From contig NZ_VOXE01000001.1 in assembly GCF_008014695.1 (NCBI RefSeq), positions 434,001 through 498,000 on the forward strand: a DNA stretch of 64,000 bases, written 5' to 3'. Positions 1 to 64,000 of the stretch are shown here, piece by piece; within the stretch, counting starts at the first letter, position 1; each line of letters opens with the position of its first letter. The DNA is from Chryseobacterium sp. (lineage in GTDB: Bacteria; Bacteroidota; Bacteroidia; Flavobacteriales; Weeksellaceae). The notes under the pieces are model-generated. The model was not told the DNA's origin, did no database searches, and saw only the letters and a program-made list of their open reading frames with translations. A program made the translations under genes and the position numbers.

Positions 1-290
1 AGAATAATTATATTGCGGAATTCGTGGCCATAGTGAATACTCGTGGTATATGTGTTTGGAGTGTCAGAACAATCTGCTGGCACTTACCGGAAAATATTAT
101 CCGACTCTAGGTAAGTGGCGGCATTTTAATTTAAGTTCACCAATAAGTAGTCTTTTATCCATCGGAAATTTACACTCAATCCATTTTTGTGTATAAATTA
201 TATCAATTTTATTTTTGAAATATTATCTTTGGTCTTCCTCCTCAAATAAAGCTTTTTGGAGAAACTTTATTACAACAAGTTCAAACCACT
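1..290. other. Upstream region of the hybrid kinase gene, no supported gene
   Basis: No convincing coding sequence is seen here. One forward frame is open from about base 6 to the stop at 196-198, but it has no good start and a composition I cannot match to a known protein. The only clear signal is a flavobacterial -7 box, TATCTTTG at 224-231, which would place transcription start about 55 bases before the kinase start codon. I see no well-spaced upstream TTTG, so only the -7 part is supported. Confidence 0.4.
224..231 (+). promoter_or_regulatory. Putative -7 promoter box of the kinase operon
   Basis: TATCTTTG matches the Bacteroidota -7 consensus TAnnTTTG exactly. It lies 59 bases before the ATG of the hybrid kinase. 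The matching upstream element is not obvious. Confidence 0.45.
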
Positions 291-3200
291 ATGAAAATAT
301 TTCCTGTTCCTGCCAATGAGCATGAACGCCTGAAAAAACTGGAATTTTTTGATCTGATGCATTTGGGAAAAGATCCCGAGCTCGACGTTTTTGCGGAGGT
401 GGCATGCCTGATTGCAGACTGTCCGGCATCAATCGTGGCAATGATGGAGGAGGAAACCCAAACCATACAAAGTTGCGTAGGGATGGACCTGGATTTTGTA
501 GACCGTAAAGACACGGTTTGCCAGTACGCTATTGCCAGCCGGGAAATCCTAATTATTGAAGATACCCTGCTCGATGACAGATCATCATCAAACCCACTTA
601 TAATCGCAGGCGGAATTCGTTTCTATGCGGGGGTGCCACTCATCGATGATGAGGGTTTTGCATTAGGCACACTCTGCGTTATCGATTATAAACCTAAACC
701 AATTTCTGAAAAGCAAGTGGCTTCACTGAAAAAGATGGGGGAAGCGATCACGAAAATTTTGATGGGGAAGAAAAGAAATATTCAGGCTGAGTATTTTGAA
801 CAGACCTTCAGTGTGACCAATAATCTCATCTGCGTTCTCGATAATAATTTTAAGATAAAGAATCTGAACCCTTCATTTGAAGAGGTATTTCAAATAAGTA
901 AATGTGAGGTGCTCAACAGTAATTTTGTTGCGTTTCTGGGAGAAAATAATACGGATTTACACCAGCTTGCTGAAACGTTCCCCCAACATCAGGAGAAACT
1001 TTTTTTAACGACCACCACCCAAATTGATCTTTCAACAAAAATAACTGTTGAATGGTATATTAAGCAGAACCAAAACAATTCAGAAATATTTTGCTTTGGA
1101 ATCAATATTTCCCACCTTATTGAGGAAAAAACCAAACTGGAAAGATCTGAACGCAGATTCAGGAGTTTTTTCGAAAATGCCATCGGACTTATGAGTATGC
1201 ATGATATGGAAGGGAATATTTTGGATGTGAACGAAAAAGGAAGGGAAACACTTAACTATTCGATTGAAGAAACCAGGAGCCTGAATCTGAAAGATCTGGT
1301 TCCCCAGAAAAACTGGACATTTCTGGAGCAGTACCTTGAACGGATTGCATTAAACGGTGAAGATTTAGGTACAATGGTCCTTAAGTCAAAAGCAGGTGAA
1401 GAAATGTTCTGGATGTATCACAACGTAGTAGATACTGATGAGGAAGGAAAGCCTTATGTAATGAGTACATCGCTCAACATTACCGAAAGAATGGCCCTTG
1501 AGAAAGACCTTGTATATACTAAAAAGATCCTGGAACAAACGAGTGCTGTTGCAAAAGTTGGCGGATGGGAAGTGAATATGAAGCACGGTACCGTCTTTTG
1601 GTCACAGTCTACAAGAGATATTCATAAAGTAGATCAAACCTTCGAGCCCGATTTGGAACGCGCGATGAAATTTTATACTCCAGAAAGCGAAAAAAGAGCC
1701 CGTTTTCTATTCAACAGGGCGGTTACAGAAGGTATGCCTTATGATGAAGAATTGGAACTTGTGCAAAATGACGGCACTATTATATGGGTGCGGGTAATAG
1801 GAATACCTGAATTTGAAAATGAATTCTGCACCAAAGTATTTGGAATTATACAGAATGTAGATGTTTTTAAAAAGATCTATTTGGAACTGTCGAGAAAAGA
1901 AGCAATGCTGCAGTCATTTGTAGCTGATGTTCCTGTTGCTGTAGCAATGCTGGATATGGAGTTGAAATACCTAAACGTCAGCAAATCCTGGACTGAAGAA
2001 TTTTCCATGAACCGTAAGGAAATTATTGGTAAAAATATATTGTATACTTCTATTGAGGTTCCGGTAGAAATAAGCCAGATTTATCTCGATGCACTGAATG
2101 GCAAATCTTATAGGAATGAGGATTTAGCGCTCAAAGTTTCCAATAAAGAGGAGATCCAGCATTACAAGATGGAAGTGGGTCCCTGGTACCTGTCTGACGG
2201 GCTGAAAGGAGGAGTCATTGTTTCCATCCAAAATATTACCGAATCCGTAAAGACAAATGAAGAACTTAAAAACGCAAAAGAAATCGCCGATTTAGCCAGC
2301 AAAGCGAAGTCAGAGTTTTTAGCCAATATGAGCCATGAGATCAGGACTCCACTCAACGGGGTAATCGGATTTTCAGATCTTCTGCTTAAAACTCCGCTGA
2401 ACGAAATGCAGACACAGTATCTGAATTATATTAATGAATCAGGCGAAAGTTTGCTGAGCATCATCAACGATATTCTCGATTTTTCTAAAATAGAATCCGG
2501 AAAGATGGAGCTTCTGATTGACCGTTCCAACGTTTATGATCTCGTAAGCCAGGTAATGAATGTCATTCTTTATCAGTCCCAACGCAAGGATATTGAACTT
2601 TTGCTGAATATTGAACAGGGATTGCCCAAAAATGTTTTCCTCGACGAATCGCGAATCAAACAGGTCCTCATCAATTTACTGGGGAATGCCGTGAAATTTA
2701 CTGATCACGGTGAAATTGAACTGAAGGTCGAAAAACTGGAGATGAACAGTGAAAATATCACGTTGCGTTTTTCCGTTCGCGACACAGGAATTGGGATTCC
2801 TAAAGACAAACAGCAGCGGATATTTGATGCTTTTACGCAGGAAGACAGCTCTGTAAGCAAACGTTACGGCGGAACAGGTTTGGGATTAACGATTTCCAAC
2901 AACATTCTGAAATACATGGGCAGCAGGCTAATACTTACCAGCGAACAGCAAAAAGGTTCGGTATTCTGCTTCCAGTTGCAGATTCCTTATGAGATTGATG
3001 AATTGGACGTGAGTTCGGAAGATGAGGATTTGAAAATTGAACGCGTTCTGATTGTAGATGATAATGAAAACAACAGAATCATCCTTCAGCACATGCTGGC
3101 TTACAAAAATATTGATGCAAAACTAGCCGCAAACGGAATGGAGGCCTTACAGATTTTGATGAAAGGCGAGCGTTTTGATGTTATTTTGATGGATTACCAC

Positions 3201-4211
3201 ATGCCGGTAATCTCCGGTTTGGAAACGATAGAAAAAATCAAGGAACTGTTCACCCAACAAGACGAGATAGCGCCATTGGTTGTGCTTCATACTTCATCCG
3301 AAGAACACGATGTTATCAATGCCTTCCGCCAGGATGAAAAATCATTCTGCCTCCTTAAACCGATAAAGTCAGCCGACCTCTACAGTACATTAAAGCGCGC
3401 AGTAAAAAACGTAAAAACCAATACTCCCGAAATTAATCATGTTAAAGCTGAAGAGGCGAACTCTTTCTTTCCTCATTCTCTGAATGTTCTGTTGGTTGAT
3501 GATAATCCGGTGAACATGGTGCTCAACAACAGAATGATGCAGTCGCTTATTCCCGATGCCCATTTAACGGAAGTTACTGACGGGTTGCAGGCGCTGGAAA
3601 TCTGCAAGGTAAAACAGTTCAGTATAATTCTTATGGATGTACAGATGCCGGTGATGGACGGTATTGAAGCTACGAAACAGATACGCCTTCTTTCTGAATA
3701 TAAAGACGTTCCAATTATCGGGGTTACCGCCGGAAATGTTCTCGGAGAAAAAGAAAAATGCCTCAATGCAGGGATGAACGACTTTTTGCCGAAGCCACTG
3801 CGTCATGCGGATCTTTTTGAAATGCTGAAAAAACATCTCTCGAATAAATCCGCTGAAGAGTACACGGGAACTATTGTAAATGAAGAATATCTCAATATGG
3901 ACCTTCTCAGCGAACAGGTAGGTGATGATGTGGATTTTAAAAACATGTTTCTGAATCTGGTAGTGCAGGAGCTTACCATGTCCTCCGATAAGATTACGCA
4001 GGCGGCAGACAGCAGAGAAGTAGAGGAAATTAAAAAACTCCTTCATAAGCTGAAAGGAACCGCAGGAACTGCCGGTCTCTTTAGACTTGCAGAACTTTCT
4101 GCAGATTGGGAAATAAAAACAGATCCGAACACCGATTTTTCTGCCTTGAAGGATGAAATAACGGCGGAAATAGGCATTGGAGTGACGATTATGAAGGGTT
4201 TAATGAATTAA
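291..4211 (+). CDS. Hybrid sensor histidine kinase (GAF, several PAS, HisKA, HATPase, two receivers, Hpt)
   Basis: A 1306-residue complete phosphorelay protein. Approximate order: GAF 20-160, four PAS-like domains between 165 and 665, HisKA near 672-740 with the phospho-accepting His682 in the SHEIRTPLNG motif, HATPase 785-900 with the DTGIGIP and GGTGLGL boxes, receiver 1 at 918-1040 (Asp968), receiver 2 at 1060-1180 (Asp1116), and a C-terminal histidine phosphotransfer domain with His1252 in HKLKGTAG. No signal peptide or membrane span is visible, so it probably senses a cytoplasmic cue through GAF/PAS. It starts a tight forward cluster: the next gene, a receiver-only regulator, begins 10 bases after its stop. 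Carrying its own Hpt, it could hand phosphate straight to that regulator. The family call is firm; the signal and output are inference. Confidence 0.95.
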   Translation: MKIFPVPANEHERLKKLEFFDLMHLGKDPELDVFAEVACLIADCPASIVAMMEEETQTIQSCVGMDLDFVDRKDTVCQYAIASREILIIEDTLLDDRSSSNPLIIAGGIRFYAGVPLIDDEGFALGTLCVIDYKPKPISEKQVASLKKMGEAITKILMGKKRNIQAEYFEQTFSVTNNLICVLDNNFKIKNLNPSFEEVFQISKCEVLNSNFVAFLGENNTDLHQLAETFPQHQEKLFLTTTTQIDLSTKITVEWYIKQNQNNSEIFCFGINISHLIEEKTKLERSERRFRSFFENAIGLMSMHDMEGNILDVNEKGRETLNYSIEETRSLNLKDLVPQKNWTFLEQYLERIALNGEDLGTMVLKSKAGEEMFWMYHNVVDTDEEGKPYVMSTSLNITERMALEKDLVYTKKILEQTSAVAKVGGWEVNMKHGTVFWSQSTRDIHKVDQTFEPDLERAMKFYTPESEKRARFLFNRAVTEGMPYDEELELVQNDGTIIWVRVIGIPEFENEFCTKVFGIIQNVDVFKKIYLELSRKEAMLQSFVADVPVAVAMLDMELKYLNVSKSWTEEFSMNRKEIIGKNILYTSIEVPVEISQIYLDALNGKSYRNEDLALKVSNKEEIQHYKMEVGPWYLSDGLKGGVIVSIQNITESVKTNEELKNAKEIADLASKAKSEFLANMSHEIRTPLNGVIGFSDLLLKTPLNEMQTQYLNYINESGESLLSIINDILDFSKIESGKMELLIDRSNVYDLVSQVMNVILYQSQRKDIELLLNIEQGLPKNVFLDESRIKQVLINLLGNAVKFTDHGEIELKVEKLEMNSENITLRFSVRDTGIGIPKDKQQRIFDAFTQEDSSVSKRYGGTGLGLTISNNILKYMGSRLILTSEQQKGSVFCFQLQIPYEIDELDVSSEDEDLKIERVLIVDDNENNRIILQHMLAYKNIDAKLAANGMEALQILMKGERFDVILMDYHMPVISGLETIEKIKELFTQQDEIAPLVVLHTSSEEHDVINAFRQDEKSFCLLKPIKSADLYSTLKRAVKNVKTNTPEINHVKAEEANSFFPHSLNVLLVDDNPVNMVLNNRMMQSLIPDAHLTEVTDGLQALEICKVKQFSIILMDVQMPVMDGIEATKQIRLLSEYKDVPIIGVTAGNVLGEKEKCLNAGMNDFLPKPLRHADLFEMLKKHLSNKSAEEYTGTIVNEEYLNMDLLSEQVGDDVDFKNMFLNLVVQELTMSSDKITQAADSREVEEIKKLLHKLKGTAGTAGLFRLAELSADWEIKTDPNTDFSALKDEITAEIGIGVTIMKGLMN

Positions 4212-4221
4212 AAAGTAAAAT

Positions 4222-4578
4222 ATGTTGATTTTAATTGCTGAAGACGACGAATTGATTTTGAAAACAATTGAACATAAATTATTGAAGGAAGGGTATGAAG
4301 TGATTCTCACCCGCAATGGGAAAGATGCCATTGAAACGATAAAAAAAACGGAGATTGATCTCATCATTACAGACATCATGATGCCTTTCGCTTCCGGCAT
4401 CGAGATCCTTTCCGCAGTGAAATCTTCCGGCAAAGAAATTCCCGTCATCATGCTGTCGAGTATGGGGCAGGAAGAGGTCGTGCTCAATGCGTTTGACCTG
4501 GGGGCATCGGATTTTATTGTGAAACCCTTCAGTCCCAACGAACTCATGCTGCGGATCAAGAGATTTTCTGTTAACTGA
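4222..4578 (+). CDS. Single-domain response regulator (receiver only)
   Basis: 118 residues form one CheY-like receiver with no output domain. The acidic pair Asp8-Asp9, the phospho-acceptor Asp51 (ITDIMMP), Ser79/Ser80 and Lys101 (KPFSPNE) are all in place. It sits 10 bases after the hybrid kinase, whose C-terminal Hpt domain is its natural phosphodonor, and 12 bases before the HEAT-repeat gene. With no DNA-binding part it must act by protein contact; the neighbouring HEAT protein or the glycosyltransferase are candidate targets, which is inference from position only. Confidence 0.93.
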   Translation: MLILIAEDDELILKTIEHKLLKEGYEVILTRNGKDAIETIKKTEIDLIITDIMMPFASGIEILSAVKSSGKEIPVIMLSSMGQEEVVLNAFDLGASDFIVKPFSPNELMLRIKRFSVN

Positions 4579-4590
4579 CAAAAAGATTGA

Positions 4591-5652
4591 ATGCCCGACT
4601 CTTTACATTTACTGTTATATATTTTTATCGGCATACTGGTAGTCGTTCTTTTGCTGATTATTGCGGTGCTTCTTTACAGCTTTCATCAGTACAAAGAATT
4701 ACGGCACCGTGCGTTATGGTCAGAAATTATCGACAAAAAAGTTTCTGAAGCAATTGTTTTTGGTCAAAATGACCATAAATCCGATCTGAGCTTTGATAAA
4801 TTTTCAGAAAATGCCAGTTTCAGAGATTTTTTTCTGGAGAAACTGGTAAGTTCCGAAAACAAATTTTCCGGACTGGCTCAGGGGGAAATAAAAGGGCTGT
4901 TTTCAAGTTACAATCTCAAAAAAGAAGCATTTAAAAAACTCGATCAGAGAAAACCCTATCTTATTGCAGGCGGGATTCAGGAACTCACGGCAATGAATGT
5001 AGAGGAAGCACTGCCCAAGATTTCTTCGTATATCAATCACCCATCACCCCAGGTTTTCCAGGAAGCACGCTATGCTATGGCCGCTTTCAGAGGATTTAAA
5101 GGGCTTGAGTTTTTAAATGATATCACCAACAGGATTTCAGACTGGCAGCAGCTGCGCCTGTTGCTCTCGGTATCTCGTATTCCGGAAGGTTCCGAACATA
5201 TAATCTCCAATTGGCTCGCTAGTTCAAACAGTTCAGTGGTTATTTTTACACTGAGTCTGTTGAGGAAATTCCAGATGTTGTCTCACTATACAAAGGTGTG
5301 GTCTTTATTGACTCATCATGACGATGAGGTAAGAGTGAAAGCGGTGCATACTTTGCAGTGGCTCGAAAACCCTTCAACAATAAAGGATTTTATGGAAATA
5401 TTTCCCGCTCAGTCTTTAGCCGTCCGGGAAGAGATCCTGAAAGCAATGAGACGTTCCCGCGACCCACAGTGCGTACCGTTTCTTAAGCAACAGCTCCTCG
5501 CAAGCGGCGAAACGAGTATCCAGATAGAAGCCGCAGAAACCATTTTCGAATTAGGGTACGAAACCTATCTTAAGAATTTAGCAGATACCGAATCTTCATC
5601 GGAACATTTGGTTAGAATCATCAAACACGCATTGCAGGAAAAAATATGTTAG
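4591..5652 (+). CDS. Membrane-anchored HEAT-repeat protein
   Basis: 353 residues with one N-terminal membrane span (about 8-31, a run of Leu/Ile/Val) followed by a cytoplasmic alpha-helical solenoid. From about residue 125 onward helical pairs recur with HEAT-like spacing, for example around 145-170, 205-230 and 245-330 (motifs such as DDEVRVKAVHTLQWL). HEAT solenoids are protein-binding scaffolds. The gene ends inside the next one: its stop at 5650-5652 overlaps the ATG at 5646 of the glycosyltransferase fusion by 7 bases, so the two are probably translationally coupled and act together. It may link the upstream response regulator to the membrane enzyme, but that is inference. Confidence 0.85.
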   Translation: MPDSLHLLLYIFIGILVVVLLLIIAVLLYSFHQYKELRHRALWSEIIDKKVSEAIVFGQNDHKSDLSFDKFSENASFRDFFLEKLVSSENKFSGLAQGEIKGLFSSYNLKKEAFKKLDQRKPYLIAGGIQELTAMNVEEALPKISSYINHPSPQVFQEARYAMAAFRGFKGLEFLNDITNRISDWQQLRLLLSVSRIPEGSEHIISNWLASSNSSVVIFTLSLLRKFQMLSHYTKVWSLLTHHDDEVRVKAVHTLQWLENPSTIKDFMEIFPAQSLAVREEILKAMRRSRDPQCVPFLKQQLLASGETSIQIEAAETIFELGYETYLKNLADTESSSEHLVRIIKHALQEKIC

Positions 5653-8600
5653 AGTTTGCTCATATCGTTTACGAAGTTGTAATATGGCTGTTTTTAATCT
5701 ATGGTGCGGCTGTTTTCATTATTTATGCCTGGGTAGGCATATATGCCCTGGGAGCAGTTGTAAATTACAAAAAACAGAATACATTCACCGACTACAGCAT
5801 TATCGCGGCAAATCCTAACGCGCCAACCTTCAGCCTCATTGCGCCGGCGTACAACGAAGGGATGACGGTCGTGGAAAATGTGCGGTCATTGCTTTCCCTT
5901 TACTATCATAATCTTGAAATTATTATTGTTAATGACGGCAGTAAAGATGATTCCATTGCGAAACTCATAACGGCATATGATCTGGAATCGGTTTCGTTTT
6001 TTGTTCAGGGCGAAATCCCAACAAAAAACATCCGCGGAATCTATAAAAGTAAGAATCCGGCCTTCAGTAAACTTATTGTGGTGGATAAGGACAACGGTGG
6101 TAAAGCGGATGCGCTGAATGTGGGAGTAAATATTTCATCAGGAGAATATCTGGTATGTATTGATGTAGACTGTATTCTGGAGCAGGACGCAATCCTGAAA
6201 CTCGCAAAACCGTTTTTGGAACAGTCAGAAAAAAAGGTGATTGCATGTGGGGGAGTGATCCGCCTCGCCAACAACTGTAAAATTGAGAACGGAAAGGTGG
6301 TGGAAGTCAACCTTCCAAAAACGCTTCTGGGCAAAACCCAGGTTCTGGAATATATCCGCGCTTTCGTACTGGGGAGAATGGCTTGGTCGCGTGCATCGGG
6401 TTTAATCCTTATTTCCGGTGCGTTTGGGGTATTCGACCGCCAAATTGTGCTGGCCTGCGGAGGCTATGATAAAAATACAGTTGGGGAAGATATGGAACTC
6501 GTAGTCCGGATGCGGAAGTATATGGAGGAGAAGAAGGAGCCGTACCAGGTTGTGACCATTCCCGATCCTTTGTGCTGGACCGAAGCCCCCGAGAGCAAAG
6601 ATATTTTAAGAAAACAGCGCAACAGGTGGATGCGCGGGACCATAGAAACGTTATGGAAACACCGCAGACTCATGTTTAATCCCAAATACGGAAAACTGGG
6701 GATGGTGAGTCTCCCGTACTGGTTTTTCTTTGAATTTCTGGGGCCACTTGTTGAGTTTTTCGGATATATGGTGTTCTTTGTTTTTCTCATTCTGGGAATC
6801 ATCAACTGGCCGTTTTTCATCGTGCTGTTTGCGCTGGTCATTTCCTCCGGATTTCTCTTTTCAGTCTATGCGATTCTGGTAGATTTGGTGAGTCATCAGG
6901 TTTATTCCAAACGGAAAGATTTCATTAGCCTTATTGGAACAGCGATTCTGGAACCCTTCTATTTTCATCCGATGGTGGTGAAAGCCGGAGTACAAGGTTT
7001 TATAGATTATTTCAAAAAATCCCATGCCTGGGGCGATATGACGCGTCAGGGCTTTAATCAGGACACTAAAAATTTGCCGCTGAAAGAAAAAATCTGGGCA
7101 ATACTGAAGATGGGACTGCGAAAATGGGGAGTATTTGCCTCTGTTTTCCTGCTGTTATTTATTGTAGGAGTATTGGTGGAATGGGGATGGTACCGTTATA
7201 ACTTTTCTGAAGCTCCTGAAGATGTTATAGCACAAAGTCTGTTTCTGGAGAACTTCATTTTCATTCTGAAACTCACCTTCGGGATCGGCCTGTTTTATCT
7301 TATTCTTAATTTCATTAAAGAATCGTGGGCAATGATATTGGCTCTAGTGGTCTGTACTTTTGTCGTCATCGTACAGTACATGCTGTTCGTGTATTTTTCA
7401 GAATCAAAGAATTTGCTTGGAGCAGACATTCTTTACTATGACCGGGAAGAAATCAAACAGATTCTGGAGGCAAGCGGAATGCTGAACATGAAGAATATTG
7501 CTTTGGCGCTGATTTTAACGGCAGTTTCTTTTGTTCCGTTCTGGTTTGCTGCAAAAATGCCTTTCAGGAAAATATATGCAGGTGTCGCAATAATGGGGTT
7601 GGGACTATTAGCGGTTTTTATTCCAAAAGATATCATGGTGCTGAACAATGTAAATGAATTTTACCAGAATGCAGCCAAAAGCAAATGGGAATATTTTTTC
7701 AATTCCAATGTCAATAATTTTGTAAATCAGCATCCCGAAATAGAAAATCTCTGGAATGATGCCGGAAGCTTTGCGAAAAATCCGGATATGATCGATGAAG
7801 ATTACCCGTTTTGGAGAAAAGAAAACACTCCGGATTTTCTCGGCACATATTTCAACACTTCAGAAAAGACCCCCAATCTGGTTTTTATCATTCTGGAAGG
7901 GATGGGTCACGCATATTCGTCACCAAACGGATATGTAGGCAATTTCACCCCGTTTTTAAATTCACTCGCAGACAAAAGTTTATACTGGGAGAACAACCTC
8001 AGTTCATCCGGGCGTACGTTTGGAGTGTTGCCTGCAATTACCGGTTCTTTGCCTTTTGGCAAGAACGGATTTTTGGAAATTCAGAAGACACCGCCAAACT
8101 TAAATCTTTATAATATTTTAAAGGCCAACGGGTTCGATACCGGATTTTACTACGGCGGAAATGCGCATTTCGACCGTACGAGTGACTTTTTAAACTATAG
8201 CGGCGTCAATGACATTATTGATGAAGCTTCATACGGCAAACCATACCGGAAACTTCCTTCAAAAAACGGTTCCAGCTGGGGCTATGAGGATCAGGCAGTC
8301 TTTACCAAAATGCTTGAAGTACAGAAACCGGAAGCGAGACCTTACTTCAACACCATCCTCACCTTATCCACCCACAGTCCGTTTCTCATCAACAATACGG
8401 CTTTTTATGAAAAACGGTATTTGCAGCAGTTGAATTCCAATACGCTGAACACAGAACAGAAAAGATGGGCTGCAGAACACAAAAAACAGCTGATTGCGGT
8501 GCTGAACGCCGATGATGCATTAAAAAAGTTTATTGAAAGCTACAGCAAACGCCCCGATTTCGACAATACCATATTTGTGATAACAGGTGACCACGCAATG

Positions 8601-9074
8601 CCTGAAATCACCCTGCAGTCCAAGATTGACCGCTTCCGGGTTCCACTCCTGATCTATTCGCCGCTCCTGAAAGCTCCGAAAAAGTTTGAGAAAATAGTGA
8701 GTCATTTCGATGTTGCCCCTTCCATCCTGGCTTATTACAGAAACAATTATCAGATCAGCACCCCATCTACGGTAACCTGGGTCGGAAAAGGCTTAACGGC
8801 AGATTCTGATGTTTCACTCTCGGGAATCCCAATCATGAAAAGCAAGAACCAACTCGTAAATTATGTGTATGGCAATTACCACCTGGAGGACAACCAGTTG
8901 CTTATCCTCAGCAAAATGCAGGAGGAGCCTGTTGTAGATGCCGCCGAACGGAAGAAAATCACAAGGAAATTTAATGATTTTAAAGCCATGAATAGCCGGT
9001 TTTACTCCGCGAATAAGCTAATGCCGGATTCGGTGTATGTGAATTTCATGAAGAAAACCAAGCCGAAATTCTAA
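5646..9074 (+). CDS. Fusion of family 2 glycosyltransferase and LtaS/sulfatase-type phosphotransferase
   Basis: 1142 residues. An N-terminal membrane span (10-32) precedes a processive-type GT2 domain (60-340) with Asp97 (VNDGS), the DVD pair 173-175, the acceptor-binding GED at 280-282 and QRNRW at 324-328. Four spans follow in the GT2 membrane region (360-460), then more spans at 493-513, 535-555, 560-583, 617-636 and 643-660. The C-terminal part (740-1040) is an alkaline-phosphatase-fold domain of the LTA synthase class: Glu751 (LEGMG), candidate nucleophile Thr791, His910 and the DH pair 982-983 match LtaS metal and catalytic positions. There is no sulfatase CxPxR motif, so phosphoglycerol or phosphoethanolamine transfer is more likely than sulfate cleavage. 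It probably makes a glycan and decorates it on the periplasmic side. Substrates are unknown. It converges with the YaiO-like gene, the two stop codons overlapping (9071-9074). Confidence 0.88.
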   Translation: MLEFAHIVYEVVIWLFLIYGAAVFIIYAWVGIYALGAVVNYKKQNTFTDYSIIAANPNAPTFSLIAPAYNEGMTVVENVRSLLSLYYHNLEIIIVNDGSKDDSIAKLITAYDLESVSFFVQGEIPTKNIRGIYKSKNPAFSKLIVVDKDNGGKADALNVGVNISSGEYLVCIDVDCILEQDAILKLAKPFLEQSEKKVIACGGVIRLANNCKIENGKVVEVNLPKTLLGKTQVLEYIRAFVLGRMAWSRASGLILISGAFGVFDRQIVLACGGYDKNTVGEDMELVVRMRKYMEEKKEPYQVVTIPDPLCWTEAPESKDILRKQRNRWMRGTIETLWKHRRLMFNPKYGKLGMVSLPYWFFFEFLGPLVEFFGYMVFFVFLILGIINWPFFIVLFALVISSGFLFSVYAILVDLVSHQVYSKRKDFISLIGTAILEPFYFHPMVVKAGVQGFIDYFKKSHAWGDMTRQGFNQDTKNLPLKEKIWAILKMGLRKWGVFASVFLLLFIVGVLVEWGWYRYNFSEAPEDVIAQSLFLENFIFILKLTFGIGLFYLILNFIKESWAMILALVVCTFVVIVQYMLFVYFSESKNLLGADILYYDREEIKQILEASGMLNMKNIALALILTAVSFVPFWFAAKMPFRKIYAGVAIMGLGLLAVFIPKDIMVLNNVNEFYQNAAKSKWEYFFNSNVNNFVNQHPEIENLWNDAGSFAKNPDMIDEDYPFWRKENTPDFLGTYFNTSEKTPNLVFIILEGMGHAYSSPNGYVGNFTPFLNSLADKSLYWENNLSSSGRTFGVLPAITGSLPFGKNGFLEIQKTPPNLNLYNILKANGFDTGFYYGGNAHFDRTSDFLNYSGVNDIIDEASYGKPYRKLPSKNGSSWGYEDQAVFTKMLEVQKPEARPYFNTILTLSTHSPFLINNTAFYEKRYLQQLNSNTLNTEQKRWAAEHKKQLIAVLNADDALKKFIESYSKRPDFDNTIFVITGDHAMPEITLQSKIDRFRVPLLIYSPLLKAPKKFEKIVSHFDVAPSILAYYRNNYQISTPSTVTWVGKGLTADSDVSLSGIPIMKSKNQLVNYVYGNYHLEDNQLLILSKMQEEPVVDAAERKKITRKFNDFKAMNSRFYSANKLMPDSVYVNFMKKTKPKF

Positions 9075-10306
9075 AACTTTTTGGTGTATCCGAAGGTAAT
9101 ATCAAACTGGTTTCCCTTTTCATTCGGGCGGTATTCCTGATTGAAATACATGGCCGAAACGGAGAATATATTCGTTCTTTTCACCGAGAAATTGTATCCG
9201 GCACCGATTTTATAGGTCTTGAGCTTGAAGGTCTCATTTACAAGCAAATTACTCCTGTTTTCTTCCGGACTGATGCCCGTTCCGGCCTGAACGGTAAAAT
9301 AATCCTCGGCTCCTTTCGTATAATAACGCACCGTTCCGGTATAGGAATGGGAAATATTTTCGCGGTCCGGAGTAATATAGGTTCGGAGGTTGAACCAGAA
9401 ATTTTTGTAGTATTTTCCGATGGAGGCTGTATACAGCCAGATATCGTCGGTAAAGTGCAGCTGACGGTATCCGATTTCCGCCTCAAAGCTTTTCGGCAGG
9501 TTGGCATTAAGCGAAACGCCTGTTCTGTATTTTGGAAAGATGCCCACATCGTTGGAATAGGCAGCACCTATATACAGATAAAAAGTAGGGGAGATCTTCG
9601 GATAGGCTTCCAGTTCAATCTGGGTGCCGTCTTCTGCAAATTTATTGGCGTAATTTCCTCTCAGAATCACAGAACCAATCGGTGTCACTCTTTTATAACT
9701 GATTCCCACCATATGCCAGTCGTCCGCAAACTGCCGGTCGAAATGGGAAAAACCATAGGTGATCCCCACCGCATTTTTGGACGTAAGGTCGCTGAGTCTG
9801 ACAAGCATTTCCCGCCCTTCTGTATTTCCGGGATTAATTTGCAGCAGCGCGTTTACAGCCTCTTCGGCCAGTGCATAATTTCCGCTGCTGTTATGGACTT
9901 TTGCCTTCAGATGCCATAAAGCTTCCGACTTCGGGTGATAACCGAGTCCTTTGTCCAGAATTTCCACCGCCTTGGTATAATTATCATTCCAGTATTCGAG
10001 GGAGGCATAGGCCAGGAAAAAATCTTCGTCTTTTACCTCTTTGCGCTCCAGTTCACTGAAAACTTCCCGCGCGGCTGCCAAATCCTCATTCCACGTATAC
10101 ACCCGGCCAAGAAATACTGCGATCTCGGTGTATTCGGGAGCTTTTTTGATGGCTTCCTTTGCCAGAGCGATAGAAGTGGGGTAATCCTTTTTCTCAAATG
10201 CGGCAGTTCTTGCCTGTGCAAATAATTCATCAGCACTTACATCCTGCTGACTGAAAAGCGTTAAAGGGAATAAAATCAGCAGTAAAAAACCAAGGCGTTT
10301 TTTCAT
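9071..10306 (-). CDS. yaiO: YaiO-type outer membrane beta-barrel protein with TPR domain
   Basis: 411 residues from the ATG at 10304-10306. A longer frame to 10375 exists, but this start gives a clean signal peptide (MKKRLGFLLLILFP then LFSQQ) and lies downstream of a TATATTTG promoter box at 10339-10346, which the longer frame would cover. Residues about 25-160 hold three or four TPR-like helix pairs (EAIKKAPEYTEIAVFLGRVY, then EALWHLKAKVHN). The rest has alternating aromatic/polar strands ending in Phe, typical of a YaiO barrel. TPR-plus-barrel proteins export polysaccharide through the outer membrane in several secretion systems. Facing the glycosyltransferase-LtaS gene tail to tail supports a glycan export role, though transcription is from the other strand. 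Confidence 0.85.
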   Translation of the reverse strand: MKKRLGFLLLILFPLTLFSQQDVSADELFAQARTAAFEKKDYPTSIALAKEAIKKAPEYTEIAVFLGRVYTWNEDLAAAREVFSELERKEVKDEDFFLAYASLEYWNDNYTKAVEILDKGLGYHPKSEALWHLKAKVHNSSGNYALAEEAVNALLQINPGNTEGREMLVRLSDLTSKNAVGITYGFSHFDRQFADDWHMVGISYKRVTPIGSVILRGNYANKFAEDGTQIELEAYPKISPTFYLYIGAAYSNDVGIFPKYRTGVSLNANLPKSFEAEIGYRQLHFTDDIWLYTASIGKYYKNFWFNLRTYITPDRENISHSYTGTVRYYTKGAEDYFTVQAGTGISPEENRSNLLVNETFKLKTYKIGAGYNFSVKRTNIFSVSAMYFNQEYRPNEKGNQFDITFGYTKKF

Positions 10307-10338
10307 TGGAGAGTCATTAAAAATGTGAATTGAGTCAG

Positions 10339-10346
10339 CAAATATA
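10339..10346 (-). promoter_or_regulatory. -7 promoter box of the yaiO-like gene
   Basis: On the minus strand this reads TATATTTG, a perfect TAnnTTTG. It lies about 33 bases before the chosen start codon and inside the longer open frame, so it helps decide the start. Confidence 0.5.
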
Positions 10347-10511
10347 TTGAACTTTTCCGTTTTTATTACTTTCATTTATCAAAGCCTTAAACAGTCAACG
10401 GAAGACGAAATAATGGTTGCAAAATCTGAGCTTTTCTTAAAAACAGATAAGAGGTAATTGCAGAATAAATTAAAAACAGTTGCTGCCCTTCGTTTTATAC
10501 GTCGCTTTAAA

Positions 10512-10934
10512 CTATTTCGCCAGCTTTTCAAGCGTCGCCGGGTCCTCTTTGCCTTTAAAATACCTTTCCAGTACCCGCCGGAAGATATTGTCCGGCTCCG
10601 AGTCGGCAGCGGCAAAAAGCGTCATGCAGGATTTCAGTTTCAGATCGTCAGGGCTGCCGAAGACGGCATGGGCATCTTTTACAGGAAGTTCCAACAGCAC
10701 CTGTGAAATTTCCCGTAAACGCAAACCCAGGATAGGGTGCTCCAGATATGCTTTGGCCTCTGCAGCATTTTCAATAGCATATAACTTAGAAATTTCACTG
10801 AAGCCCAGTCCTTTGATTTGCGGAAACACAAACCACATCCAATGGCTGTTTTTGTGCCCGGATCGCACTTCACGAAGCGCCGTTTCGTAGGTGTTTGCTT
10901 GGGCATCGAGAAATCGTTGGAGGTTATTTAACAT
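10512..10934 (-). CDS. DUF1810 family protein
   Basis: 140 residues matching the whole DUF1810 family, a small soluble alpha-helical protein of about this length. The family hallmarks WFVFPQIKGLG near residue 30 and HPILGLRLRE near 80 are present, as is the C-terminal FRRVLERYF segment. The biochemical function of the family is not established. It stands alone, 205 bases from the yaiO-like start region and 130 bases from the next minus-strand gene, so it is probably its own transcription unit. A weak hairpin with flanking A and T runs lies at 11014-11038, upstream of this gene and downstream of the small hypothetical gene, and could end that operon. Confidence 0.85.
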   Translation of the reverse strand: MLNNLQRFLDAQANTYETALREVRSGHKNSHWMWFVFPQIKGLGFSEISKLYAIENAAEAKAYLEHPILGLRLREISQVLLELPVKDAHAVFGSPDDLKLKSCMTLFAAADSEPDNIFRRVLERYFKGKEDPATLEKLAK

Positions 10935-11064
10935 TGTTTATTTCATTGTTTAATACGAACAAAAGTCTTAAAAAATTGTGATATAGAGTTGGAAAATTTT
11001 ACTTTCTATATCCAAAACCTCCGTTAGCAGAGGGTTTTCATTTTCTGCCGCAAAGGCGAGACTA

Positions 11065-11274
11065 TTATTGTAATTCTTCACAGACAAAATTGTGACTGTT
11101 AAGCAGATCTGTTATTTCCAAAACGATGTTTTCTTCACTCTCGATTCGCAGAATCTTATCGCAGTCCTCAAGGTCGAAATTCCATTTTGCATTTGGAAGT
11201 ATTCTGTCTAAGGAGGGTTGGAGTTTTGACGCCTGCAGTTTTGTTCTTACTGAGGTCCTGAAAACGAAAATCAT
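11065..11274 (-). CDS. Small conserved-looking hypothetical protein, third gene of the ArsR operon
   Basis: 69 residues, soluble, no signal peptide. The start ATG lies only 4 bases after the stop of the SRPBCC gene, so co-transcription is very likely. The sequence has alternating beta/alpha character (KWNFDLEDCDKILRIES, then VLEITDLLNSHNF) that would suit a compact ferredoxin-like fold, but I do not recognise a named family. Function unknown; linkage to an SRPBCC/ArsR pair is the only context clue. Confidence 0.6.
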   Translation of the reverse strand: MIFVFRTSVRTKLQASKLQPSLDRILPNAKWNFDLEDCDKILRIESEENIVLEITDLLNSHNFVCEELQ

Positions 11275-11278
11275 GACT

Positions 11279-11770
11279 TTATTTTAATGTTTCCAAAAGA
11301 TTTTCCAGATTGTTCATCGACATTTTGAATCCTTCGGTGAAGCCCATTTCAATCATCCTTTCCAATCGTTCAAGAGATTCATTATAAATAACGATATTTA
11401 CTTTTGTGATACCGTTCTGTTCACTGAAAGTGTAATCCCAGTCAGAACCCGGCAGTTCAGGATTCCCGTCTTGGTCTGCAAAAGCATTCGACATTTTGAA
11501 ATGGGTTTTTGGCGTAATAGAAGTGTATTCCTGAACCGACCAGCGTTCCTGTCCTTCGGGACTCACCATCGCGTAAAATCTTCGGCCACCCACTTTGAAT
11601 TCCATGAATTTTGTTTTTGATGTCCATGGTTTAGGCGCCACCCATTGGTCAAGCAGTTCCTGTTTTGTAAATGCATCCCACACGAGCGGAAGTTCGGCAT
11701 CAAATTCCCTCGTGATGAATACCGTTTTTGTTGCTTTCTCAACCTTAAAGTCAAATTCCAGATTGTTCAT
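11279..11770 (-). CDS. SRPBCC (AHSA1-like, START-fold) domain protein
   Basis: 163 residues of a single AHSA1/SRPBCC domain, a helix-grip fold that binds hydrophobic ligands. The signature start ([19 protein letters not shown]), the WWV-like segment QWVAPKPW and the C-terminal helix [15 protein letters not shown] are typical. Its ATG overlaps the stop of the ArsR regulator by 4 bases (11767-11770), which is the standard ArsR-SRPBCC arrangement, so the regulator controls this gene. The natural ligand is unknown; proteins of this kind are often annotated as ATPase activators only by homology to Aha1. Confidence 0.9.
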
Positions 11771-12087
11771 TTTGTATTTTTTTTAATTGTTGATAATAAA
11801 TGATCTAACTGATTAAATCGGGTTTCCCAGATCACCCTGAACTGTTCAATCCAATGGTCTATTTCTTTCATTTTGTCAATTTCAAGCGAGTAATAGATTT
11901 CTCTGCCTTTCTGTTTCTGTTTTATGAGTTCGCATTCTGTTAAAATACGCAGGTGTTTTGATACGGCCTGCCGTGTCGTGTTGAAGTTTTCGGCAATGGC
12001 GTTAGGAGTCATTGCCTGTACCGCTATTAAAGCAATAATGGCTCTTCTGGTAGGGTCAGCAATGGCCTGGAAAATATCTCTTCTCAT
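11767..12087 (-). CDS. ArsR-family winged-helix transcriptional regulator
   Basis: 106 residues. The winged helix opens with the family motif [10 protein letters not shown], and the recognition helix is around residues 29-55 ([14 protein letters not shown]). No CxC-type metal site is visible in the N-terminal or alpha-3 region, so it is unlikely to sense arsenite; this subgroup usually accompanies SRPBCC genes. It is first in a three-gene operon and overlaps the SRPBCC gene by 4 bases. A perfect inverted repeat TGCAAC-N6-GTTGCA just upstream (12106-12123) next to a TATATTTG promoter suggests autoregulation. Confidence 0.92.
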
Positions 12088-12105
12088 GTGATTGTTCTTT
12101 AATTA

Positions 12106-12153
12106 TGCAACTATTAGGTTGCAAATATAAGCGCAACTGTTTGGTTTCGCAAA
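12106..12153 (-). promoter_or_regulatory. Promoter and probable ArsR operator
   Basis: On the minus strand a TTTG element (12150-12153) is followed after 20 bases by TATATTTG (12122-12129), matching the Bacteroidota promoter. Immediately downstream lies the perfect inverted repeat TGCAAC-TATTAG-GTTGCA (12106-12123), and a second half-site pair GTTGC-N10-GCAAC (12118-12137) spans the -7 box. A repressor bound here would block the start of transcription. Confidence 0.6.
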
Positions 12154-12370
12154 TATTTCTGCGAATATTTTTTATAAAGTTTAAACATACTTCTGAAACG
12201 TATATTTATGGGGCGTCTGCAATATGCTCCGTAACGTAATGGGTGAAAATAGAGAGGTTCAGAAAGAACTTCTTCAGTAGCACAGGTCCGGATTTAGCCT
12301 TTCTTTATATAACTTTTGCATTTTTTATGATCAAGCGCAGGTCAATAAGCTATTACGCTCGCTTCAAAAT

Positions 12371-12408
12371 AAAAAAACGATTCTTCAAAGATATTTTGAA
12401 GAATCGTT
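12371..12408 (-). terminator. Rho-independent terminator of the ABM-like gene
   Basis: A perfect 14-bp stem (12376-12389 with 12395-12408) closes a 5-base loop. Read on the minus strand it ends in seven T, 16 bases past the stop codon at 12424. The rest of the 12088-12423 gap holds only the ArsR promoter and A/T-rich sequence; a forward frame of 70 codons there (12243-12455) runs through this hairpin and is not supported. Confidence 0.85.
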
Positions 12409-12423
12409 CCGGATTGCTGGCAT

Positions 12424-12705
12424 TTAATCGAAAGGAATACTGTTGCAGAAGGTAACATCAAATCCACCGATCACACCTGCCTTTTTTTGGGTGGATTTCC
12501 ATTCCGGATTGGCCAGCATGGCTTTCGCCACTTCCAGACTCGGATATTCCGAAATTAAGGAAATACTTCTTTCATCATCCAAAGACTGATAAATTCCTTT
12601 TATCTCGATCCCTAATCTTTTACGGAATTCGACCGCTTCGTCGAAAACTGTTTTCCATTGCTCAAAGTTTTCAACTTGAATTTTTACAATAAGTGTTACT
12701 GCCAT
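12424..12705 (-). CDS. Small dimeric alpha-beta barrel protein (antibiotic monooxygenase-like)
   Basis: 93 residues, soluble. The pattern of a beta strand (MAVTLIVKIQV), a helix with NFEQWKTVFDEAVEFRK, a strand with the query-response turn, and a final helix EVAKAMLANPEWK is that of the ABM/dimeric alpha-beta barrel superfamily. Members range from monooxygenases to simple binding proteins, so no reaction can be assigned. It follows the Crp/Fnr regulator by 74 bases on the same strand and probably shares its transcript, which ends at the hairpin 12371-12408. Confidence 0.65.
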   Translation of the reverse strand: MAVTLIVKIQVENFEQWKTVFDEAVEFRKRLGIEIKGIYQSLDDERSISLISEYPSLEVAKAMLANPEWKSTQKKAGVIGGFDVTFCNSIPFD

Positions 12706-12779
12706 TTTTCTTTTGTTTTAAGATTGTTCATCAAAATTAAATCTGCTGAAAACTTAAAGCGTTGATTCAAATCAACAAA

Positions 12780-13361
12780 TCACTTATTGGCAATTTTTTT
12801 TCGGATCCTGCTGATGGTCTCCGTGGTTATTCCCAAATAATTTGCAATAAAGTGTTGAGGGACGCGCAAAATCAATGAAGGTCTGTTCTTCATCAGGCGC
12901 AGGTATAAACTTTCAGGGGTATCACTTTTTAACCGGGTGGCTTCCTGAATAATCCGGTTGTGGTCCAGCGGATATTTGATGTCGAAAAACTGCCGGTAAG
13001 CGGGGAAGTTTGCAAATCCAGATTCTATATTTTCTATCGTAATGCCAAGAATTTCGCAGTCTTCAATGGCCTGTAAATACATTTCGGTTTTGGTTTTGGT
13101 CCTCATGCACTGTAATTCTCCTGCAAACCAGCTCTCTTCAGCAAAAAACACGATCTGTTCTTCGCCGTCTTCATTGATGAAAAATTTCCGCATGCACCCC
13201 TTGATAATAAAAGGGCTGTACTTGGGTATTTCGCCCGCCTTATAAAAGAACTCATTTTTCTTAACATTAAAAGGCACAAACAGCCTTAAAAACTCCGGAA
13301 AGTCTTTTTCATTAAAGTCCGAGTACTTTTGTAAATCCTGAAGTAAAATGTCCGTGTTCAA
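12780..13361 (-). CDS. Crp/Fnr-family transcriptional regulator
   Basis: 193 residues. Residues 20-115 form the cyclic-nucleotide-binding-like beta roll (with KAGEIPKYSPFIIKGCMR and EEQIVFFAEESWFAGE), and the last 50 residues carry the winged helix (VPQHFIANYLGITTETISRIRKK). The cAMP phosphate cassette is not conserved and no Fnr iron-sulfur cysteines are seen, as usual for this large Bacteroidota subgroup, whose ligands are mostly unknown. It lies just upstream of the ABM-like gene on the same strand, its likely target or partner. Confidence 0.9.
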   Translation of the reverse strand: MNTDILLQDLQKYSDFNEKDFPEFLRLFVPFNVKKNEFFYKAGEIPKYSPFIIKGCMRKFFINEDGEEQIVFFAEESWFAGELQCMRTKTKTEMYLQAIEDCEILGITIENIESGFANFPAYRQFFDIKYPLDHNRIIQEATRLKSDTPESLYLRLMKNRPSLILRVPQHFIANYLGITTETISRIRKKIANK

Positions 13362-13467
13362 GGGAATCCTGTATTTTCAGATTACTTTTTTCAAATTACC
13401 GCTTAAGTGTGTGGTGAAGTCACTTTGGCCGGCATATTCTCAAACTAAAGCCTTTTGTTCAGGCTTT

Positions 13468-14097
13468 TTACCTGTCCTTCATTTTAAAATAGTCCAGATA
13501 CCATTCGTGTTGGTCAAAGTCCTTCGCCGACTGATCCACTTGATGCATGGGATCTATTTTCGAATATAAAATTTCAAGAGATTCATACTCTCTCCAGCTG
13601 ATGATTTTAAATCCTGCCCGGTGAAGTTGCGCGCCACATACCCCCATACCGATTTGATATTTTTTGTCTGCAGCATATCGGTCGCCATCATAAATCACGT
13701 GATTTCCACAGGCAGCGCTTATATCCATCATTATGGCCAGCTCAACCGCATTATGTTGTGCCACTTCAAGCATTTTTTCCGAAGCGTTTATCATTCCTTC
13801 AGTCCAGTCTGAACCAGAGGTGGTTAATACTTTTGCTTTTCCCTCCAAAACATCAAGTCCGTTACCGCCGTAAATGTCACACATTTCTCTGGGGGTACCA
13901 AATTCAAAATCTTCCGGACAGAACTGGATCAGTTGTACATTTTCATATCGCAGAAGTTTTAAAACACTTGTATATTCTCCATAACTGTCTCCATCAACCC
14001 CACATTTTACACCAAGTAAGCAGGCACTGACGAGAATCCTCAAAGGATTTTCTTTAGTGGGGATTCGTAAATTTCTCAGATAATCTTTATCAGGCAT
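13468..14097 (-). CDS. DUF523 family protein (TudS-like)
   Basis: 209 residues with the DUF523 opening motif LVSACLLGVKCGVDG. Cysteines at 26, 32, 60, 130 and 154 are present; in the characterised member TudS three conserved cysteines hold a 4Fe-4S cluster used to remove sulfur from thiouracil. Whether this protein has that activity cannot be told from sequence. The length is slightly above the usual ~150 residues because of an extended N-terminus and a C-terminal tail. It is the last ordinary gene before the accessory array; the gap after its start carries a copy of the array spacer element. Confidence 0.8.
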   Translation of the reverse strand: MPDKDYLRNLRIPTKENPLRILVSACLLGVKCGVDGDSYGEYTSVLKLLRYENVQLIQFCPEDFEFGTPREMCDIYGGNGLDVLEGKAKVLTTSGSDWTEGMINASEKMLEVAQHNAVELAIMMDISAACGNHVIYDGDRYAADKKYQIGMGVCGAQLHRAGFKIISWREYESLEILYSKIDPMHQVDQSAKDFDQHEWYLDYFKMKDR

Positions 14098-14149
14098 AGC
14101 AGTTCTGTTGAATCAAGGTTCGGCATATTGCAGTGAAATAACTGTGACG

Positions 14150-14242
14150 TTGGGTATTTCTGTTCGCGGAGAGTGTGATAACTGGTCTATGTAAATATAG
14201 CATGAGCAATTAGTGAATAGCTCATAATGTTGAGCTTAGTTT
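14150..14242. repeat. Copy of the accessory-array spacer element (type I)
   Basis: The stretch starting TTGGGTATTTCTGTT and continuing through GATAACTGGTC and GTAAATATA matches the spacers at 27117-27250, 27845-27965 and 23463-23595. It marks the left boundary of the array, just upstream of the DUF523 gene and downstream of the first array gene. Confidence 0.6.
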
Positions 14243-14656
14243 CTACTCAGCTTTATAATAGCGGTTATCTTCCTGTTTGAACCATTTATTGGATTCACCG
14301 CTAAATATCAAAATTAATGCAGCGATTTGTAGAATTCCATTTATTGAAGATAAACTTCCAATAACTAAACTCTGTTCAAAAAGCATTGGCAATGTAAAAG
14401 GAAGAAAGAATAACCCTAAAACAGTCAAGATTAGAAATGTTATTCGTGCCCAATTTTTCCCTTTATTCATTTCATAAATTAAGAAACCGATAATGAGAAA
14501 AGTGAAGAAAGTGGTAAACACCCCTTGGGCACTAGACAAAGATTTTATATCAGTTAGGAATTCTGTAAGCATCACATTTAAAAACCCTAAAATCAGCGTA
14601 ATAATTAAGATCGAAATTCCGGTTTTGGTTTTTTGCGGTTTAGTTTCAATAGTCAT
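14243..14656 (-). CDS. Small four-span membrane protein, unknown
   Basis: 137 residues from the ATG at 14654-14656. A longer frame to 14791 exists but its extra 45 codons run through a repeat also found at 29.65 and 33.78 kb, so the shorter start is chosen. Four hydrophobic segments are visible (about 14-34, 45-62, 73-96 and 100-122), with a charged tail ending KWFKQEDNRYYKAE. I do not recognise the family. It is the leftmost gene of the minus-strand array. Confidence 0.65.
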   Translation of the reverse strand: MTIETKPQKTKTGISILIITLILGFLNVMLTEFLTDIKSLSSAQGVFTTFFTFLIIGFLIYEMNKGKNWARITFLILTVLGLFFLPFTLPMLFEQSLVIGSLSSINGILQIAALILIFSGESNKWFKQEDNRYYKAE

Positions 14657-14721
14657 GGTCGTATTTGTTTTTAAGCTTTTTTGATAATCAGTGGTAGGTA
14701 AGCATTGTGCGCAGCCGCAGC

Positions 14722-14800
14722 TTACCGCGCTGTTGTAAAGATATAAATTTTCCCTTTGAGTTTTCCGGCTAAAGTCAACCTGCCATTGCAAAGACAGACA
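14722..14800. repeat. Diverged copy of the 29.65/33.78-kb repeat
   Basis: The sequence GTTGTAAAGATATAAA followed by TTTTCCCTTTGAGTTTTCC and, further on, ACAGTTTCT aligns with the first part of the duplicated module at 29656 and 33783 (GTCGTAAAGATATATAAA and onward). Identity is clearly lower than between those two. Confidence 0.5.
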
Positions 14801-14893
14801 GTTTCTGGTGGCTTTTATTTAAAGCGAAGAACTATTCGTTGAGCTTTGCATTTTCGCGACCTATTGCAAAACCTTTCTTGGCCTTAGTTTTCA

Positions 14894-16330
14894 TTATTTT
14901 GGATTTTCTTTTTCCCATTTTCTCCAGGCATCTTTGTCTCCTTTCAGCCAGATCATATATTGGGTAATTATGATACCTGAAATTTCATCATTCCCAAACA
15001 TTCCTTTTCCTCTATTTCTATCGTTAAAATATTTTAAAAGTCGGGAACCTCCATTTATTCCCCAGGTGTTTCGTATCCACATTCCCAATCCGCCAATATG
15101 TGAATTAAATTGCCAGGAATCTTTAGTCTCAATGATTTGTTGTTTACTTTCGAAATTTAAAATTTGGTCCAGTGCTGTTAAACATTCATATAGGTTTTTA
15201 GGAATATATACATCATCGATTTTTTCAAGGGTAAGACGTTTTTCAAATTCTTTCTTTCTTTTTTTTCTATCTTTAATTGTTTCTCGCTGTGCAATTTTAT
15301 CATCATAATCACGATAGCCTCCATAAAAACCTTTCACATAAATTTTATCAACTTCACGGGGAATAAACTCTGTTTTGAATGTGGCAGTAGTGATATAATC
15401 TTCTATCCATTTTTTATTAAAGATGGAATCAGTTTCAAGATTTTCAATTTCAAATTTGCCATTCCGGTTCATATAACCACTTAGTTCAATTTTGTGAAGC
15501 TTATATTTATGAAAAGTTGAATCATTTATGGAGATAAATTTTAAACCAGCCCTTTTACCGATGCTTTCAGAAAGCATTTCATTGTTTTTTGAATTTTGAA
15601 TATCTATTACATATTTGTAAGGATATTTATAATAGGAAACTTTGCTTTTAACAGCCTCAATGTTTCTGATTTTTGGATAAATTGAATCGAATTCAATTTT
15701 TGAACCCACGATATTTCCTTTATCCAGATCATAAAGGGTTATTTTCTTTCTTGAATCAATTACATATATGGTGTCGTTTTTATTGAAAACAAAACTTTTA
15801 TTTAAAAAAATGTCTTTATTCGAAGCTGTTTTTTTGTATTCTTTAAATGTCATACCTCCCCCTCCATAGATCTGATACTTATTATCATAAAACAGCTCAC
15901 ACTTTTCCTTATCTTTATTGCAGTTAATAAATTCTTCAGTGGTATATGTTTTCTCTAATTTACCGTCAACATAATACGTGATGTTTTTATTTTCTACACC
16001 GTTTTCATAGAGGTAATCTGTAATGTAGATGATCTTTCTTCCGTCATTACTGATAGCAGTAAAATACGGATAGCCTTCATACACATCAAAAGACCTTTTT
16101 ATCATATAAAATTTTTTTCTGACCCCAATGCTGTCATATTCTTGCGTATATGAAACAAAAGATTCTCCTCTCAGATTTGGAAATTCGTCATCATAGGAAA
16201 TAGATAACAACTTAAATTCCCCATTTGATGAATAGGTTTCGGAAATGGGGACACCCTCCGTGGACATTTGAGCAGAAAGGTTTTGGAAAACCAAAGCAAA
16301 ACAATATAGAATAAAGATTTTTTTTTTCAT
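14894..16330 (-). CDS. Secreted protein, DUF6794-like C-terminus
   Basis: 478 residues from the ATG at 16328-16330, which gives a clear signal peptide (MKKKIFILYCFALVF, cleavage after LSAQ). The long middle part is strand-rich, with many Tyr/Lys/Asp and repeated phrases such as KKITLYDLDKG, and may be a beta-propeller-like or beta-sandwich exported domain. The last ~100 residues (PKNLYECLTALDQIL through GLGMWIRNTWG to WLKGDKDAW) resemble the Bacteroidota domain catalogued as DUF6794; I recall this from the family and could not check it. Function unknown. Confidence 0.6.
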   Translation of the reverse strand: MKKKIFILYCFALVFQNLSAQMSTEGVPISETYSSNGEFKLLSISYDDEFPNLRGESFVSYTQEYDSIGVRKKFYMIKRSFDVYEGYPYFTAISNDGRKIIYITDYLYENGVENKNITYYVDGKLEKTYTTEEFINCNKDKEKCELFYDNKYQIYGGGGMTFKEYKKTASNKDIFLNKSFVFNKNDTIYVIDSRKKITLYDLDKGNIVGSKIEFDSIYPKIRNIEAVKSKVSYYKYPYKYVIDIQNSKNNEMLSESIGKRAGLKFISINDSTFHKYKLHKIELSGYMNRNGKFEIENLETDSIFNKKWIEDYITTATFKTEFIPREVDKIYVKGFYGGYRDYDDKIAQRETIKDRKKRKKEFEKRLTLEKIDDVYIPKNLYECLTALDQILNFESKQQIIETKDSWQFNSHIGGLGMWIRNTWGINGGSRLLKYFNDRNRGKGMFGNDEISGIIITQYMIWLKGDKDAWRKWEKENPK

Positions 16331-16441
16331 TTGATGTTTCTGGGCATTTTTTAAATAATTGCGGATAAATTCCACCGTTCAACCGTGGCGACAATTTTCC
16401 ACTTTGTGCCATTGCGAAAACCACTGATAGACGTGGCATTT

Positions 16442-17137
16442 TTATTGATCCTTTTTATTTTCAGTTTCTATTCTTTTTTTATTTTTATCTGCAATCATAT
16501 TTACCCATTTTTTATATTTTTCTGAGAACTCTTTCATTGCGTTTGGTTCTAAAAACATAACTTTTTCAGCAAGTTCCCTATCAGAAAATCTTAAAACATT
16601 TTTGTAAGTTGAATGTTCTCTAAACTCTTTCGGAATTTCAAATTGAGTTACATTAATTTTACCTTTTAATTGATTTGAATAAACTACTTCGTCGTAAATT
16701 AAAAATTTGAATCTTATTTCAGTTTCAAAAGTTCCGTTATATTTTTCAGTTTCTGTTTTAATTATTTTTTGACTTTCAACATTTTCGGACAAATAACTGT
16801 TTCCACACCAAGAATTACTCCAATATTCTATCGGTTTCCATTCTCCTTTTTTATTTTTTGCTTCTTGAATTAGGTACAAATGCCTATCCTGTTTACTTAA
16901 ATTTAGGGAGTCTTCCGTGTTGTTTTTCAGGTAAATGGAGATAACGGTATCATTTGTGATTTTAGCAATTACTTGAATTTTACTGTTAGAATTTTCATTT
17001 TCATTAAATTCTTTTTTTAATTCTTCATTTGCTGTAAATTTAAAGTCACTTTGATTTTTATTATAAACCATAGATTTATTTTGGCCAACAATAGCAAGAG
17101 AAAAAAAATAAAATATTATGCTGAAACTATATTTCAT
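16442..17137 (-). CDS. Secreted protein of unknown function
   Basis: 231 residues with an N-terminal signal peptide (MKYSFSIIFYFFSLAIVGQ). The mature part is polar and Asn/Lys/Glu-rich, strand-rich in the middle (an NWCGNSYLSENVESQK stretch holds one Cys), and ends in a Lys/Glu helix. I do not recognise a family. The gene is very AT-rich, like the rest of the array. Downstream is a spacer with a GTGGC...GCCATTGCG pattern shared with other array spacers (about 16386-16440). Confidence 0.55.
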   Translation of the reverse strand: MKYSFSIIFYFFSLAIVGQNKSMVYNKNQSDFKFTANEELKKEFNENENSNSKIQVIAKITNDTVISIYLKNNTEDSLNLSKQDRHLYLIQEAKNKKGEWKPIEYWSNSWCGNSYLSENVESQKIIKTETEKYNGTFETEIRFKFLIYDEVVYSNQLKGKINVTQFEIPKEFREHSTYKNVLRFSDRELAEKVMFLEPNAMKEFSEKYKKWVNMIADKNKKRIETENKKDQ

Positions 17138-17466
17138 AAGATTGTTTTACGTTTCTATAATGGCGCTGAACCCCCGATCTAAGTGATTTGTGATCCGTGT
17201 GACTACAATATATAATGCCCTTGTTAGGTTGGGTTTTTCAACTCATTCCAGGTCAGGAACACCTCTTGATCTGCTTAAGCTGATAAAAAAATAACCCCCT
17301 TATAATCAGATTTATTTCAATATCTTGGAATCGATTTAAAATTAATAATTATTTATTAAAAAAGATCAGGAAAAACAGGATTAATAATTTTACAGTCACT
17401 AATAAACAGGCAAATGAATAAGACCGTCTCTGATATGGTCCTTTGTATTTATATTAAAGAAATAAC
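17138..17466. other. Divergent intergenic region, no gene seen
   Basis: 329 bases between two divergently read genes. Contains a C-run (17171-17175, 17294-17298) and A/T-rich stretches. No reading frame, clear promoter box or strong hairpin is evident. It includes GTTAGG at about 17223, like the ends of other array spacers. Confidence 0.4.
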
Positions 17467-18246
17467 ATGAAGAAGATCCTCCTCCTCATTCATCTGTTGA
17501 TAATAACATTCGCTTTTTCTCAAAAGAAATTTGAGATAGTTTATGAAGCCGATTATAAATTAAATTACAAGCTTTCAAAGTCCGGTAATTTCAGGAAGTC
17601 AACAACTTTTGCTTTATTGATTAATCACGACGCTTCGTTTTTTAAAAACATGAATAAATATATTGCTGATTCTCTTGAAGTTGAAAAAGTAAACATTACT
17701 ATGAACGAAGCAATGAAATATGTAACCGATTTTAGGGAAACCATTGGAACGACTTCAGCCAGAATTTATGTAACAACTGAAATCAATTATCTTGATTATT
17801 CTTATGAAGAGCCAAACAATATCAATTGGAAAATTAAAAATGAGTTTAAAACGGTTTTAGGTTTTAAATGTCAAAAAGCCGAAACCACCAGATATGGCAG
17901 AACCTGGATGGCTTGGTTTACAACAGATATTCCATTTCAGTATGGACCCTATAAATTTAACGGTTTGCCAGGTCTTATTGCTGAACTCTATGATTCCAAA
18001 GATGATTATCACTATACCCTTTATGCCTTTAGAAAAAGAAAATATACTTGTAAATCGGCGAATGTTGCAGCCAACGCTAAAAAAACAACAAAGGAAAAAA
18101 TTGCAGAACTTTTAAAAAACAAAGTAGCCGGAAGAATGCAGATACATGAACAGTTTATTGAAAACAAAGATGATTTGGAAATGATCAGAAGAAACGCAGA
18201 ATCGGCTGCTAAAGACTATAATCCTCTCGAATTAAGTATTTATTAA
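17467..18246 (+). CDS. GLPGLI family secreted protein
   Basis: 259 residues with a signal peptide (MKKILLLIHLLIITFAFSQ). The family-naming motif FNGLPGLIAELYDSKDDY is near residue 160, preceded by the typical VLGFKCQKA and WMAWFTTDIPFQYGPYKF segments. GLPGLI proteins are common in Bacteroidota, exported, and of unknown biochemical role; some occur next to TonB-dependent receptors, which is not so here. It is the only large forward-strand gene inside the minus-strand array, standing alone. Confidence 0.93.
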   Translation: MKKILLLIHLLIITFAFSQKKFEIVYEADYKLNYKLSKSGNFRKSTTFALLINHDASFFKNMNKYIADSLEVEKVNITMNEAMKYVTDFRETIGTTSARIYVTTEINYLDYSYEEPNNINWKIKNEFKTVLGFKCQKAETTRYGRTWMAWFTTDIPFQYGPYKFNGLPGLIAELYDSKDDYHYTLYAFRKRKYTCKSANVAANAKKTTKEKIAELLKNKVAGRMQIHEQFIENKDDLEMIRRNAESAAKDYNPLELSIY

Positions 18247-18310
18247 ATGACCATTACTGGACATGATGCACCATGCCAACCAAGCACAGAATCTGCTTCT
18301 TTCGTATTGT

Positions 18311-18736
18311 CTAAATAAATTTTAAATAATCTGTTTCTTCGGTCAAAAGTTTTCTTTCGGTGTCATTTAGAATGCTGGCCAAGTTGTTTTGTGCTGCAAC
18401 TCCAATTTCAATAATTTCTAACCACTTTGGGTCATTTAGAATCGCTTCATTGTCAAAGTGATCATTTTTAGGCGGGTTGTATTTGGCAAGTGCAGTGTGC
18501 CAGTCTTCAATAAGGTCATATTCCTTTTGTGTCACCCAGTCGTTGTCTAATTGATATTTGTAATTTTCGTGAATAACCAAATCGTCAAAATAGCAACATA
18601 TAAATTCTACAAATGACCAGTGTGGATTTGAATGGGTTCTGTCATTCCAGGATTTTTTTTGAAGTTCAAGCGAAGTCAACTGGTTAATACAACCGAGCCA
18701 GCTTGCCCTCCATAAATTCTTGTCGTTACTGGTCAT
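18311..18736 (-). CDS. Soluble protein of unknown function
   Basis: 141 residues from the ATG at 18734-18736; a frame to 18790 would add 18 low-quality residues. Predicted all-helical and rich in Trp and Asp/Asn (WRASWLGCINQLTSLE, HWSFVEFICCYFDDL, NDPKWLEIIEIG). No signal peptide or membrane span. The sequence looks like a genuine conserved protein because aromatic residues are well spaced, but I cannot name the family. Flanked by array spacers. Confidence 0.55.
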   Translation of the reverse strand: MTSNDKNLWRASWLGCINQLTSLELQKKSWNDRTHSNPHWSFVEFICCYFDDLVIHENYKYQLDNDWVTQKEYDLIEDWHTALAKYNPPKNDHFDNEAILNDPKWLEIIEIGVAAQNNLASILNDTERKLLTEETDYLKFI

Positions 18737-18857
18737 CAATTCTTTTTTGTTTCGATTGTCGTTTTTTAAATGTGCGCTGACGCGTTGCATTTTGCGAAAG
18801 GTATTTCCGGATAATAAACGGCCACTACGCCAAACCAGTGTTAGTGACCCGTTGTTT

Positions 18858-19064
18858 CTATTTGTCTTTCTTCAGATACAGGGTGGTCAGAGTCCTGGCC
18901 CAATATCTTGGCATTTCATAGTCTTTTTGCAGAAACGAAACCACATCATTTGATTTTTTTTCAGCTGCTTTGAATTGCTCGAGAATTTTGACCCATTCAG
19001 CAATGTTCTTTCCGGTTTTTTCGATGACCTGTTCATCTGAAACATCCCAGTAATCTTTTTTCAT
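18858..19064 (-). CDS. Small DUF4287-like helical protein
   Basis: 68 residues from the ATG at 19062-19064. The upstream extension to 19172 is basic and lies in spacer-like sequence, so it is left out. The protein has the pattern of the small DUF4287 family: EKTGKNIAEWVKILE near the start, then a helix and YEMPRYWARTLTTLY at the end. These domains are found alone or beside DUF5655; function unknown. The family call is by pattern and is moderate. Confidence 0.55.
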   Translation of the reverse strand: MKKDYWDVSDEQVIEKTGKNIAEWVKILEQFKAAEKKSNDVVSFLQKDYEMPRYWARTLTTLYLKKDK

Positions 19065-19220
19065 TTGTTTAAGTCTTTGCTTTTGTTTTTTGTCAGTCTT
19101 TTCGTTGATAGAATAGGGTTGCAGGTTTCCAATTGCGGCCAACTTAGATGTTTTTACGGATCGGGGGCACAAGCTTTTGTAAGTATAACAATATCACCAA
19201 TCTGCAAAAATTTATATGAG

Positions 19221-19289
19221 GTAAATTTCAACCCCGCTAACAAAAAAAGTTGTTATCTACAGCCAGCATTTATTGATGAGGTTTCCATT
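19221..19289. repeat. 69-bp repeat carrying the 3' end of a lost gene
   Basis: Matches 27212-27280 with only two mismatches. In the other copy the block contains the last codons and stop of the tubby-like gene (EWKPNQ then stop); here the same reading gives EWKPHQ then stop, preceded by an in-frame stop after one more codon. So this is a spacer plus a short gene tail without its gene. Confidence 0.8.
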
Positions 19290-19307
19290 CGATCTAGAAA
19301 TAACATG

Positions 19308-19931
19308 TTATTGAGAGTCTCTTTTGATTTTTTCAATTTCAGCATTCATTTTTATTTCCCAATTCTTTCCGTTTCGCTTTTCCAAATAAGGGCTTACGGT
19401 CTCCTTATACTTTTTCTGCGCTTTGATTTCTGCATAGTTAATGAGACAACCTGTATTCAAATACGTTACTCCATATTTTTCATGAATACGGTCGATCTCC
19501 TTTACCACTTTTTCACTGTACATGGGAAGTGCTAAACCTCCGGCATATTCGTAAATTATTTTGTCTTTTGTGATGTCTTTTTTTGCCCGTGCGATATATG
19601 CATTTTCTAGCTTGATTAATTTACTTTTTTGATGGATAAATGCCGATACCCCTTCAAAAATCATAAACACCAGGAAAATTGAATTAAAAAGCGGGAGAAT
19701 TCTCAGAAACTTATTTTTGAAATCTAAATTTTTAATATTTAAAGTAGCAACCAATGCTGTTAGCAGTGCTATTACTAATACAATCGCTGCAACATACTCA
19801 AATCCATATTGGTTAAAATCGTACATGAAGTTAAATGGATACGGATAATTGATCCCGTAAAATGTTCCTATACTTGCAGCAAATATCAGAATAAGAATTA
19901 TTAAATTTAAAAAAGTTAACTTTCTGATCAT
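19308..19931 (-). CDS. Membrane protein, three spans, unknown
   Basis: 207 residues with spans at about 7-27, 43-66 and 78-97, then a long soluble C-terminal part rich in Lys and Glu (DRIHEKYGVTYLNTGCLINYAEIKA). Architecture suggests three helices anchoring a roughly 100-residue extracytoplasmic or cytoplasmic domain. Not recognised. Array gene with spacers on both sides; the spacer on its downstream side is the 69-bp repeat. Confidence 0.55.
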   Translation of the reverse strand: MIRKLTFLNLIILILIFAASIGTFYGINYPYPFNFMYDFNQYGFEYVAAIVLVIALLTALVATLNIKNLDFKNKFLRILPLFNSIFLVFMIFEGVSAFIHQKSKLIKLENAYIARAKKDITKDKIIYEYAGGLALPMYSEKVVKEIDRIHEKYGVTYLNTGCLINYAEIKAQKKYKETVSPYLEKRNGKNWEIKMNAEIEKIKRDSQ

Positions 19932-20037
19932 GACTGTTTTTTATGAGATTACCAATAACGGTGGGTTTTCTGCTGGGGGGCAGTATGATAAACATTACCC
20001 CTCTCTTTATAGAGATAACGTGCTGAGGGCTGTATTT

Positions 20038-20610
20038 TTATTCAGCAATATTTAAGGCGTCGGTTAATTTAGCGAGTTTTTCAAGACGCATTTTTGAATT
20101 TTCCTCCCAAACATCCGCAAATAAAACCTCCCGTTCGATTGCAATTTTCGCTAGATGTTTGATCTCAGGATCAATATTTCCGCCTATAAATAACTGGGTA
20201 AACGCCAAAGAAATGACTGTGTTGTCAATTGAGTTGATGTCATCATATTTATTTGGCATTTTATCAACATTCAACAGTAATTGCCTTGGGTCTTTTGCAT
20301 CTGCATTTAAATTAAAATCTGACAAGCCCATTTCAGCAAGATTTCCAGTGAGAAATTCAGTGGCTTTTTTAGTTTCATTTTTATTTTTCCATTCTATGAA
20401 AGTGTAAAAAGTGTCATTTCCTACATCATTTCCAAATGGTGCAAATTCATCTACAACATCATAAAAGAATTCATCTGACATTATCTTCTGAGCAGCCGGA
20501 TTTGCATTTTCTTTTTTTATTTCGATATTCATAGGGAGATTATTTTGTCCTTTACTTTCACAAGAACTTATGATAAAGACTAAAAATAATATTTGGTAAA
20601 CTATTTTCAT
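20038..20610 (-). CDS. Lipoprotein with YfeS-like domain
   Basis: 190 residues. The signal peptide ends in a lipobox (FIISSC, Cys17). The mature part carries the run DEFFYDVVDEFAPFGNDVGNDT followed by FIEWKN, which resembles E. coli YfeS and relatives, small proteins of unknown function. Here the domain is fused to a lipoprotein export signal, which is unusual for a protein normally cytoplasmic. The helical C-terminus (EIKHLAKIAIEREVLFA) fits the family too. The family assignment is by remembered pattern, so moderate. Confidence 0.55.
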   Translation of the reverse strand: MKIVYQILFLVFIISSCESKGQNNLPMNIEIKKENANPAAQKIMSDEFFYDVVDEFAPFGNDVGNDTFYTFIEWKNKNETKKATEFLTGNLAEMGLSDFNLNADAKDPRQLLLNVDKMPNKYDDINSIDNTVISLAFTQLFIGGNIDPEIKHLAKIAIEREVLFADVWEENSKMRLEKLAKLTDALNIAE

Positions 20611-20931
20611 AACATATCAGTTAACATAACCCAATTTCTTCTGGCTTTTCACATCTCGAATTTAAGATGTCATCCAATATCTTCCACTTTTTATTTTTCG
20701 GAAAATTTCTAAAAAGACTGAAAATCCTGATCAAAATATTTTTTGATTAATTTTTCTTGATGTCAAATATGTTAATTTCAGATGGATTCATAAAATGGCG
20801 CATAACCTTCCGCTTTGTGTGAGTGGCGACTTGTTAATTGTTCAGTTGTAAATATATCGAATTTTCCCATTCAGTAATCCGGGTGTGAAAAACTAAGTGC
20901 GCCATTGCACAAAACCGCTTGCGAGCGGTTT
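20611..20931. other. Intergenic spacer with array elements and hairpin
   Basis: 321 bases with no supported gene. The right half carries spacer signatures GCGCATAACCTTCCGCTTTGTG (about 20798-20819) and GTGCGCCATTGCACAAAACCGC (about 20897-20918), both recurring in other array gaps. The left half is A/T-rich. Confidence 0.45.
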
Positions 20932-20932
20932 T
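20911..20932. terminator. 9-bp palindromic hairpin at the end of a lipoprotein gene
   Basis: AAAACCGCT-TGCG-AGCGGTTTT forms a perfect stem with a four-base loop and A/T runs on both sides, so it could stop transcription from either strand. It abuts the stop codon of the minus-strand lipoprotein gene (20932-20934) and is part of the spacer element. Confidence 0.6.
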
Positions 20933-21498
20933 TATATTTTCAGTTTTATCCGTATTATTTGTTTTTTGTTTTGGTGGTCAATATGAGGGATTGTCCATTC
21001 AACATATAAGATATTCTTACGAACATTTATACTGTCAATGCAATAATGCGGAAAAACGCTTCCACAGTGAACCCACTCCCTGCCAATAAATTCCTTTTTC
21101 CCGTTCTCTATATTTTCCGCCACCAGTTTGAAACCTGCGGAATCTGTTTCACAAATTACAGTTTCCGCATTTTTGTCATAGGCCAGCGCATTCTCAAAAA
21201 GTTTGTAGTGGTTATGATTGAAAGGCAAAATGATATCCGTCCAGGTGTCGCTTCCGGTAGAATGTCTCAGACAAATATATTGATCATTTGACCATTTACA
21301 GTAAGTCTTATTATCAACGTAATTTTTGTCTATTGTTTTTGATGATCGGTACACTGTTTTTCCGTCAGTCCATTCAATAAATGAAGTGGAATCAGTCGCC
21401 TTAACGGTCCTGAATTTTTCAGGAAAACTGATTTCAGCCGTCTTCGGATGACAGCTTGCGAAGAAGAGAATGAATACGATTTTGAATGGGTTTTTCAT
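20932..21498 (-). CDS. Lipoprotein of unknown function
   Basis: 188 residues from the ATG at 21496-21498, chosen because it gives a lipoprotein signal (MKNPFKIVFILFFASC). The mature protein is strand-rich with several Trp (SFIEWTDGKTVYRS, KYCKWSNDQYICL-like region) and two later cysteines. No family recognised. Its stop codon lies directly against a terminator-like hairpin. Confidence 0.55.
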   Translation of the reverse strand: MKNPFKIVFILFFASCHPKTAEISFPEKFRTVKATDSTSFIEWTDGKTVYRSSKTIDKNYVDNKTYCKWSNDQYICLRHSTGSDTWTDIILPFNHNHYKLFENALAYDKNAETVICETDSAGFKLVAENIENGKKEFIGREWVHCGSVFPHYCIDSINVRKNILYVEWTIPHIDHQNKKQIIRIKLKI

Positions 21499-21627
21499 AA
21501 CATGCTGACAATCTCTTATGTTTAACAACATTTTCAAGAATCCGCGACGACATTTTTTGAGATCGTCTTGTAAAACATCACCCAGGCCATTTGCATAGGG
21601 GCAGGGGTCAAAAGCAGTTAATTTTGA

Positions 21628-22227
21628 TTAATAGACGATACAATCTTTAGATTTATAATAATAGCCCCGATTTTTTACTTCTTTGAATTTTCCATTTTTT
21701 TGTACAGTTACAATAAAGGCTTCTTTCGATTCAGGACAAGTATTGTATTTATGTACTTTAAGCTTGTAGCCATATTCTGTCTTCGTAAAACCGTTACCTT
21801 CTGAAGATCCATTGTCAATATCGTAATCCTTGATTCTTGCTATTAAGAAAGCCTCTTTTTCATTATCAATTTCTCCAATGAATTCAGACAATTTTTCTGT
21901 GTCCTGAACATAATGCCAGGTTTTATTTTTTAAATATACAATTCTATAATTGCAGTAACCTGGTTGGCATCCTGAAAAGAAGCCATTTCCGTTTACGGTT
22001 TCAGGAATTAATATTTGTTTTGCCAGTTCCTTATCCCCCGTGGAAAATATTTTTTTTGGCGAAAAACCATAAACATAATCAATTTGCCAATATTCAATAT
22101 AATTATGTGGAACTATAGCCTTTAATAATTCTTCATCATAAGATTCCCCTGCTTTTAGTTTCGTGAAATTTTCCTTACAGCTGTTACAAAGTAAGATCAA
22201 AATTATGGCTGCAAATGTCTTGTACAT
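21628..22227 (-). CDS. Lipoprotein of unknown function
   Basis: 199 residues from the ATG at 22225-22227, giving the signal MYKTFAAIILILLCNSC with a lipobox Cys. The middle contains two cysteines in GCQPGYCNYRIVYL, possibly a disulfide, and a Trp-rich strand region. Not recognised. Single array gene; the spacer downstream runs into 21538-21627. Confidence 0.55.
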   Translation of the reverse strand: MYKTFAAIILILLCNSCKENFTKLKAGESYDEELLKAIVPHNYIEYWQIDYVYGFSPKKIFSTGDKELAKQILIPETVNGNGFFSGCQPGYCNYRIVYLKNKTWHYVQDTEKLSEFIGEIDNEKEAFLIARIKDYDIDNGSSEGNGFTKTEYGYKLKVHKYNTCPESKEAFIVTVQKNGKFKEVKNRGYYYKSKDCIVY

Positions 22228-22239
22228 ATCGTTTAAACG

Positions 22240-22341
22240 CATAGGGTAGAATATTGTCGGTTACGTTAGCCTTTGAACTAAAGTTCATTACTGTTAAATC
22301 AAACTGCGTATTGCCCAACCGATGTTATGGGGCAGCCTTCT
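22240..22341. repeat. Array spacer with imperfect inverted repeat
   Basis: The block runs from GTCGGTTACGTTAGCC to GCCCAACCGATGTTATGG. The outer parts pair (CGGTT with AACCG) and the right part contains GCCCAAC, which fits the RYYYAAC core of integron attC sites. The shared phrase TATTGCCCAACCGATGTTAT recurs with variation at about 28540 and 25018. Confidence 0.5.
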
Positions 22342-22956
22342 TTATTGTCCAAATAATTTCGTCCATAAAGTTTTCTTTGAATTGTGTTTTTCTATTTGTT
22401 GTTGTTCTATGTTTTCAAGCCTTTGTAACAATTCATAATTTGTAGTTACAAGCAAATTGTCCATTTGAGAGTAATATTCGTCTTCATTGTCTTTAAGTTC
22501 AGAAGCTGTTATAAAAATTGATTTTCCGTTTTGTGTTTTAATCTCAAATGTTTGAGGATATATTGAAGTTCCAGTTCCTGCCCACAAAATTTTAAAGTCA
22601 ACGATTTTTTGCCCTATCAAAGGTTGCCACCTACTGTCAGAAGAAACATCCCATTTTTGTTCATAGTCATTTGTTTTTTCTGTTAAGTCAAGTTGTTTTG
22701 ACAGAAGTCCATAGCAAACAAATGTGTTGTCCCAAAAAACATAAAGCGTTTTGTTGTCTGTTTTGAAGTAAATCGAATGGTCAAGCGTGTCGATGTCAGG
22801 ATATTTTGTTTGGTAAAATGGCTCAGGATTAATATTGTTTCCTTCTTCGTCAGCAAAGTACTTTAGTTCTCCATAAATAATACCACGAATGATCTGTCCA
22901 ACGAACATTTGTCTGCAGTCATTTTCGTAAGTGATGTGTTGGTCAGTTAGTGTCAT
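22342..22956 (-). CDS. Soluble protein of unknown function
   Basis: 204 residues from the ATG at 22954-22956; a frame to 23007 would add 17 residues running into the spacer. No signal peptide. Strand-rich and acidic in the first 150 residues (YFKTDNKTLYVFWDNTF, KIVDFKILWAGTGTS), ending in a Gln/Lys helix. The look is that of small SUKH/immunity-type or enzyme-inhibitor proteins, but I cannot place it. Confidence 0.5.
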   Translation of the reverse strand: MTLTDQHITYENDCRQMFVGQIIRGIIYGELKYFADEEGNNINPEPFYQTKYPDIDTLDHSIYFKTDNKTLYVFWDNTFVCYGLLSKQLDLTEKTNDYEQKWDVSSDSRWQPLIGQKIVDFKILWAGTGTSIYPQTFEIKTQNGKSIFITASELKDNEDEYYSQMDNLLVTTNYELLQRLENIEQQQIEKHNSKKTLWTKLFGQ

Positions 22957-23116
22957 TGTAAGGTTGCCGATAAGGTTTACAGATTTGTGATGGGCGGTTT
23001 TTACCACTAATGTTGATGCGGAGCAGGACTTGAAAATCAGCGAAGCAACCCCCGTCTGTTGCAGGTGCGCTGTTATGCGTTCGGCTTTCTTGTCTCCAAT
23101 GAGATTTGTTGGTAAT

Positions 23117-23362
23117 TTACTTCGATTTCAAAAGTTTATGAAGTTCGGGGAATTCATTCTCAATTCTCCTATCATCCATTTTTCCGTCTTTGTCATGGTC
23201 TCCATATTCTAAGCCAACCCTAATAAGACCTTCAATTGAATTGGTTTCTTCTCTGCCAAGTTTCTCAACCATCGAAGCAAATTCATTTTCTCCGATGCGA
23301 TAAATTATTTGAGTTACAATAAATCCTAAATCGTAACAACCTGCACCGCCGCCGCACCCCAA
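23117..23362 (-). CDS. Probably 5'-truncated protein with EF-hand-like loop
   Basis: The reading frame is open from 23452 to the stop at 23117 but contains no ATG; the best available start is TTG at 23360-23362 (81 residues). Upstream in-frame codons read ELRQLIHQTLNKDEKALAKL, which looks like real protein, so the natural start is probably lost at the junction with the spacer near 23455. The C-terminal part has a calcium-loop-like run DHDKDGKMDD; the twelfth loop position is Arg instead of Glu. Cys/Gly-rich start of the TTG version (GCGGGAGC). Function unknown; may be a pseudogene. Confidence 0.4.
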   Translation of the reverse strand: MGCGGGAGCYDLGFIVTQIIYRIGENEFASMVEKLGREETNSIEGLIRVGLEYGDHDKDGKMDDRRIENEFPELHKLLKSK

Positions 23363-23462
23363 ATTATTAAGTTTAGCTAACGCTTTTTCGTCCTTATTTA
23401 GAGTCTGATGAATGAGCTGTCTAAGTTCTCGATTATATGTGACGTTCGTCTTCTAAGCTCAC

Positions 23463-23595
23463 GCATAACGGTTAGGTATTTCTTTTGGTGAGGATTATGA
23501 TAAAAAATCTTAGTAAATATAACTAAAAGAACAATTACCCAAAATCTCCATAGTGTAAAATTCAACCCAGCTAGAAGAAATACTGAGATAGCTAA
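23463..23595. repeat. Array spacer, type I
   Basis: Starts GCATAACGGTTAGGTATTTC and ends in TTCAACCCAGCTAGAAG. Aligns along its length with 27117-27250 and 27845-27965, sharing GATTATGATA, AGTAAATATAAC, AAAAGAACAATTA and TTCAACCC blocks. Confidence 0.65.
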
Positions 23596-23601
23596 AGTAT
23601 T

Positions 23602-24189
23602 TTAGAATTTGTTCAGGATTTTTTGAGGAAGTATGCTTTTTAATTGAGGTTTGTATTGAGGTTCAACAATAAGAAAGGTCCAATCTTTTTCATTACTTGA
23701 AATGGCACAGGCTTTCATTTTTGCATTGATGAAATAATAATCTTCATCAGAGAAATATTGAACATTATCATTTCCGTATTTTTTAATTAACCCTTCTTTT
23801 ATTTGCGATTTTGCCTGCCCCGAATTTGGAATAGAATTCCAGTTGATTTTCAGTTTCATTTTGAAAGAATAATCAGCAATAGAGTAGTATTCACTCTTTA
23901 TTTTTTCTGGTTTTTCAATTTTATCAATTTCGAACCTTTGAATCTCAGTTATAATTGAAGGATTATTATATGTCAAATTCAGAATTTGTGTCATCTGTTC
24001 TTTTTGAACTACTTCGAAATATCTTGGATAAATGAATTCGACAGCAGAATTAATTTTTTTCTCTTTTATATTTTCGACGAATGCGGTCAATGATTTTCTT
24101 ATGTAATCATCCGAATTTTCAGTTTTACTTTGGCTGCAAGAATAAATAGAGAATAGGGTAACCAGGAAAATTAAGAATTTTGTTTTCAT
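23602..24189 (-). CDS. Lipoprotein of unknown function
   Basis: 195 residues with a lipoprotein signal (MKTKFLIFLVTLFSIYSC). The mature domain starts with a helical hairpin (AFVENIKEKKINSAVEFIYPR), typical of small NTF2-like or DUF4878-like lipoproteins in which a helix pair precedes a curved sheet, and then has strands around KLKINWNSIP and DWTFLIVEP. The NTF2-like reading is tentative. Followed downstream (lower coordinates) by a type I spacer. Confidence 0.55.
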   Translation of the reverse strand: MKTKFLIFLVTLFSIYSCSQSKTENSDDYIRKSLTAFVENIKEKKINSAVEFIYPRYFEVVQKEQMTQILNLTYNNPSIITEIQRFEIDKIEKPEKIKSEYYSIADYSFKMKLKINWNSIPNSGQAKSQIKEGLIKKYGNDNVQYFSDEDYYFINAKMKACAISSNEKDWTFLIVEPQYKPQLKSILPQKILNKF

Positions 24190-24243
24190 TCAGTTTTTTG
24201 ATTGATTTTGAACCGCGACTTTTTTCGATAACCTCATCTGTAA

Positions 24244-24885
24244 TTAACCCGCTCCAGAAATACTTTCCAGATGTAATTTATTTCCATCAAATTTAAAAAT
24301 CCACCAAAAATTGTGTTCGCATATTTCACTTGAATTTTCTGGAATCTCTTCTTCTGAAATTGTTTTGGATTCGTAATTTCTGTTTGAGTTCATATTCATT
24401 CTTAATGTGACAATGTCCTTATTTAATTCTATTTGGTAAGAATAAAAGCAGGGTTCAGTTTTACGGTAAGCTTCATACACCAATGTGTCTTTATGGTCTA
24501 AACTGTCAATGGCGATATTATGAAACAGACTTTTTAATTGGTCAAGCCAAATACTTTCAGAAATTGATTTGTAATGTTCTAAGAACATTGTTCTTGTAAT
24601 CTTGTTGCCGTTTGACTTGAATTGTTCGTTAAATGAATTGTCGTCGATGTAGATACTGAACGATTCGTCGGAAAGTGGAAATTCAAAAATGTCAGCAATT
24701 TTTTCTTCGTCATTGGAAGCTATGGTTTGCCGCAGCTTCTTTAATTCTAAAATTAATTTTTGTCGTTTCGTTGTCTCGGAAATTTGTTCAGAGACTTGTG
24801 CGTCGCTTGTAGTCTTCGTCTTTTCAGAATTATTACATGAAACCAAAACCACAAATGTCGTCAATATGATAACTGTCTTTTTCAT
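24244..24885 (-). CDS. Lipoprotein of unknown function
   Basis: 213 residues from the ATG at 24883-24885, giving the lipoprotein signal MKKTVIILTTFVVLVSC. The frame continues upstream to 25017, but that extension translates spacer sequence and the short form is preferred. The mature part resembles the previous lipoprotein in plan: a helical start (LKKLRQTIASNDEEKIADIF) followed by strands and Asn-rich loops, ending FKFDGNKLHLESI. Possibly a NTF2-like fold; not recognised with confidence. Confidence 0.55.
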   Translation of the reverse strand: MKKTVIILTTFVVLVSCNNSEKTKTTSDAQVSEQISETTKRQKLILELKKLRQTIASNDEEKIADIFEFPLSDESFSIYIDDNSFNEQFKSNGNKITRTMFLEHYKSISESIWLDQLKSLFHNIAIDSLDHKDTLVYEAYRKTEPCFYSYQIELNKDIVTLRMNMNSNRNYESKTISEEEIPENSSEICEHNFWWIFKFDGNKLHLESISGAG

Positions 24886-24922
24886 TTGATGTGTCTTTTT
24901 TGCTTGTCCATGAAGGTTTCGC

Positions 24923-24955
24923 GCTTTGTGTTCGGGCAGGTTTCGGAGCACAAAG
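24923..24955. repeat. Inverted repeat in the array spacer
   Basis: GCTTTGTGTTC and GAGCACAAAGC pair over 11 positions with one G-T wobble around a central GGGCAGGTTTCG loop. The CTTTGTG phrase also occurs in the spacers near 16400 and 20812. Confidence 0.5.
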
Positions 24956-25045
24956 CTGGTTTTATTTCTATTGTTTAATTGAAAAACTACTGTTGAATTT
25001 TGCACTTCAGCCGGCATATTGCCAAAACGATGAAAATCTATTTTT

Positions 25046-26140
25046 TTATTTAATTCTATTTAATTCTGTTGCAATTTGAAAACCTCCAATCGCTTCAAAT
25101 ACTTCGTTTTGATTTGTTTTGTCAGTCCAACCTTTTTTGGCAAGTTCATTTCTAATTTCTCCTTCGGTCTTGTCTTTCACGAAATGGTAATAAGTAAAAT
25201 CAATGACTTCTACTGGAACTCTTTCAATTGCATATTTTGTCAAAACGGATACAATTTTCAAATAAACAAAAAGTCCAGTTAAGCCGAGTTGTAAAATCCA
25301 ACTAATTACCAAACCAATCCAGCCAGTGTCAAGGCTGTTAAAAGTTAAACCTTGTGAAAACCTTAATTTTAAAAATTCTAAAAATCCGATTCTGTCATAA
25401 TTATTTGCATTCAAAATGATTTCATATTGGAAATATTGATTTGACAAATAAATCAGAATTATCATTCCGGCTAATAAGTATTGCAACTTATTAAAGTCAG
25501 TAAAATTTGAAAGTTTGATTAATTGTTTCATAGTCAGTGCTATTGCTGATGCTACTAAAAATTCAAACAAACCAATAAAATACATTCCTTTCAACGAAAT
25601 AAATGCTATTACAAAACCCAGAATTAGCGAAATTACTAAACCTCCAATAATTGGTATAAATATATTCGGTTCTTTTGCCCGAGTGGGTTGTGGTAAACTT
25701 TCTGGAATGACATAGTCATCCCAATTATTCTTTTTTTTAATTTCCTTTTCAAGTTCATTTAAGGATTGTCTGTCGAAAGTCTTTAAGGTTTCTTCAAACG
25801 AATAAATAAACATTTTTACTCTTTTTGAGTTTCTGCCTACATCCCACATTTCATTTCCCAGACTTTCACTTTTAACAACAATATTACCATATGCATAACT
25901 TGCTGAAATTGCTTCTGTCCAACGTTCAATACCCAAACTTTTTTCCTTTCGTTTTGCTTCTATACTGTTTTCGTCTTTAAATACTAAATCCCAACCCAGT
26001 TTTTCAACTGCTTTTTCCGCAATCGCAACAAAAAGAGTATGGTTTAAACTCGTCCTGAATTCTTCTTTGTATTTAGGAGTGAAATTTACACTATGTTTTC
26101 TCTTTATTGTTTTTTCGTAATCTTTAAAAATATCTTCCAT
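25046..26140 (-). CDS. Membrane protein with soluble N-terminal domain, unknown
   Basis: 364 residues. The first ~150 form a soluble mixed domain (KAVEKLGWDLVFKDENSIEAKRK and a following strand-rich part that looks like a small steroid-binding or membrane-edge fold). Spans are seen at about 162-182, 184-204, 216-236 and 265-290. The C-terminus (YYHFVKDKTEGEIRNELAKKGW) is a helical tail that resembles the short KGW motif found in Bacteroidota membrane proteins. No known family. Largest unknown of the array. Confidence 0.55.
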   Translation of the reverse strand: MEDIFKDYEKTIKRKHSVNFTPKYKEEFRTSLNHTLFVAIAEKAVEKLGWDLVFKDENSIEAKRKEKSLGIERWTEAISASYAYGNIVVKSESLGNEMWDVGRNSKRVKMFIYSFEETLKTFDRQSLNELEKEIKKKNNWDDYVIPESLPQPTRAKEPNIFIPIIGGLVISLILGFVIAFISLKGMYFIGLFEFLVASAIALTMKQLIKLSNFTDFNKLQYLLAGMIILIYLSNQYFQYEIILNANNYDRIGFLEFLKLRFSQGLTFNSLDTGWIGLVISWILQLGLTGLFVYLKIVSVLTKYAIERVPVEVIDFTYYHFVKDKTEGEIRNELAKKGWTDKTNQNEVFEAIGGFQIATELNRIK

Positions 26141-26175
26141 CGGTTTCTGTTGGGTGGTGTCTCGTTAATTTTTCT

Positions 26176-26225
26176 GCTAACTCGTTATAGGTATTATAAA
26201 ATCCTACAAAGTAAACATGGTGTAG
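26176..26225. repeat. Array spacer, type II, copy 1
   Basis: Shares GCTAAC, CG(C)TTATAGGTAT, ATAAA and ACATGGTGTAG-like blocks with 32308-32357 in the same order and spacing. Confidence 0.55.
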
Positions 26226-26318
26226 ATGTATTAAAATAGGAATTTCTTCCCAGGCACAAAACGTGAACTGATAACTTTCTGCCCGCTATTGCTGAACCCT
26301 TTTTACCTGCAATGTTTT

Positions 26319-26405
26319 TTAGATTTGTTTTTCTCTTTCAATTCCATAGTTATAAAAAGTACCGAATATTAAGAATAGAGAAAAGCAAAGGAATAAAACC
26401 CTCAT
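26319..26405 (-). CDS. Possible 28-residue membrane microprotein
   Basis: An ATG at 26403-26405 opens a 28-codon frame: a basic start, a hydrophobic stretch (VLFLCFSLFLIFGTF) and a charged tail GIEREKQI. This is the plan of a single-span small protein. No second copy or conservation evidence is available in the window, so it may be chance. Confidence 0.25.
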   Translation of the reverse strand: MRVLFLCFSLFLIFGTFYNYGIEREKQI

Positions 26406-26487
26406 AAAATTTTCTTGAGAATTCAAAGTTAAAATCTCAAATTTATAAGCATTATATCCGCTTGTAAGAGTACTTTGTTAGCTGCCG

Positions 26488-27102
26488 TTAATATCGGTTA
26501 ACGACTTTTCCTCTTCCAATTATATTTCCTGTTTTAGCATCAATTTCTAAGTATAAGCAGTTGTCACATTTATTTTCACATTTCCAATAAAATTTGTCCG
26601 TAGTACAGTTTAGAATTAAATCTAAATCTTTCTCTTTCATACCGTTATTTAAAGCTATTTCAGTAGCTTTCGTTTTAGTTATTAAAAGGTCTTTGTCTAT
26701 AAATTTTCGAAAGGCAAGTAAGTGAAATTTTCGGTAATCTATTATTTTTATGTTTGCATCAAAGTCGGATCGGAAAGAGCTGATCGTGTCACCCTTATAA
26801 ACAAAATCATAAAAAATTTGATAGCTTTTCGGCATTTCTGATAAGCTGTCTGATATTCCTAGAATAACATTATCATATTCAAATCCACTTGCAATATTAT
26901 TAAAATGAAAATATTCTGAAAACTCTTTCTCGCTTATTTGCTTATTAATTAATTGCCGTGTCAAACTTAAGCAACTATCGAAATTTGTCTTTAATCGTTG
27001 ATTGGACGTCTTAAGTAGAATAGGAGTTTCTTTAAACATTTTTGAAGTGTCTGTCGAACAACTTATGCAACAAAATAATATTAAAATGAATACATATTTC
27101 AT
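26488..27102 (-). CDS. Lipoprotein of unknown function
   Basis: 204 residues with a lipoprotein signal (MKYVFILILFCCISC). The C-terminal part carries a cluster of four cysteines (ILNCTTDKFYWKCENKCDNCLYL) followed by LEIDAKTGNIIGRGKV, a PepSY-like ending in which a strand and the phrase DAKTG occur. The cysteines may form disulfides outside the cell. Not assigned to a family. It is single in its array slot. Confidence 0.55.
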   Translation of the reverse strand: MKYVFILILFCCISCSTDTSKMFKETPILLKTSNQRLKTNFDSCLSLTRQLINKQISEKEFSEYFHFNNIASGFEYDNVILGISDSLSEMPKSYQIFYDFVYKGDTISSFRSDFDANIKIIDYRKFHLLAFRKFIDKDLLITKTKATEIALNNGMKEKDLDLILNCTTDKFYWKCENKCDNCLYLEIDAKTGNIIGRGKVVNRY

Positions 27103-27116
27103 AATTGGCTCTTAAT

Positions 27117-27280
27117 GGTAGCTAATGTTTGGGTATTTCTGTTGGCGGGAAATTATGATAACTGGTCTTTGTAAATATAACAAAAGAACAACTAGAGAAA
27201 ATCTTTATGATGTAAATTTCAACCCTGCTAACAAAAAAAGTTGTTATCTACAGCCAGCATTTATTGATTAGGTTTCCATT
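27117..27280. repeat. Array spacer, type I, plus 69-bp repeat
   Basis: The spacer runs from GTTGGCGGGA (27141) to CCTGCTAAC (27224-27232), an inverted pair at its ends, with a shared core GGTCTTTGTAAATATAAC. Bases 27212-27280 are repeated at 19221-19289 with two mismatches and extend into the last codons of the tubby-like gene. Confidence 0.7.
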
Positions 27281-27824
27281 CTGTATCAAATTTTCTCAGC
27301 ATGTTTCCTTTATATCCTATGTCAAAGTTGAAAATGGACATTTCATTTTTAAAATTATTTTTAGCGTTATCTATACAAAGACAAAACGATGCAAGAAATA
27401 AAGGATTTTCGTTATCATTTGTAATTATTTTATAAAAATCACCTTCACCAAAAATAAAATTATTCTTTTCCCAAAATCCGATTTGTTTTTGATTTTTAAA
27501 AATTGAATATCTATTTCCATTATGTCCATAAAATTGATATAAATCGTCATTAATTTGACACCTCAAAAGGAGTTTTATATTATTTATTTCTTCAAACGAG
27601 AATATTTCTTTTGTGCATTGAGGTTGAATGTAATAATTGGCCCTCAATCCAAAATTTTGTTTGGCAATTTTTATAATACATTCATTATTTTCCACATTAA
27701 GAATATCAATTTTAGCTGCTTTTTTCAGAGGTTCAGATGTAGCAATATATTTTAATGTATGATTAATATAAATTTTATATTCCTCTGTTAGTGAAATTGT
27801 TTTTTGGTCGATTTTTATTTCCAC
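27261..27824 (-). CDS. Tubby C-terminal-like (LOR/YxjI-type) domain protein
   Basis: 187 residues, soluble, no signal peptide. Its strands follow the tubby-like/LURP-one-related barrel: RYSIFKNQKQIGFWEKN, GEGDFYKIITND, then the buried-helix end NPLFLASFCLCIDNAKNN. Such proteins bind lipids or act as small scaffolds; in bacteria the role is unknown. The last six codons and stop lie within a 69-bp block duplicated at 19.2 kb, where the rest of the gene is absent. Confidence 0.6.
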   Translation of the reverse strand: MEIKIDQKTISLTEEYKIYINHTLKYIATSEPLKKAAKIDILNVENNECIIKIAKQNFGLRANYYIQPQCTKEIFSFEEINNIKLLLRCQINDDLYQFYGHNGNRYSIFKNQKQIGFWEKNNFIFGEGDFYKIITNDNENPLFLASFCLCIDNAKNNFKNEMSIFNFDIGYKGNMLRKFDTEWKPNQ

Positions 27825-27844
27825 GGTGTTTTAAACTGGTTGCA

Positions 27845-27965
27845 GTTAATGGTTGCGTATTTTTGTTAGCGGGATTGATAAAGGTCTTTGTAAATATAAC
27901 AAAATGAACAATTAACGAAAATCTTTATAAGGTAACCTTCGACCCGCTAATAGAAGTACTGTTAA
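27845..27965. repeat. Array spacer, type I
   Basis: Begins GTTAATGGTTGCGTATTTTTGTTAGCGGG and ends CGACCCGCTAATAGAAG. The ends GTTAGCGGG and CCCGCTAA are inverted copies. The centre GGTCTTTGTAAATATAACAAAA matches 27117-27250 closely. Confidence 0.65.
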
Positions 27966-27977
27966 ATAGAATTCCTT

Positions 27978-28442
27978 TTATTCATTAAACCTTTTTAAAA
28001 CATTTCGATCCGAATAAACTTCCTTCCACATTTCGATCTTATAAGAGTCGTTGGGAACTTCATCATATGCAGATTCTAAATTTAATGAATACACCCGTAT
28101 TCTGTATTCTCCATTTTCAATTTGTATTTCCAATTCAATGCCGGAATGGGGACAGTCCAGTACTTGTAAAACTCCAGAATGAATTTTAATGCTTGCCTCT
28201 GCAACATGATCAAACCCGCCGAAATCTATAATTAGACTTTTTGAATCTAAAATTTCTAATTCACCATTTACGATTCCCTGCTCATTTGCGATTCCAACAC
28301 CTATTATTCCGTCTTCAATGGCAAGCTTGTCTACATATGCTTGTTCATTCCAAAAATCTTCAGACCCGGTGCTTCCACTTGCATTGTGATCATTGATATA
28401 AAACTGTCTGTAATCGGTTGTAAAATTCAATTGAAATTTCAT
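27978..28442 (-). CDS. Soluble protein of unknown function
   Basis: 154 residues, acidic, no export signal. Strand-rich with repeated phrases IIGVGIANEQGIVNGELEI and SGIELEIQIENGEYRIRVY, so probably a beta sandwich or barrel. Its opening (QLNFTTDYRQFYINDHNA) resembles small proteins that follow toxin genes as immunity factors, but no toxin is present here. Not assigned. Confidence 0.55.
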   Translation of the reverse strand: MKFQLNFTTDYRQFYINDHNASGSTGSEDFWNEQAYVDKLAIEDGIIGVGIANEQGIVNGELEILDSKSLIIDFGGFDHVAEASIKIHSGVLQVLDCPHSGIELEIQIENGEYRIRVYSLNLESAYDEVPNDSYKIEMWKEVYSDRNVLKRFNE

Positions 28443-28499
28443 TAGATAATTTTTTAATCTTTTTTGGGCATTTGCTTATCACCATCTCAGAATTTTCAC

Positions 28500-28562
28500 G
28501 CTTTGGCCATTATATATGATGATTGTCCTATCCCTATTGCCAATACGATGTTATCTGCACAC
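28500..28562. repeat. Array spacer with conserved end motif
   Basis: TTTGGCCATTATATATGA near the start and CTATTGCCAATACGATGTTATCTGCA at the end pair imperfectly (GGCCA with TTGCC). The end motif follows the stop codon of the gene it accompanies, as in other array slots. Confidence 0.45.
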
Positions 28563-28565
28563 TTT

Positions 28566-29057
28566 TTACGTAAATGCTTCTTTAAATTCATCAATGTAAG
28601 AGAATTTTTCATATCCTAAATCTTTAAAATTGGCTTCTATTAATTCTTTAATTGCCCAATAGTTTTTGTGATAAAATTCAGAAATTTTTATAATTTTTTT
28701 TCCGTTGTAATTATAAAGATATACATATTCATAACTTCCACCTTTTGAGGATAAATCTGAATATTTCCAACCTTGTATTTCTGAAAATTTGTAAATCTCA
28801 TTTTTAAGGCCAAAATAGCGTTTAACATTTATTTGGTTTATTTCAATTTCTACAATAATATTTTTTGTTCTTAATTCTCCAAATATCAAATAAACAAAGG
28901 AAAATATTGTGCAGGTTGGAACGAAAAATTTCGGGAAAAGTTTATCGTCGTAATAGGGATTATTAAAGAAAAAAGGAATAATTTTTACAATTAATACTGC
29001 AAAAGAAAAAATTAATAATAGTAATAAATATGCTTTAACTGTTGGTTTTGTTTTCAT
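28566..29057 (-). CDS. Two-span membrane protein with PH-like domain
   Basis: 163 residues. Two spans near 9-28 and 43-61 are followed by strands (IIVEIEINQINVKRYFGLKN, EIYKFSEIQGWKYSD) that resemble the bacterial PH-like domain arrangement of two helices plus a PH barrel. That would make it a small membrane-anchored scaffold. The call rests on pattern only. Confidence 0.5.
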   Translation of the reverse strand: MKTKPTVKAYLLLLLIFSFAVLIVKIIPFFFNNPYYDDKLFPKFFVPTCTIFSFVYLIFGELRTKNIIVEIEINQINVKRYFGLKNEIYKFSEIQGWKYSDLSSKGGSYEYVYLYNYNGKKIIKISEFYHKNYWAIKELIEANFKDLGYEKFSYIDEFKEAFT

Positions 29058-29211
29058 CTGTCTTCTGCGATTATCTTAGAAAGTTTGCTAACGTTTCACT
29101 GGTAGGCGACGTTGCGGGAAAAAAACCGGAATGCCTCGGCTACCGTAAATGAAGTTAGGGAAAAAACTTTTTCTTTTTTTGCTCGAAAATAGAAATGGTG
29201 TTTACCATTTG

Positions 29212-29589
29212 TTAGCGGTGGTTAATTTTTAGGTCGTTTCTATATCCCATCGGAATTATTTCCTTTTCTCTGTCGCTTAGTTCTGCTCCTTTATATTCCG
29301 TGAATATTAATAATGCAGTTTCAATATTTTCTACTCCAAGATCAGCGTTTGCTTTTCCCCATGAATATAAAGCCAATTCAATATTGGTCATAAAGAGACC
29401 GGGTTTCACTTGTGATCCGTTATATTCTATTCCTTTGATTTTTGTGAAAAAGTCTAATTTTCCGCCTTCTTTTGTTTCGGCAAGAATAAAAGTTTTGGTT
29501 TCTTCTTTTGAAGGTCTTTCTTTTTTCAAGTTTTGAGAAAAGCTCAAAGTGCTGATCAGCAGCAAAAGGATAAAGAGGTTGTTTTTCAT
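29212..29589 (-). CDS. Small secreted protein of unknown function
   Basis: 125 residues with a signal peptide (MKNNLFILLLLISTLSFSQ). The mature part reads as an alpha/beta protein (EETKTFILAETKEGG, then SWGKANADLGVENIETALLIF) and ends in a basic tail NDLKINHR. No family recognised. Spacer on both sides; the one upstream contains GTTGCGGGAAAAA-like sequence (about 29111-29125). Confidence 0.5.
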   Translation of the reverse strand: MKNNLFILLLLISTLSFSQNLKKERPSKEETKTFILAETKEGGKLDFFTKIKGIEYNGSQVKPGLFMTNIELALYSWGKANADLGVENIETALLIFTEYKGAELSDREKEIIPMGYRNDLKINHR

Positions 29590-29655
29590 GAGTTATTATT
29601 TAGTTGTTTCGTTATATCACTGATAATGTTCTGCACCTTTGCGCACTAGCGAATG

Positions 29656-30199
29656 CTTTCCGCTTAGTCGTAAAGATATATAAATTTCCTTTTGGTGTTC
29701 CTGTTTCAATGTACCCCGTCCTGAGACATAAAACTGTTTCCTTAGATTTCAGTCTGTGACCAATAATACGGTTTGGGGTATTCATATATTGGAAAATTGG
29801 TGTAGGTTTGTATGGATGGTTAGGATCACAGTCGCATGTACGGTAGAGCAATGTCTGTACCGTGCTGAAGTCAGTTAATACACCTTTATTGAATGGATCT
29901 GCATCAGTAATTAACATGTAAATATAAAGCGATGAACAGTAAAAAGAAAATTTTAGCGGTCTCTGCTGTAGTTGTAATGATGGTAGCAGCTGTTTGGATG
30001 TACGGAAAATACCAGTTATTTAAAGATGCACAGGTGTTAACGCCTGAGCAGATGTCGGTGAAACACCGGGAATAGCAAAATCGTACCGTCTCTGGAAGGT
30101 CACCGTCTGAGCCGATCAGATCATCCGCCGCCTGTTGGTCGCTGTAATACGGTAAAGTCAAAGCGTAGGAAAAAGGGCAAGGCCAATAACGAAAGTGAA
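29656..30199. repeat. Duplicated ~545-bp module, copy 1
   Basis: Matches 33783-34327 almost base for base, with one single-base indel in a C run (29710s versus 33840s) and about 20 substitutions. Both copies contain the same 47-codon forward frame and face in the same direction, so this is a direct repeat 4.1 kb apart. Its first 80 bases have a diverged relative at 14722-14800 and its last 70 bases a relative at 32509-32585. Direct repeats of this length could recombine and delete the genes between them. Confidence 0.9.
29932..30075 (+). CDS. Possible 47-residue single-span membrane protein, copy 1
   Basis: ATG to TAG, 47 residues: a Lys-rich start (MNSKKK), a hydrophobic span of about 18 residues (ILAVSAVVVMMVAAVW) and a polar tail ending TPEQMSVKHRE. 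The second copy at 34060 differs by nine substitutions, seven in third codon positions; six are silent and three conservative. This favours coding, but the antisense frame of 85 codons (29904-30161, TTG start) shares the same third positions and shows a similar pattern, so the strand is not settled. No clear promoter or ribosome site is seen. Confidence 0.45.
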   Translation: MNSKKKILAVSAVVVMMVAAVWMYGKYQLFKDAQVLTPEQMSVKHRE

Positions 30200-30236
30200 T
30201 AGGGAGATAAGTCGTGGGGTTATTATGGGCTAAATA

Positions 30237-30866
30237 CTATTTGTCGTCACTATTGATATCTACAAAAGGCTCTAAAAAGCCCTCGTTCGATATTTTAAGT
30301 TTAGAATTACATCTACCAGAGTATTTACCATTCGCATCTTTTGTATCAGAAGTAAAATACACTGATATGCTAAAAACATTTTCACCAAAAATTTTCGTCG
30401 AAGCGGTCTCGCTGCCAAATCCAGTATCGTAATTAGAATGAACCAAAAGCATTGAATTAATTTTACCTTTTACCTCATTTACTAGATATAAGGACGAATT
30501 CTGTTCGGAATCCGATACTAAATACTGCTTAATGTTATGATTTTGATAATATCCTAAAACATACATCGGCATACTGCCTTTTAAATTTGGAAGGTTAAAA
30601 AATTCATTTTTTGGTATAGAAATTATTTGTTCTGCATTGAGTTCTTTAACACTCACTCCATTTTGCAAATAAAAATTGAATAATTTAAAATCTATTTCTT
30701 TTAGATTGGAAATGTTTTTTATTTCATTTAATACCGTAAAACCGTTGTAATTGTAATAATTTAAATATTCTGTTGTACACTCGGGCGCTGTGTTAACCTT
30801 AGCGTTTAAACAACTAGAGGATGTATCAATAATTATGATAAAAAATAAAAGATAAATAGGTCTCAT
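30237..30866 (-). CDS. Lipoprotein of unknown function
   Basis: 209 residues with a signal peptide ending in a lipobox-like SSSC (MRPIYLLFFIIIIDTSSSC). The mature protein is mixed alpha/beta (INSMLLVHSNYDTGFGSETAS, FSISVYFTSDTKDANGKYSG) with a Ser/Gly-rich end. Not recognised. It lies between the first repeat module and the frameshifted two-span gene. Confidence 0.55.
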   Translation of the reverse strand: MRPIYLLFFIIIIDTSSSCLNAKVNTAPECTTEYLNYYNYNGFTVLNEIKNISNLKEIDFKLFNFYLQNGVSVKELNAEQIISIPKNEFFNLPNLKGSMPMYVLGYYQNHNIKQYLVSDSEQNSSLYLVNEVKGKINSMLLVHSNYDTGFGSETASTKIFGENVFSISVYFTSDTKDANGKYSGRCNSKLKISNEGFLEPFVDINSDDK

Positions 30867-30922
30867 AGTGTACTGTTATTTTGACCACCCGAAAGGATTA
30901 GCGAGGTGAATCTGTTGTTTTT

Positions 30923-31134
30923 TTAAACCGGTCCCATTCCATTTCGAAAGATGATTGCTAAACTTATCTCATAGAACAAAACTGAAATTAAAACGCCTAT
31001 AGTTAATCCTATCATTATTCGCCAAACCTTTTTCATTTCAAGAAATTTAAGACATATAAAGAGACAGATCATGGGCATTAGAAAAACTGAAAACCATAAA
31101 TTTGACCAATAATATCTTTTGTTTCTTCACTCAT
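30923..31134 (-). pseudogene. Small two-span membrane protein gene with a one-base frameshift
   Basis: From the ATG at 31132-31134 the frame opens MSEETK and then, after a run of four A (about 31117-31120), goes into a short dead end. If one A is added, the frame continues RYYWSNLWFSVFLMPMICL and runs to the stop at 30923 to give 70 residues with two clear membrane spans (about 12-33 and 38-62). The length 212 is one short of 71 codons. So this is a recent pseudogene, a sequencing error, or a slippage-controlled gene. The intact part from an internal ATG is 52 residues. Confidence 0.55.
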
Positions 31135-31214
31135 TTTGAAATTCTGTTAGCAGCCAAATAACTCAATATCTGACATAAACCATTTATAATTGGTGACATC
31201 AGATTCCTGCCAAC

Positions 31215-31311
31215 CGCGGGTTGGCGATGTGGCGGATTGAGCATAAAAGTTCAATCGAAGAACCGCTGTTGGATTAAGTACTGAACGTTTGCCAAACCCG
31301 TGTTAGCGTTA
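31215..31311. repeat. Array spacer, type IV, long inverted repeat
   Basis: Left end GCGGGTTGGCGATGTGGCGG and right end GTTTGCCAAACCCGTGTTAG pair through GGGTTGGC with GCCAAACCC. The inner part AGTTCAATCGAAGAACCGC also has pairing capacity. The right end with GTTAGCG lies eight bases before the stop of the RDD gene. Confidence 0.5.
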
Positions 31312-31319
31312 GTTTTTTT

Positions 31320-32258
31320 TCATTTCAATATTGCTCTCCATTCGCTCGGGGTATGGCTGATTGTCGAGCTTGTTTTTTTTGATGCAATACCTATATTAAA
31401 CTCCCTAGTCATAGAGATTGAAATTACGTCAAAGCGGTCAATACTGTTTGCGTTGTTAAGAATGGTCTGAACAACTTCTCTAACCACTTTATTGTTTTCT
31501 AGGTTTTCTTGTGGTAAATTTTGAACCCATAGGTTTGCGGTGTAGGAAAGAGTTTTTGAACCATTGGTATAATTGGTATTTTCAACAACACTTGCATTCA
31601 GCACTCCGTCAATATTCGACACTTTGGAATAAATACTTAATACATCTTTAAGTTCGGGAGCTTTCCATGTCGCTGCAAAAACTGAAACTCCGATGAGCAG
31701 GGTAACAAGTCCGCCAAAAACATAGAATGGAGTTTTCGTCATTGTCGGAAGTATTGTTGGTTCTTTTTTTCTGTAAGTGGACGCAACATAAGTTCCAACT
31801 GCTAAGTCGTGTAGTGATTGTCTTGTTTGCTTGTTGAAGATGTAAATAACAACTACTCCAATTACAATTGTTGCAAGAATAATGGTCTTGATAACATTCA
31901 CGATAGCAGTGTCGGAAAGTCCGGGAATGGTCAGGTTAACGGTGAAGTAAGGAAGGCAGAGAATTAATGCTCTCAAAAAAGATTTGCCTAAGTCTATGGG
32001 GTCGCCATTGATGTCAACCACTTGTATATTCATAGCACGTTTACCAAGAGTTTGTCCGTTGCCAACTCTTGAATTAAAAATTGTCTGATAAACAACCGTA
32101 ATAACCAATCCGAAAAGCAGTCCGTAGTTCCCGATACTAACCAAGAAGTCTTCTACTGCAAGTCCCATCAAATAACCGATTACTCCGAGTAATAAGCTGT
32201 CAATAAGCAGTGCCCAAATTCTTGTCCAGAATTTTGCGATGTTGATTTTTGTTTTCAT
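31320..32258 (-). CDS. RDD family membrane protein with extra C-terminal domain
   Basis: 312 residues. The N-terminal ~150 form an RDD domain: the FWTRIWALLIDSLLLG start with the conserved Arg/Asp, a middle GNGQTLGKRAMNIQVVD motif, and three or four spans. The typical RDD protein stops near there; this one has another span (about 178-196) and a ~105-residue periplasmic part starting near SIYSKVSNIDGVLNASV. RDD proteins have been linked to sodium/proton exchange in one case, but most are unassigned. Function of the added domain unknown. Confidence 0.8.
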   Translation of the reverse strand: MKTKINIAKFWTRIWALLIDSLLLGVIGYLMGLAVEDFLVSIGNYGLLFGLVITVVYQTIFNSRVGNGQTLGKRAMNIQVVDINGDPIDLGKSFLRALILCLPYFTVNLTIPGLSDTAIVNVIKTIILATIVIGVVVIYIFNKQTRQSLHDLAVGTYVASTYRKKEPTILPTMTKTPFYVFGGLVTLLIGVSVFAATWKAPELKDVLSIYSKVSNIDGVLNASVVENTNYTNGSKTLSYTANLWVQNLPQENLENNKVVREVVQTILNNANSIDRFDVISISMTREFNIGIASKKTSSTISHTPSEWRAILK

Positions 32259-32307
32259 TTCCGTCTTGTTTTATTTTCTGTGTTGTAGGGTCTGTAAAAT
32301 TACCGCT

Positions 32308-32357
32308 AACCCGCTTATAGGTATCATAAAGGATGCAAAGCCAACATGAGGTAGCCT
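32308..32357. repeat. Array spacer, type II, copy 2
   Basis: GCTAACCCGCTTATAGGTAT, then ATAAAG and ACATGAGGTAG, matching 26176-26225 in order and spacing. Confidence 0.55.
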
Positions 32358-32508
32358 AACTGTATGATAATAATACTTTAGTGCTTCGCTAAAATAGTTA
32401 AAAACCTTTTACAAATCATAAACAGACTTTTTTATTTGTTGCAGATCCGCCGCCAAATTCCACGCTTGACCTCGGTTCGAACAGACCTCCCCAGAAACGG
32501 TAAAGCCA

Positions 32509-32620
32509 AAGCGTAGGAAAAAATGGCAAGGCCAATAACTAAAGTCAATAGGGTGATGGGTCGTGGGGTCATGCGCGATAAATTCTGGTGATATTATTTT
32601 GACCACTCGAAAGGATTAGC
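32509..32620. repeat. Partial copy of the 545-bp module tail
   Basis: The blocks GGTAAAGCCAAAGCGTAGG, GGCAAGGCCAATAAC and GTCGTGGGGTCAT line up with 30150-30230, with the same spacing. It is followed by TTTTGACCACTCGAAAGG, which is also found at 30880-30900. Confidence 0.7.
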
Positions 32621-32749
32621 GCTGCTGAATCCGCGATTTGGCTACCCCGATTCTTCGAATTGATTTCATAGATTCTTCGAATTCGCGCGGACGGGGAACA
32701 CTGTTCAATGCAATTTAATATAAAGACGACGCTATACTTTTCTCATCGT

Positions 32750-33721
32750 CTATTTGTGGATGATTTTTGCGGTCTTGAAAAATTTCGTCCATTGGTCTTT
32801 TAGGCCTGCTGGAATTGTCGCTTGTTTAACTGCCCTAAAGTTGGTATAAAGTGCTTGTTTTCCTTGAACAATATACCATAATTGAGATTCAGGTGTTTTG
32901 TCGTTTTTGAAACTGGGCGATTCAATAGTAAATATGATCCAAGGATATTCAGCACTTTCATCTTTCTCTATAAATGTCAGTTTTGCTTTTGGGGAAATTA
33001 GTTTTGCCTGGTCAAACATTAAATTCATTACTGTATCCATAGGAACTCCCTTAACACCTTTTATAGAAGTCATATTACCTAACTCAGACCACTTGTCAAT
33101 TGTTTCGTTGGTATGAATTAAATCAAGAACGTGTTTTTGTTCATTCTCTTGGTCATCTCCAATTTTCCAGTTTTCGCTTTCTGGCCAGTCAAGCATTAAT
33201 GACTCGCCAACCTGCTGTTCATTACCGCAAAATTGAGTTAAATATTGGTCCGCTTGCTTGTCTCCAATTTGCTTGGCTTGACTGAAGTCTTCGCAGGCTC
33301 CCTTTTTATTTCCTGTTTGCGCTCGGATTTGTCCACGCAATGTCAATACGTTTGGTGTTGTTGGGTCAAGTTCTATGGTCTTGTCGAGGTCAGGCAATGC
33401 TTCAACATACTTTTCTTGACTTACAAGCACCGACGCTCTGCTGTAATAAGCTTTAACAAACTTTGGGTCAAGTTCTATGGTCTTGTTAAAATCTGTCATT
33501 GCAGGTTTGAAATACTTTAAGGCAAGTTCACAGATACCACGGTTGTAATAAGCATCTCTGTTTGCTTTATCTTCTTTTATGGATTTGTCGTAATCTTTGA
33601 TTGCACCTTTATAGTCCTGTTGCTTGTGCTTTGTAATTCCATTTTGAAAATGCTTTTGTGAAGTCTGTCCAAAAGCGGTCAATGTACAAATAACTGCAAA
33701 TGTTGTAAGTGTTCTTTTCAT
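32750..33721 (-). CDS. Secreted TPR protein
   Basis: 323 residues with a signal peptide (MKRTLTTFAVICTLTAFGQ). Residues 22-160 hold four tetratricopeptide repeats (for example YKGAIKDYDKSIKEDKANRDAYYNRG), two of them nearly identical at DNA level around the phrase GGGTCAAGTTCTATGG. The C-terminal half (from about 180) is a separate alpha/beta domain without a recognised name, ending in TKFFKTAKIIHK. It should act in the periplasm. A second, unrelated TPR protein lies at 40.5 kb. Confidence 0.8.
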   Translation of the reverse strand: MKRTLTTFAVICTLTAFGQTSQKHFQNGITKHKQQDYKGAIKDYDKSIKEDKANRDAYYNRGICELALKYFKPAMTDFNKTIELDPKFVKAYYSRASVLVSQEKYVEALPDLDKTIELDPTTPNVLTLRGQIRAQTGNKKGACEDFSQAKQIGDKQADQYLTQFCGNEQQVGESLMLDWPESENWKIGDDQENEQKHVLDLIHTNETIDKWSELGNMTSIKGVKGVPMDTVMNLMFDQAKLISPKAKLTFIEKDESAEYPWIIFTIESPSFKNDKTPESQLWYIVQGKQALYTNFRAVKQATIPAGLKDQWTKFFKTAKIIHK

Positions 33722-33782
33722 CGTTGGTCTATTGTTGCGTTGTATTGGTGCTAAAGGATCGCCGCTTCACGCAGTGGCAAAT

Positions 33783-34327
33783 CTTTCCGCTTAGTCGTAA
33801 AGATATATAAATTTCCTTTTGGTGTTCCTGTTTCAATGTACCCCCGTCCTGAGACATAAAACTGTTTCCTTAGATTTCAGTCTGTGACCAATAATACGGT
33901 TTGGGGTATTCATATATTGGAAAATTGGTGTAGGTTTGTTTGGATGGTTAGGATCACAGTCGCATGTACGGTGGAGCTATGTCTGTACCGTGCTGAAGTC
34001 AGTTAATACACCTTTATTGAATGGATCTGCATCAGTAATTAACATGTAAATATAAAGCGATGAACAGTAAAAAGAAAATTTTAGCGGTCTCTGCGGTGGT
34101 TGTGATCATGGTCGCAGCAGTTTGGATGTACGGAAAATACCAGTTATTTAAAGATGTACAGGTGTTGACGCCTGAGCAGATGTCGGTGAAATACCGGGAA
34201 TAGCAAAATCGTACCGTCTCTGGAAGGTCACCGTCTGAGCCGATCAGATCCTCTGCCGCCTGTTGATCGCTGTAATACGGTAAAGTCAAAGCGTATGAAA
34301 AAAGGCAAGCCCAATATCTAAAGTGAA
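33783..34327. repeat. Duplicated ~545-bp module, copy 2
   Basis: See copy 1 at 29656-30199. Copy 2 has one extra C in a C run and a handful of base changes. In the first 270 bases only three substitutions separate the copies, while the next 144 bases have nine, suggesting a mosaic or gene-conversion history. Confidence 0.9.
34060..34203 (+). CDS. Possible 47-residue single-span membrane protein, copy 2
   Basis: Second copy of the small frame at 29932. The protein keeps the MNSKKK start, hydrophobic span and TPEQMSVK tail; the changes are Met to Ile, Ala to Val and His to Tyr. Coding is favoured but an antisense frame is also kept open. It lies 290 bases before the next forward gene (34494). 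Confidence 0.45.
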   Translation: MNSKKKILAVSAVVVIMVAAVWMYGKYQLFKDVQVLTPEQMSVKYRE

Positions 34328-34493
34328 CGATTTGGCTACGCCGATTCTAGAATTGCCGGTGGGTCTAGTTCTTACTTTTTCGGAATTATTATTTGTCCAT
34401 TTTTATTTAGATATTGAGGCCCACCTGAAAAATGTGGACCTGAAGGCTTGCGGTTTTCTTCACTTATTTATTAACCCTTTAAATCTTTACATC

Positions 34494-35063
34494 ATGGCAA
34501 AATCAAAGAATAATGTCGTGACCCACGGTTTGAGTGGGAAAGTGGGAGACATCCTCGTCTTCCGTCAGTTACACGGGGAAACAGTGGTTGCCAAGGCACC
34601 CCGACAGAAAACAGCAGAAGATACGCCTAAACAGAAAGCCCATAAACTCAAATTCCAGGAAGCGGTCGTTTATGGAAAATCTTCGCTGGCAGATCCTGTA
34701 ACGAAAGAACTGTACAGAGATAGGGCAGAAGCTGACCCCGATAAAGGACTCAGCGCCTATACCGTTGCAGTGGCTGATTTCCTGAATGCTCCCGAAATCA
34801 CCGAGATTGATATTTCTGACTATAACGGAAAATCAGGGGACATGATCCGCATTAAAGTCACCGATGATTTCGACGTGAAAACCGTTACGGTACGCATTGA
34901 AAATGCCGACGGTACATTGGTGGAAGAGGGCGCAGCACTGGAAGCAGGCATCACCTGGGATTATACCGCCACTAAAAACAGTACCGATCTGAGCGGTGCA
35001 AAGATCATTGTACGCGCTACAGATTTGCCTGACAATCTGACAGAAAAAACGGAAAACCTCTGA
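34494..35063 (+). CDS. Two-part hypothetical protein (DUF6266-like start, Ig-like end)
   Basis: 189 residues from the ATG at 34494. A frame to 34323 adds 57 codons that translate the tail of the repeat module, so the shorter start is chosen. The N-terminus MAKSKNNVVTHGLSGKVGD with a following FRQLHGETVVAK resembles the short DUF6266-type proteins of Bacteroidota. From about residue 105 strands suggest an Ig-like domain (MIRIKVTDDFDVKTVTVRI). No signal peptide is present. A strong terminator follows at 35164. Confidence 0.6.
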   Translation: MAKSKNNVVTHGLSGKVGDILVFRQLHGETVVAKAPRQKTAEDTPKQKAHKLKFQEAVVYGKSSLADPVTKELYRDRAEADPDKGLSAYTVAVADFLNAPEITEIDISDYNGKSGDMIRIKVTDDFDVKTVTVRIENADGTLVEEGAALEAGITWDYTATKNSTDLSGAKIIVRATDLPDNLTEKTENL

Positions 35064-35083
35064 AATGTTTAGATGCGTTTTTG

Positions 35084-35116
35084 ATACGGGAACCATACGG
35101 GAACCCTACGGAAACC
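35084..35116. repeat. Three tandem 11-bp repeats
   Basis: ATACGGGAACC occurs twice in a row (35084-35094, 35095-35105), then the close relative CTACGGAAACC (35106-35116), directly after the stop of the previous gene. Confidence 0.85.
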
Positions 35117-35163
35117 ATAGAGAAAAAAAGGGGTATTTTTCCTGTCAAAATGACATTTATGCG

Positions 35164-35192
35164 TGCTGCCTCCATTGAGGCAGCATTTTTTT
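35164..35192 (+). terminator. Rho-independent terminator
   Basis: TGCTGCCTC-CATT-GAGGCAGCA is a perfect 9-bp stem, followed by seven T. It ends the transcript of the gene at 34494-35063. Confidence 0.9.
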
Positions 35193-35250
35193 ATACAAAA
35201 TTTCACCTGCTTTTTTCCGGCGCGTGGCCATTTTTCTTACCTTCGTCTTT

Positions 35251-36486
35251 GTGAAAAAAAATCAGAAATCCGCCGCCATCGGCTTCATCTTCATCACCTT
35301 ACTCATCGATATTACCGGTTGGGGCATTGTGATTCCCGTGGTGCCCAAGCTCATCCAGGAACTCATCCACAACCCCGACCTCAGTGTGGCTTCCCAGTAC
35401 GGCGGCTGGCTCAGTTTCGTCTATGCCGCCATGCAGTTTGTCTTCGCCTCCGTCCTCGGCGGCCTCAGCGACAAATACGGGCGCAGGCCTATCATCCTCT
35501 TTTCCCTGCTGGGCTTCTCCCTCAACTTTATGCTTCAGGCCCTCGCGCCCACCATCTTCTGGCTCTTTGTCGGCCGCATCTTCTCCGGGATCACCGGGGC
35601 GAGCATCACGACGGCAAGTGCCTATATCGCCGACATCTCTACCGATGAGGACCGTGCAAAGAATTTCGGCATGATCGGTGCCGCCTTTGGCCTCGGCTTT
35701 ATCATCGGTCCCGTGATCGGTGGGGTCCTGGGTCAGTACGGCGCCCGGATTCCTTTTTACGCCGCCTCCGGCCTCTGCCTCGTGAACTTCCTCTACGGCT
35801 GGTTCATCCTCCCCGAAAGTCTCGACAAGGCGCACCGCCGCCCTTTCAACTGGAAGCGCGCCAATCCCGTCGGCTCCCTGTTGCAGCTCCGCAAATACCC
35901 GCAGATCCTCGGACTCATCGCGGCCCTCATCTTCGTCTACGTTGCCGGCCACGCCGTACAGACGAACTGGACCTTCTTCACGATGTATAAATTCAAATGG
36001 ACCGAAACCCTCGTCGGCATTTCCCTTGGCGTCTCCGGCTTTATGGCGGCGCTCGTGCAGGGCTACCTCATCCGCCTGATCCAGCCGAAGATCGGCAACG
36101 AGAAAAGCATCTTCTACGGACTCTTGCTCTACGCCCTTGGCATGGTCCTTTTTGCCTTTGCCACGGAGAGCTGGATGATGTTTGCCTTCCTGATCCCGTA
36201 CGGACTGGGCGGTATCGCAGGCCCGGCGCTGCAGTCGGTCATCTCCGCCGAAGTCCCGAAGAACGAGCAGGGAGAACTCCAGGGCGCGCTCGCGAGTCTC
36301 ATCAGCCTCACGGCCATCGTGGGCCCGCCGCTCATGACGAACACCTTCTACTATTTCACCCACGACGATGCCCCCTTTAAATTCCCCGGCGCCCCCTTCT
36401 TTCTGGCCTTCATCCTCATGCTCATCAGCGCCGTGATTGTGTTCTTTGTCTTCCGGAAAAAGGAAGCAGTGGAAGGGAAGCTTTAG
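35251..36486 (+). CDS. MFS transporter of the TetA/TCR type
   Basis: 411 residues with GTG start at 35251. The frame is open back to a GTG at 35224, but homologs begin with a Lys-rich start like [12 protein letters not shown] and a TACCTTCG box (35238-35245) sits just upstream, so the shorter start is chosen. Twelve spans are readable. The TetA motifs are present: [20 protein letters not shown] in span 1, [14 protein letters not shown] (motif A) in loop 2-3 and [16 protein letters not shown] in span 5. Class is drug-proton antiport; the true substrate is unknown. Codons are clearly GC-richer than in the array to the left, which suggests a different recent history. Confidence 0.88.
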
Positions 36487-36902
36487 GCTATACGCTTTAA
36501 GCTGGAAGTGAGAAGTATGATGGCTGGAAGCTGGAAGTTGGAAGTTGGAAGTTGGAAGTATTGGGGAGAGTAGGTTGAATGCGTCGGGTTTATCGGAAAC
36601 CGTCATTGCGAGGAGCGAGGCACGAACGACGAAGCAATCCATAACTCATAACCCATAACTCGAACCCCGCACCCCGAATCTCGAATCCTTCATCCTTCAT
36701 CCTTCATCCCTCATAACCCATAACCCATCCCTCGCACCCCGAACCTCGAATCCCGCACCCTTCATCCCTCATCCCTCATCCTTCATCCCTCATCCCTCTC
36801 ACCTCGCACCTCGCACCTCGAACCTCGCACCCCGTACCCCGAATCCCGCCCCCGCAACTCTCCCCCAAATTCCTTACCTTTATCCTCCTAACCACCCCCG
36901 TC
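36487..36902. repeat. Low-complexity repeat tract between the transporter genes
   Basis: Starts with four GGAAGTT-like units (36533-36560), then the dispersed 39-base palindrome GTCATTGCGAGG... (36602-36640), then about 200 bases built from a few words: CTCATAACC, CCCATAAC, CTCGAACC, CTCGCACC, TTCATCC. The + strand is strongly pyrimidine rich. The same words recur at 39465-39535. A weak -7 box TACCTTTA lies at 36875-36882 before the ATPase start. Confidence 0.85.
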
Positions 36903-39434
36903 ATGGATTACCACATTCCCGGACATCTGCAAGGCCTGTCGGAAGCCGAAGTCAAAGCCTCCCGCGCCAAGTTTGGCGAGAACAGAATGGAGCAGGAGGC
37001 GCGCCGCACATGGCTCACCCTTCTGCTGGACATCCTCAAAGAACCGATGCTCATCCTCCTCATCGTGATAACGCTGATCTACCTTTTGGTCGGGAATTAC
37101 AGTGAAGCGGCCTTTATGTTCACCGCGATTGTAGCGGTTTCCGGAATCTCTTTCTATCAGGACAGCCGCAGCCGAAAAGCACTCGAGGAACTGGAAAAAC
37201 TGAATGAACCTTTAAGCCGCGTCCTGCGGGGCGGACAGGTACGGGATATTCCCACCCACGAGCTTGTGGTCGGCGACCTCTGCATTACCGAAGAGGGAAA
37301 GATGATCAACGCCGATGGCATCATCCTTCACAGCAATGATTTCTCGGTCAACGAATCTTCCCTGACGGGAGAAAGCTTCTCCGTCTTCAAGGACAAAAGT
37401 TCCGATGATGCTTCCGTCTTCAGCGGCACGCTTACGGTTTCGGGTCTGGCGGTATTCGAAGTACAGAAGATTGGGAAGGAGACCCGCCTCGGCAGAATAG
37501 GCACCTCCCTGCAGCACCTGACGGAAGAAAAGTCGCCGCTCCAGATCCAGATCCAGCGCTTCGTGCGGAACATGGCCCTTATCGGCATCGTGGTCTTCCT
37601 GCTCGTCTGCATCTTCAAATACATACAGACCAAAGACCTCGTGGAGAGTCTGCTGAACGGATTAACCCTCGCCATGTCGATCCTGCCGGAAGAGATACCG
37701 GTCGCGTTTACCACCTTTATGGCCTTAGGTGCCTGGAAACTCATGCGCGAAGGCATCATCATCAAGAAAAGTTCCGTCGTCGAAACGCTGGGGAGTACAA
37801 CGGTCATCTGCACCGACAAAACCGGTACGATCACCGAAAACTCCATGAAACTGAATGCGGTCTATGATTATCAATCCGATACCGTCTTTCAGGAAAATGA
37901 CTTTGCTGACAGCAGACTTTCCGAACTCCTGACCTACGCGATGTGGGCAAGCGAACCCGTGCCTTTTGATCCGATGGAGAAGACCCTTCACGCCACTTAC
38001 GCCCAAACACAGCCTGCGGACCTGAGGAAGCAGTTCACGATGGTGCATGAATATCCGCTCGAAGGAAAACCGCCCATGATGACCCATCTCTTTGAAAACG
38101 AAAGAAAAGAACGCATCATTGCCGTGAAAGGCGCTCCTGAAGCCATCCTGCACGTCTCAACGCTCAATGCTGCGCAGAAAGAAGCTATTCAGAAAAGGGT
38201 CACCGGCTTCGGCAAAGAGGGTTACCGCGTCCTCGGCGTCGGGAAAACCGCCTTTGAAGGCAACGACTTCCCGGAAAAGCAGCAGGACTTCCGCTTTGAC
38301 TTCCTCGGGCTCGTCGTTTTTTATGATCCGCCCAAAGCGGGGATCACCGACGTGTTCAGGCAGATCCGGGAGGCAGGCATCAAGGTGAAGGTCATTACAG
38401 GCGACAATGCGGAAACCACCAAGACCATCGCCGCAAAAGCCGGCATCCGGAATGCCGCGCAGGCCATTGACGGAACTCAAATTGCCCTCCTCAGTGAAGC
38501 GGAACTGGGCAAAGCCGCTGCTGAAAAGACCCTCTTCACCCGGATGTTTCCTGAAGCCAAACTGGCTGTCATCAACGCCCTCAAAAAGAATGGGGAAGTG
38601 GTGGCCATGCTCGGCGACGGCGTAAACGATGGTCCGGCCCTGAAAGCCTCTCACATTGGCGTCGCCATGGGGAAAAAAGGCACTGAGATGGCAAAGGCCG
38701 CTGCTGACGTTGTACTGACCAATGATGATCTCGGAAATCTCGTCACCGCAATCGCTTCCGGCCGCCGGATTTACACGAACATCAAAAAGGCGGTGCAGTA
38801 TATTATTTCGATCCATATTCCCATCATCCTCACGGTCTCCCTGCCGCTCTTTCTGGGCTGGGCCTTCCCCCAGATCTTCACGCCGCTGCATGTCATCTTC
38901 CTCGAGCTCGTGATGGGTCCTACGTGTTCCATCGTTTATGAAAATGAACCCATGGAACGCAATACGATGCAGAAAAAACCCCGCCCGATGACGGAGACTT
39001 TCCTGAATTTCAGGGAACTGGGCATCAGCATTGTTCAGGGGCTTATGATAACAGCAGGCGTACTTTTCGTGTATCAGCTCACTTACAGAAGCGGCGGAAA
39101 CGAGGAAACAGTCCGTTCGATGGTCTTTACAACGCTCATCTTCGCCAACATCTTCCTGAGTCTGGCAAACCGCTCCTTTTACTACACCACCCTTGAGACC
39201 TTCCGGAATAAAAACAACCTGCTGGTATACATTACGGGCATCACGTTAGGTCTGCTCCTGCTGATGCTCTACTTCGGTCCCGTATCCTCTTTTTTCATGA
39301 TGAATGCACTTAATTTGGATCAGATGCTGACGGCGCTGTCTGCAGCAGTGCTCTCCGTATTCTGGTTCGACGGATATAAACTGGTGAAAAGAGCAGGGAA
39401 AGGAGAAGTGAGAAGGATGATGGATGAAGGATGA
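36903..39434 (+). CDS. P-type cation-transporting ATPase (P2 type)
   Basis: 843 residues of the family of Ca2+/cation P-type pumps. Motifs: TGES (about 153-156), PEEIPVAF in span 4, the phosphorylation site Asp305 in DKTGTITE, KGAPE in the nucleotide domain, and GDGVNDGPAL. Span 4 has PEEIP, where classic Ca2+ pumps have PEGLP, so the transported ion is not fixed. About eight to ten spans. The last 20 residues (GKGEVRRMMDEG) are made from a DNA repeat like those around the gene, so the C-terminus may have been created by repeat insertion. GC-rich codons as in the MFS gene. Confidence 0.93.
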   Translation: MDYHIPGHLQGLSEAEVKASRAKFGENRMEQEARRTWLTLLLDILKEPMLILLIVITLIYLLVGNYSEAAFMFTAIVAVSGISFYQDSRSRKALEELEKLNEPLSRVLRGGQVRDIPTHELVVGDLCITEEGKMINADGIILHSNDFSVNESSLTGESFSVFKDKSSDDASVFSGTLTVSGLAVFEVQKIGKETRLGRIGTSLQHLTEEKSPLQIQIQRFVRNMALIGIVVFLLVCIFKYIQTKDLVESLLNGLTLAMSILPEEIPVAFTTFMALGAWKLMREGIIIKKSSVVETLGSTTVICTDKTGTITENSMKLNAVYDYQSDTVFQENDFADSRLSELLTYAMWASEPVPFDPMEKTLHATYAQTQPADLRKQFTMVHEYPLEGKPPMMTHLFENERKERIIAVKGAPEAILHVSTLNAAQKEAIQKRVTGFGKEGYRVLGVGKTAFEGNDFPEKQQDFRFDFLGLVVFYDPPKAGITDVFRQIREAGIKVKVITGDNAETTKTIAAKAGIRNAAQAIDGTQIALLSEAELGKAAAEKTLFTRMFPEAKLAVINALKKNGEVVAMLGDGVNDGPALKASHIGVAMGKKGTEMAKAAADVVLTNDDLGNLVTAIASGRRIYTNIKKAVQYIISIHIPIILTVSLPLFLGWAFPQIFTPLHVIFLELVMGPTCSIVYENEPMERNTMQKKPRPMTETFLNFRELGISIVQGLMITAGVLFVYQLTYRSGGNEETVRSMVFTTLIFANIFLSLANRSFYYTTLETFRNKNNLLVYITGITLGLLLLMLYFGPVSSFFMMNALNLDQMLTALSAAVLSVFWFDGYKLVKRAGKGEVRRMMDEG

Positions 39435-39540
39435 AGGATGAATTGGAACTGCGAATGATCAGTATTTATACTCATAACTCGAACCTCGAATCCCGAATCC
39501 CGAACCCCTCATAACTCATAACTCACAACTAATTATCAAA
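39420..39540. repeat. Low-complexity repeat tract after the ATPase
   Basis: GGATGATGGATGAAGGATGAAGGATG overlaps the ATPase stop, then CTCGAACCTCGAATCCCGAATCC and ACTCATAACTCA words. Same vocabulary as 36642-36850. Confidence 0.8.
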
Positions 39541-39582
39541 TTAACCCCTTCCCAAATAAAAATTCTTTTGTAATATTGCAGT

Positions 39583-39906
39583 ATGGAATTAAGTATAGGC
39601 GAAATGCTTTTGGTTGCCGTGGCAATCGTTGTGCTCTTCGGACCCGATAAACTGCCGCAGATTGCCCGCGACATGGGACAGGGCATCCGCAAGATGCGCG
39701 GTGCCATGGAAGATGTGAAAACTGAGATCATGAAGGAAACCGACAATCCGCTTTCTGAGATCAAGAAGGAGATCGAAAAGGTAAAACAGTCGGCGATGGA
39801 TTTTCAGGCAGAGGATGCCGCCCGGAAAAATACCACTTCGGAACCGGCAAGTCCTAAGATCAGCCTTGCCGAAAACGATGATCACGAAGGACCTGTAACC
39901 CGTTGA
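39583..39906 (+). CDS. Sec-independent protein translocase TatA/TatB-type protein
   Basis: 107 residues. One N-terminal span (about 4-20) is followed by the TatA/B hinge FGPDKLPQ and an amphipathic helix (ARDMGQGIRKMRGAM), then a charged acidic/basic tail. TatA/E and TatB cannot be separated with certainty; the long tail fits TatB or a Bacteroidota TatA. No tatC is in the window. It is followed after 4 bases by the PAP2 gene, so the two are probably co-transcribed. Confidence 0.88.
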   Translation: MELSIGEMLLVAVAIVVLFGPDKLPQIARDMGQGIRKMRGAMEDVKTEIMKETDNPLSEIKKEIEKVKQSAMDFQAEDAARKNTTSEPASPKISLAENDDHEGPVTR

Positions 39907-39910
39907 GGTG

Positions 39911-40477
39911 ATGGAGGAGATCATTCAGGCAGACCGGCAGGCATTTCTCTTTCTCAACGGACTGGGAAGTGAGGCTTTTGATCCCTTCTGGATCCTGATG
40001 TCGGGAAAGTGGTTCTGGATTCCGCTCTATGTCATTTTCCTCTACCTGCTCATCAAAAAATTCAAACCGAAGTCCATTATCTTCATCCTGATTTTCATTG
40101 CACTTGGCATTACGGTCTCGGACCAGTTGGCCGGTGTTTTCAAATATGGAGTAGCCCGGTTAAGGCCCTGCCACGATCCGGTCTTGGAACCTTTGATGCG
40201 GATCGTCAACTGTGGCGGGTCTTTCGGCTTTTACTCTTCCCACGCCTCGAACACTTTTTTTATTGCGAGTTTCCTCAGTTTTCTTTTAAAAGGGAAATAC
40301 CGCTGGCTGCCGTACTTCCTCTTTATATGGGCTGCGGTGGTCGCCTACAGCCGGATTTATCTGGGCGTGCATTTCCCGCTCGATGTTTTAATGGGAGCGG
40401 CAATGGGCTTCCTGCTTGGCGGTCTTTTCTCGAACCTTACGCTGAAAGTCATTAACAAACAAAATAAAACGTCATGA
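39911..40477 (+). CDS. PAP2 superfamily phosphatase, lipid phosphatase-like
   Basis: 188 residues from the ATG at 39911 (a GTG at 39908 is an alternative). The three PAP2 motifs are visible: KYGVARLRP, SSHASN and SRIYLGVHFPLDV. Five or six spans. Such enzymes act on undecaprenyl pyrophosphate or phospholipid/lipid A headgroups on the outer face of the inner membrane; a specific substrate cannot be read. Its end overlaps the ATG of the TPR gene by 4 bases. Confidence 0.9.
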   Translation: MEEIIQADRQAFLFLNGLGSEAFDPFWILMSGKWFWIPLYVIFLYLLIKKFKPKSIIFILIFIALGITVSDQLAGVFKYGVARLRPCHDPVLEPLMRIVNCGGSFGFYSSHASNTFFIASFLSFLLKGKYRWLPYFLFIWAAVVAYSRIYLGVHFPLDVLMGAAMGFLLGGLFSNLTLKVINKQNKTS

Positions 40478-41292
40478 AAAAACAGCTCTATTTTCTTTCT
40501 TTCGTGTTTTTGTATGCAGCAGGATATGCCCAGGATGGGGTGAAAACCGCGGACGAGTGTTTTAAAAAAGGGGACTTCAAATGTGCCGAGATACAGTACA
40601 AAGCCCTCGCCGAAAAAGAACAGATCCAGAAATTCAAATCCAACTATTACAACAGTCTGGGCACCGCACAGCGCCGGCTCGGCAAAACTTCTTTGGCTTT
40701 TAAGTCGTATGAGCAGGCCATGGTATCTGATCCGATGTCCGTAACCTCTTACCTCAACCTCGGATCGATGCATTCGCAGAAGGGAAGCAAAGCCAAAGCT
40801 TTGGAATACCTGAACAAAGGCCTTCAGATCGATGCCGAAAATGCAGAGCTCTACCTCACGCGTTCCAAAGTATATGAAGACCAGGGCAACAAAGAGCTTG
40901 CGGAAAAAGACCTGAATACGATCCTGACCTTTGCGCCGGAAAACATCTTCGCCCGCACCAACCTCGCCAATCTGAAGAAGAAAAAAGGCGACCTGGAAGG
41001 TTCCTTGAAAGATTTCAACCAGCTTATTTCCGAGAAACCTGAATCACTGCTCTACAACAGCCGTGCTGATGTGTATTTAAAACTCAAGAAAAACAAAGAA
41101 GCCCTCCCTGACGCCAACAAGGCCATAGCCCTGGATGCGAAATTTTCCCAGGCCTATGTCACCAAAGCCCTCATTCTTTTCGACATGGGAAAAAAGGACC
41201 ATGAAGCCTGCGCCACTCTGGACAAAGCGGTAGCCACCGGTTTTGAAAAAGGGCTGCTTACGGAACTCTACAAAAAATGTGAGACAAAATAA
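40474..41292 (+). CDS. Secreted TPR protein
   Basis: 272 residues with a signal peptide (MKKQLYFLSFVFLYAAGYAQ). Five or six tetratricopeptide repeats fill the mature protein (for example GSKAKALEYLNKGLQIDAENAELYLTRSKVY). The C-terminal part has DHEACATLDKAVATGFEKG, a repeated Bacteroidota ending. It overlaps the PAP2 gene by 4 bases and is likely translationally coupled. Probably a periplasmic scaffold. Confidence 0.85.
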   Translation: MKKQLYFLSFVFLYAAGYAQDGVKTADECFKKGDFKCAEIQYKALAEKEQIQKFKSNYYNSLGTAQRRLGKTSLAFKSYEQAMVSDPMSVTSYLNLGSMHSQKGSKAKALEYLNKGLQIDAENAELYLTRSKVYEDQGNKELAEKDLNTILTFAPENIFARTNLANLKKKKGDLEGSLKDFNQLISEKPESLLYNSRADVYLKLKKNKEALPDANKAIALDAKFSQAYVTKALILFDMGKKDHEACATLDKAVATGFEKGLLTELYKKCETK

Positions 41293-41296
41293 AGGA

Positions 41297-41770
41297 TCAG
41301 TCGTTGTGATAGGGTTTTCCCTGTAGAATCTGGTCGGCGCGGTACAGCTGTTCAGCAAAGAAAAGCCGGATCATCTGGTGCGTAAAGGTCATTTTGGAGA
41401 GCGACATCTTTTCGTTTGCCCGCTCGTAAATCTCTTCGGAAAAACCGTAGGCACCGCCAATAAAGAAGGCCACCTTTTTTACGGATGAGTTCATCCAGTG
41501 TTCGATTTTCCCCGCAAATTCACGGCTCGTGTACTGTTTGCCCTTTTCGTCGAGAAGCACGATGAGATCAGAATTCTCACAGGTCTGAAGGAAGAGTTTG
41601 CCTTCTTCTTTTTTCAGAAGGTCAGGAGAGAGGTTTTTTGCCTGCTTCACGTCGGGGATTTCAGTGATCTCGAAATTCCAGTGCTTTGGCAGGCGGCTCC
41701 GGTAATAGCTGACCCGCTCAGCGATTTCTTTGTCATCCGTTTTTCCGATGCATACCAAATTGATTCTCAT
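41297..41770 (-). CDS. rlmH: 23S rRNA pseudouridine-1915 N3-methyltransferase RlmH
   Basis: 157 residues, the normal RlmH length. SPOUT-type knot motifs are clear: LVCIGKTDDKEIA at the start, FFIGGAYGFSEEI near 105 and the C-terminal LSKMTFTHQMIRLFFAEQLYRA. It uses S-adenosylmethionine to methylate pseudouridine 1915 of 23S rRNA. Convergent with the TPR gene (4 bases apart) and divergent from the YihY gene, sharing a promoter region. Confidence 0.97.
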   Translation of the reverse strand: MRINLVCIGKTDDKEIAERVSYYRSRLPKHWNFEITEIPDVKQAKNLSPDLLKKEEGKLFLQTCENSDLIVLLDEKGKQYTSREFAGKIEHWMNSSVKKVAFFIGGAYGFSEEIYERANEKMSLSKMTFTHQMIRLFFAEQLYRADQILQGKPYHND

Positions 41771-41774
41771 TTCT

Positions 41775-41782
41775 TATCTTTG
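41775..41782 (+). promoter_or_regulatory. -7 promoter box of the YihY gene
   Basis: TATCTTTG, matching TAnnTTTG, 19 bases before the ATG at 41801. It lies in the gap shared with the divergent rlmH gene. Confidence 0.5.
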
Positions 41783-41800
41783 TTCTGCAAATATAGATGA

Positions 41801-42805
41801 ATGCCCATAAAGACCCCCCGATTCCTCCTGAAAATTCACGCATATCTCGATGAGATGCACATTCCCGTTCTCGGCATCTCGCTCTGGGAGATGTTCGAAA
41901 TTTATGGGAAAGGCGTGTTCAAGATGCAGATCGGGCGAATGGCTGCCAGTATTTCCTGGAGCTTTTTTCTGAGTCTGTTCCCCTTCATTCTTTTCCTGCT
42001 CTCGCTGCTGCCTTACCTGCCGCACTATGATAAGCTGCAGTTCTATATTTTCGAGGTGCTCATGGGGAATATTTTCCCGTCGCACATCCAGAAAGATGTC
42101 ACGGGTTATATCCAGACATCCATTATTCCGAACATCAGCAACATCAGTACGGTCACGATTGCTTTCGCATTGGTAGTTGCGACGAACGGAACCCACTCCC
42201 TCATCAACGGTTTCAACCTGAATACCGACTTAAAAAGGGGTGCTGTAAAGGAGTATCTTGTGGCCTTCGTCATTACAATTGCATTCATTGCCCTGATTAT
42301 AGGCTCTTTACTCGGAGTGTATTACAGCGAGGTGGTACTGAAGCTCTTTACCCCGCAGGTGAATATGTCGTGGTTTGTTAAAAACCTGACGAGTATTATC
42401 AGTTTTATTTCGTTTCCGATCTTTTACTTTCTGCTGCTTTCCCTCTTTTACTGGGTAGGCTGCCTGAAAATTACGTCATGGAAACAGGCATTTCCGGGTG
42501 CTATTCTCACCACGATACTTTTTATTCTTCTTGCATATATCTTTGCCATATATGTACGGGATTTTGCCCGCTACAACGTGCTGTACGGATCCATTGGATC
42601 CATTATGCTGCTGATGGTATGGGTAAACGTAAACATCATCCTCATTCTTTTGGGAAATGAACTGAATATCGCCATTAAAAAAGTACGGGTAGATAAGCTT
42701 ATTGCCGACGAAATGCGCGCCAACATCAGCAACTTCAAGCCGGAATTACTGCCTAATACGGATGATTTGACGGATGATTCGCATACCGTTACAGTAGAGC
42801 GCTGA
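41801..42805 (+). CDS. YihY/BrkB family membrane protein
   Basis: 334 residues. Six spans are predicted (near 47-70, 112-135, 150-175, 193-220, 230-250 and 262-285), with the family motifs SISWSFFLSLFPFILF and the PGA(I)LTT segment (AFPGAILTTILF). The family is widespread and often annotated as ribonuclease BN, which is wrong for these membrane proteins; function unknown. Flanked by rlmH (divergent) and nhaA (convergent, adjoining at 42805/42806). Confidence 0.9.
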   Translation: MPIKTPRFLLKIHAYLDEMHIPVLGISLWEMFEIYGKGVFKMQIGRMAASISWSFFLSLFPFILFLLSLLPYLPHYDKLQFYIFEVLMGNIFPSHIQKDVTGYIQTSIIPNISNISTVTIAFALVVATNGTHSLINGFNLNTDLKRGAVKEYLVAFVITIAFIALIIGSLLGVYYSEVVLKLFTPQVNMSWFVKNLTSIISFISFPIFYFLLLSLFYWVGCLKITSWKQAFPGAILTTILFILLAYIFAIYVRDFARYNVLYGSIGSIMLLMVWVNVNIILILLGNELNIAIKKVRVDKLIADEMRANISNFKPELLPNTDDLTDDSHTVTVER

Positions 42806-43999
42806 TCAGTATTCTTCGTCTGAGCCCAGAACAGTTTTGTCTTTTGCAGCGTAGCGCAGAAGAGCGTACCCTGAAAACCCTGCGATAGCCGATGCCACCA
42901 GAACAGCGAATTTTGCTTCAGCCTGAATCTCAACATTTTCTTTGAAAGACAGCAGTGCAATAAAAATCGACATGGTAAAACCGATTCCGGCTAAAAGACC
43001 CGCGCCCAACATTTGAGACCACGAACTTTTATGCGGAAGGCTGCTGATTTTGAGGCGGATAAATATATACGAGAAGACATTAATTCCCACAATCTTCCCG
43101 ACTACCAGTCCTAAAATAATCCCGTAACCAAAGGTTGTGAACAGCCCGTCGACCATTCCGGAATGAAAGGTGATATTCGTATTGGCCAGCGCAAATATGG
43201 GCATGATCAGAAAGTTTACAGGGAAATGCAGCTTTCCTTCCATCTTTTCGAGTGGGGAAATTTCCGTCGTGGATTTGTTGGTAGGTACGGTAAAAGCCAG
43301 CAAAACGCCTGCAATGGTGGCGTGTACCCCCGAATGGTGCATAAAATACCAGAGGAAAATCCCCGGAATGAGATAAAAATACTGCCGCTTCACGTTGAAA
43401 TAGTTCATCGCGATCAGAAGCAGTACCATTACCGCACTTAATCCCATATATTCCCAGTGAATCTGATCGGTATAAAAAATGCCGATCACCACAATCGCTC
43501 CCAGATCATCAACAATGGCGAGTGCCGCAAGAAAAATCTTTAAAGACAAAGGCACCATTTTCCCCAACATGGAGATGATGGCAAGAGAAAAGGCAATGTC
43601 AGTAGCCATCGGGATTGCCCAGCCATTGATATAATCGGTTCCCTGATTGAAAAGATAAAAGATAAGCGCCGGAAAAAGCATTCCGCCGATAGCTGCGACT
43701 ACAGGCAGCGAGGCATTTCTGAAACTCGACAATTCTCCTTCAATTATCTCGCGCTTGATTTCCAGGCCCACCAGCAGAAAAAATACCGCCATTAAGCCAT
43801 CATTGATCCAGACGCTTATGGAATAGTTCAGATGAAAAAGATCGGTACCGGTCTTTTGGTCAAGAAGATTCTGAAAACTTTCCGCCAGCGACGAATTGGC
43901 GATCAGTAAGGAAATAAGGACACACACGATGAGCAGAATGCCCGAAGACTGCGAACTGTGAAAGAAATTTCTGAAATATTGAGTGATGGTCATATTCAT
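42806..43999 (-). CDS. nhaA: Na+/H+ antiporter NhaA
   Basis: 397 residues with the usual 11-12 spans. Key residues are readable: the paired aspartates in AIVDDLGAI (ion-binding Asp163/Asp164 of E. coli), and the broken-helix segments INGWAIPMATDIAFSLAIIS and AGIGFTMSIFIA. It exchanges Na+ for protons to control pH and sodium. Its start overlaps the stop of the Rel gene by 4 bases, so it is probably transcribed with it. Confidence 0.96.
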   Translation of the reverse strand: MNMTITQYFRNFFHSSQSSGILLIVCVLISLLIANSSLAESFQNLLDQKTGTDLFHLNYSISVWINDGLMAVFFLLVGLEIKREIIEGELSSFRNASLPVVAAIGGMLFPALIFYLFNQGTDYINGWAIPMATDIAFSLAIISMLGKMVPLSLKIFLAALAIVDDLGAIVVIGIFYTDQIHWEYMGLSAVMVLLLIAMNYFNVKRQYFYLIPGIFLWYFMHHSGVHATIAGVLLAFTVPTNKSTTEISPLEKMEGKLHFPVNFLIMPIFALANTNITFHSGMVDGLFTTFGYGIILGLVVGKIVGINVFSYIFIRLKISSLPHKSSWSQMLGAGLLAGIGFTMSIFIALLSFKENVEIQAEAKFAVLVASAIAGFSGYALLRYAAKDKTVLGSDEEY

Positions 44000-46200
44000 A
44001 GCCTTTTTACTTTGGAAACTCCGTTAATGGTCGTAAGCTGTTTAAAGGTTTCTTCGAGTTGGTTTTTATTTTTCACCTCCAGATTAATGGTTCCGGTAAA
44101 TATGCCGTCATTGGATTCAATGGTCATGCTCTTCATATCGATACTCATCGAGTTGCTGATGACCTGTGTGATATCGTTGATCATTCCCATACGGTCCAGA
44201 CCTTCAATCTCGATTTTCACACGGTTTTTAAAGCTTTCCTCATTTACCCATTTGGCCGGCATTACCCTGTAATCGTACTGTGCGCGGAGGTTAATGGCGT
44301 TTGGACAGCTTTCATTATGCACTTTGATGCCGTCTGAAATCGTGATAAATCCGAAAATCTTGTCTCCGGGAATCACGGTGCAGCATTTTGCGTAGGAATA
44401 ATTCAGTTTTTCTTCTTCTTTCCCGAATACGATCATGTTAAGATCCGTCTCCGGCGTCTCGGTGAAGACCTCATTTTTATTCGGTGATTTCCTGAATCGC
44501 TGAAGCAGGTTTCCGAAAATCCCTTTGCCTTCTGTATACTTTTTAATGTCTCCAATGTCCAGATTCCCGTTCTGGAAACTCAGAAAAAGTTCCTGCGAGG
44601 TCTTGAGATTGAAGAACTTCTGCATTTTGTTGATCTCTTCATCATTGAAGTTCAGTTTCGCATGGCGCATTTTACGCTGCAAAATCTCTTTGCCTTCTTC
44701 CACCAAATGGTTCTTTTCCGAATTCAGGATGGCTTTGATCTTCGATTTGGCTTTGGAAGTCACGACAAAATCGAGCCAGTCGGATTTCGGTTTCTGGTTC
44801 TGAGAAGAGAGAATATCCACCTGATCGCCGTTCTGCAAAACATAGGAAATCGGAACGAGTTTGCCATTCACCTTCGCGCCGAGACACTTCGTTCCAAGAT
44901 CGGAATGGACAGAAAACGCAAAATCCAAAGCAGTGGAACCCGTCGGGAGAATCTTGATTTCTCCTTTAGGAGTAAATACGAAAACCTCTTTCGAATAAAG
45001 GTTAAGTTTAATATTGTCTAAAAGTTCGGTTGTCGATAGAGATTGTTGACTTTCAAGGACTTCTCGGATTTGAATAACCCACTGCTCGAAGTTCCGCTCA
45101 TCGGTACTTTTATTAAAACCTTCTTTGTATTTATAATGGGCAGCTACCCCTTTTTCTGCAATATCATCCATCCTTTCAGACCTGATCTGTACTTCGATCC
45201 ATTTATTGTCGGGTCCGAGAACAGTGAGATGCAGACTTTCGTAACCAGTAGAGCGGGGTTGCGAAATCCAGTCGCGCATCCGCGACGGGTTGCTGTGGTA
45301 AAGATCGGTAACGATGGAGTAGATTTTCCAGGCAAGGAATTTCTCGTTTTTAGCATCCGATTTATAAATGATCCGGATGGCATAATTGTCATATACTTCT
45401 TCGAAACTTACACCCTGTTTGAGCATTTTCCTGTAAATGGAGGAAATGGCTTTCGCCCTTCCTTTGATGGTAAAATTAAGGCCTTCCTCATGAAGCTGTT
45501 CCGAAACTTCTTTTTTGAATTCCTCTACATACTTTTCGCGGCTTTCTTCTGCAAGTTCCAGTTTTGCGACGATATCAAAATACACTTCCGGATTGTTGTA
45601 TTTCAGGGATAGATCTTCCAGTTCGGATTTGATGTTGTAGAGTCCTAGCCGGTGCGCCAGAGGTGCATAAATATACACGGTTTCCGATGCGATTTTCATC
45701 TGCTTGTCGGGCGCCATGCTTTCCAGTGTCCGCATATTGTGAAGGCGGTCCGCAATTTTGATCAGAATCACACGGAAATCTTCAGACAGGGTAAGAAGCA
45801 GCTTTCGGTAATTTTCAGACTGAATCGAGATGTTCTGGTGGTTCATCACCGAGATTTTCGTGAGTCCGTTTACAATTCCCGCAATCTTTTTTCCGAAGAT
45901 TTTAACCAGGTCTTCATAGGTGTATTCCGAATCTTCTATAACATCGTGAAGCAGGGCACAGGCAATGGAAGTGGCACCCAAACCGATTTCGTTGGCTACA
46001 ATTTTGGCCACTTCAATCGGATGATAAATATAAGGTTCGCCCGATTTCCTGCGCTGGTCCTTATGAGCATCGAGCGCAATATCAAAAGCCTTCCTGATGA
46101 GTTTATTGTGTTCCTCATCAAGAGTTCTGTAGGTATTTGAAATCAGATCTTTGTACCGTGCGAGTATTTCCTTATTTTCTTTTTCTATATCGTACACCAT
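43996..46200 (-). CDS. Bifunctional (p)ppGpp synthetase/hydrolase (Rel/SpoT)
   Basis: 734 residues from ATG 46198-46200; an ATG two codons upstream is also possible. Domains in order: HD hydrolase (about 40-150; HPIEVAKIV and LLHDVIEDSEYT), synthetase (about 235-350; IRIIYKSDAKNEK, RSTGYESLHLTV), TGS (about 390-450; VFVFTPKGEIK), conserved-cysteine domain with YAKCCTVIPGD near 595, and ACT at the C-terminus. Both catalytic cores look intact, so it can make and break the alarmone. Followed on the same strand by nhaA with a 4-base overlap. Confidence 0.96.
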   Translation of the reverse strand: MVYDIEKENKEILARYKDLISNTYRTLDEEHNKLIRKAFDIALDAHKDQRRKSGEPYIYHPIEVAKIVANEIGLGATSIACALLHDVIEDSEYTYEDLVKIFGKKIAGIVNGLTKISVMNHQNISIQSENYRKLLLTLSEDFRVILIKIADRLHNMRTLESMAPDKQMKIASETVYIYAPLAHRLGLYNIKSELEDLSLKYNNPEVYFDIVAKLELAEESREKYVEEFKKEVSEQLHEEGLNFTIKGRAKAISSIYRKMLKQGVSFEEVYDNYAIRIIYKSDAKNEKFLAWKIYSIVTDLYHSNPSRMRDWISQPRSTGYESLHLTVLGPDNKWIEVQIRSERMDDIAEKGVAAHYKYKEGFNKSTDERNFEQWVIQIREVLESQQSLSTTELLDNIKLNLYSKEVFVFTPKGEIKILPTGSTALDFAFSVHSDLGTKCLGAKVNGKLVPISYVLQNGDQVDILSSQNQKPKSDWLDFVVTSKAKSKIKAILNSEKNHLVEEGKEILQRKMRHAKLNFNDEEINKMQKFFNLKTSQELFLSFQNGNLDIGDIKKYTEGKGIFGNLLQRFRKSPNKNEVFTETPETDLNMIVFGKEEEKLNYSYAKCCTVIPGDKIFGFITISDGIKVHNESCPNAINLRAQYDYRVMPAKWVNEESFKNRVKIEIEGLDRMGMINDITQVISNSMSIDMKSMTIESNDGIFTGTINLEVKNKNQLEETFKQLTTINGVSKVKRL

Positions 46201-46277
46201 CGCCATAACGCTTTATTTCAGACGAAAATACGAAAAATACCCGAGTTTTGAAGTATGGTAAGGGATCTAAAAAACAA

Positions 46278-46300
46278 AAATCTGCGCAATACACAGATTT
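46278..46300 (-). terminator. Terminator after the small stress-like gene
   Basis: A 7-bp stem (AAATCTG with CAGATTT) around a 9-base loop, followed on the minus strand by TTTGTTTTTT. It lies 13 bases past the stop of the 46313-46666 gene. Confidence 0.65.
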
Positions 46301-46312
46301 AACATCAATATT

Positions 46313-46666
46313 TTAAAATTTGACTTCAGAGTTCATTCCCTCCCGGTAGTGATCATGGTGTTTGATCGTAACCGGCGAGAAAATCTGCTGTTTGGAATGG
46401 ATGGAAATGATTTTCTTCAGATCTTCTGCATTCTCAATAATTCCGTCGAAGGAATACGTATGATCAACGCCGTGAAACCGGAAAATGTTCACGGCCATTT
46501 CCAGATCGTAGGAATCCGAAACCGGAGTGCAGACCATTAACGGATGATTGTCCTGATCCTGAACAATAATGTTCGAAGGCTTGAAACCTGCAATCTGCAG
46601 GCTGTTGGATGCTTTCCGGACCTTGTCCTTTCCCTGAAAAAATCCAACAAAACTGGTCGTTTTCAT
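46313..46666 (-). CDS. Small soluble protein, perhaps a general-stress-like domain
   Basis: 117 residues from the ATG at 46664-46666. A frame to 46696 adds ten residues before a better ATG. Soluble, alternating strands and helices (TTSFVGFFQGKDKVRKASNSLQIAGF, then SDSYDLEMAVNIFRFHG), of the ferredoxin-like plan seen in general stress proteins such as YflT. The likeness is weak. Terminator directly downstream; acs lies upstream on the same strand but 116 bases away. Confidence 0.6.
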   Translation of the reverse strand: MKTTSFVGFFQGKDKVRKASNSLQIAGFKPSNIIVQDQDNHPLMVCTPVSDSYDLEMAVNIFRFHGVDHTYSFDGIIENAEDLKKIISIHSKQQIFSPVTIKHHDHYREGMNSEVKF

Positions 46667-46782
46667 ATCATTTTTCTTTTTAATTGGTTGTAACAAAGTT
46701 TACGTTTATTTATCGGAATACGCAAGAAAATCATCGGAAATTTATCGAATTTTTAACGGTTAAAGATGGTTTGCTGAAATAT

Positions 46783-48690
46783 TTAAATCCGATTGTTCAT
46801 AATTTCCTCAACAATCTCCGGATTCAGGAGGGTAGAAGTATCCCCGAAATTCTTCAGATCTCCTTCCGCAATTTTCCTTAAAATTCTCCTCATGATTTTC
46901 CCCGATCGGGTTTTTGGAAGTGCAGAAACAAACTGAATTTTCTCAAGTTTTGCAATGGGTCCAATGGTATCACTGATGACCTGGTTGATTTCTTTTCTCA
47001 CATTTTCGCGGTCACGGCTTTCGCCTGAATCTTTCAGAATGACAAAGCCGTACAGCGCGCTCCCTTTAATGTCATGCGGATAACCGACAATTGCGGATTC
47101 GGCCACGGCAGGATGCTGGTTAATGCTGTCTTCGATAGGGGCTGTTCCAAGATTGTGACCGGAAACAATAATCACGTCATCAACCCGTCCTGTGATCCGG
47201 TAATAGCCCACTTCATCGCGCAAAGCCCCGTCACCGGTGAAATATTTTCCCGGAAAAGCCGAGAAATAAGTCTCTTTATACCGCTGATGGTCGCCCCAGA
47301 TCGTTCTGGCAATTCCCGGCCACGGAAAACGGATGCACAGATTTCCGTCTACCTGATTTCCGGTGATTTCATTACGCTTGTCATCCATCAAAACAGGCTG
47401 GATTCCCGGCAGGGGAAGGGTAGCGTAAGTAGGTTTTGTCGGCGTTACAAAAGGGATCGGCGAAATCATGATGCCGCCGGTTTCGGTTTGCCACCAGGTA
47501 TCCACGACTGGGCATTTTTTCTTCCCAACATGGTCGTTATACCAATGCCATGCTTCTTCATTGATCGGCTCTCCAACGGAGCCGATGACCCTTAAACTGG
47601 AAAGATCATGTTTCTCGACCCATTCATAGGATTCTTTTGCTAAAGAGCGTATCGCGGTTGGAGCCGTGTAAAACTGCGTGACTTTATGTTTTTCAATAAT
47701 TTCCCAAAAACGGTCTGGTTCCGGATAGGTCGGAATGCCTTCAAAAATAACAGTTGTCGCCCCGTTTGCCAGTGGACCATACAGAATATACGAATGTCCT
47801 GTAATCCATCCCAGATCTGCCGTACACCAGTAAATATCATTTTCTCTATAATTAAAAACATTTTTGAAAGTGTAGGCCGTGTATACCATATAACCGGCGC
47901 TGGTGTGCAACATTCCCTTCGGTTTTCCCGTAGAACCGGAAGTGTAGAGGATGAAAAGCGGATCTTCTGCATCCATAATCACTGAGACAAAATCGGTTGG
48001 CGCTTTTTCATAAAGGGGTTCGAGCCATAAATCGCGGCCTTCCTTCGTTGTTACTTCACCACCGGTTCTTTTTACGACGAGTACATTTTTTACGGTTGGA
48101 CAATTTTCCACTGCTTCATCAATGATCCCTTTCAGATCAATCGCTTTGCTGCCGCGGTAACTGCCGTCTGAGCAGATGATGAGTTTTGCCCCGCAGTCAT
48201 TCACGCGTGAAGTCACGGCAGAAGCCGAAAATCCTGCAAAAATCACCGAATGAACTGCCCCAAGTCTCGCGCATGCCAACATCGCTACCGCCAGTTCCGG
48301 AATCATGGGCAAATAAATGCAGACCCGGTCGCCTTTTTCGATGCCAAGATCGCGAAGGACATTCGCCATTTTACAGACCCTGTCCCGAAGTTCAGAATAG
48401 GAAATATGCTGTGCTTCCTCTTTCGGGTCGTTGGGTTCCCAAATAATAGCGGTCTTTTCGCCCCGGCTGTTCAGATGCCGGTCGATACAGTTTTTGGTAA
48501 TGTTGAGTTTTGCGTTTTTAAACCATTTTATTTTGGCTTCGTGCATATCATATTCCACGACTTTGCTCCATCTCTGGTACCACACAAAATTTTCATCGGC
48601 GACTTTATCCCAGAATTTCTTCGGGTTCTTGATGGATTTTTTATACTGTTTGAAATAATCGGGAAGAGTATCAATAAAATAGTTTTTCAT
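46783..48690 (-). CDS. acs: Acetate--CoA ligase (acetyl-CoA synthetase)
   Basis: 635 residues from the ATG at 48688-48690; the longer frame to 48762 adds 24 residues upstream of the usual start. Motifs: LFILYTSGSTGKPKG (ATP loop), WWQTETGG, and the C-terminal SGKIMRR, where the Lys is the regulatory acetylation site. It activates acetate with ATP and CoA. It is divergent from the pyrB leader. Chemistry is firm. Confidence 0.97.
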   Translation of the reverse strand: MKNYFIDTLPDYFKQYKKSIKNPKKFWDKVADENFVWYQRWSKVVEYDMHEAKIKWFKNAKLNITKNCIDRHLNSRGEKTAIIWEPNDPKEEAQHISYSELRDRVCKMANVLRDLGIEKGDRVCIYLPMIPELAVAMLACARLGAVHSVIFAGFSASAVTSRVNDCGAKLIICSDGSYRGSKAIDLKGIIDEAVENCPTVKNVLVVKRTGGEVTTKEGRDLWLEPLYEKAPTDFVSVIMDAEDPLFILYTSGSTGKPKGMLHTSAGYMVYTAYTFKNVFNYRENDIYWCTADLGWITGHSYILYGPLANGATTVIFEGIPTYPEPDRFWEIIEKHKVTQFYTAPTAIRSLAKESYEWVEKHDLSSLRVIGSVGEPINEEAWHWYNDHVGKKKCPVVDTWWQTETGGIMISPIPFVTPTKPTYATLPLPGIQPVLMDDKRNEITGNQVDGNLCIRFPWPGIARTIWGDHQRYKETYFSAFPGKYFTGDGALRDEVGYYRITGRVDDVIIVSGHNLGTAPIEDSINQHPAVAESAIVGYPHDIKGSALYGFVILKDSGESRDRENVRKEINQVISDTIGPIAKLEKIQFVSALPKTRSGKIMRRILRKIAEGDLKNFGDTSTLLNPEIVEEIMNNRI

Positions 48691-48777
48691 GTCAGCGTTT
48701 TCTTTGTTAAATTTAATTATAAATTTCAATCTTAGAGCAATGGTTTTTAAATTATCATACAATTTTGATGATCAGTT

Positions 48778-48806
48778 TTGAGATTTAAAATAAATTTCTA
48801 TCTTTG
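48778..48806 (+). promoter_or_regulatory. Promoter of the pyrB leader
   Basis: TTG (48778-48780) and, 18 bases on, TATCTTTG (48799-48806) form a near-ideal flavobacterial promoter. Transcription would start around 48812-48814, at the leader ATG or just before it. Confidence 0.7.
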
Positions 48807-48812
48807 CACCTA

Positions 48813-48887
48813 ATGAAAAGAACATTTCCATTAGACGTGATACAGATAGGCAGAAATGCCGATTTCAGCAATATTTATTTTATTTAA
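48813..48887 (+). CDS. pyrB leader peptide
   Basis: ATG to TAA, 24 residues (MKRTFPLDVIQIGRN then ADFSNIYFI). It starts immediately after the promoter, and its last six codons are a run of U-rich codons (AAU AUU UAU UUU AUU). Its stop codon at 48885-48887 overlaps the foot of the terminator stem by two bases. A ribosome reaching the stop would cover the 5' arm of the hairpin and let RNA polymerase read on into pyrB. This is the layout of the E. coli pyrBI attenuator. Expression is inferred, not shown. Confidence 0.65.
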   Translation: MKRTFPLDVIQIGRNADFSNIYFI

Positions 48888-48915
48888 CGAAGCCATTTTG
48901 GCTTCGTTTTTTTTT
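48886..48915 (+). terminator. Attenuator hairpin before pyrB
   Basis: AACGAAGCC-ATTTT-GGCTTCGTT is a perfect 9-bp stem with a 5-base loop, followed by a T run to 48915. It lies between the leader peptide and the pyrB start (48934). A terminator in this place must be overcome for pyrB to be expressed. Confidence 0.85.
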
Positions 48916-48933
48916 GATTTTAAGTGAACGACT

Positions 48934-49824
48934 ATGCTTACAACCACCGATTTAACTGCAGAAAAAATTTACAGTCTGTTAAAGACTGCCGATGAATTTT
49001 CAAAGGGAAAAGTTTTGAAAGCCCAAAATGAAATTTATGTTTCAAATCTTTTTTTTGAAGATAGTACGCGTACCAAAACGAGTTTCGATGTTGCAGAAAG
49101 AAAATTAGGGCTGCACGTAGTGCCTTTTGATGTAACGTCGAGTTCTGTAAATAAAGGGGAGTCCTTATATGATACGGTCAAAACACTTGAAAGTGTAGGA
49201 ATAAACCTGGTCGTGATCCGACATCAAAAAGACCGGTTTTATGATGATTTAAAAAAAATAGATATTCCGGTGATCAACGGCGGCGATGGGACGGGAAATC
49301 ACCCTTCCCAGTGTCTGCTGGATCTGATGACCATTCACCAGGAATTCGGAAAATTCGAAGGTCTGAAAGTGGGAATCGTTGGCGATGTAAAGCACAGCAG
49401 AGTGGCCAATTCCAATGCTGAAGCCTTAAGGAAACTGGGCGCTAAAGTATACTTTTCAGGACCTGAAAAATGGTTCGATGAGGGAACCATCATCAACGGA
49501 ACTTACCGTTCTCTGGATAATCTGATTAAAGAAGTGGACGTGCTGATGCTGCTCAGAATCCAGCATGAGAGACATGGCGAAAAAATGAAGATCTCTCTGG
49601 AAACCTACCATAACAAATATGGTTTGACCAAAGAACGTGAAAAAATCATGAAAAAAGAGGCCATCATTATGCATCCGGCACCGATTAACAGAGGAGTGGA
49701 AATTGATGATGAACTCGTGGAATGCAGCCGTTCCCGAATTTTTAAACAGATGGAAAACGGAGTTTTTGCCCGAATGGCCATTCTGAAAGATGTCCTCGAA
49801 GAAAAAGGGTTTGAGTTTAAATAA
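48934..49824 (+). CDS. pyrB: Aspartate carbamoyltransferase catalytic chain
   Basis: 296 residues. The carbamoyl phosphate site [20 protein letters not shown] is at residues 33-52, the aspartate-binding part [12 protein letters not shown] near 205, and the late [13 protein letters not shown] motif is intact. It joins carbamoyl phosphate and aspartate in pyrimidine synthesis. No pyrI is adjacent, as is usual in Bacteroidota for this form. It is first of three forward genes with carA and carB, though the 100-base gap after it has its own repeat. Confidence 0.97.
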
Positions 49825-49924
49825 CAGACATCAGATATTAGACATCAGATCTATTCAAATTAAAACAATAACTATTTTTCAGTCTGAAATCTGATATCTC
49901 AAGTCTGAAATCTAACAAAATAAA
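49825..49924. repeat. Inverted repeat words between pyrB and carA
   Basis: ACATCAGATATTAGACATCAGATC faces AGTCTGAAATCTGATATCTCAAGTCTG. The words are reverse complements in part, so the RNA could form a hairpin of imperfect pairing. Similar words reappear after carA at about 51000-51030. Confidence 0.6.
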
Positions 49925-51010
49925 ATGAAAAAGAAATTAATATTAGAATCCGGTGAAGTATTCCATGGTGAGGGTTTCGGAGCCAATCTGGAGACAGATG
50001 GTGAAGTGGTCTTCAATACAGGAATGACCGGCTATCAGGAACTTATTTCCGACCCGTCCTATTGCGGACAGATCGTGTGCATGACCTATCCTTTGATCGG
50101 GAATTACGGCATCAACCGCGACGATTATGAGAGCATTGAACCTGCAATCAAAGGTTTAATTGTAAAGGAACTCTGCGATTTCCCATCGAATTTCCGGAAC
50201 CAGTTGACTTTGCATGAATTTTTTCAGAAAAAGAAACTTTCAGGAATCTCCGGAATCGACACGAGAAGACTTACAAGGGTTTTGCGGAGCAAAGGAGTGG
50301 TGAAAGGAAAAATAGTGGATGATAATTCAAACGAAAATTCAGTCATTGAAAATTTAAAAAACACCGTTTTTCCAATCAATCAGGTCGAACAGGTTTCCAC
50401 AAAAACGGCGTATGCAAGTCCGGGAAGAGGATTGAAAGTGGTTCTGGTGGATTTCGGTTCCAAACTCGGAATCTTGCGGGAACTTACCCAACGCGACTGT
50501 GATGTTACGGTCGTTTCACAGGATGTGACGGCGGAAGAAATTTTGCTGATGGATCCCGATGGGATTATGCTTTCCAACGGTCCCGGTGATCCGGAAGATG
50601 TGAAAGGCGCGTCTGAACTCATCAACGGTCTGCTCGGAAAAGTACCGATTTTTGGAATCTGTTTGGGACATCAGCTTATCGGTTTGGCTTGCGGGGCAAA
50701 AACCTTCAAACTGAAGTTCGGTCACCGCGGCGGAAACCATCCTGTTCTGGATTTAAAGAACAACAAAGTGGCCATTACTTCCCAGAATCATGGTTACGCC
50801 GTAGATCAGGACTCACTGAAAGATACCGATCTGGAAGAAACACACATCGCCCTGAACGACCGTACCAACGAAGGCTTGAAACATAAAATTCATCCGTGTT
50901 TCTCAGTTCAGTACCACCCGGAAGCCAGCCCGGGTCCGGAAGACGCCAATTATCTGTTTGATGAATTTATTGAGCTGATGGAGGATTTTAAAACAGCAGA
51001 TGTCAGATAG
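49925..51010 (+). CDS. carA: Carbamoyl phosphate synthase small chain
   Basis: 361 residues. The N-terminal CPSase domain is followed by a class I glutamine amidotransferase: nucleophile Cys246 in FGICLGHQ, then YHPEASPGP near 330 with the catalytic His and Glu. It releases ammonia from glutamine for the large chain. carB follows 154 bases downstream; the gap holds repeat words and no second gene. Confidence 0.97.
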   Translation: MKKKLILESGEVFHGEGFGANLETDGEVVFNTGMTGYQELISDPSYCGQIVCMTYPLIGNYGINRDDYESIEPAIKGLIVKELCDFPSNFRNQLTLHEFFQKKKLSGISGIDTRRLTRVLRSKGVVKGKIVDDNSNENSVIENLKNTVFPINQVEQVSTKTAYASPGRGLKVVLVDFGSKLGILRELTQRDCDVTVVSQDVTAEEILLMDPDGIMLSNGPGDPEDVKGASELINGLLGKVPIFGICLGHQLIGLACGAKTFKLKFGHRGGNHPVLDLKNNKVAITSQNHGYAVDQDSLKDTDLEETHIALNDRTNEGLKHKIHPCFSVQYHPEASPGPEDANYLFDEFIELMEDFKTADVR

Positions 51011-51164
51011 TAGACATCAGATTACAGAAAAAACAACTGTGAAGTAAGAAATAAATGTACAATTTTGAAAATTTTCTGTCAGGAACTAATGCTTTCGCAA
51101 AGAATTGAAAATAATCTACTAAAACAGTCTTGAATCTTGGTTCTAGACTCTTGAATCTATAAAA
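51011..51164. other. Gap between carA and carB
   Basis: 154 bases. Holds AGACATCAGATTAC words like those before carA and the repeated CTTGAATCTTGG/CTCTTGAATCT phrase just before the carB start. A 17-codon frame (51055-51108) is present but I do not accept it as a gene. No terminator is seen, so read-through from carA is possible. Confidence 0.5.
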
Positions 51165-54100
51165 ATGAAAAGAAACGACATAAAAACAATCCTCGTTATC
51201 GGGTCCGGGCCGATCATCATCGGTCAGGCTGCTGAATTCGATTACGCAGGAACTCAGGCCTGTTTGGCACTGCGAGAAGAAGGATATAAGGTGATTCTGA
51301 TCAATTCAAATCCCGCCACCATCATGACCGACGTTGAAATTGCCGACAAAGTGTATATCGAGCCGATTTCCCTTCCGTTTGTGAGCCATATCATCAGAAA
51401 AGAAAGGCCGGATGCGCTCTTACCCACTCTGGGCGGTCAAACCGGACTCAACATGGCGGTGGAATTGCAGAACTCCGGAATTCTGGAGGAATGCAAAGTG
51501 GAAGTTCTAGGAACCAAACTTTCCGCTATCAATCAGGCGGAAGACCGCGATTTGTTCCGCGAACTCATGAGGGAACTTAATGAACCGGTTCCGGATTCCG
51601 ATATTGTGAATACCGTTCAGGGTGCTTTGGAATTTGCCCAGAACATCGGTTATCCGGTGATCGTCCGTCCTGCCTTTACAATGGGCGGAACCGGTGGCGG
51701 AATCGCTGCCAATGAAGAGGAACTGAAAGAAATTGCCAGTTTCGGTCTCAAATATTCACCCGTAACCCAGTGTCTGATCGAGAAATCCATTGCCGGATTC
51801 AAAGAAATTGAGTACGAAGTGATGCGCGACAAAAACGATAATGCAATCGTGGTCTGCAACATGGAAAATATCGATCCGGTCGGAATTCACACCGGAGATT
51901 CCATTGTAGTGGCACCGTCGCAGACTTTATCGGACCGCGAATACCAGATGCTGAGAAATGCATCGTTAAAAATTATCCGTGCACTCGGAATTGAGGGCGG
52001 CTGTAACGTTCAGCTGGCTTTAGATCCAAACTCTTTTGATTACTACATTATTGAAGTGAATCCGCGGGTTTCCCGGTCTTCGGCTCTGGCGAGTAAAGCA
52101 ACGGGTTATCCGATTGCGAAAATTGCGGCAAAAATTGCGGTGGGTTTAACGTTGGATGAAATTATGAATCCGGTTACAGGGAAGACTTACGCTTGTTTTG
52201 AACCTGCTTTGGATTATGTTGTGACGAAATTTCCAAGATTTCCTTTTGATAAATTCGAGACTGCAGACCGCCGGCTTTCCACCCAAATGAAAGCCACGGG
52301 TGAAGTGATGGCCATCGGAAGAAATTTTGAGGAATCGTTGCAGAAAGCCATCCGTTCTCTGGAAACCGGTTTAAGACATATCGGTCTGAAATCCAAGCAG
52401 GCAGAAGAGCTGACCGACGAAGAAATTGAAAGAAGAATACGTGTGTGCGATGACGAAAGGTTATTCATCATTGGTGATGCTTTGCGGAGAGGCTACGACT
52501 GGGAAAAAATTGTGGAATGGAGCAAGATCGATAAATTCTTTATCTGGAAAATCAAAAAACTGATTGATTTTGAAAAAGTCATTGCCGAAAACAAATTCGA
52601 TACTGAGATATTGCTGAAAGCGAAAAAACTCGGTTTTTCAGATTTCAGCATCGCCCATTTATGGGATTCAAGCCAAAAAGAAATTTTTGAGTTCAGAAGA
52701 ACCAACGCTGTGATGCCGGTTTATAAAATGGTGGATACCTGTGCTGCCGAGTTCGAAAGTGAAACGCCGTATTTCTACGGAACGTATGAAGAAGAAAACG
52801 AAAGCGTTCCTTCAGACCGCGAAAAAATCATCGTTCTGGGTTCCGGACCCATCAGAATCGGGCAGGGTGTTGAGTTTGATTATGCGACGGTACACTCGGT
52901 TTGGGCAATTAAAGAAATGGGTTACGAAGCTATCATCATCAACAACAATCCGGAAACGGTTTCCACCGATTTCTCGATTTCAGACAAACTTTATTTCGAG
53001 CCTTTAACTGAAGAAGATGTGATGAACATCATCGAACTCGAAAAACCAAAAGGCGTTGTGGTACAGTTCGGCGGGCAAACAGCCATTAATCTGGCAGATA
53101 AACTGGCGGCACACGGCGTAAAGATTTTGGGAACTTCGTTGGAAGACCTTGATCGTGCCGAAAACCGAAATAAATTTGAAGCCGCCCTTCAGGAACTCGG
53201 AATTCCACAGCCTTTGGGAAAAACCTGCTTCACGAAAGAGGAAGCTTTGGTTATCGCCAACGAAATCGGATTCCCGGTATTGGTTCGTCCGAGTTATGTT
53301 TTGGGCGGAAGAGCCATGGAAATTGTGTACGACGAGAAAGAACTCGATTATTATATGACGAATGCGGTGAAGGAAAATTCGGAGCATCCGATCCTCATCG
53401 ACCGTTATTTGACCGGAAAAGAAGTGGAAGTAGATGCCATTTCTGATGGCGAGACCGTTGTAATTCCGGGAATCATGGAACATATCGAAAGGGCAGGAGT
53501 GCATTCCGGCGACTCCATCGCGGTGTATCCGCCGCAGAATATTGACCAGAGACAGATCGATATGCTCGTTGATTATACCGAAAGGCTGGCAAAAGGCTTG
53601 AATGTCATCGGTCTGATGAATATTCAGTATGTTTTGTACGAAGGGGAGGTGTATGTGATTGAGGTAAATCCGCGATCGAGCAGAACCGTACCTTTCCTTT
53701 CAAAAATTACCGAAATCCCGATGGCCAATCTCGCTACGAAAGTGATTCTCGGTCAAAAGTTGAAAGATCTGGGCTATAAAAACGGCCTGGCTCCTGTGAA
53801 GGAGGGGATTTTTGTAAAAGTTCCGGTATTTTCTTTCTCCAAATTAACGAAAGTGGATATCTCGCTCGGTCCGGAAATGAAATCCACTGGAGAAGTGATG
53901 GGCAAAGACACGACGCTCGAAAAAGCGCTTTACAAAGGCCTCATCGGTTCCGGAAGAAAAATGCCGCTGCACGGCGCCATCCTTTTCACCGTTGCCGATA
54001 AACACAAAGAAGAAGCCTGTGAACTTGCCAGACGTTTTCAGGAAATTGGTTTTAAAATCTGGGCGACCGAAGGAACAGCGAATTATTTTCAGGAACACGG

Positions 54101-54347
54101 CGTCAGAACCAAAATCGGTTACAAAATCGAGGAAAACCCGGAAATCAATCTGATTGATCTCATCCAGAAAGGAAAGGTACAGTATATTGTGAACACAATG
54201 ACGAAAGGGAAGCAGTCGGAAAGAGACGGTTTCCAGATCCGAAGAACTTCTGTCGAGAACGGCGTTCCATGTCTGACTTCAATGGATACCGTGGAAGCGA
54301 TTCTGAAAGTGATTGAAAGTATGAGTTTCAAGATGGAAAAAATGTAG
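51165..54347 (+). CDS. carB: Carbamoyl phosphate synthase large chain
   Basis: 1060 residues with the duplicated structure of the large chain: first ATP-grasp half opening [20 protein letters not shown], second half opening [20 protein letters not shown] (near residue 552), and a C-terminal MGS-like allosteric domain (about 930-1060; [12 protein letters not shown]). It makes carbamoyl phosphate from bicarbonate, ammonia and two ATP, feeding both pyrimidine and arginine synthesis. Transcription ends at the strong hairpin 54361-54398. Confidence 0.98.
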
Positions 54348-54360
54348 AATATTCATCTGT

Positions 54361-54398
54361 AAATGCAAAAACGCGCCGAAAGGCGCGTTTTTGCATTT
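54361..54398. terminator. Bidirectional terminator
   Basis: A perfect 17-bp inverted repeat (AAATGCAAAAACGCGCC with its complement) closes a GAAA tetraloop. With A runs on one side and T runs on the other it can end both carB (+) and the anti-sigma gene (-, ending at 54412). Confidence 0.9.
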
Positions 54399-54411
54399 TT
54401 AAATCTGTTGG

Positions 54412-55197
54412 TTATATCTCACCCATTACATACATTTCCTCCATCGTTGGAGTAGGATTACCTCCTTTTTTCTCCAGTGTTATGGCAAAAGCCTGTGCGT
54501 TACTCACTGATTTCATGGCCTGAATGGTGGAATCGCTTTCTGTTTCATACATTCCCATATCCACAGGTTTACCATTTACGATGGCCCAAAGCTGATACTG
54601 TTTTCCTTCCGGAGCTTCCGGCAGGTTTTTGATGTCCAGATAAACTTTGTTGGATTGATCCCAATACACTTCAGCCAAAAGATCCGGATGTGTTTCCACA
54701 CCTTTCAGCGGGATCTTTCTTGAATTTTTGAGCACGGTATTGATTTCTTCCAGAGATGAAATTTTACCTGTTAATTCGGTATTGTTTTTCGCAAAATCTT
54801 CAATCTGCTGATTTTTTAAATTTACTTCATAACCCAGCCACCCCACCACAAGTATTGCAGCTGCAGATGCGACCTTCATCCACGTTGGGTAATGACTTTT
54901 TTCTGAAACAAGAGTCCGGTGTTTTGAAATTGGAATTATCGGAGTCTCCTCTTTAGAGCTGGATTCGGCATTTCCGAACTGTATTTTTTTAAGAATTTCT
55001 GCTTTCAAATGAGACGGCGGTTTAACTGCCTGCTCCGTGGCTAGATGTTCCAGGGTCTGCTGCGCTTCGAAAACTGCATTTCTTACTTCAACATTATTTT
55101 TCATCACACATTCCAGAATAGAAGATTCCTCCGCGGAGAGAATTCCCATGGTGTAAGCTTCGATAACGCCTGATGATATGTATGTTTTAATATCCAA
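54412..55197 (-). CDS. Anti-sigma factor of the RskA type
   Basis: 261 residues. An N-terminal ~70-residue helical domain (SSGVIEAYTMGILSAEE) binds the sigma factor, a single span lies at about 104-122 (VASAAAILVVGWLGYEV), and the C-terminal RskA-like domain is periplasmic (KVYLDIKNLPEAPEGKQYQLWAI and GNPTPTMEEMYVMG). No zinc-binding HxxxCxxC is visible. It lies one base after the stop of its sigma factor and shares its operon. Confidence 0.9.
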   Translation of the reverse strand: MDIKTYISSGVIEAYTMGILSAEESSILECVMKNNVEVRNAVFEAQQTLEHLATEQAVKPPSHLKAEILKKIQFGNAESSSKEETPIIPISKHRTLVSEKSHYPTWMKVASAAAILVVGWLGYEVNLKNQQIEDFAKNNTELTGKISSLEEINTVLKNSRKIPLKGVETHPDLLAEVYWDQSNKVYLDIKNLPEAPEGKQYQLWAIVNGKPVDMGMYETESDSTIQAMKSVSNAQAFAITLEKKGGNPTPTMEEMYVMGEI

Positions 55198-55198
55198 C

Positions 55199-55780
55199 TT
55201 AATTAATAATAAAAAATAACAGAATTACTTTATAATTCTCAAGAATTTTTGCGAGTTCCAAAAGGGCAGCTCTGGTTCTTGTTTTTACTGTTCCCAAAGG
55301 AATTCCAAGTTCACTGGAAATTTCTTCCTGTGTAAATCCTTCAAAATATCCTTTGTTAATGACATTTCTATAATCTTCTCTTAAAGTGTTCACTGCATTC
55401 TGCACTTCATTGAATTCGTGTTTCTGTTCTGTTGAAAGCTTCTCACTCTCATTTACGAAATCGGGAATGCTTTGGTTTTGCAGGTCGTTCTGGAAAGATT
55501 TTGATTTTAGCCGGTCGATGGCAGAATTTCTGGCGATATTCAGCATCCAGGTATATAGCGATGCTTTGTTTTCATCAAAGGTGGAGAAGGAATTCCAGAT
55601 TTTCACAAAAGTATCCTGTAAAACTTCATTGGACTCTTCCTGATAATGCAGCACCCGGAGAATTACACCGTACAGTGCACCGGAATAATGCTCATAAAGG
55701 TAATTAAAACCGGCTTCGTCCTTACTTCTCAGTAAAGATAAAAGCTGTTCCGGCGAAAGTTGACCTTTTTTCAATATCAT
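55199..55780 (-). CDS. ECF-type sigma-70 family factor
   Basis: 193 residues: region 2 near 20-90 (YEHYSGALYGVILRVL through FDENKASLYTWMLNIARN) and region 4 near 120-180 (EEISSELGIPLGTVKTRTRAALLEL). No region 1 or 3, as in ECF factors; group is SigK-like. The anti-sigma gene follows immediately. It diverges from msrB with 90 bases between the start codons, and may control that gene and itself. Confidence 0.93.
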   Translation of the reverse strand: MILKKGQLSPEQLLSLLRSKDEAGFNYLYEHYSGALYGVILRVLHYQEESNEVLQDTFVKIWNSFSTFDENKASLYTWMLNIARNSAIDRLKSKSFQNDLQNQSIPDFVNESEKLSTEQKHEFNEVQNAVNTLREDYRNVINKGYFEGFTQEEISSELGIPLGTVKTRTRAALLELAKILENYKVILLFFIIN

Positions 55781-55870
55781 TATTCGGTTCCAAAAATAGT
55801 TTTTTTTTCGTTATAAAAATCCAAATCACAGGTGGATTCGTAAATATTTTAAAACCCAACACTTTAAAAC

Positions 55871-56404
55871 ATGAAAAAATTAATTAAAATGTCGGTCTTT
55901 ATTGTTTTTGGTGCCGGTATTTTTCAAAATATCGATGCCCAGAAAATTCAGACCGTGAACGGAAAAAAGATTGTCAATCCTTATTACTCCAGAACCGACA
56001 CCCGCATTTTGAAAGTTCAGAATGCTGCCTGGAAAAAAGTCCTGAACGCTGATTTATATGCCGTTTCGAGGCTAAACGATACTGAACGAGCCTTTTCCGG
56101 AAAATATAATAATTTCTCGGGAATTGGAACTTACTATTGTGCAGCCTGCGGAAATGCGCTCTTCCGTTCTGATGCTAAATTTTCCACAACTTGCGGCTGG
56201 CCGAGTTTTTTTGAAACCATACGTCCGAAATCGGTCATCTATAAAACCGACAATACTTATGACATGGAAAGAACGGAAGTGCGCTGCGGAAGATGTGATG
56301 CGCATCTTGGCCATGTATTCGATGACGGTCCGAAACCAACCCGAAAAAGATTCTGCATGAATTCGGTATCATTGGAATTTGAACCTATAAAAAAATCAAA
56401 ATAA
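55871..56404 (+). CDS. msrB: Exported peptide-methionine (R)-S-oxide reductase MsrB
   Basis: 177 residues with an N-terminal signal peptide (MKKLIKMSVFIVFGAGIF), so it should repair oxidised methionine outside the cytoplasm. Zn-binding cysteines 90/93 (CAAC) and 139/142 (CGRC) are present, and the nucleophile Cys162 lies in RFCMNSVSL. The usual second, recycling Cys is not obvious among them, so regeneration may use thioredoxin-like proteins directly. Its divergence from the ECF factor suggests control by that factor. Confidence 0.93.
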   Translation: MKKLIKMSVFIVFGAGIFQNIDAQKIQTVNGKKIVNPYYSRTDTRILKVQNAAWKKVLNADLYAVSRLNDTERAFSGKYNNFSGIGTYYCAACGNALFRSDAKFSTTCGWPSFFETIRPKSVIYKTDNTYDMERTEVRCGRCDAHLGHVFDDGPKPTRKRFCMNSVSLEFEPIKKSK

Positions 56405-56489
56405 ATCAAGAAAATAAATCCGAAAAACAATCTGCTTCGTAAATGATGGTAAGACAAAACATTAATCAATAACATTAAATTTCGCTATT

Positions 56490-57065
56490 ATGAATCTCTT
56501 CAAAATTTCAGCTACAGCCTTGGCGTTTACAATGACGGTGGCAATCGGAACTCAGGCAAATGCACAGAACATTGCCAAAAAACAGAAAACCGTAATGGTC
56601 GGAGGCGCTGCAATGTACCCAACGAAAAATATCGTGGAAAATGCAGTGAATTCGAAAGACCATACCACATTGGTTGCAGCAGTGAAGGCCGCAGGTTTGG
56701 TGGAAACATTACAAAGCGAAGGACCTTTTACAGTTTTAGCTCCTACGAATGCAGCATTCAGTAAACTGCCTGAAGGAACCGTAGAGATGCTGGTTAAGCC
56801 CGAAAACAAAGCTATGCTTACCAAAATTTTGACTTATCATGTGATTCCGGGGAAAATCTCAGCAAAAGACCTTTGGATGTGGACCAAAAAGAATGGCGGA
56901 AAATATACAGCAGAATCAGTGGAAGGCGAAAAATTAACATTCTGGACGAAAGGAAATGATTTGTATGTGACCGACGCAAAAAATAACTCAGCAAAAATTA
57001 CAATAGCAGACGTGAATCAGTCAAACGGAGTGATACACGTGATTGATACCGTCTTGATGCCTTAG
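56490..57065 (+). CDS. Exported fasciclin-domain protein
   Basis: 191 residues with a signal peptide (MNLFKISATALAFTMTVAIG, cleaved after ANA). One fasciclin domain fills the rest: H1 GPFTVLAPTNAAFSKLPEG near 85 and H2 NGVIHVIDTVLMP at the end, with KILTYHVIPGKIS between. Fasciclin domains mediate adhesion or protein contact. It lies 85 bases after msrB on the same strand. Confidence 0.95.
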   Translation: MNLFKISATALAFTMTVAIGTQANAQNIAKKQKTVMVGGAAMYPTKNIVENAVNSKDHTTLVAAVKAAGLVETLQSEGPFTVLAPTNAAFSKLPEGTVEMLVKPENKAMLTKILTYHVIPGKISAKDLWMWTKKNGGKYTAESVEGEKLTFWTKGNDLYVTDAKNNSAKITIADVNQSNGVIHVIDTVLMP

Positions 57066-57093
57066 TTTTCATGGTTTTTAGTTTTTAATGTGG

Positions 57094-57125
57094 GCCGCTT
57101 GATTTTTTAATTAAGCGGCTTTTTT
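57094..57125 (+). terminator. Terminator after the fasciclin gene
   Basis: An 11-bp stem GCCGCTTGATT with AATTAAGCGGC (one G-T pair) and a TTTT loop, followed by six T. Confidence 0.85.
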
Positions 57126-57220
57126 ATTAATATCCAAAAGACTCATTCTTCCAATATGAATAAAATCCCTATATTTAAAACCGCTATAACTAAATCTTAT
57201 CTTAAAAAATTCAATTAAAA

Positions 57221-57808
57221 ATGAAGAAATTATTATTTACTGCACTACTCACGATGTCTATTTCCGCTTATTCCCAATATACGCTTCCGGCCGCCAGTCC
57301 GCGTCAAAAGGTGGAACAGCAGTTTTCCATGACCAAGTTAACTGTTGATTACGGAAGACCGGGGGTAAAAGGAAGAAAAATATTCGGAGAATTGGTGCCA
57401 TTCGGTAAAGTTTGGCGCGCTGGCGCGAATGCTGCAACAAAAATTACTTTTGACCAGTCCGTGAATTTTGGCGGAAAAACAGTTCCCGCCGGAACCTACG
57501 GCTTGTTTGTTATTCCCCAGGAAAAGGAATGGAAAGTGATTCTGAACAAAGATGCGCAACAGTGGGGCGCGTACAGCTTTGATGAAAAACTGAATGTTCT
57601 GGAGGTGACCGTTCCGGTTCAGAAACTGTCAGAAAAACAGGAATGGTTTGAAATGGAGATCAATCCCGTTGATGACGGCGCTGCTGATCTTGTTATGAAA
57701 TGGGATTTTACCAAAGTAGCTATTCCTGTAAAAACCGGAAAGCCTGAAACGGTATCAAAAATTGTTGAAAAACTGAAAGAAATCAAACAGATCGAAACAG
57801 CAAAATAA
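57221..57808 (+). CDS. Exported DUF2911 protein
   Basis: 195 residues with a signal peptide (MKKLLFTALLTMSISAYSQ). The DUF2911 motifs are clear: ASPRQKVEQQFSMTKLTVDYGRP, FGKVWRAGANAATKITF and GTYGLFVIPQEKEW. The family is frequent in Bacteroidota, secreted, and without known activity. It has its own terminator directly downstream. Confidence 0.93.
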   Translation: MKKLLFTALLTMSISAYSQYTLPAASPRQKVEQQFSMTKLTVDYGRPGVKGRKIFGELVPFGKVWRAGANAATKITFDQSVNFGGKTVPAGTYGLFVIPQEKEWKVILNKDAQQWGAYSFDEKLNVLEVTVPVQKLSEKQEWFEMEINPVDDGAADLVMKWDFTKVAIPVKTGKPETVSKIVEKLKEIKQIETAK

Positions 57809-57809
57809 A

Positions 57810-57840
57810 AAGGTGAACTTCGGTTCACTTTTTTTTTTGA
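57810..57840 (+). terminator. UUCG-tetraloop terminator
   Basis: AAGGTGAAC-TTCG-GTTCACTT with a long T run after it. The UUCG loop is very stable. It follows the DUF2911 stop by one base. Confidence 0.9.
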
Positions 57841-57862
57841 AAAATACTTGTCCGTTTTTCGG

Positions 57863-57893
57863 TTGCAAAGGTTTTCAAACAGAATTAATTTTG
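57863..57893 (+). promoter_or_regulatory. Promoter of the Ada-type gene
   Basis: TTG (57863-57865), 20 bases, then TAATTTTG (57886-57893), which fits TAnnTTTG. The gene starts 15 bases further on. Confidence 0.5.
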
Positions 57894-57908
57894 CCTTAAA
57901 TTTACAAC

Positions 57909-58952
57909 ATGGAACTTTCAAATGACATCATGTATAAGGCTTCAGTCGATAAAAATCCTGATTTTGAAGGCGTTTTCTGGATGGGCGTAAAAACCACCGG
58001 TATTTTCTGCCGTCCTATTTGCCGTGCCCGAAAACCAAAACCGGAAAATGTGGAATTTTTTTCAACAACGAAAGCCGCCATCCTGAAAGGTTACCGCCCG
58101 TGCAAAGTCTGCAGACCGCTGGAAAATCCTGATGAAACACCACCGTATATTCAGCAGATCCTGGAAGAACTGCGCGAAGATCCTTCTCTTAAATTTAAAG
58201 ATTTCGATCTCGTAAAACGCGGAATTGAACCCGCAACGATGAGAAGATGGTTCCAGAAAAACCACGGAATGACTTTCCAGAGTTTTCAGCGGATGTTCCG
58301 GCTCAATACGGCTTTTAAAAAACTGCAGCAGGGAGAAAATGTGATCGAAACGGCTTACAATTCGGGATTTGAAAGTTTAAGCGGTTTCAGCGAAAGTTTT
58401 AAAAACATCTTCGGCGTTTCTCCGAAAAATTCCAAAACGCACCGCATTATCGATTTGAAAAGAATTGAAACTCCCCTCGGAACTATGTATGCCGCAGCAT
58501 TGGAGGAAGGAATCTGCATGCTGGAATTTACAGACCGTAAAATGCTGGAAACAGAGTTTAAAGATCTGGCAAAATCGCTGAATGCTACGATTGTTCAGGG
58601 CGAAAATCCACATTTCAAAAAGCTGGAGAAGGAACTGGACTTATATTTTGACGGAAAACTGAGGGAATTTACGGTTCCTTTGGCTCCTGTCGGAACTGAA
58701 TTTCAGAAAAGTGTCTGGAAAATCCTGCAGCAAATCCCATACGGCGAAACCTGGAATTACCGGAAACAATCTGAACTTCTGGGCGATGCAAAAAAAGTGC
58801 GTGCTGTAGCCAATGCGAACGGAATGAACAAAATATCCATACTGATTCCGTGCCACCGGGTAATCGGCAGCAACGGGACTTTAACCGGTTACGGAGGCGG
58901 GATCTGGCGGAAACAGAAACTGCTGGAACTGGAAAAAGCCATTTTATTTTAA
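57909..58952 (+). CDS. ada: Ada-type methyl-phosphotriester/O6-methylguanine repair protein and regulator
   Basis: 347 residues with all three Ada parts: the N-terminal zinc domain with Cys34, Cys38, Cys65 and Cys68 (TTGIFCRPICRARK and GYRPCKVCRP; Cys34 should be the methyl acceptor), an AraC-like HTH around 80-180 (RWFQKNHGMTFQSFQR), and the C-terminal alkyltransferase with active Cys315 in IPCHRVIG. It removes methyl groups from DNA and activates the adaptive response. The neighbours are not the usual alkB or alkA. Confidence 0.94.
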   Translation: MELSNDIMYKASVDKNPDFEGVFWMGVKTTGIFCRPICRARKPKPENVEFFSTTKAAILKGYRPCKVCRPLENPDETPPYIQQILEELREDPSLKFKDFDLVKRGIEPATMRRWFQKNHGMTFQSFQRMFRLNTAFKKLQQGENVIETAYNSGFESLSGFSESFKNIFGVSPKNSKTHRIIDLKRIETPLGTMYAAALEEGICMLEFTDRKMLETEFKDLAKSLNATIVQGENPHFKKLEKELDLYFDGKLREFTVPLAPVGTEFQKSVWKILQQIPYGETWNYRKQSELLGDAKKVRAVANANGMNKISILIPCHRVIGSNGTLTGYGGGIWRKQKLLELEKAILF

Positions 58953-59011
58953 TATTTTAACTAAGAATACCTAACAGAAGGGATGTTTGGTGAGTCAAAG
59001 ACAAAATTATA

Positions 59012-59374
59012 ATGAAAAAATTCAAAATTCAAAAATCGCCTTTTGTTGTTCCTACGAATGACGGGAAACTGATCGAAGAAATCTGGGGGAACTCCACCGG
59101 AAACACCAATATTTCTGTCGCGCACATGATCGCGCCGCCGGATTGGAGCGAACCGCATCAGACGCCCGAATTCGATGAAATCACCTACATCATCAAAGGA
59201 AAAAAACAGTTTGAAATTGATGGAGAAACCCTTGTTCTGGAAGCCGGGCAAAGCATTTTAATTGAAAAAGGCGCCAGAATCCGCTACAGCAATCCTTTTG
59301 AAGAATCCTGCGAATATCTGGCGATCTGTCTGCCGGCTTTTTCGATGGATCTGGTGAACCGGGAAGAGAAATAA
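59012..59374 (+). CDS. Cupin-domain protein
   Basis: 120 residues forming one cupin barrel. Both motifs are readable: DWSEPHQTPEFDEITYIIKG and the second GQSILIEKGARIRYSNP. Metal-binding residues in motif 1 include His and Glu (PHQTPEFDE), so it may bind a metal, but no activity can be named. It follows ada by 59 bases and is convergent with the HAD gene. Confidence 0.9.
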   Translation: MKKFKIQKSPFVVPTNDGKLIEEIWGNSTGNTNISVAHMIAPPDWSEPHQTPEFDEITYIIKGKKQFEIDGETLVLEAGQSILIEKGARIRYSNPFEESCEYLAICLPAFSMDLVNREEK

Positions 59375-59387
59375 CCTGTTTTTGTTT

Positions 59388-60038
59388 TTAAAAATTCAGG
59401 CCCAAACTTCGGAGTTCCTTTTCCAGATCGGTGTCTTCTGTAGTATGAACGGTTACAAATCCAAGGCTTTCAGCGACTTCAATATTTTTCGGATTATCGT
59501 CGATGAAGACCGATTCTTGGGGAATCAGTTCATATCTTTCCAGCAGGACTTCCCAGATTTTCGGGTCGGGTTTGATGAGTTTCTCACTTCCTGAAACCAC
59601 GATTCTGCCTTTGAAAGCATTGAAAAAATCATAATTTTCCAGGGCGTACGGAAAAGTCTCTGCCGACCAGTTCGTGAGGCCGAAGAGTTCATATTCCGAC
59701 GCTTCCAGTTTTCTTAAAACTTCAACATTTTGAGGGATATCTGATTTCAGCATCGTGGTCCAGTTGTCGTAGTAAGCGCGCAGTTCCTTTTCCCATTCCG
59801 GAAATTTCGCGATCTGTAGGGCGGTTCCTTCAGCCAAAGTGCGGCCGCGGTCCTGTTCCGCATTCCATTCATCTTCAGCGATGTGTTTCAGGAAGTATTC
59901 CATTTTTTCATCGTCATTGAAATAATCTCTGAAAAAATAGCGCGGATTCCAGTCCATGACCACACCTCCGAAGTCGAAAATAATATTTTTTAGCGGTGCA
60001 GAAGGGCTCATACTTAAATCTGTATTGGGAGTACTCAT
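59388..60038 (-). CDS. HAD superfamily phosphatase (class IA)
   Basis: 216 residues from the ATG at 60036-60038; a frame to 60083 exists without a better start. The HAD motifs are present: FDFGGVVMDW (motif I, where the second Asp of DxD is replaced by Gly-Gly as in some members), FGLTNWSAET (II), and KPDPKIWEV through VFIDDNPKNIE (III/IV). Note that motif I reads DFGGV, so the first Asp is kept and the +2 residue is Gly; this is typical for epoxide-hydrolase-like/ YihX-like HADs. Substrate unknown. Confidence 0.9.
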   Translation of the reverse strand: MSTPNTDLSMSPSAPLKNIIFDFGGVVMDWNPRYFFRDYFNDDEKMEYFLKHIAEDEWNAEQDRGRTLAEGTALQIAKFPEWEKELRAYYDNWTTMLKSDIPQNVEVLRKLEASEYELFGLTNWSAETFPYALENYDFFNAFKGRIVVSGSEKLIKPDPKIWEVLLERYELIPQESVFIDDNPKNIEVAESLGFVTVHTTEDTDLEKELRSLGLNF

Positions 60039-60083
60039 ATGAATTCGTTTTATAATTGATGTTAAAAAATCTTTCTGAAACAA

Positions 60084-60518
60084 CTAAAATTCCGGCTTGC
60101 TGAATGTATAGGAGTTGTCATTAAATTTCGCAAAAATATGCTGCAGGCCGTTGCTTAGAATGATTTCTTCGGCACCGATGATGGAATTATATCGCGCCAT
60201 CTGTTCAAAAGTTTTTTCAGTAAGCTTAATCTTCGGCGCTTTGCATTCTACAAGAATTTTAGGAACTGTTTTTTCCGTCACCAACAGGTCAATTCTCTTT
60301 GTGGTTCCGTTCAGTTCCAGCTTTTTTTCAAGGACTAAAGAAGATAAATTCCGGCCTTTTCGAAAATGGAAATAATGCACCCAATGCTGGCGTACCCATT
60401 CTTCAGGCGTAAGCAGGAGCCAGGTTTTCCGGACCAGATCATAAATAAAAAACTTATCTTTGTCACTCCTGATTTGGAAATCAAAAGTATGCTCAAAATT
60501 CAGTTCCGGAAGTTGCAT
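60084..60518 (-). CDS. HsdR N-terminal-like nuclease-fold protein
   Basis: 144 residues matching the type I restriction HsdR_N domain in isolation: VRKTWLLLTPEEWVRQHWVHYF, then the PD-(D/E)xK core KRIDLLVTEK...ILVECKAPK, then helix TFEQMARYNSIIGA. The catalytic Asp, Glu and Lys (D, ECK) are present. No helicase, HsdM or HsdS is nearby. Standalone copies of this kind are common in Bacteroidota; role unknown. Starts two bases from the divergent holA gene. Confidence 0.88.
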   Translation of the reverse strand: MQLPELNFEHTFDFQIRSDKDKFFIYDLVRKTWLLLTPEEWVRQHWVHYFHFRKGRNLSSLVLEKKLELNGTTKRIDLLVTEKTVPKILVECKAPKIKLTEKTFEQMARYNSIIGAEEIILSNGLQHIFAKFNDNSYTFSKPEF

Positions 60519-60520
60519 TT

Positions 60521-61558
60521 ATGAAAGAATTAGATTTAATCCTCAAAAATATTAAAAATAAAGAGTTTCTGCCCATTTATTTTTTCCACGGCGAAGAGCC
60601 GTATTTTATGGATGCAGCCGTTAAATCTTTTGAAAATGATGTATTGACAGAAGATGAGAAGGCCTTTAACCAAACCGTAGTGTACGGAAAAGACACCACC
60701 TTCAGCGAAGTGCTTTCGCTCGCCAGACAGTTTCCGATGATGGGAGACAGACAGGTGATCATCCTGAAAGAAGCTCAGGAAATCCGCATGACCGATAAAG
60801 AGGCGGAAGCGCTGAAAATCTACGCTGAAAATCCCGTGGATTCTACGCTTTTGGTTATTGCCCACAAATACAAAAAAGCCGATTCCCGTAAAAGCTTTGC
60901 AAAGATCCTTTCGAAAAATAAAATGCTTTTTGTAAGCGATAAACTGAAGGATTACGAAGTCCCGAAATGGATCGATCAGGAACTCAGAACTACAGGTTTG
61001 AAAGCTAAACCCAATATTCCGGCGCTGCTTTCCGAATATCTCGGAACCGATCTTTCCCGAATCTCGAATGAACTGAACAAACTCAGAATGATCCTGAAAG
61101 ACGGGGAAATCCTGGACGAAAAAATCATCGAAACCCATATCGGGATCAGCAAGGATTTCAATGTTTTTGAACTCATCAAAGCTCTTGGCAGGAAAGATGA
61201 AGCCAACGCGTTTAAAATTGCGCATTTCATCGGCAAATCCCCGAAAAATAATCCGTTCGTGATGATGATCGGGAATCTGTATAACTTTTTTTCGAATCTT
61301 ATCATTTACCACACCTCCGTCGGACAGTCGCCGCAAACAATGGCTGCCGCCATGGGCATCAATCCATATTTTATAAAAGATTTTGCTGAAGCCGCCCGAT
61401 TCTACAATTTAAAACACTGCACAAGGATCATCTCGATTCTGCGCGAAATCGACCTTAAAAACAAAGGTCTCGGTGCTGTGAATACCGACGAGAGTGAACT
61501 CCTCACAGAAATGGTGTTCAAAATCCTGAATGTGGACCAGTACAAAGTAAAAACGTAA
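60521..61558 (+). CDS. holA: DNA polymerase III delta subunit
   Basis: 345 residues, normal for the delta subunit of the clamp loader. The conserved FFHGEEPYFMD start, the middle VDSTLLVIAHKYKKAD and the SEYLGTDLSRISNELNKL segment match the family. It opens the sliding clamp during replication. Divergent from the HsdR-N gene. Confidence 0.93.
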   Translation: MKELDLILKNIKNKEFLPIYFFHGEEPYFMDAAVKSFENDVLTEDEKAFNQTVVYGKDTTFSEVLSLARQFPMMGDRQVIILKEAQEIRMTDKEAEALKIYAENPVDSTLLVIAHKYKKADSRKSFAKILSKNKMLFVSDKLKDYEVPKWIDQELRTTGLKAKPNIPALLSEYLGTDLSRISNELNKLRMILKDGEILDEKIIETHIGISKDFNVFELIKALGRKDEANAFKIAHFIGKSPKNNPFVMMIGNLYNFFSNLIIYHTSVGQSPQTMAAAMGINPYFIKDFAEAARFYNLKHCTRIISILREIDLKNKGLGAVNTDESELLTEMVFKILNVDQYKVKT

Positions 61559-61670
61559 GGCCGCAATCGAAAAAATTCATCATAAATTCATTTCTCATCC
61601 AAAATAAATAACGATTTTTGAAAACTAAAAATCCCAATTTTAAACTTAACATCAACCTTAATCTCAATTA

Positions 61671-62612
61671 ATGGAAGAAAATATTTTAGACTGCGTCATT
61701 GTAGGTTCCGGGCCTTCCGGATTTACAGCAGCCATTTATGCCGCAAGAGCAGATTTGAAACCTGAATTATACACCGGTCTGGAACCGGGCGGACAACTCA
61801 CGACCACAACGGAAGTCGATAATTTTCCGGGGTATGCGGACGGCGTTACGGGTCCGGAAATGATGATGGATCTGCAGAAACAGGCCGAAAGATTCGATAC
61901 CAAAGTGCATTACGAACTGATTACAAAAGCCGAATTTGCTAAGGAAGTTGGTGGTGTGCACAAACTGTGGGCCGGAAACAAAGAAATCACGGCCAGATCG
62001 GTAATTATTTCTACCGGAGCAACCGCGAAATACCTGGGTTTGGATGATGAAAAAAAATATTCCGGAGGTGGCGTTTCCGCCTGTGCAACCTGCGACGGAT
62101 TTTTCTACAAAGGAAAAGATGTGGTGGTGGTAGGAGCGGGAGACACGGCAGCTGAAGAAGCGACGTATCTGGCAAAACTTACAAACAAGGTAACGATGCT
62201 TGTGAGAAAAGATGCTTTCCGGGCTTCAAAAGCCATGATTCACCGTGTGGAAAGCACGCCGAATATCGAAGTGAAATTTAACCACGAACTGATCGGAATC
62301 GAGGGTGAAAATGCGTTGGTCGAAAGGGCAGTGGTCATCAACAACCTGACTCAGGAAACTTCTACAATCGATGTTCACGGAATTTTTATCGCCATCGGCC
62401 ACAAACCGAATACCGATGTTTTTAAAGGGCAGGTTGATCTAGACGAAAACGGCTATATCAAAACCGTTCCGGGTTCTACCCGAACAAATTTGCCGGGCGT
62501 TTTCGCCGCAGGGGACGTTCAGGACCATATTTACCGTCAGGCGATTACCGCAGCAGGAAGCGGCTGTATGGCGGCAATGGATGCTGAGAAATATCTGGCG
62601 GAATTGGAGTAA
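61671..62612 (+). CDS. trxB: Thioredoxin reductase
   Basis: 313 residues. FAD site GSGPSGFTAAIYAAR near residue 11, redox pair Cys138/Cys141 in CATCDGFF, NADPH site VVGAGDTAAEEATYL and the C-terminal AAGDVQDHIYRQAITAAGSGC. It reduces thioredoxin with NADPH and could support the secreted MsrB indirectly. Confidence 0.97.
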   Translation: MEENILDCVIVGSGPSGFTAAIYAARADLKPELYTGLEPGGQLTTTTEVDNFPGYADGVTGPEMMMDLQKQAERFDTKVHYELITKAEFAKEVGGVHKLWAGNKEITARSVIISTGATAKYLGLDDEKKYSGGGVSACATCDGFFYKGKDVVVVGAGDTAAEEATYLAKLTNKVTMLVRKDAFRASKAMIHRVESTPNIEVKFNHELIGIEGENALVERAVVINNLTQETSTIDVHGIFIAIGHKPNTDVFKGQVDLDENGYIKTVPGSTRTNLPGVFAAGDVQDHIYRQAITAAGSGCMAAMDAEKYLAELE

Positions 62613-62715
62613 ACTCAAAGTAAAGAAACAGGTAAAAAGAATAGTAGCCAACTAAAAGGAAATAAGATGTAAATGGATCGAACTTGATTCTTTTTACTTT
62701 TTCCTTGGCTCTTAC

Positions 62716-63084
62716 ATGATGAAAACCCTCTTCTACATATTTATCGGTGGCGGCTTCGGGAGCGTTCTGCGTTTCCTCGTTTCCAACTATACCCAAAGGT
62801 TATGGAATATCAGTGCATTCCCTATGGGAACTTTTGTGGTGAATATGGTCGGGTGCTTTTTAATCGGCGTGTTCACGTCTTATTTTATTAAAATTGATAA
62901 CCATCTGAAATTTCTGCTGATCACAGGTTTTTGCGGCGGATTCACGACTTTCTCAACGTTTTCTGCAGAAAACATCTCACTTTGGGAAAACGGGAATTAT
63001 TTTATTTTGTCGCTTTATATTCTGCTAAGCGTAATTGTGGGTTTAGCAGCCGTTTATTTCGGATTGAATATGGCAAAAAATTAA
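62716..63084 (+). CDS. crcB: Fluoride channel CrcB/Fluc
   Basis: 122 residues with four spans and the signature GFCGGFTTFSTFS near 75, plus GGGFGSVLRF at the start and N..GCFLIG in span 2. It exports fluoride as a dual-topology dimer. No fluoride riboswitch is recognisable in the 103-base gap upstream. An ATG one codon downstream is equally possible as start. Confidence 0.95.
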   Translation: MMKTLFYIFIGGGFGSVLRFLVSNYTQRLWNISAFPMGTFVVNMVGCFLIGVFTSYFIKIDNHLKFLLITGFCGGFTTFSTFSAENISLWENGNYFILSLYILLSVIVGLAAVYFGLNMAKN

Positions 63085-63132
63085 ATTTTCTCCTTTGAAT
63101 CTGAGGTTTTTAATACATTTCATCAGAAATAA

Positions 63133-63164
63133 TTTGGTCAATTTATAAAAGCGCTTTATATTTG
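63133..63164 (+). promoter_or_regulatory. Promoter of the tRNA-Ser gene
   Basis: TTTG (63133-63136), 20 bases, TATATTTG (63157-63164). The start site would be about 63170, 23 bases before the tRNA. Confidence 0.75.
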
Positions 63165-63192
63165 CACCACTGAAAAACAGAAATGTTTTTTT

Positions 63193-63277
63193 GGAGAGCT
63201 GGCAGAGTGGTCGATTGCGGCAGTCTTGAAAACTGTTGACTGTAACAGGTCCTGGGGTTCGAATCCCTAGCTCTCCG
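63193..63277 (+). tRNA. tRNA-Ser (anticodon UGA)
   Basis: 85 nucleotides. Acceptor arms GGAGAGC and GCTCTCC pair perfectly with discriminator G. The anticodon loop CTTGAAA gives TGA. A long variable arm (around TTGACTGTAACAGGTCC) and the T-loop GGTTCGAATCC confirm a class II serine tRNA. CCA is not encoded. Followed by a terminator. Confidence 0.97.
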
Positions 63278-63283
63278 CATAAT

Positions 63284-63320
63284 AAAAAATAACCTACTGA
63301 TTACAGTGGGTTATTTTTTT
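63284..63320 (+). terminator. Terminator after the tRNA
   Basis: AAAAAATAACCTACTG and CAGTGGGTTATTTTTT pair around an ATTA loop (one G-T pair), with a T run following. Confidence 0.85.
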
Positions 63321-63347
63321 ATCTTTTCTCGCGCGTGCTTTCTCATT

Positions 63348-64000
63348 TTACTGAGAATTATTCATTTTAAGTTCCTTGATTTCTTTCTTTAAACCCATCA
63401 GCATATCTCTTATAGCATTCATATCCAAGGGGCTTCCACCAAGTTCTTCGGTATTGATGCTGCATGCATATTCCCAGATTTCCAGAAGCTGCGACTTTTT
63501 AATTGTATAAGGTTCGTAGAAGTCATTATCTGGCGTAACGGTCATGGTGGCAGCTGACATTTCCTGAAATCTTTTATAAGTAATCCCTTCATTTCTGGTA
63601 ATAAAGATATAGGTCTTGCCTTTTTTCAGATCATCAATGTTTTCCACATATTTGCCCACAACGTAAGTACCGTCATTGTAAGGAGGCATTGAATCCCCTT
63701 CAGTAGGAAATGCCCTGTATTTTCCGTTTCGCAAAAACGGCAAGGAAATGGACTGAAGACTTTCAATGTAGCCCGGATCTGAGTAACCGCTCAGGTACCC
63801 CATAGAAGCCTTCTGGGGAATGATTTCTATTTTATTTTCTCCTCTGGAATCTACCGTTATCGGCAATACAATTCGGTTATCTGCCAGCTTCAGCATTTGG
63901 TCTATCGGATACTTTTTAAGGTCCACGGTAAGAAGAAAATCGATACTGATTTTATAGAATTTCGAGATCATGATCAAGATGTCTATCGGTGGTTCATTCG
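63348..64000 (-). CDS. XRE/S24 (LexA/CI-like) repressor, cut by the right edge
   Basis: Partial: the frame is open to the edge and the upstream codons read NEPPIDILIMISKFYKISI, the end of an XRE helix-turn-helix domain whose start is outside. The C-terminal S24 peptidase-like domain carries the serine motif EGDSMPPYNDG and the paired lysine in TYKRFQ, so self-cleavage or dimerisation is plausible. Such proteins act as phage repressors or stress regulators. Neighbours to the right are not in the window. Confidence 0.88.
   Translation of the reverse strand, partial: NEPPIDILIMISKFYKISIDFLLTVDLKKYPIDQMLKLADNRIVLPITVDSRGENKIEIIPQKASMGYLSGYSDPGYIESLQSISLPFLRNGKYRAFPTEGDSMPPYNDGTYVVGKYVENIDDLKKGKTYIFITRNEGITYKRFQEMSAATMTVTPDNDFYEPYTIKKSQLLEIWEYACSINTEELGGSPLDMNAIRDMLMGLKKEIKELKMNNSQ

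Follow-up and report, generated by a model that had tools for sequence, protein, structure and literature searches.

The window, as the whole stretch of 64,000 nucleotides of Chryseobacterium sp. DNA analysed here is called, carries pyrB, carA and carB in this order behind a short leader with a promoter, a small reading frame, two hairpins, a U-rich tract and a predicted terminator (Table 1). On the other side of the leader an acetate--CoA ligase gene diverges on the minus strand (frame from 48762); as it points away, the promoter should belong to the pyrB operon itself. A carA N-terminal motif follows 3' of pyrB in 80 of 80 loci, which were the best 80 of 558 pyrB loci in named genomes and came from Kaistella, Chryseobacterium, Riemerella, Soonwooa and other relatives. 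Motifs resembling TCAGACATCAGA flank carA in both orientations (49824-49908 and 51010-51021). Window-wide, 11 matches to TCAGACATCAGA with at most two mismatches compare with 4.6 expected, and 2 of 100 shuffles reach 11. The window's sole Rfam match at gathering score is a tRNA gene at 63193-63277.

Table 1. Features of the pyrB-carAB locus, with positions counted from the first letter of the window
Feature	Position	Strand	Details
-33 element TTTG	48777-48780	+	18-nt spacer to -7 box; direct reading
-7 box TATCTTTG	48799-48806	+	TAnnTTTG type; direct reading
P1, 5' hairpin CTAATG/CATTAG	48810-48834	+	Pairs the leader AUG; partly conserved; z 3.2
Predicted transcription start	48811 (+/- 1-2 nt)	+	Inferred from TAnnTTTG placement in flavobacteria
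Near-leaderless leader frame, 24 codons (MKRTFPLDVIQIGRNADFSNIYFI) and TAA	48813-48887	+	ATG 48813-48815, TAA 48885-48887; direct reading
P2, GGCA-GAAA-TGCC hairpin, candidate pause hairpin	48849-48860	+	Within the leader frame; z 7.5, compensatory changes
U-rich tract ATATTTATTTTATTT	48871-48885	+	Extends into the stop codon, which lies at the terminator foot
Predicted intrinsic terminator (attenuator), stem AACGAAGCC/GGCTTCGTT and T9	48886-48915	+	Stem 48886-48908, T run 48907-48915
pyrB, aspartate carbamoyltransferase catalytic subunit	48934-49824	+	NF002032, 365 bits (cut-off 263)
carA, carbamoyl-phosphate synthase small subunit	49925-51010	+	NF009475, 484.6 bits
carB, carbamoyl-phosphate synthase large subunit	51165-54347	+	NF003671, 1630 bits

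The promoter reads directly as TTTG-N18-TATCTTTG. An earlier sequence-only reading of this DNA had placed a promoter with an 18-nt spacer here and a leader frame starting near the transcription start, and both hold (predicted start 48811, ATG 48813). The consensus TTTG/TAnnTTTG is that of Bacteroides promoters (excerpt of PMC7366714). Flavobacterial TAnnTTTG boxes sit at -12 to -5 (excerpt of PMC9723704), and a 5' UTR of about 2 nt is predicted for the leader on this ground. Positions T1, A2, T5, T6, T7 and G8 of the -7 box do not vary in any of the 39 leaders aligned; a search for the same pattern had served to anchor these leaders. The window's leader ATG begins 6 nt after the TTTG of the box; among 89 distinct leaders this distance is 6 nt in 82, 5 nt in 6 and 7 nt in one, with 3-9 nt accepted by the script and 0 of 121 loci lost. 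Shine-Dalgarno sequences are described as absent in flavobacteria, and leaderless messages as rare, at 5.5% in F. psychrophilum (excerpt of PMC9723704); about 3.7% of the 5' UTRs of B. thetaiotaomicron are under 10 nt (excerpt of PMC7366714).

The predicted terminator stem has 9 perfect pairs, or 10 when the A-T of the loop is counted, and is followed by nine T, which bears out the perfect 9-bp hairpin with a T run claimed before pyrB. Over 21 aligned sequences 100% of its cells are paired and 7 of the 9 pairs are invariant. An intrinsic terminator between leader and pyrB is thus predicted from the letters. Of 89 distinct leaders, 75 have their stop 1-6 nt ahead of the terminator foot and 2 have it at -11 or -17, and in 12 the frame continues through the hairpin; a ribosome would therefore reach the hairpin foot in 87 of the 89 and come near it in the other 2. 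In the leaders of L014, L015 and L031, situated just before base 3001 of each locus, the frame crosses the terminator in single species, and these are natural variants. The number of terminator-like sites in the window is unexceptional (5, against 6.6 expected in shuffles), as is that of promoter-like sites (12 against 11.5 expected, by an E. coli-type scan). The fold of 48811-48933 has a z of -2.4, with 2 of 200 shuffles equally good. The leader is considered more than chance because it is conserved among relatives, not because of site counts. A plain terminator joined by a chance frame, with no regulation, would suit the terminator count taken alone; against conservation over 25 genera with a kept frame, such an arrangement is extremely improbable.

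This pyrB was found in 163 of 197 genomes and 26 of 33 genera of the family group, Weeksellaceae, which includes Kaistella. Its identity to the pyrB of the window is 54-100% within the family and at most 47% outside, among the matches listed. The other 34 of the 197 genomes, seven whole genera included, gave no pyrB match at E 1e-40 and may have lost de novo pyrimidine synthesis. Further upstream regions were read at 40 places and in 8 more genomes. A covariance model, R1, was built from 21 of 39 leaders, since P2 of the Chryseobacterium group came out misaligned when MAFFT was run on the full 39. Among the 26 sampled family genera with this pyrB it recognises the leader before the gene in 25, with a best score of 128 bits and weakest scores of 34 to 40 bits (three genera); some of the matched sequences had trained the model. 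The genome of the window has one strong match. Among 296 genomes of the phylum 20 gave a match, and 7 of these 20 belong to the family. The window's own genome and 13 others contributed 19 weak matches, of which 17 sit where an open frame of at least 80 aa ends, at ordinary gene-end terminators; the remaining two are L188 (E 7.7, before an apparent atpD) and L195. Downstream of the 19 no pyr gene was recognisable, the frames being judged by eye. L188, which belongs to the same genome as the window, starts with letters similar to TCAGACATCAGA.

The sole genus of the 26 without an R1 match is g17 (6 genomes, pyrB 54-56% identical). Its leader is longer, roughly 130-210 nt with the promoter placed by motif match only, and has no ATG frame like the others. 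Five of its six genomes (among L234-L239) share a different terminator, resembling AACATCTT...AAGATGTT, and L236 shows none; in L239, TTG frames extend to the terminator. The upstream region of g17 may be a different attenuator. The sequence-only reading had named as fatal to its proposal that relatives keep the hairpin and lose the frame; hairpin, U tract and frame are all kept, with g17 as the exception.

The reading frame of the leader is conserved as a frame. The 24 codons and the overlap of the stop with the terminator foot, both claimed before, are upheld by direct reading and by conservation. In all 42 representatives frame 0 carries no stop between the start and a point 18 nt short of the terminator, as against 2 and 14 of the 42 for the other frames; the 18-nt limit was chosen after one leader stop at -17 had been seen, and the TGA inside ATGA inflates the count for frame 1. 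When each genus is represented by a single leader and codons 1 and 2 are ignored, all 24 genera have frame 0 open, as against 3 and 9 for the other two frames (g17 and g30 are absent from this set). The joint shuffle probability of 24 open frames is 10^-9.9 with the genera taken as independent, more so than their kinship allows. Three outliers (L120, L121 and L126) are outside the 39-leader alignment and inside the frame, antiterminator, P1, P2 and U-tract tests. L014, with its frame through the hairpin, is out of the frame and antiterminator tests on the 42 representatives and in the counts of tract phase (43 leaders) and stop position (89).

The peptide itself leaves no such trace. In 25 nearest-neighbour pairs, 56 substitutions fall on the three codon positions as 19, 19 and 18, and 11 of the 56 are silent (0.20, with a neutral expectation of 0.20). 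It follows that the frame is kept and the peptide sequence is not, and that neither particular codons nor residues seem to be read. Translation of the leader thus seems, from these comparisons, to be what is kept. Conservation of the peptide as the explanation of the kept frame was considered and is unsupported by the codon-position test. The residues [N/D]-I-[Y/F] recur close to the end of many leaders.

U makes up 0.55 of the 17 nt directly ahead of the terminator and 0.29 of the remaining frame, with the higher fraction in those 17 nt in 24 of 24 genera. The earlier description of six U-rich codons is a fair one for AAT ATT TAT TTT ATT TAA. Relative to the frame, the tract starts in phase 1 in 29 of 43 leaders, in phase 0 in 7 and in phase 2 in 5, with 2 unclassified; in two leaders (L112 and L113) the stop comes before the tract or within it. 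Because of this variable phase and these stops, nucleotides rather than codons seem to be held. The common phase of frame and tract in 29 of 43 leaders speaks against the explanation preferred below, and hence some codon effect may exist.

Two hairpins within the leader, P2 (48849-48860) and P1 (48810-48834), were absent from the sequence-only reading. The summed strength of P2 over 24 genera has a z of 7.5, and P2 is individually significant in only 4 of the 24 genera (11 of 42 representatives). Its 3' end lies a median of 23 nt before the terminator (interquartile range 20-24; shuffled 15-34). On the 21-sequence alignment 82% of its cells pair, and at 3 of the 5 pairs some sequences have both partners changed; the letters of stem and loop differ widely among leaders. 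The U tract begins 4-10 nt past P2 in 34 of 43 leaders, with 7 outside this range and 2 unclassified; some of the 7 are wrong calls of P2 or tract, and the automatic P2 caller chose another hairpin in at least L001, L003, L019 and L022, which was left uncorrected. Pause hairpins stand about 11 nt upstream of the pause. With the spacing found, a polymerase would stand in the U tract with P2 at pause-hairpin distance.

P1 involves the start codon. In Kaistella and Chryseobacterium leaders CTAATG, which includes the start codon, is mostly pairable with CATTAG; other genera have CCAATG/CATTGG, CAATG/CATTG or TTAAT/ATTAA, and several leaders have no such pairing. For P1, where present, the folding of 14 leaders predicts about -3 to -10 kcal/mol, and 71% of its cells pair on the 21-sequence alignment, with some compensatory changes. 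Over 24 genera its z is 3.2, and at least 1 of 400 shuffles reached the observed sum. For this reason P1 as a universal part is only partly supported, and it is presented as a lead offered by the sequences, not as a settled part. Around the predicted start, pyrimidines are followed by A; many leaders read CCUAAUG or CCCAAUG. One might imagine an attenuator with two pyrimidine sensors on a leaderless message, in which the choice of start site gates the ribosome before the U tract reads UTP once more. A start at C or U, with pyrimidines plentiful, would give the full P1 and hide the AUG; a start at A, with pyrimidines scarce, would shorten the hairpin and leave a leaderless AUG ready for use. 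We hold this extension to be quite unlikely.

PyrR (NF003549) was over the cut-off in 0 of 80 family genomes, the best match in the window's own genome being at 3.8e-8; matches below the cut-off occur in 64 of the 80, as expected of other phosphoribosyltransferases. In an order-level set of 119 genomes, NF003549 is over the cut-off in 76 and in none of the 14 family members there. Outside the family, pyrR lies directly upstream of pyrB on the same strand in 75 of 76 pyrB genomes of the order, with a median gap of 66 nt and a largest gap of 532; the leader thus occupies the place that pyrR takes in these relatives. PyrI was not found in the window's own genome by a search that was positive in 7 of 14 control genomes. 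Since pyrimidine feedback cannot draw on PyrR or PyrI here, the attenuator stands out as its candidate.

The leaders of 42 representatives were searched for alternative pairing with either arm of the terminator; z was -1.8 for the 5' arm (below the shuffles) and 0.9 for the 3' arm (chance). This lack of an antiterminator signal speaks against control of both the amino-acid type and the riboswitch type. In an attenuator of the histidine or tryptophan type, particular codons would stall the ribosome and let an antiterminator form. The leader has the frame, the early hairpin and the terminator that such a device needs, as well as the recurrent [N/D]-I-[Y/F], and clues for leader-peptide attenuation before amino-acid operons exist for F. 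psychrophilum (excerpt of PMC9723704). Yet no antiterminator pairing and no codon-position bias was seen, the phase of the tract varies, and the regulated genes make pyrimidines, so that this type is very unlikely here. A metabolite- or protein-binding RNA made of P1 and P2, whether a riboswitch or a PyrR-like site, to which the frame would be incidental, is in our judgement just as hard to credit. Some changes in P1 and P2 are compensatory, as such an RNA would have them, whereas the letters of P2 vary widely, unlike a binding pocket, no Rfam family reaches its gathering score at the leader, PyrR exceeds its cut-off in 0 of 80 genomes, and the frame is kept. The Rfam search at the leader gave, at E up to 10, only sub-threshold matches, none of them near gathering.

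A transcription-translation coupled attenuator of pyrB-carAB, most likely reading UTP, is the probable meaning of these sequence patterns. In the course of events that we infer, from start site and translation to pausing, UTP response and read-through, transcription would begin 1-2 nt before the leader AUG, and a ribosome would load at once on the nearly leaderless message. The polymerase would make P2 and then, mostly 4-10 nt further on, enter the U-rich tract. With UTP plentiful it would clear the tract ahead of the ribosome, the terminator would form, and transcription would stop before pyrB. With UTP scarce it would dwell in the tract, while the ribosome caught up to the tract and melted P2; a ribosome at the stop codon on the terminator foot would then cover the 5' arm and allow read-through into pyrB, carA and carB. 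The main rival is a coupled attenuator of the same build that senses not UTP but translation, that is, ribosome supply, initiation rate or growth state. A frame kept without its peptide and a stop at the terminator foot suit any sensor of ribosome occupancy, and P1 could gate initiation. A pyrimidine signal accounts better for the conserved U tract and for the location ahead of pyrB-carAB in genomes where no PyrR passes the cut-off, and the rival is considered unlikely.

The leader suggests that Weeksellaceae lack the pyrR-pyrB unit of their order and run the head of pyrimidine synthesis by the kinetics of polymerase and ribosome. For Bacteroidota it would be a small, naturally occurring system in which to test how transcription and translation are coupled. 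The principle of attenuation is already known from enterobacteria. In the open-licence literature no report was found of this leader, of its layout (near-leaderless frame, pause-type hairpin, stop at the foot, no PyrR) or of such control in this lineage.

The sequence-only reading had likened the leader to that of E. coli pyrBI. The likeness stands for the features to be expected of this type (a frame kept without its peptide, a U tract, and no antiterminator, PyrR or PyrI detected); the design differs. In both systems a leader peptide gene and an intrinsic terminator precede pyrB. The E. coli pyrBI leader, too, has a U-rich pause region. Ribosome-polymerase coupling across that leader prevents formation of the terminator, according to excerpts of PMC5021804 and PMC4824070. 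The E. coli leader gene has 135 bp with the terminator within it (excerpt of PMC4824070), whereas the leader gene here has 75 bp and its stop at the foot in 75 of 89 leaders; because the E. coli terminator lies within the leader gene, frames that run through the hairpin are not contrary to the mechanism. An excerpt of PMC9291695 describes the pyrL pause of E. coli as unaffected by NusA and as not restored when hairpin changes are compensated; P2 is therefore without a proven counterpart there. A hairpin-assisted pause would set the flavobacterial leader, with its conserved hairpin, apart from pyrBI. UTP-dependent slippage occurs at the E. coli pyrBI start (excerpt of PMC6245113), while no T run follows the predicted start here. 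Further differences are that PyrI was not found in the window's own genome and that the predicted start is near-leaderless. Convergence rather than descent from an enterobacterial leader is assumed; promoter type and leader layout differ.

Other systems share single traits with the pyrB leader. PyrR-dependent pyr operons also place pyrB under pyrimidine control, but the likely reader here is translation of the leader and not a protein. In the attenuator of E. coli pyrE, which is coupled to rph/orfE, the frame of a full-length gene ends just before the terminator, in place of the 24 codons found here. The pause hairpins of his and trp leaders resemble P2 in lying inside the leader frame about 11 nt upstream of the expected pause, and the pyrB leader differs from them in showing no antiterminator signal and no sign of regulatory codons.
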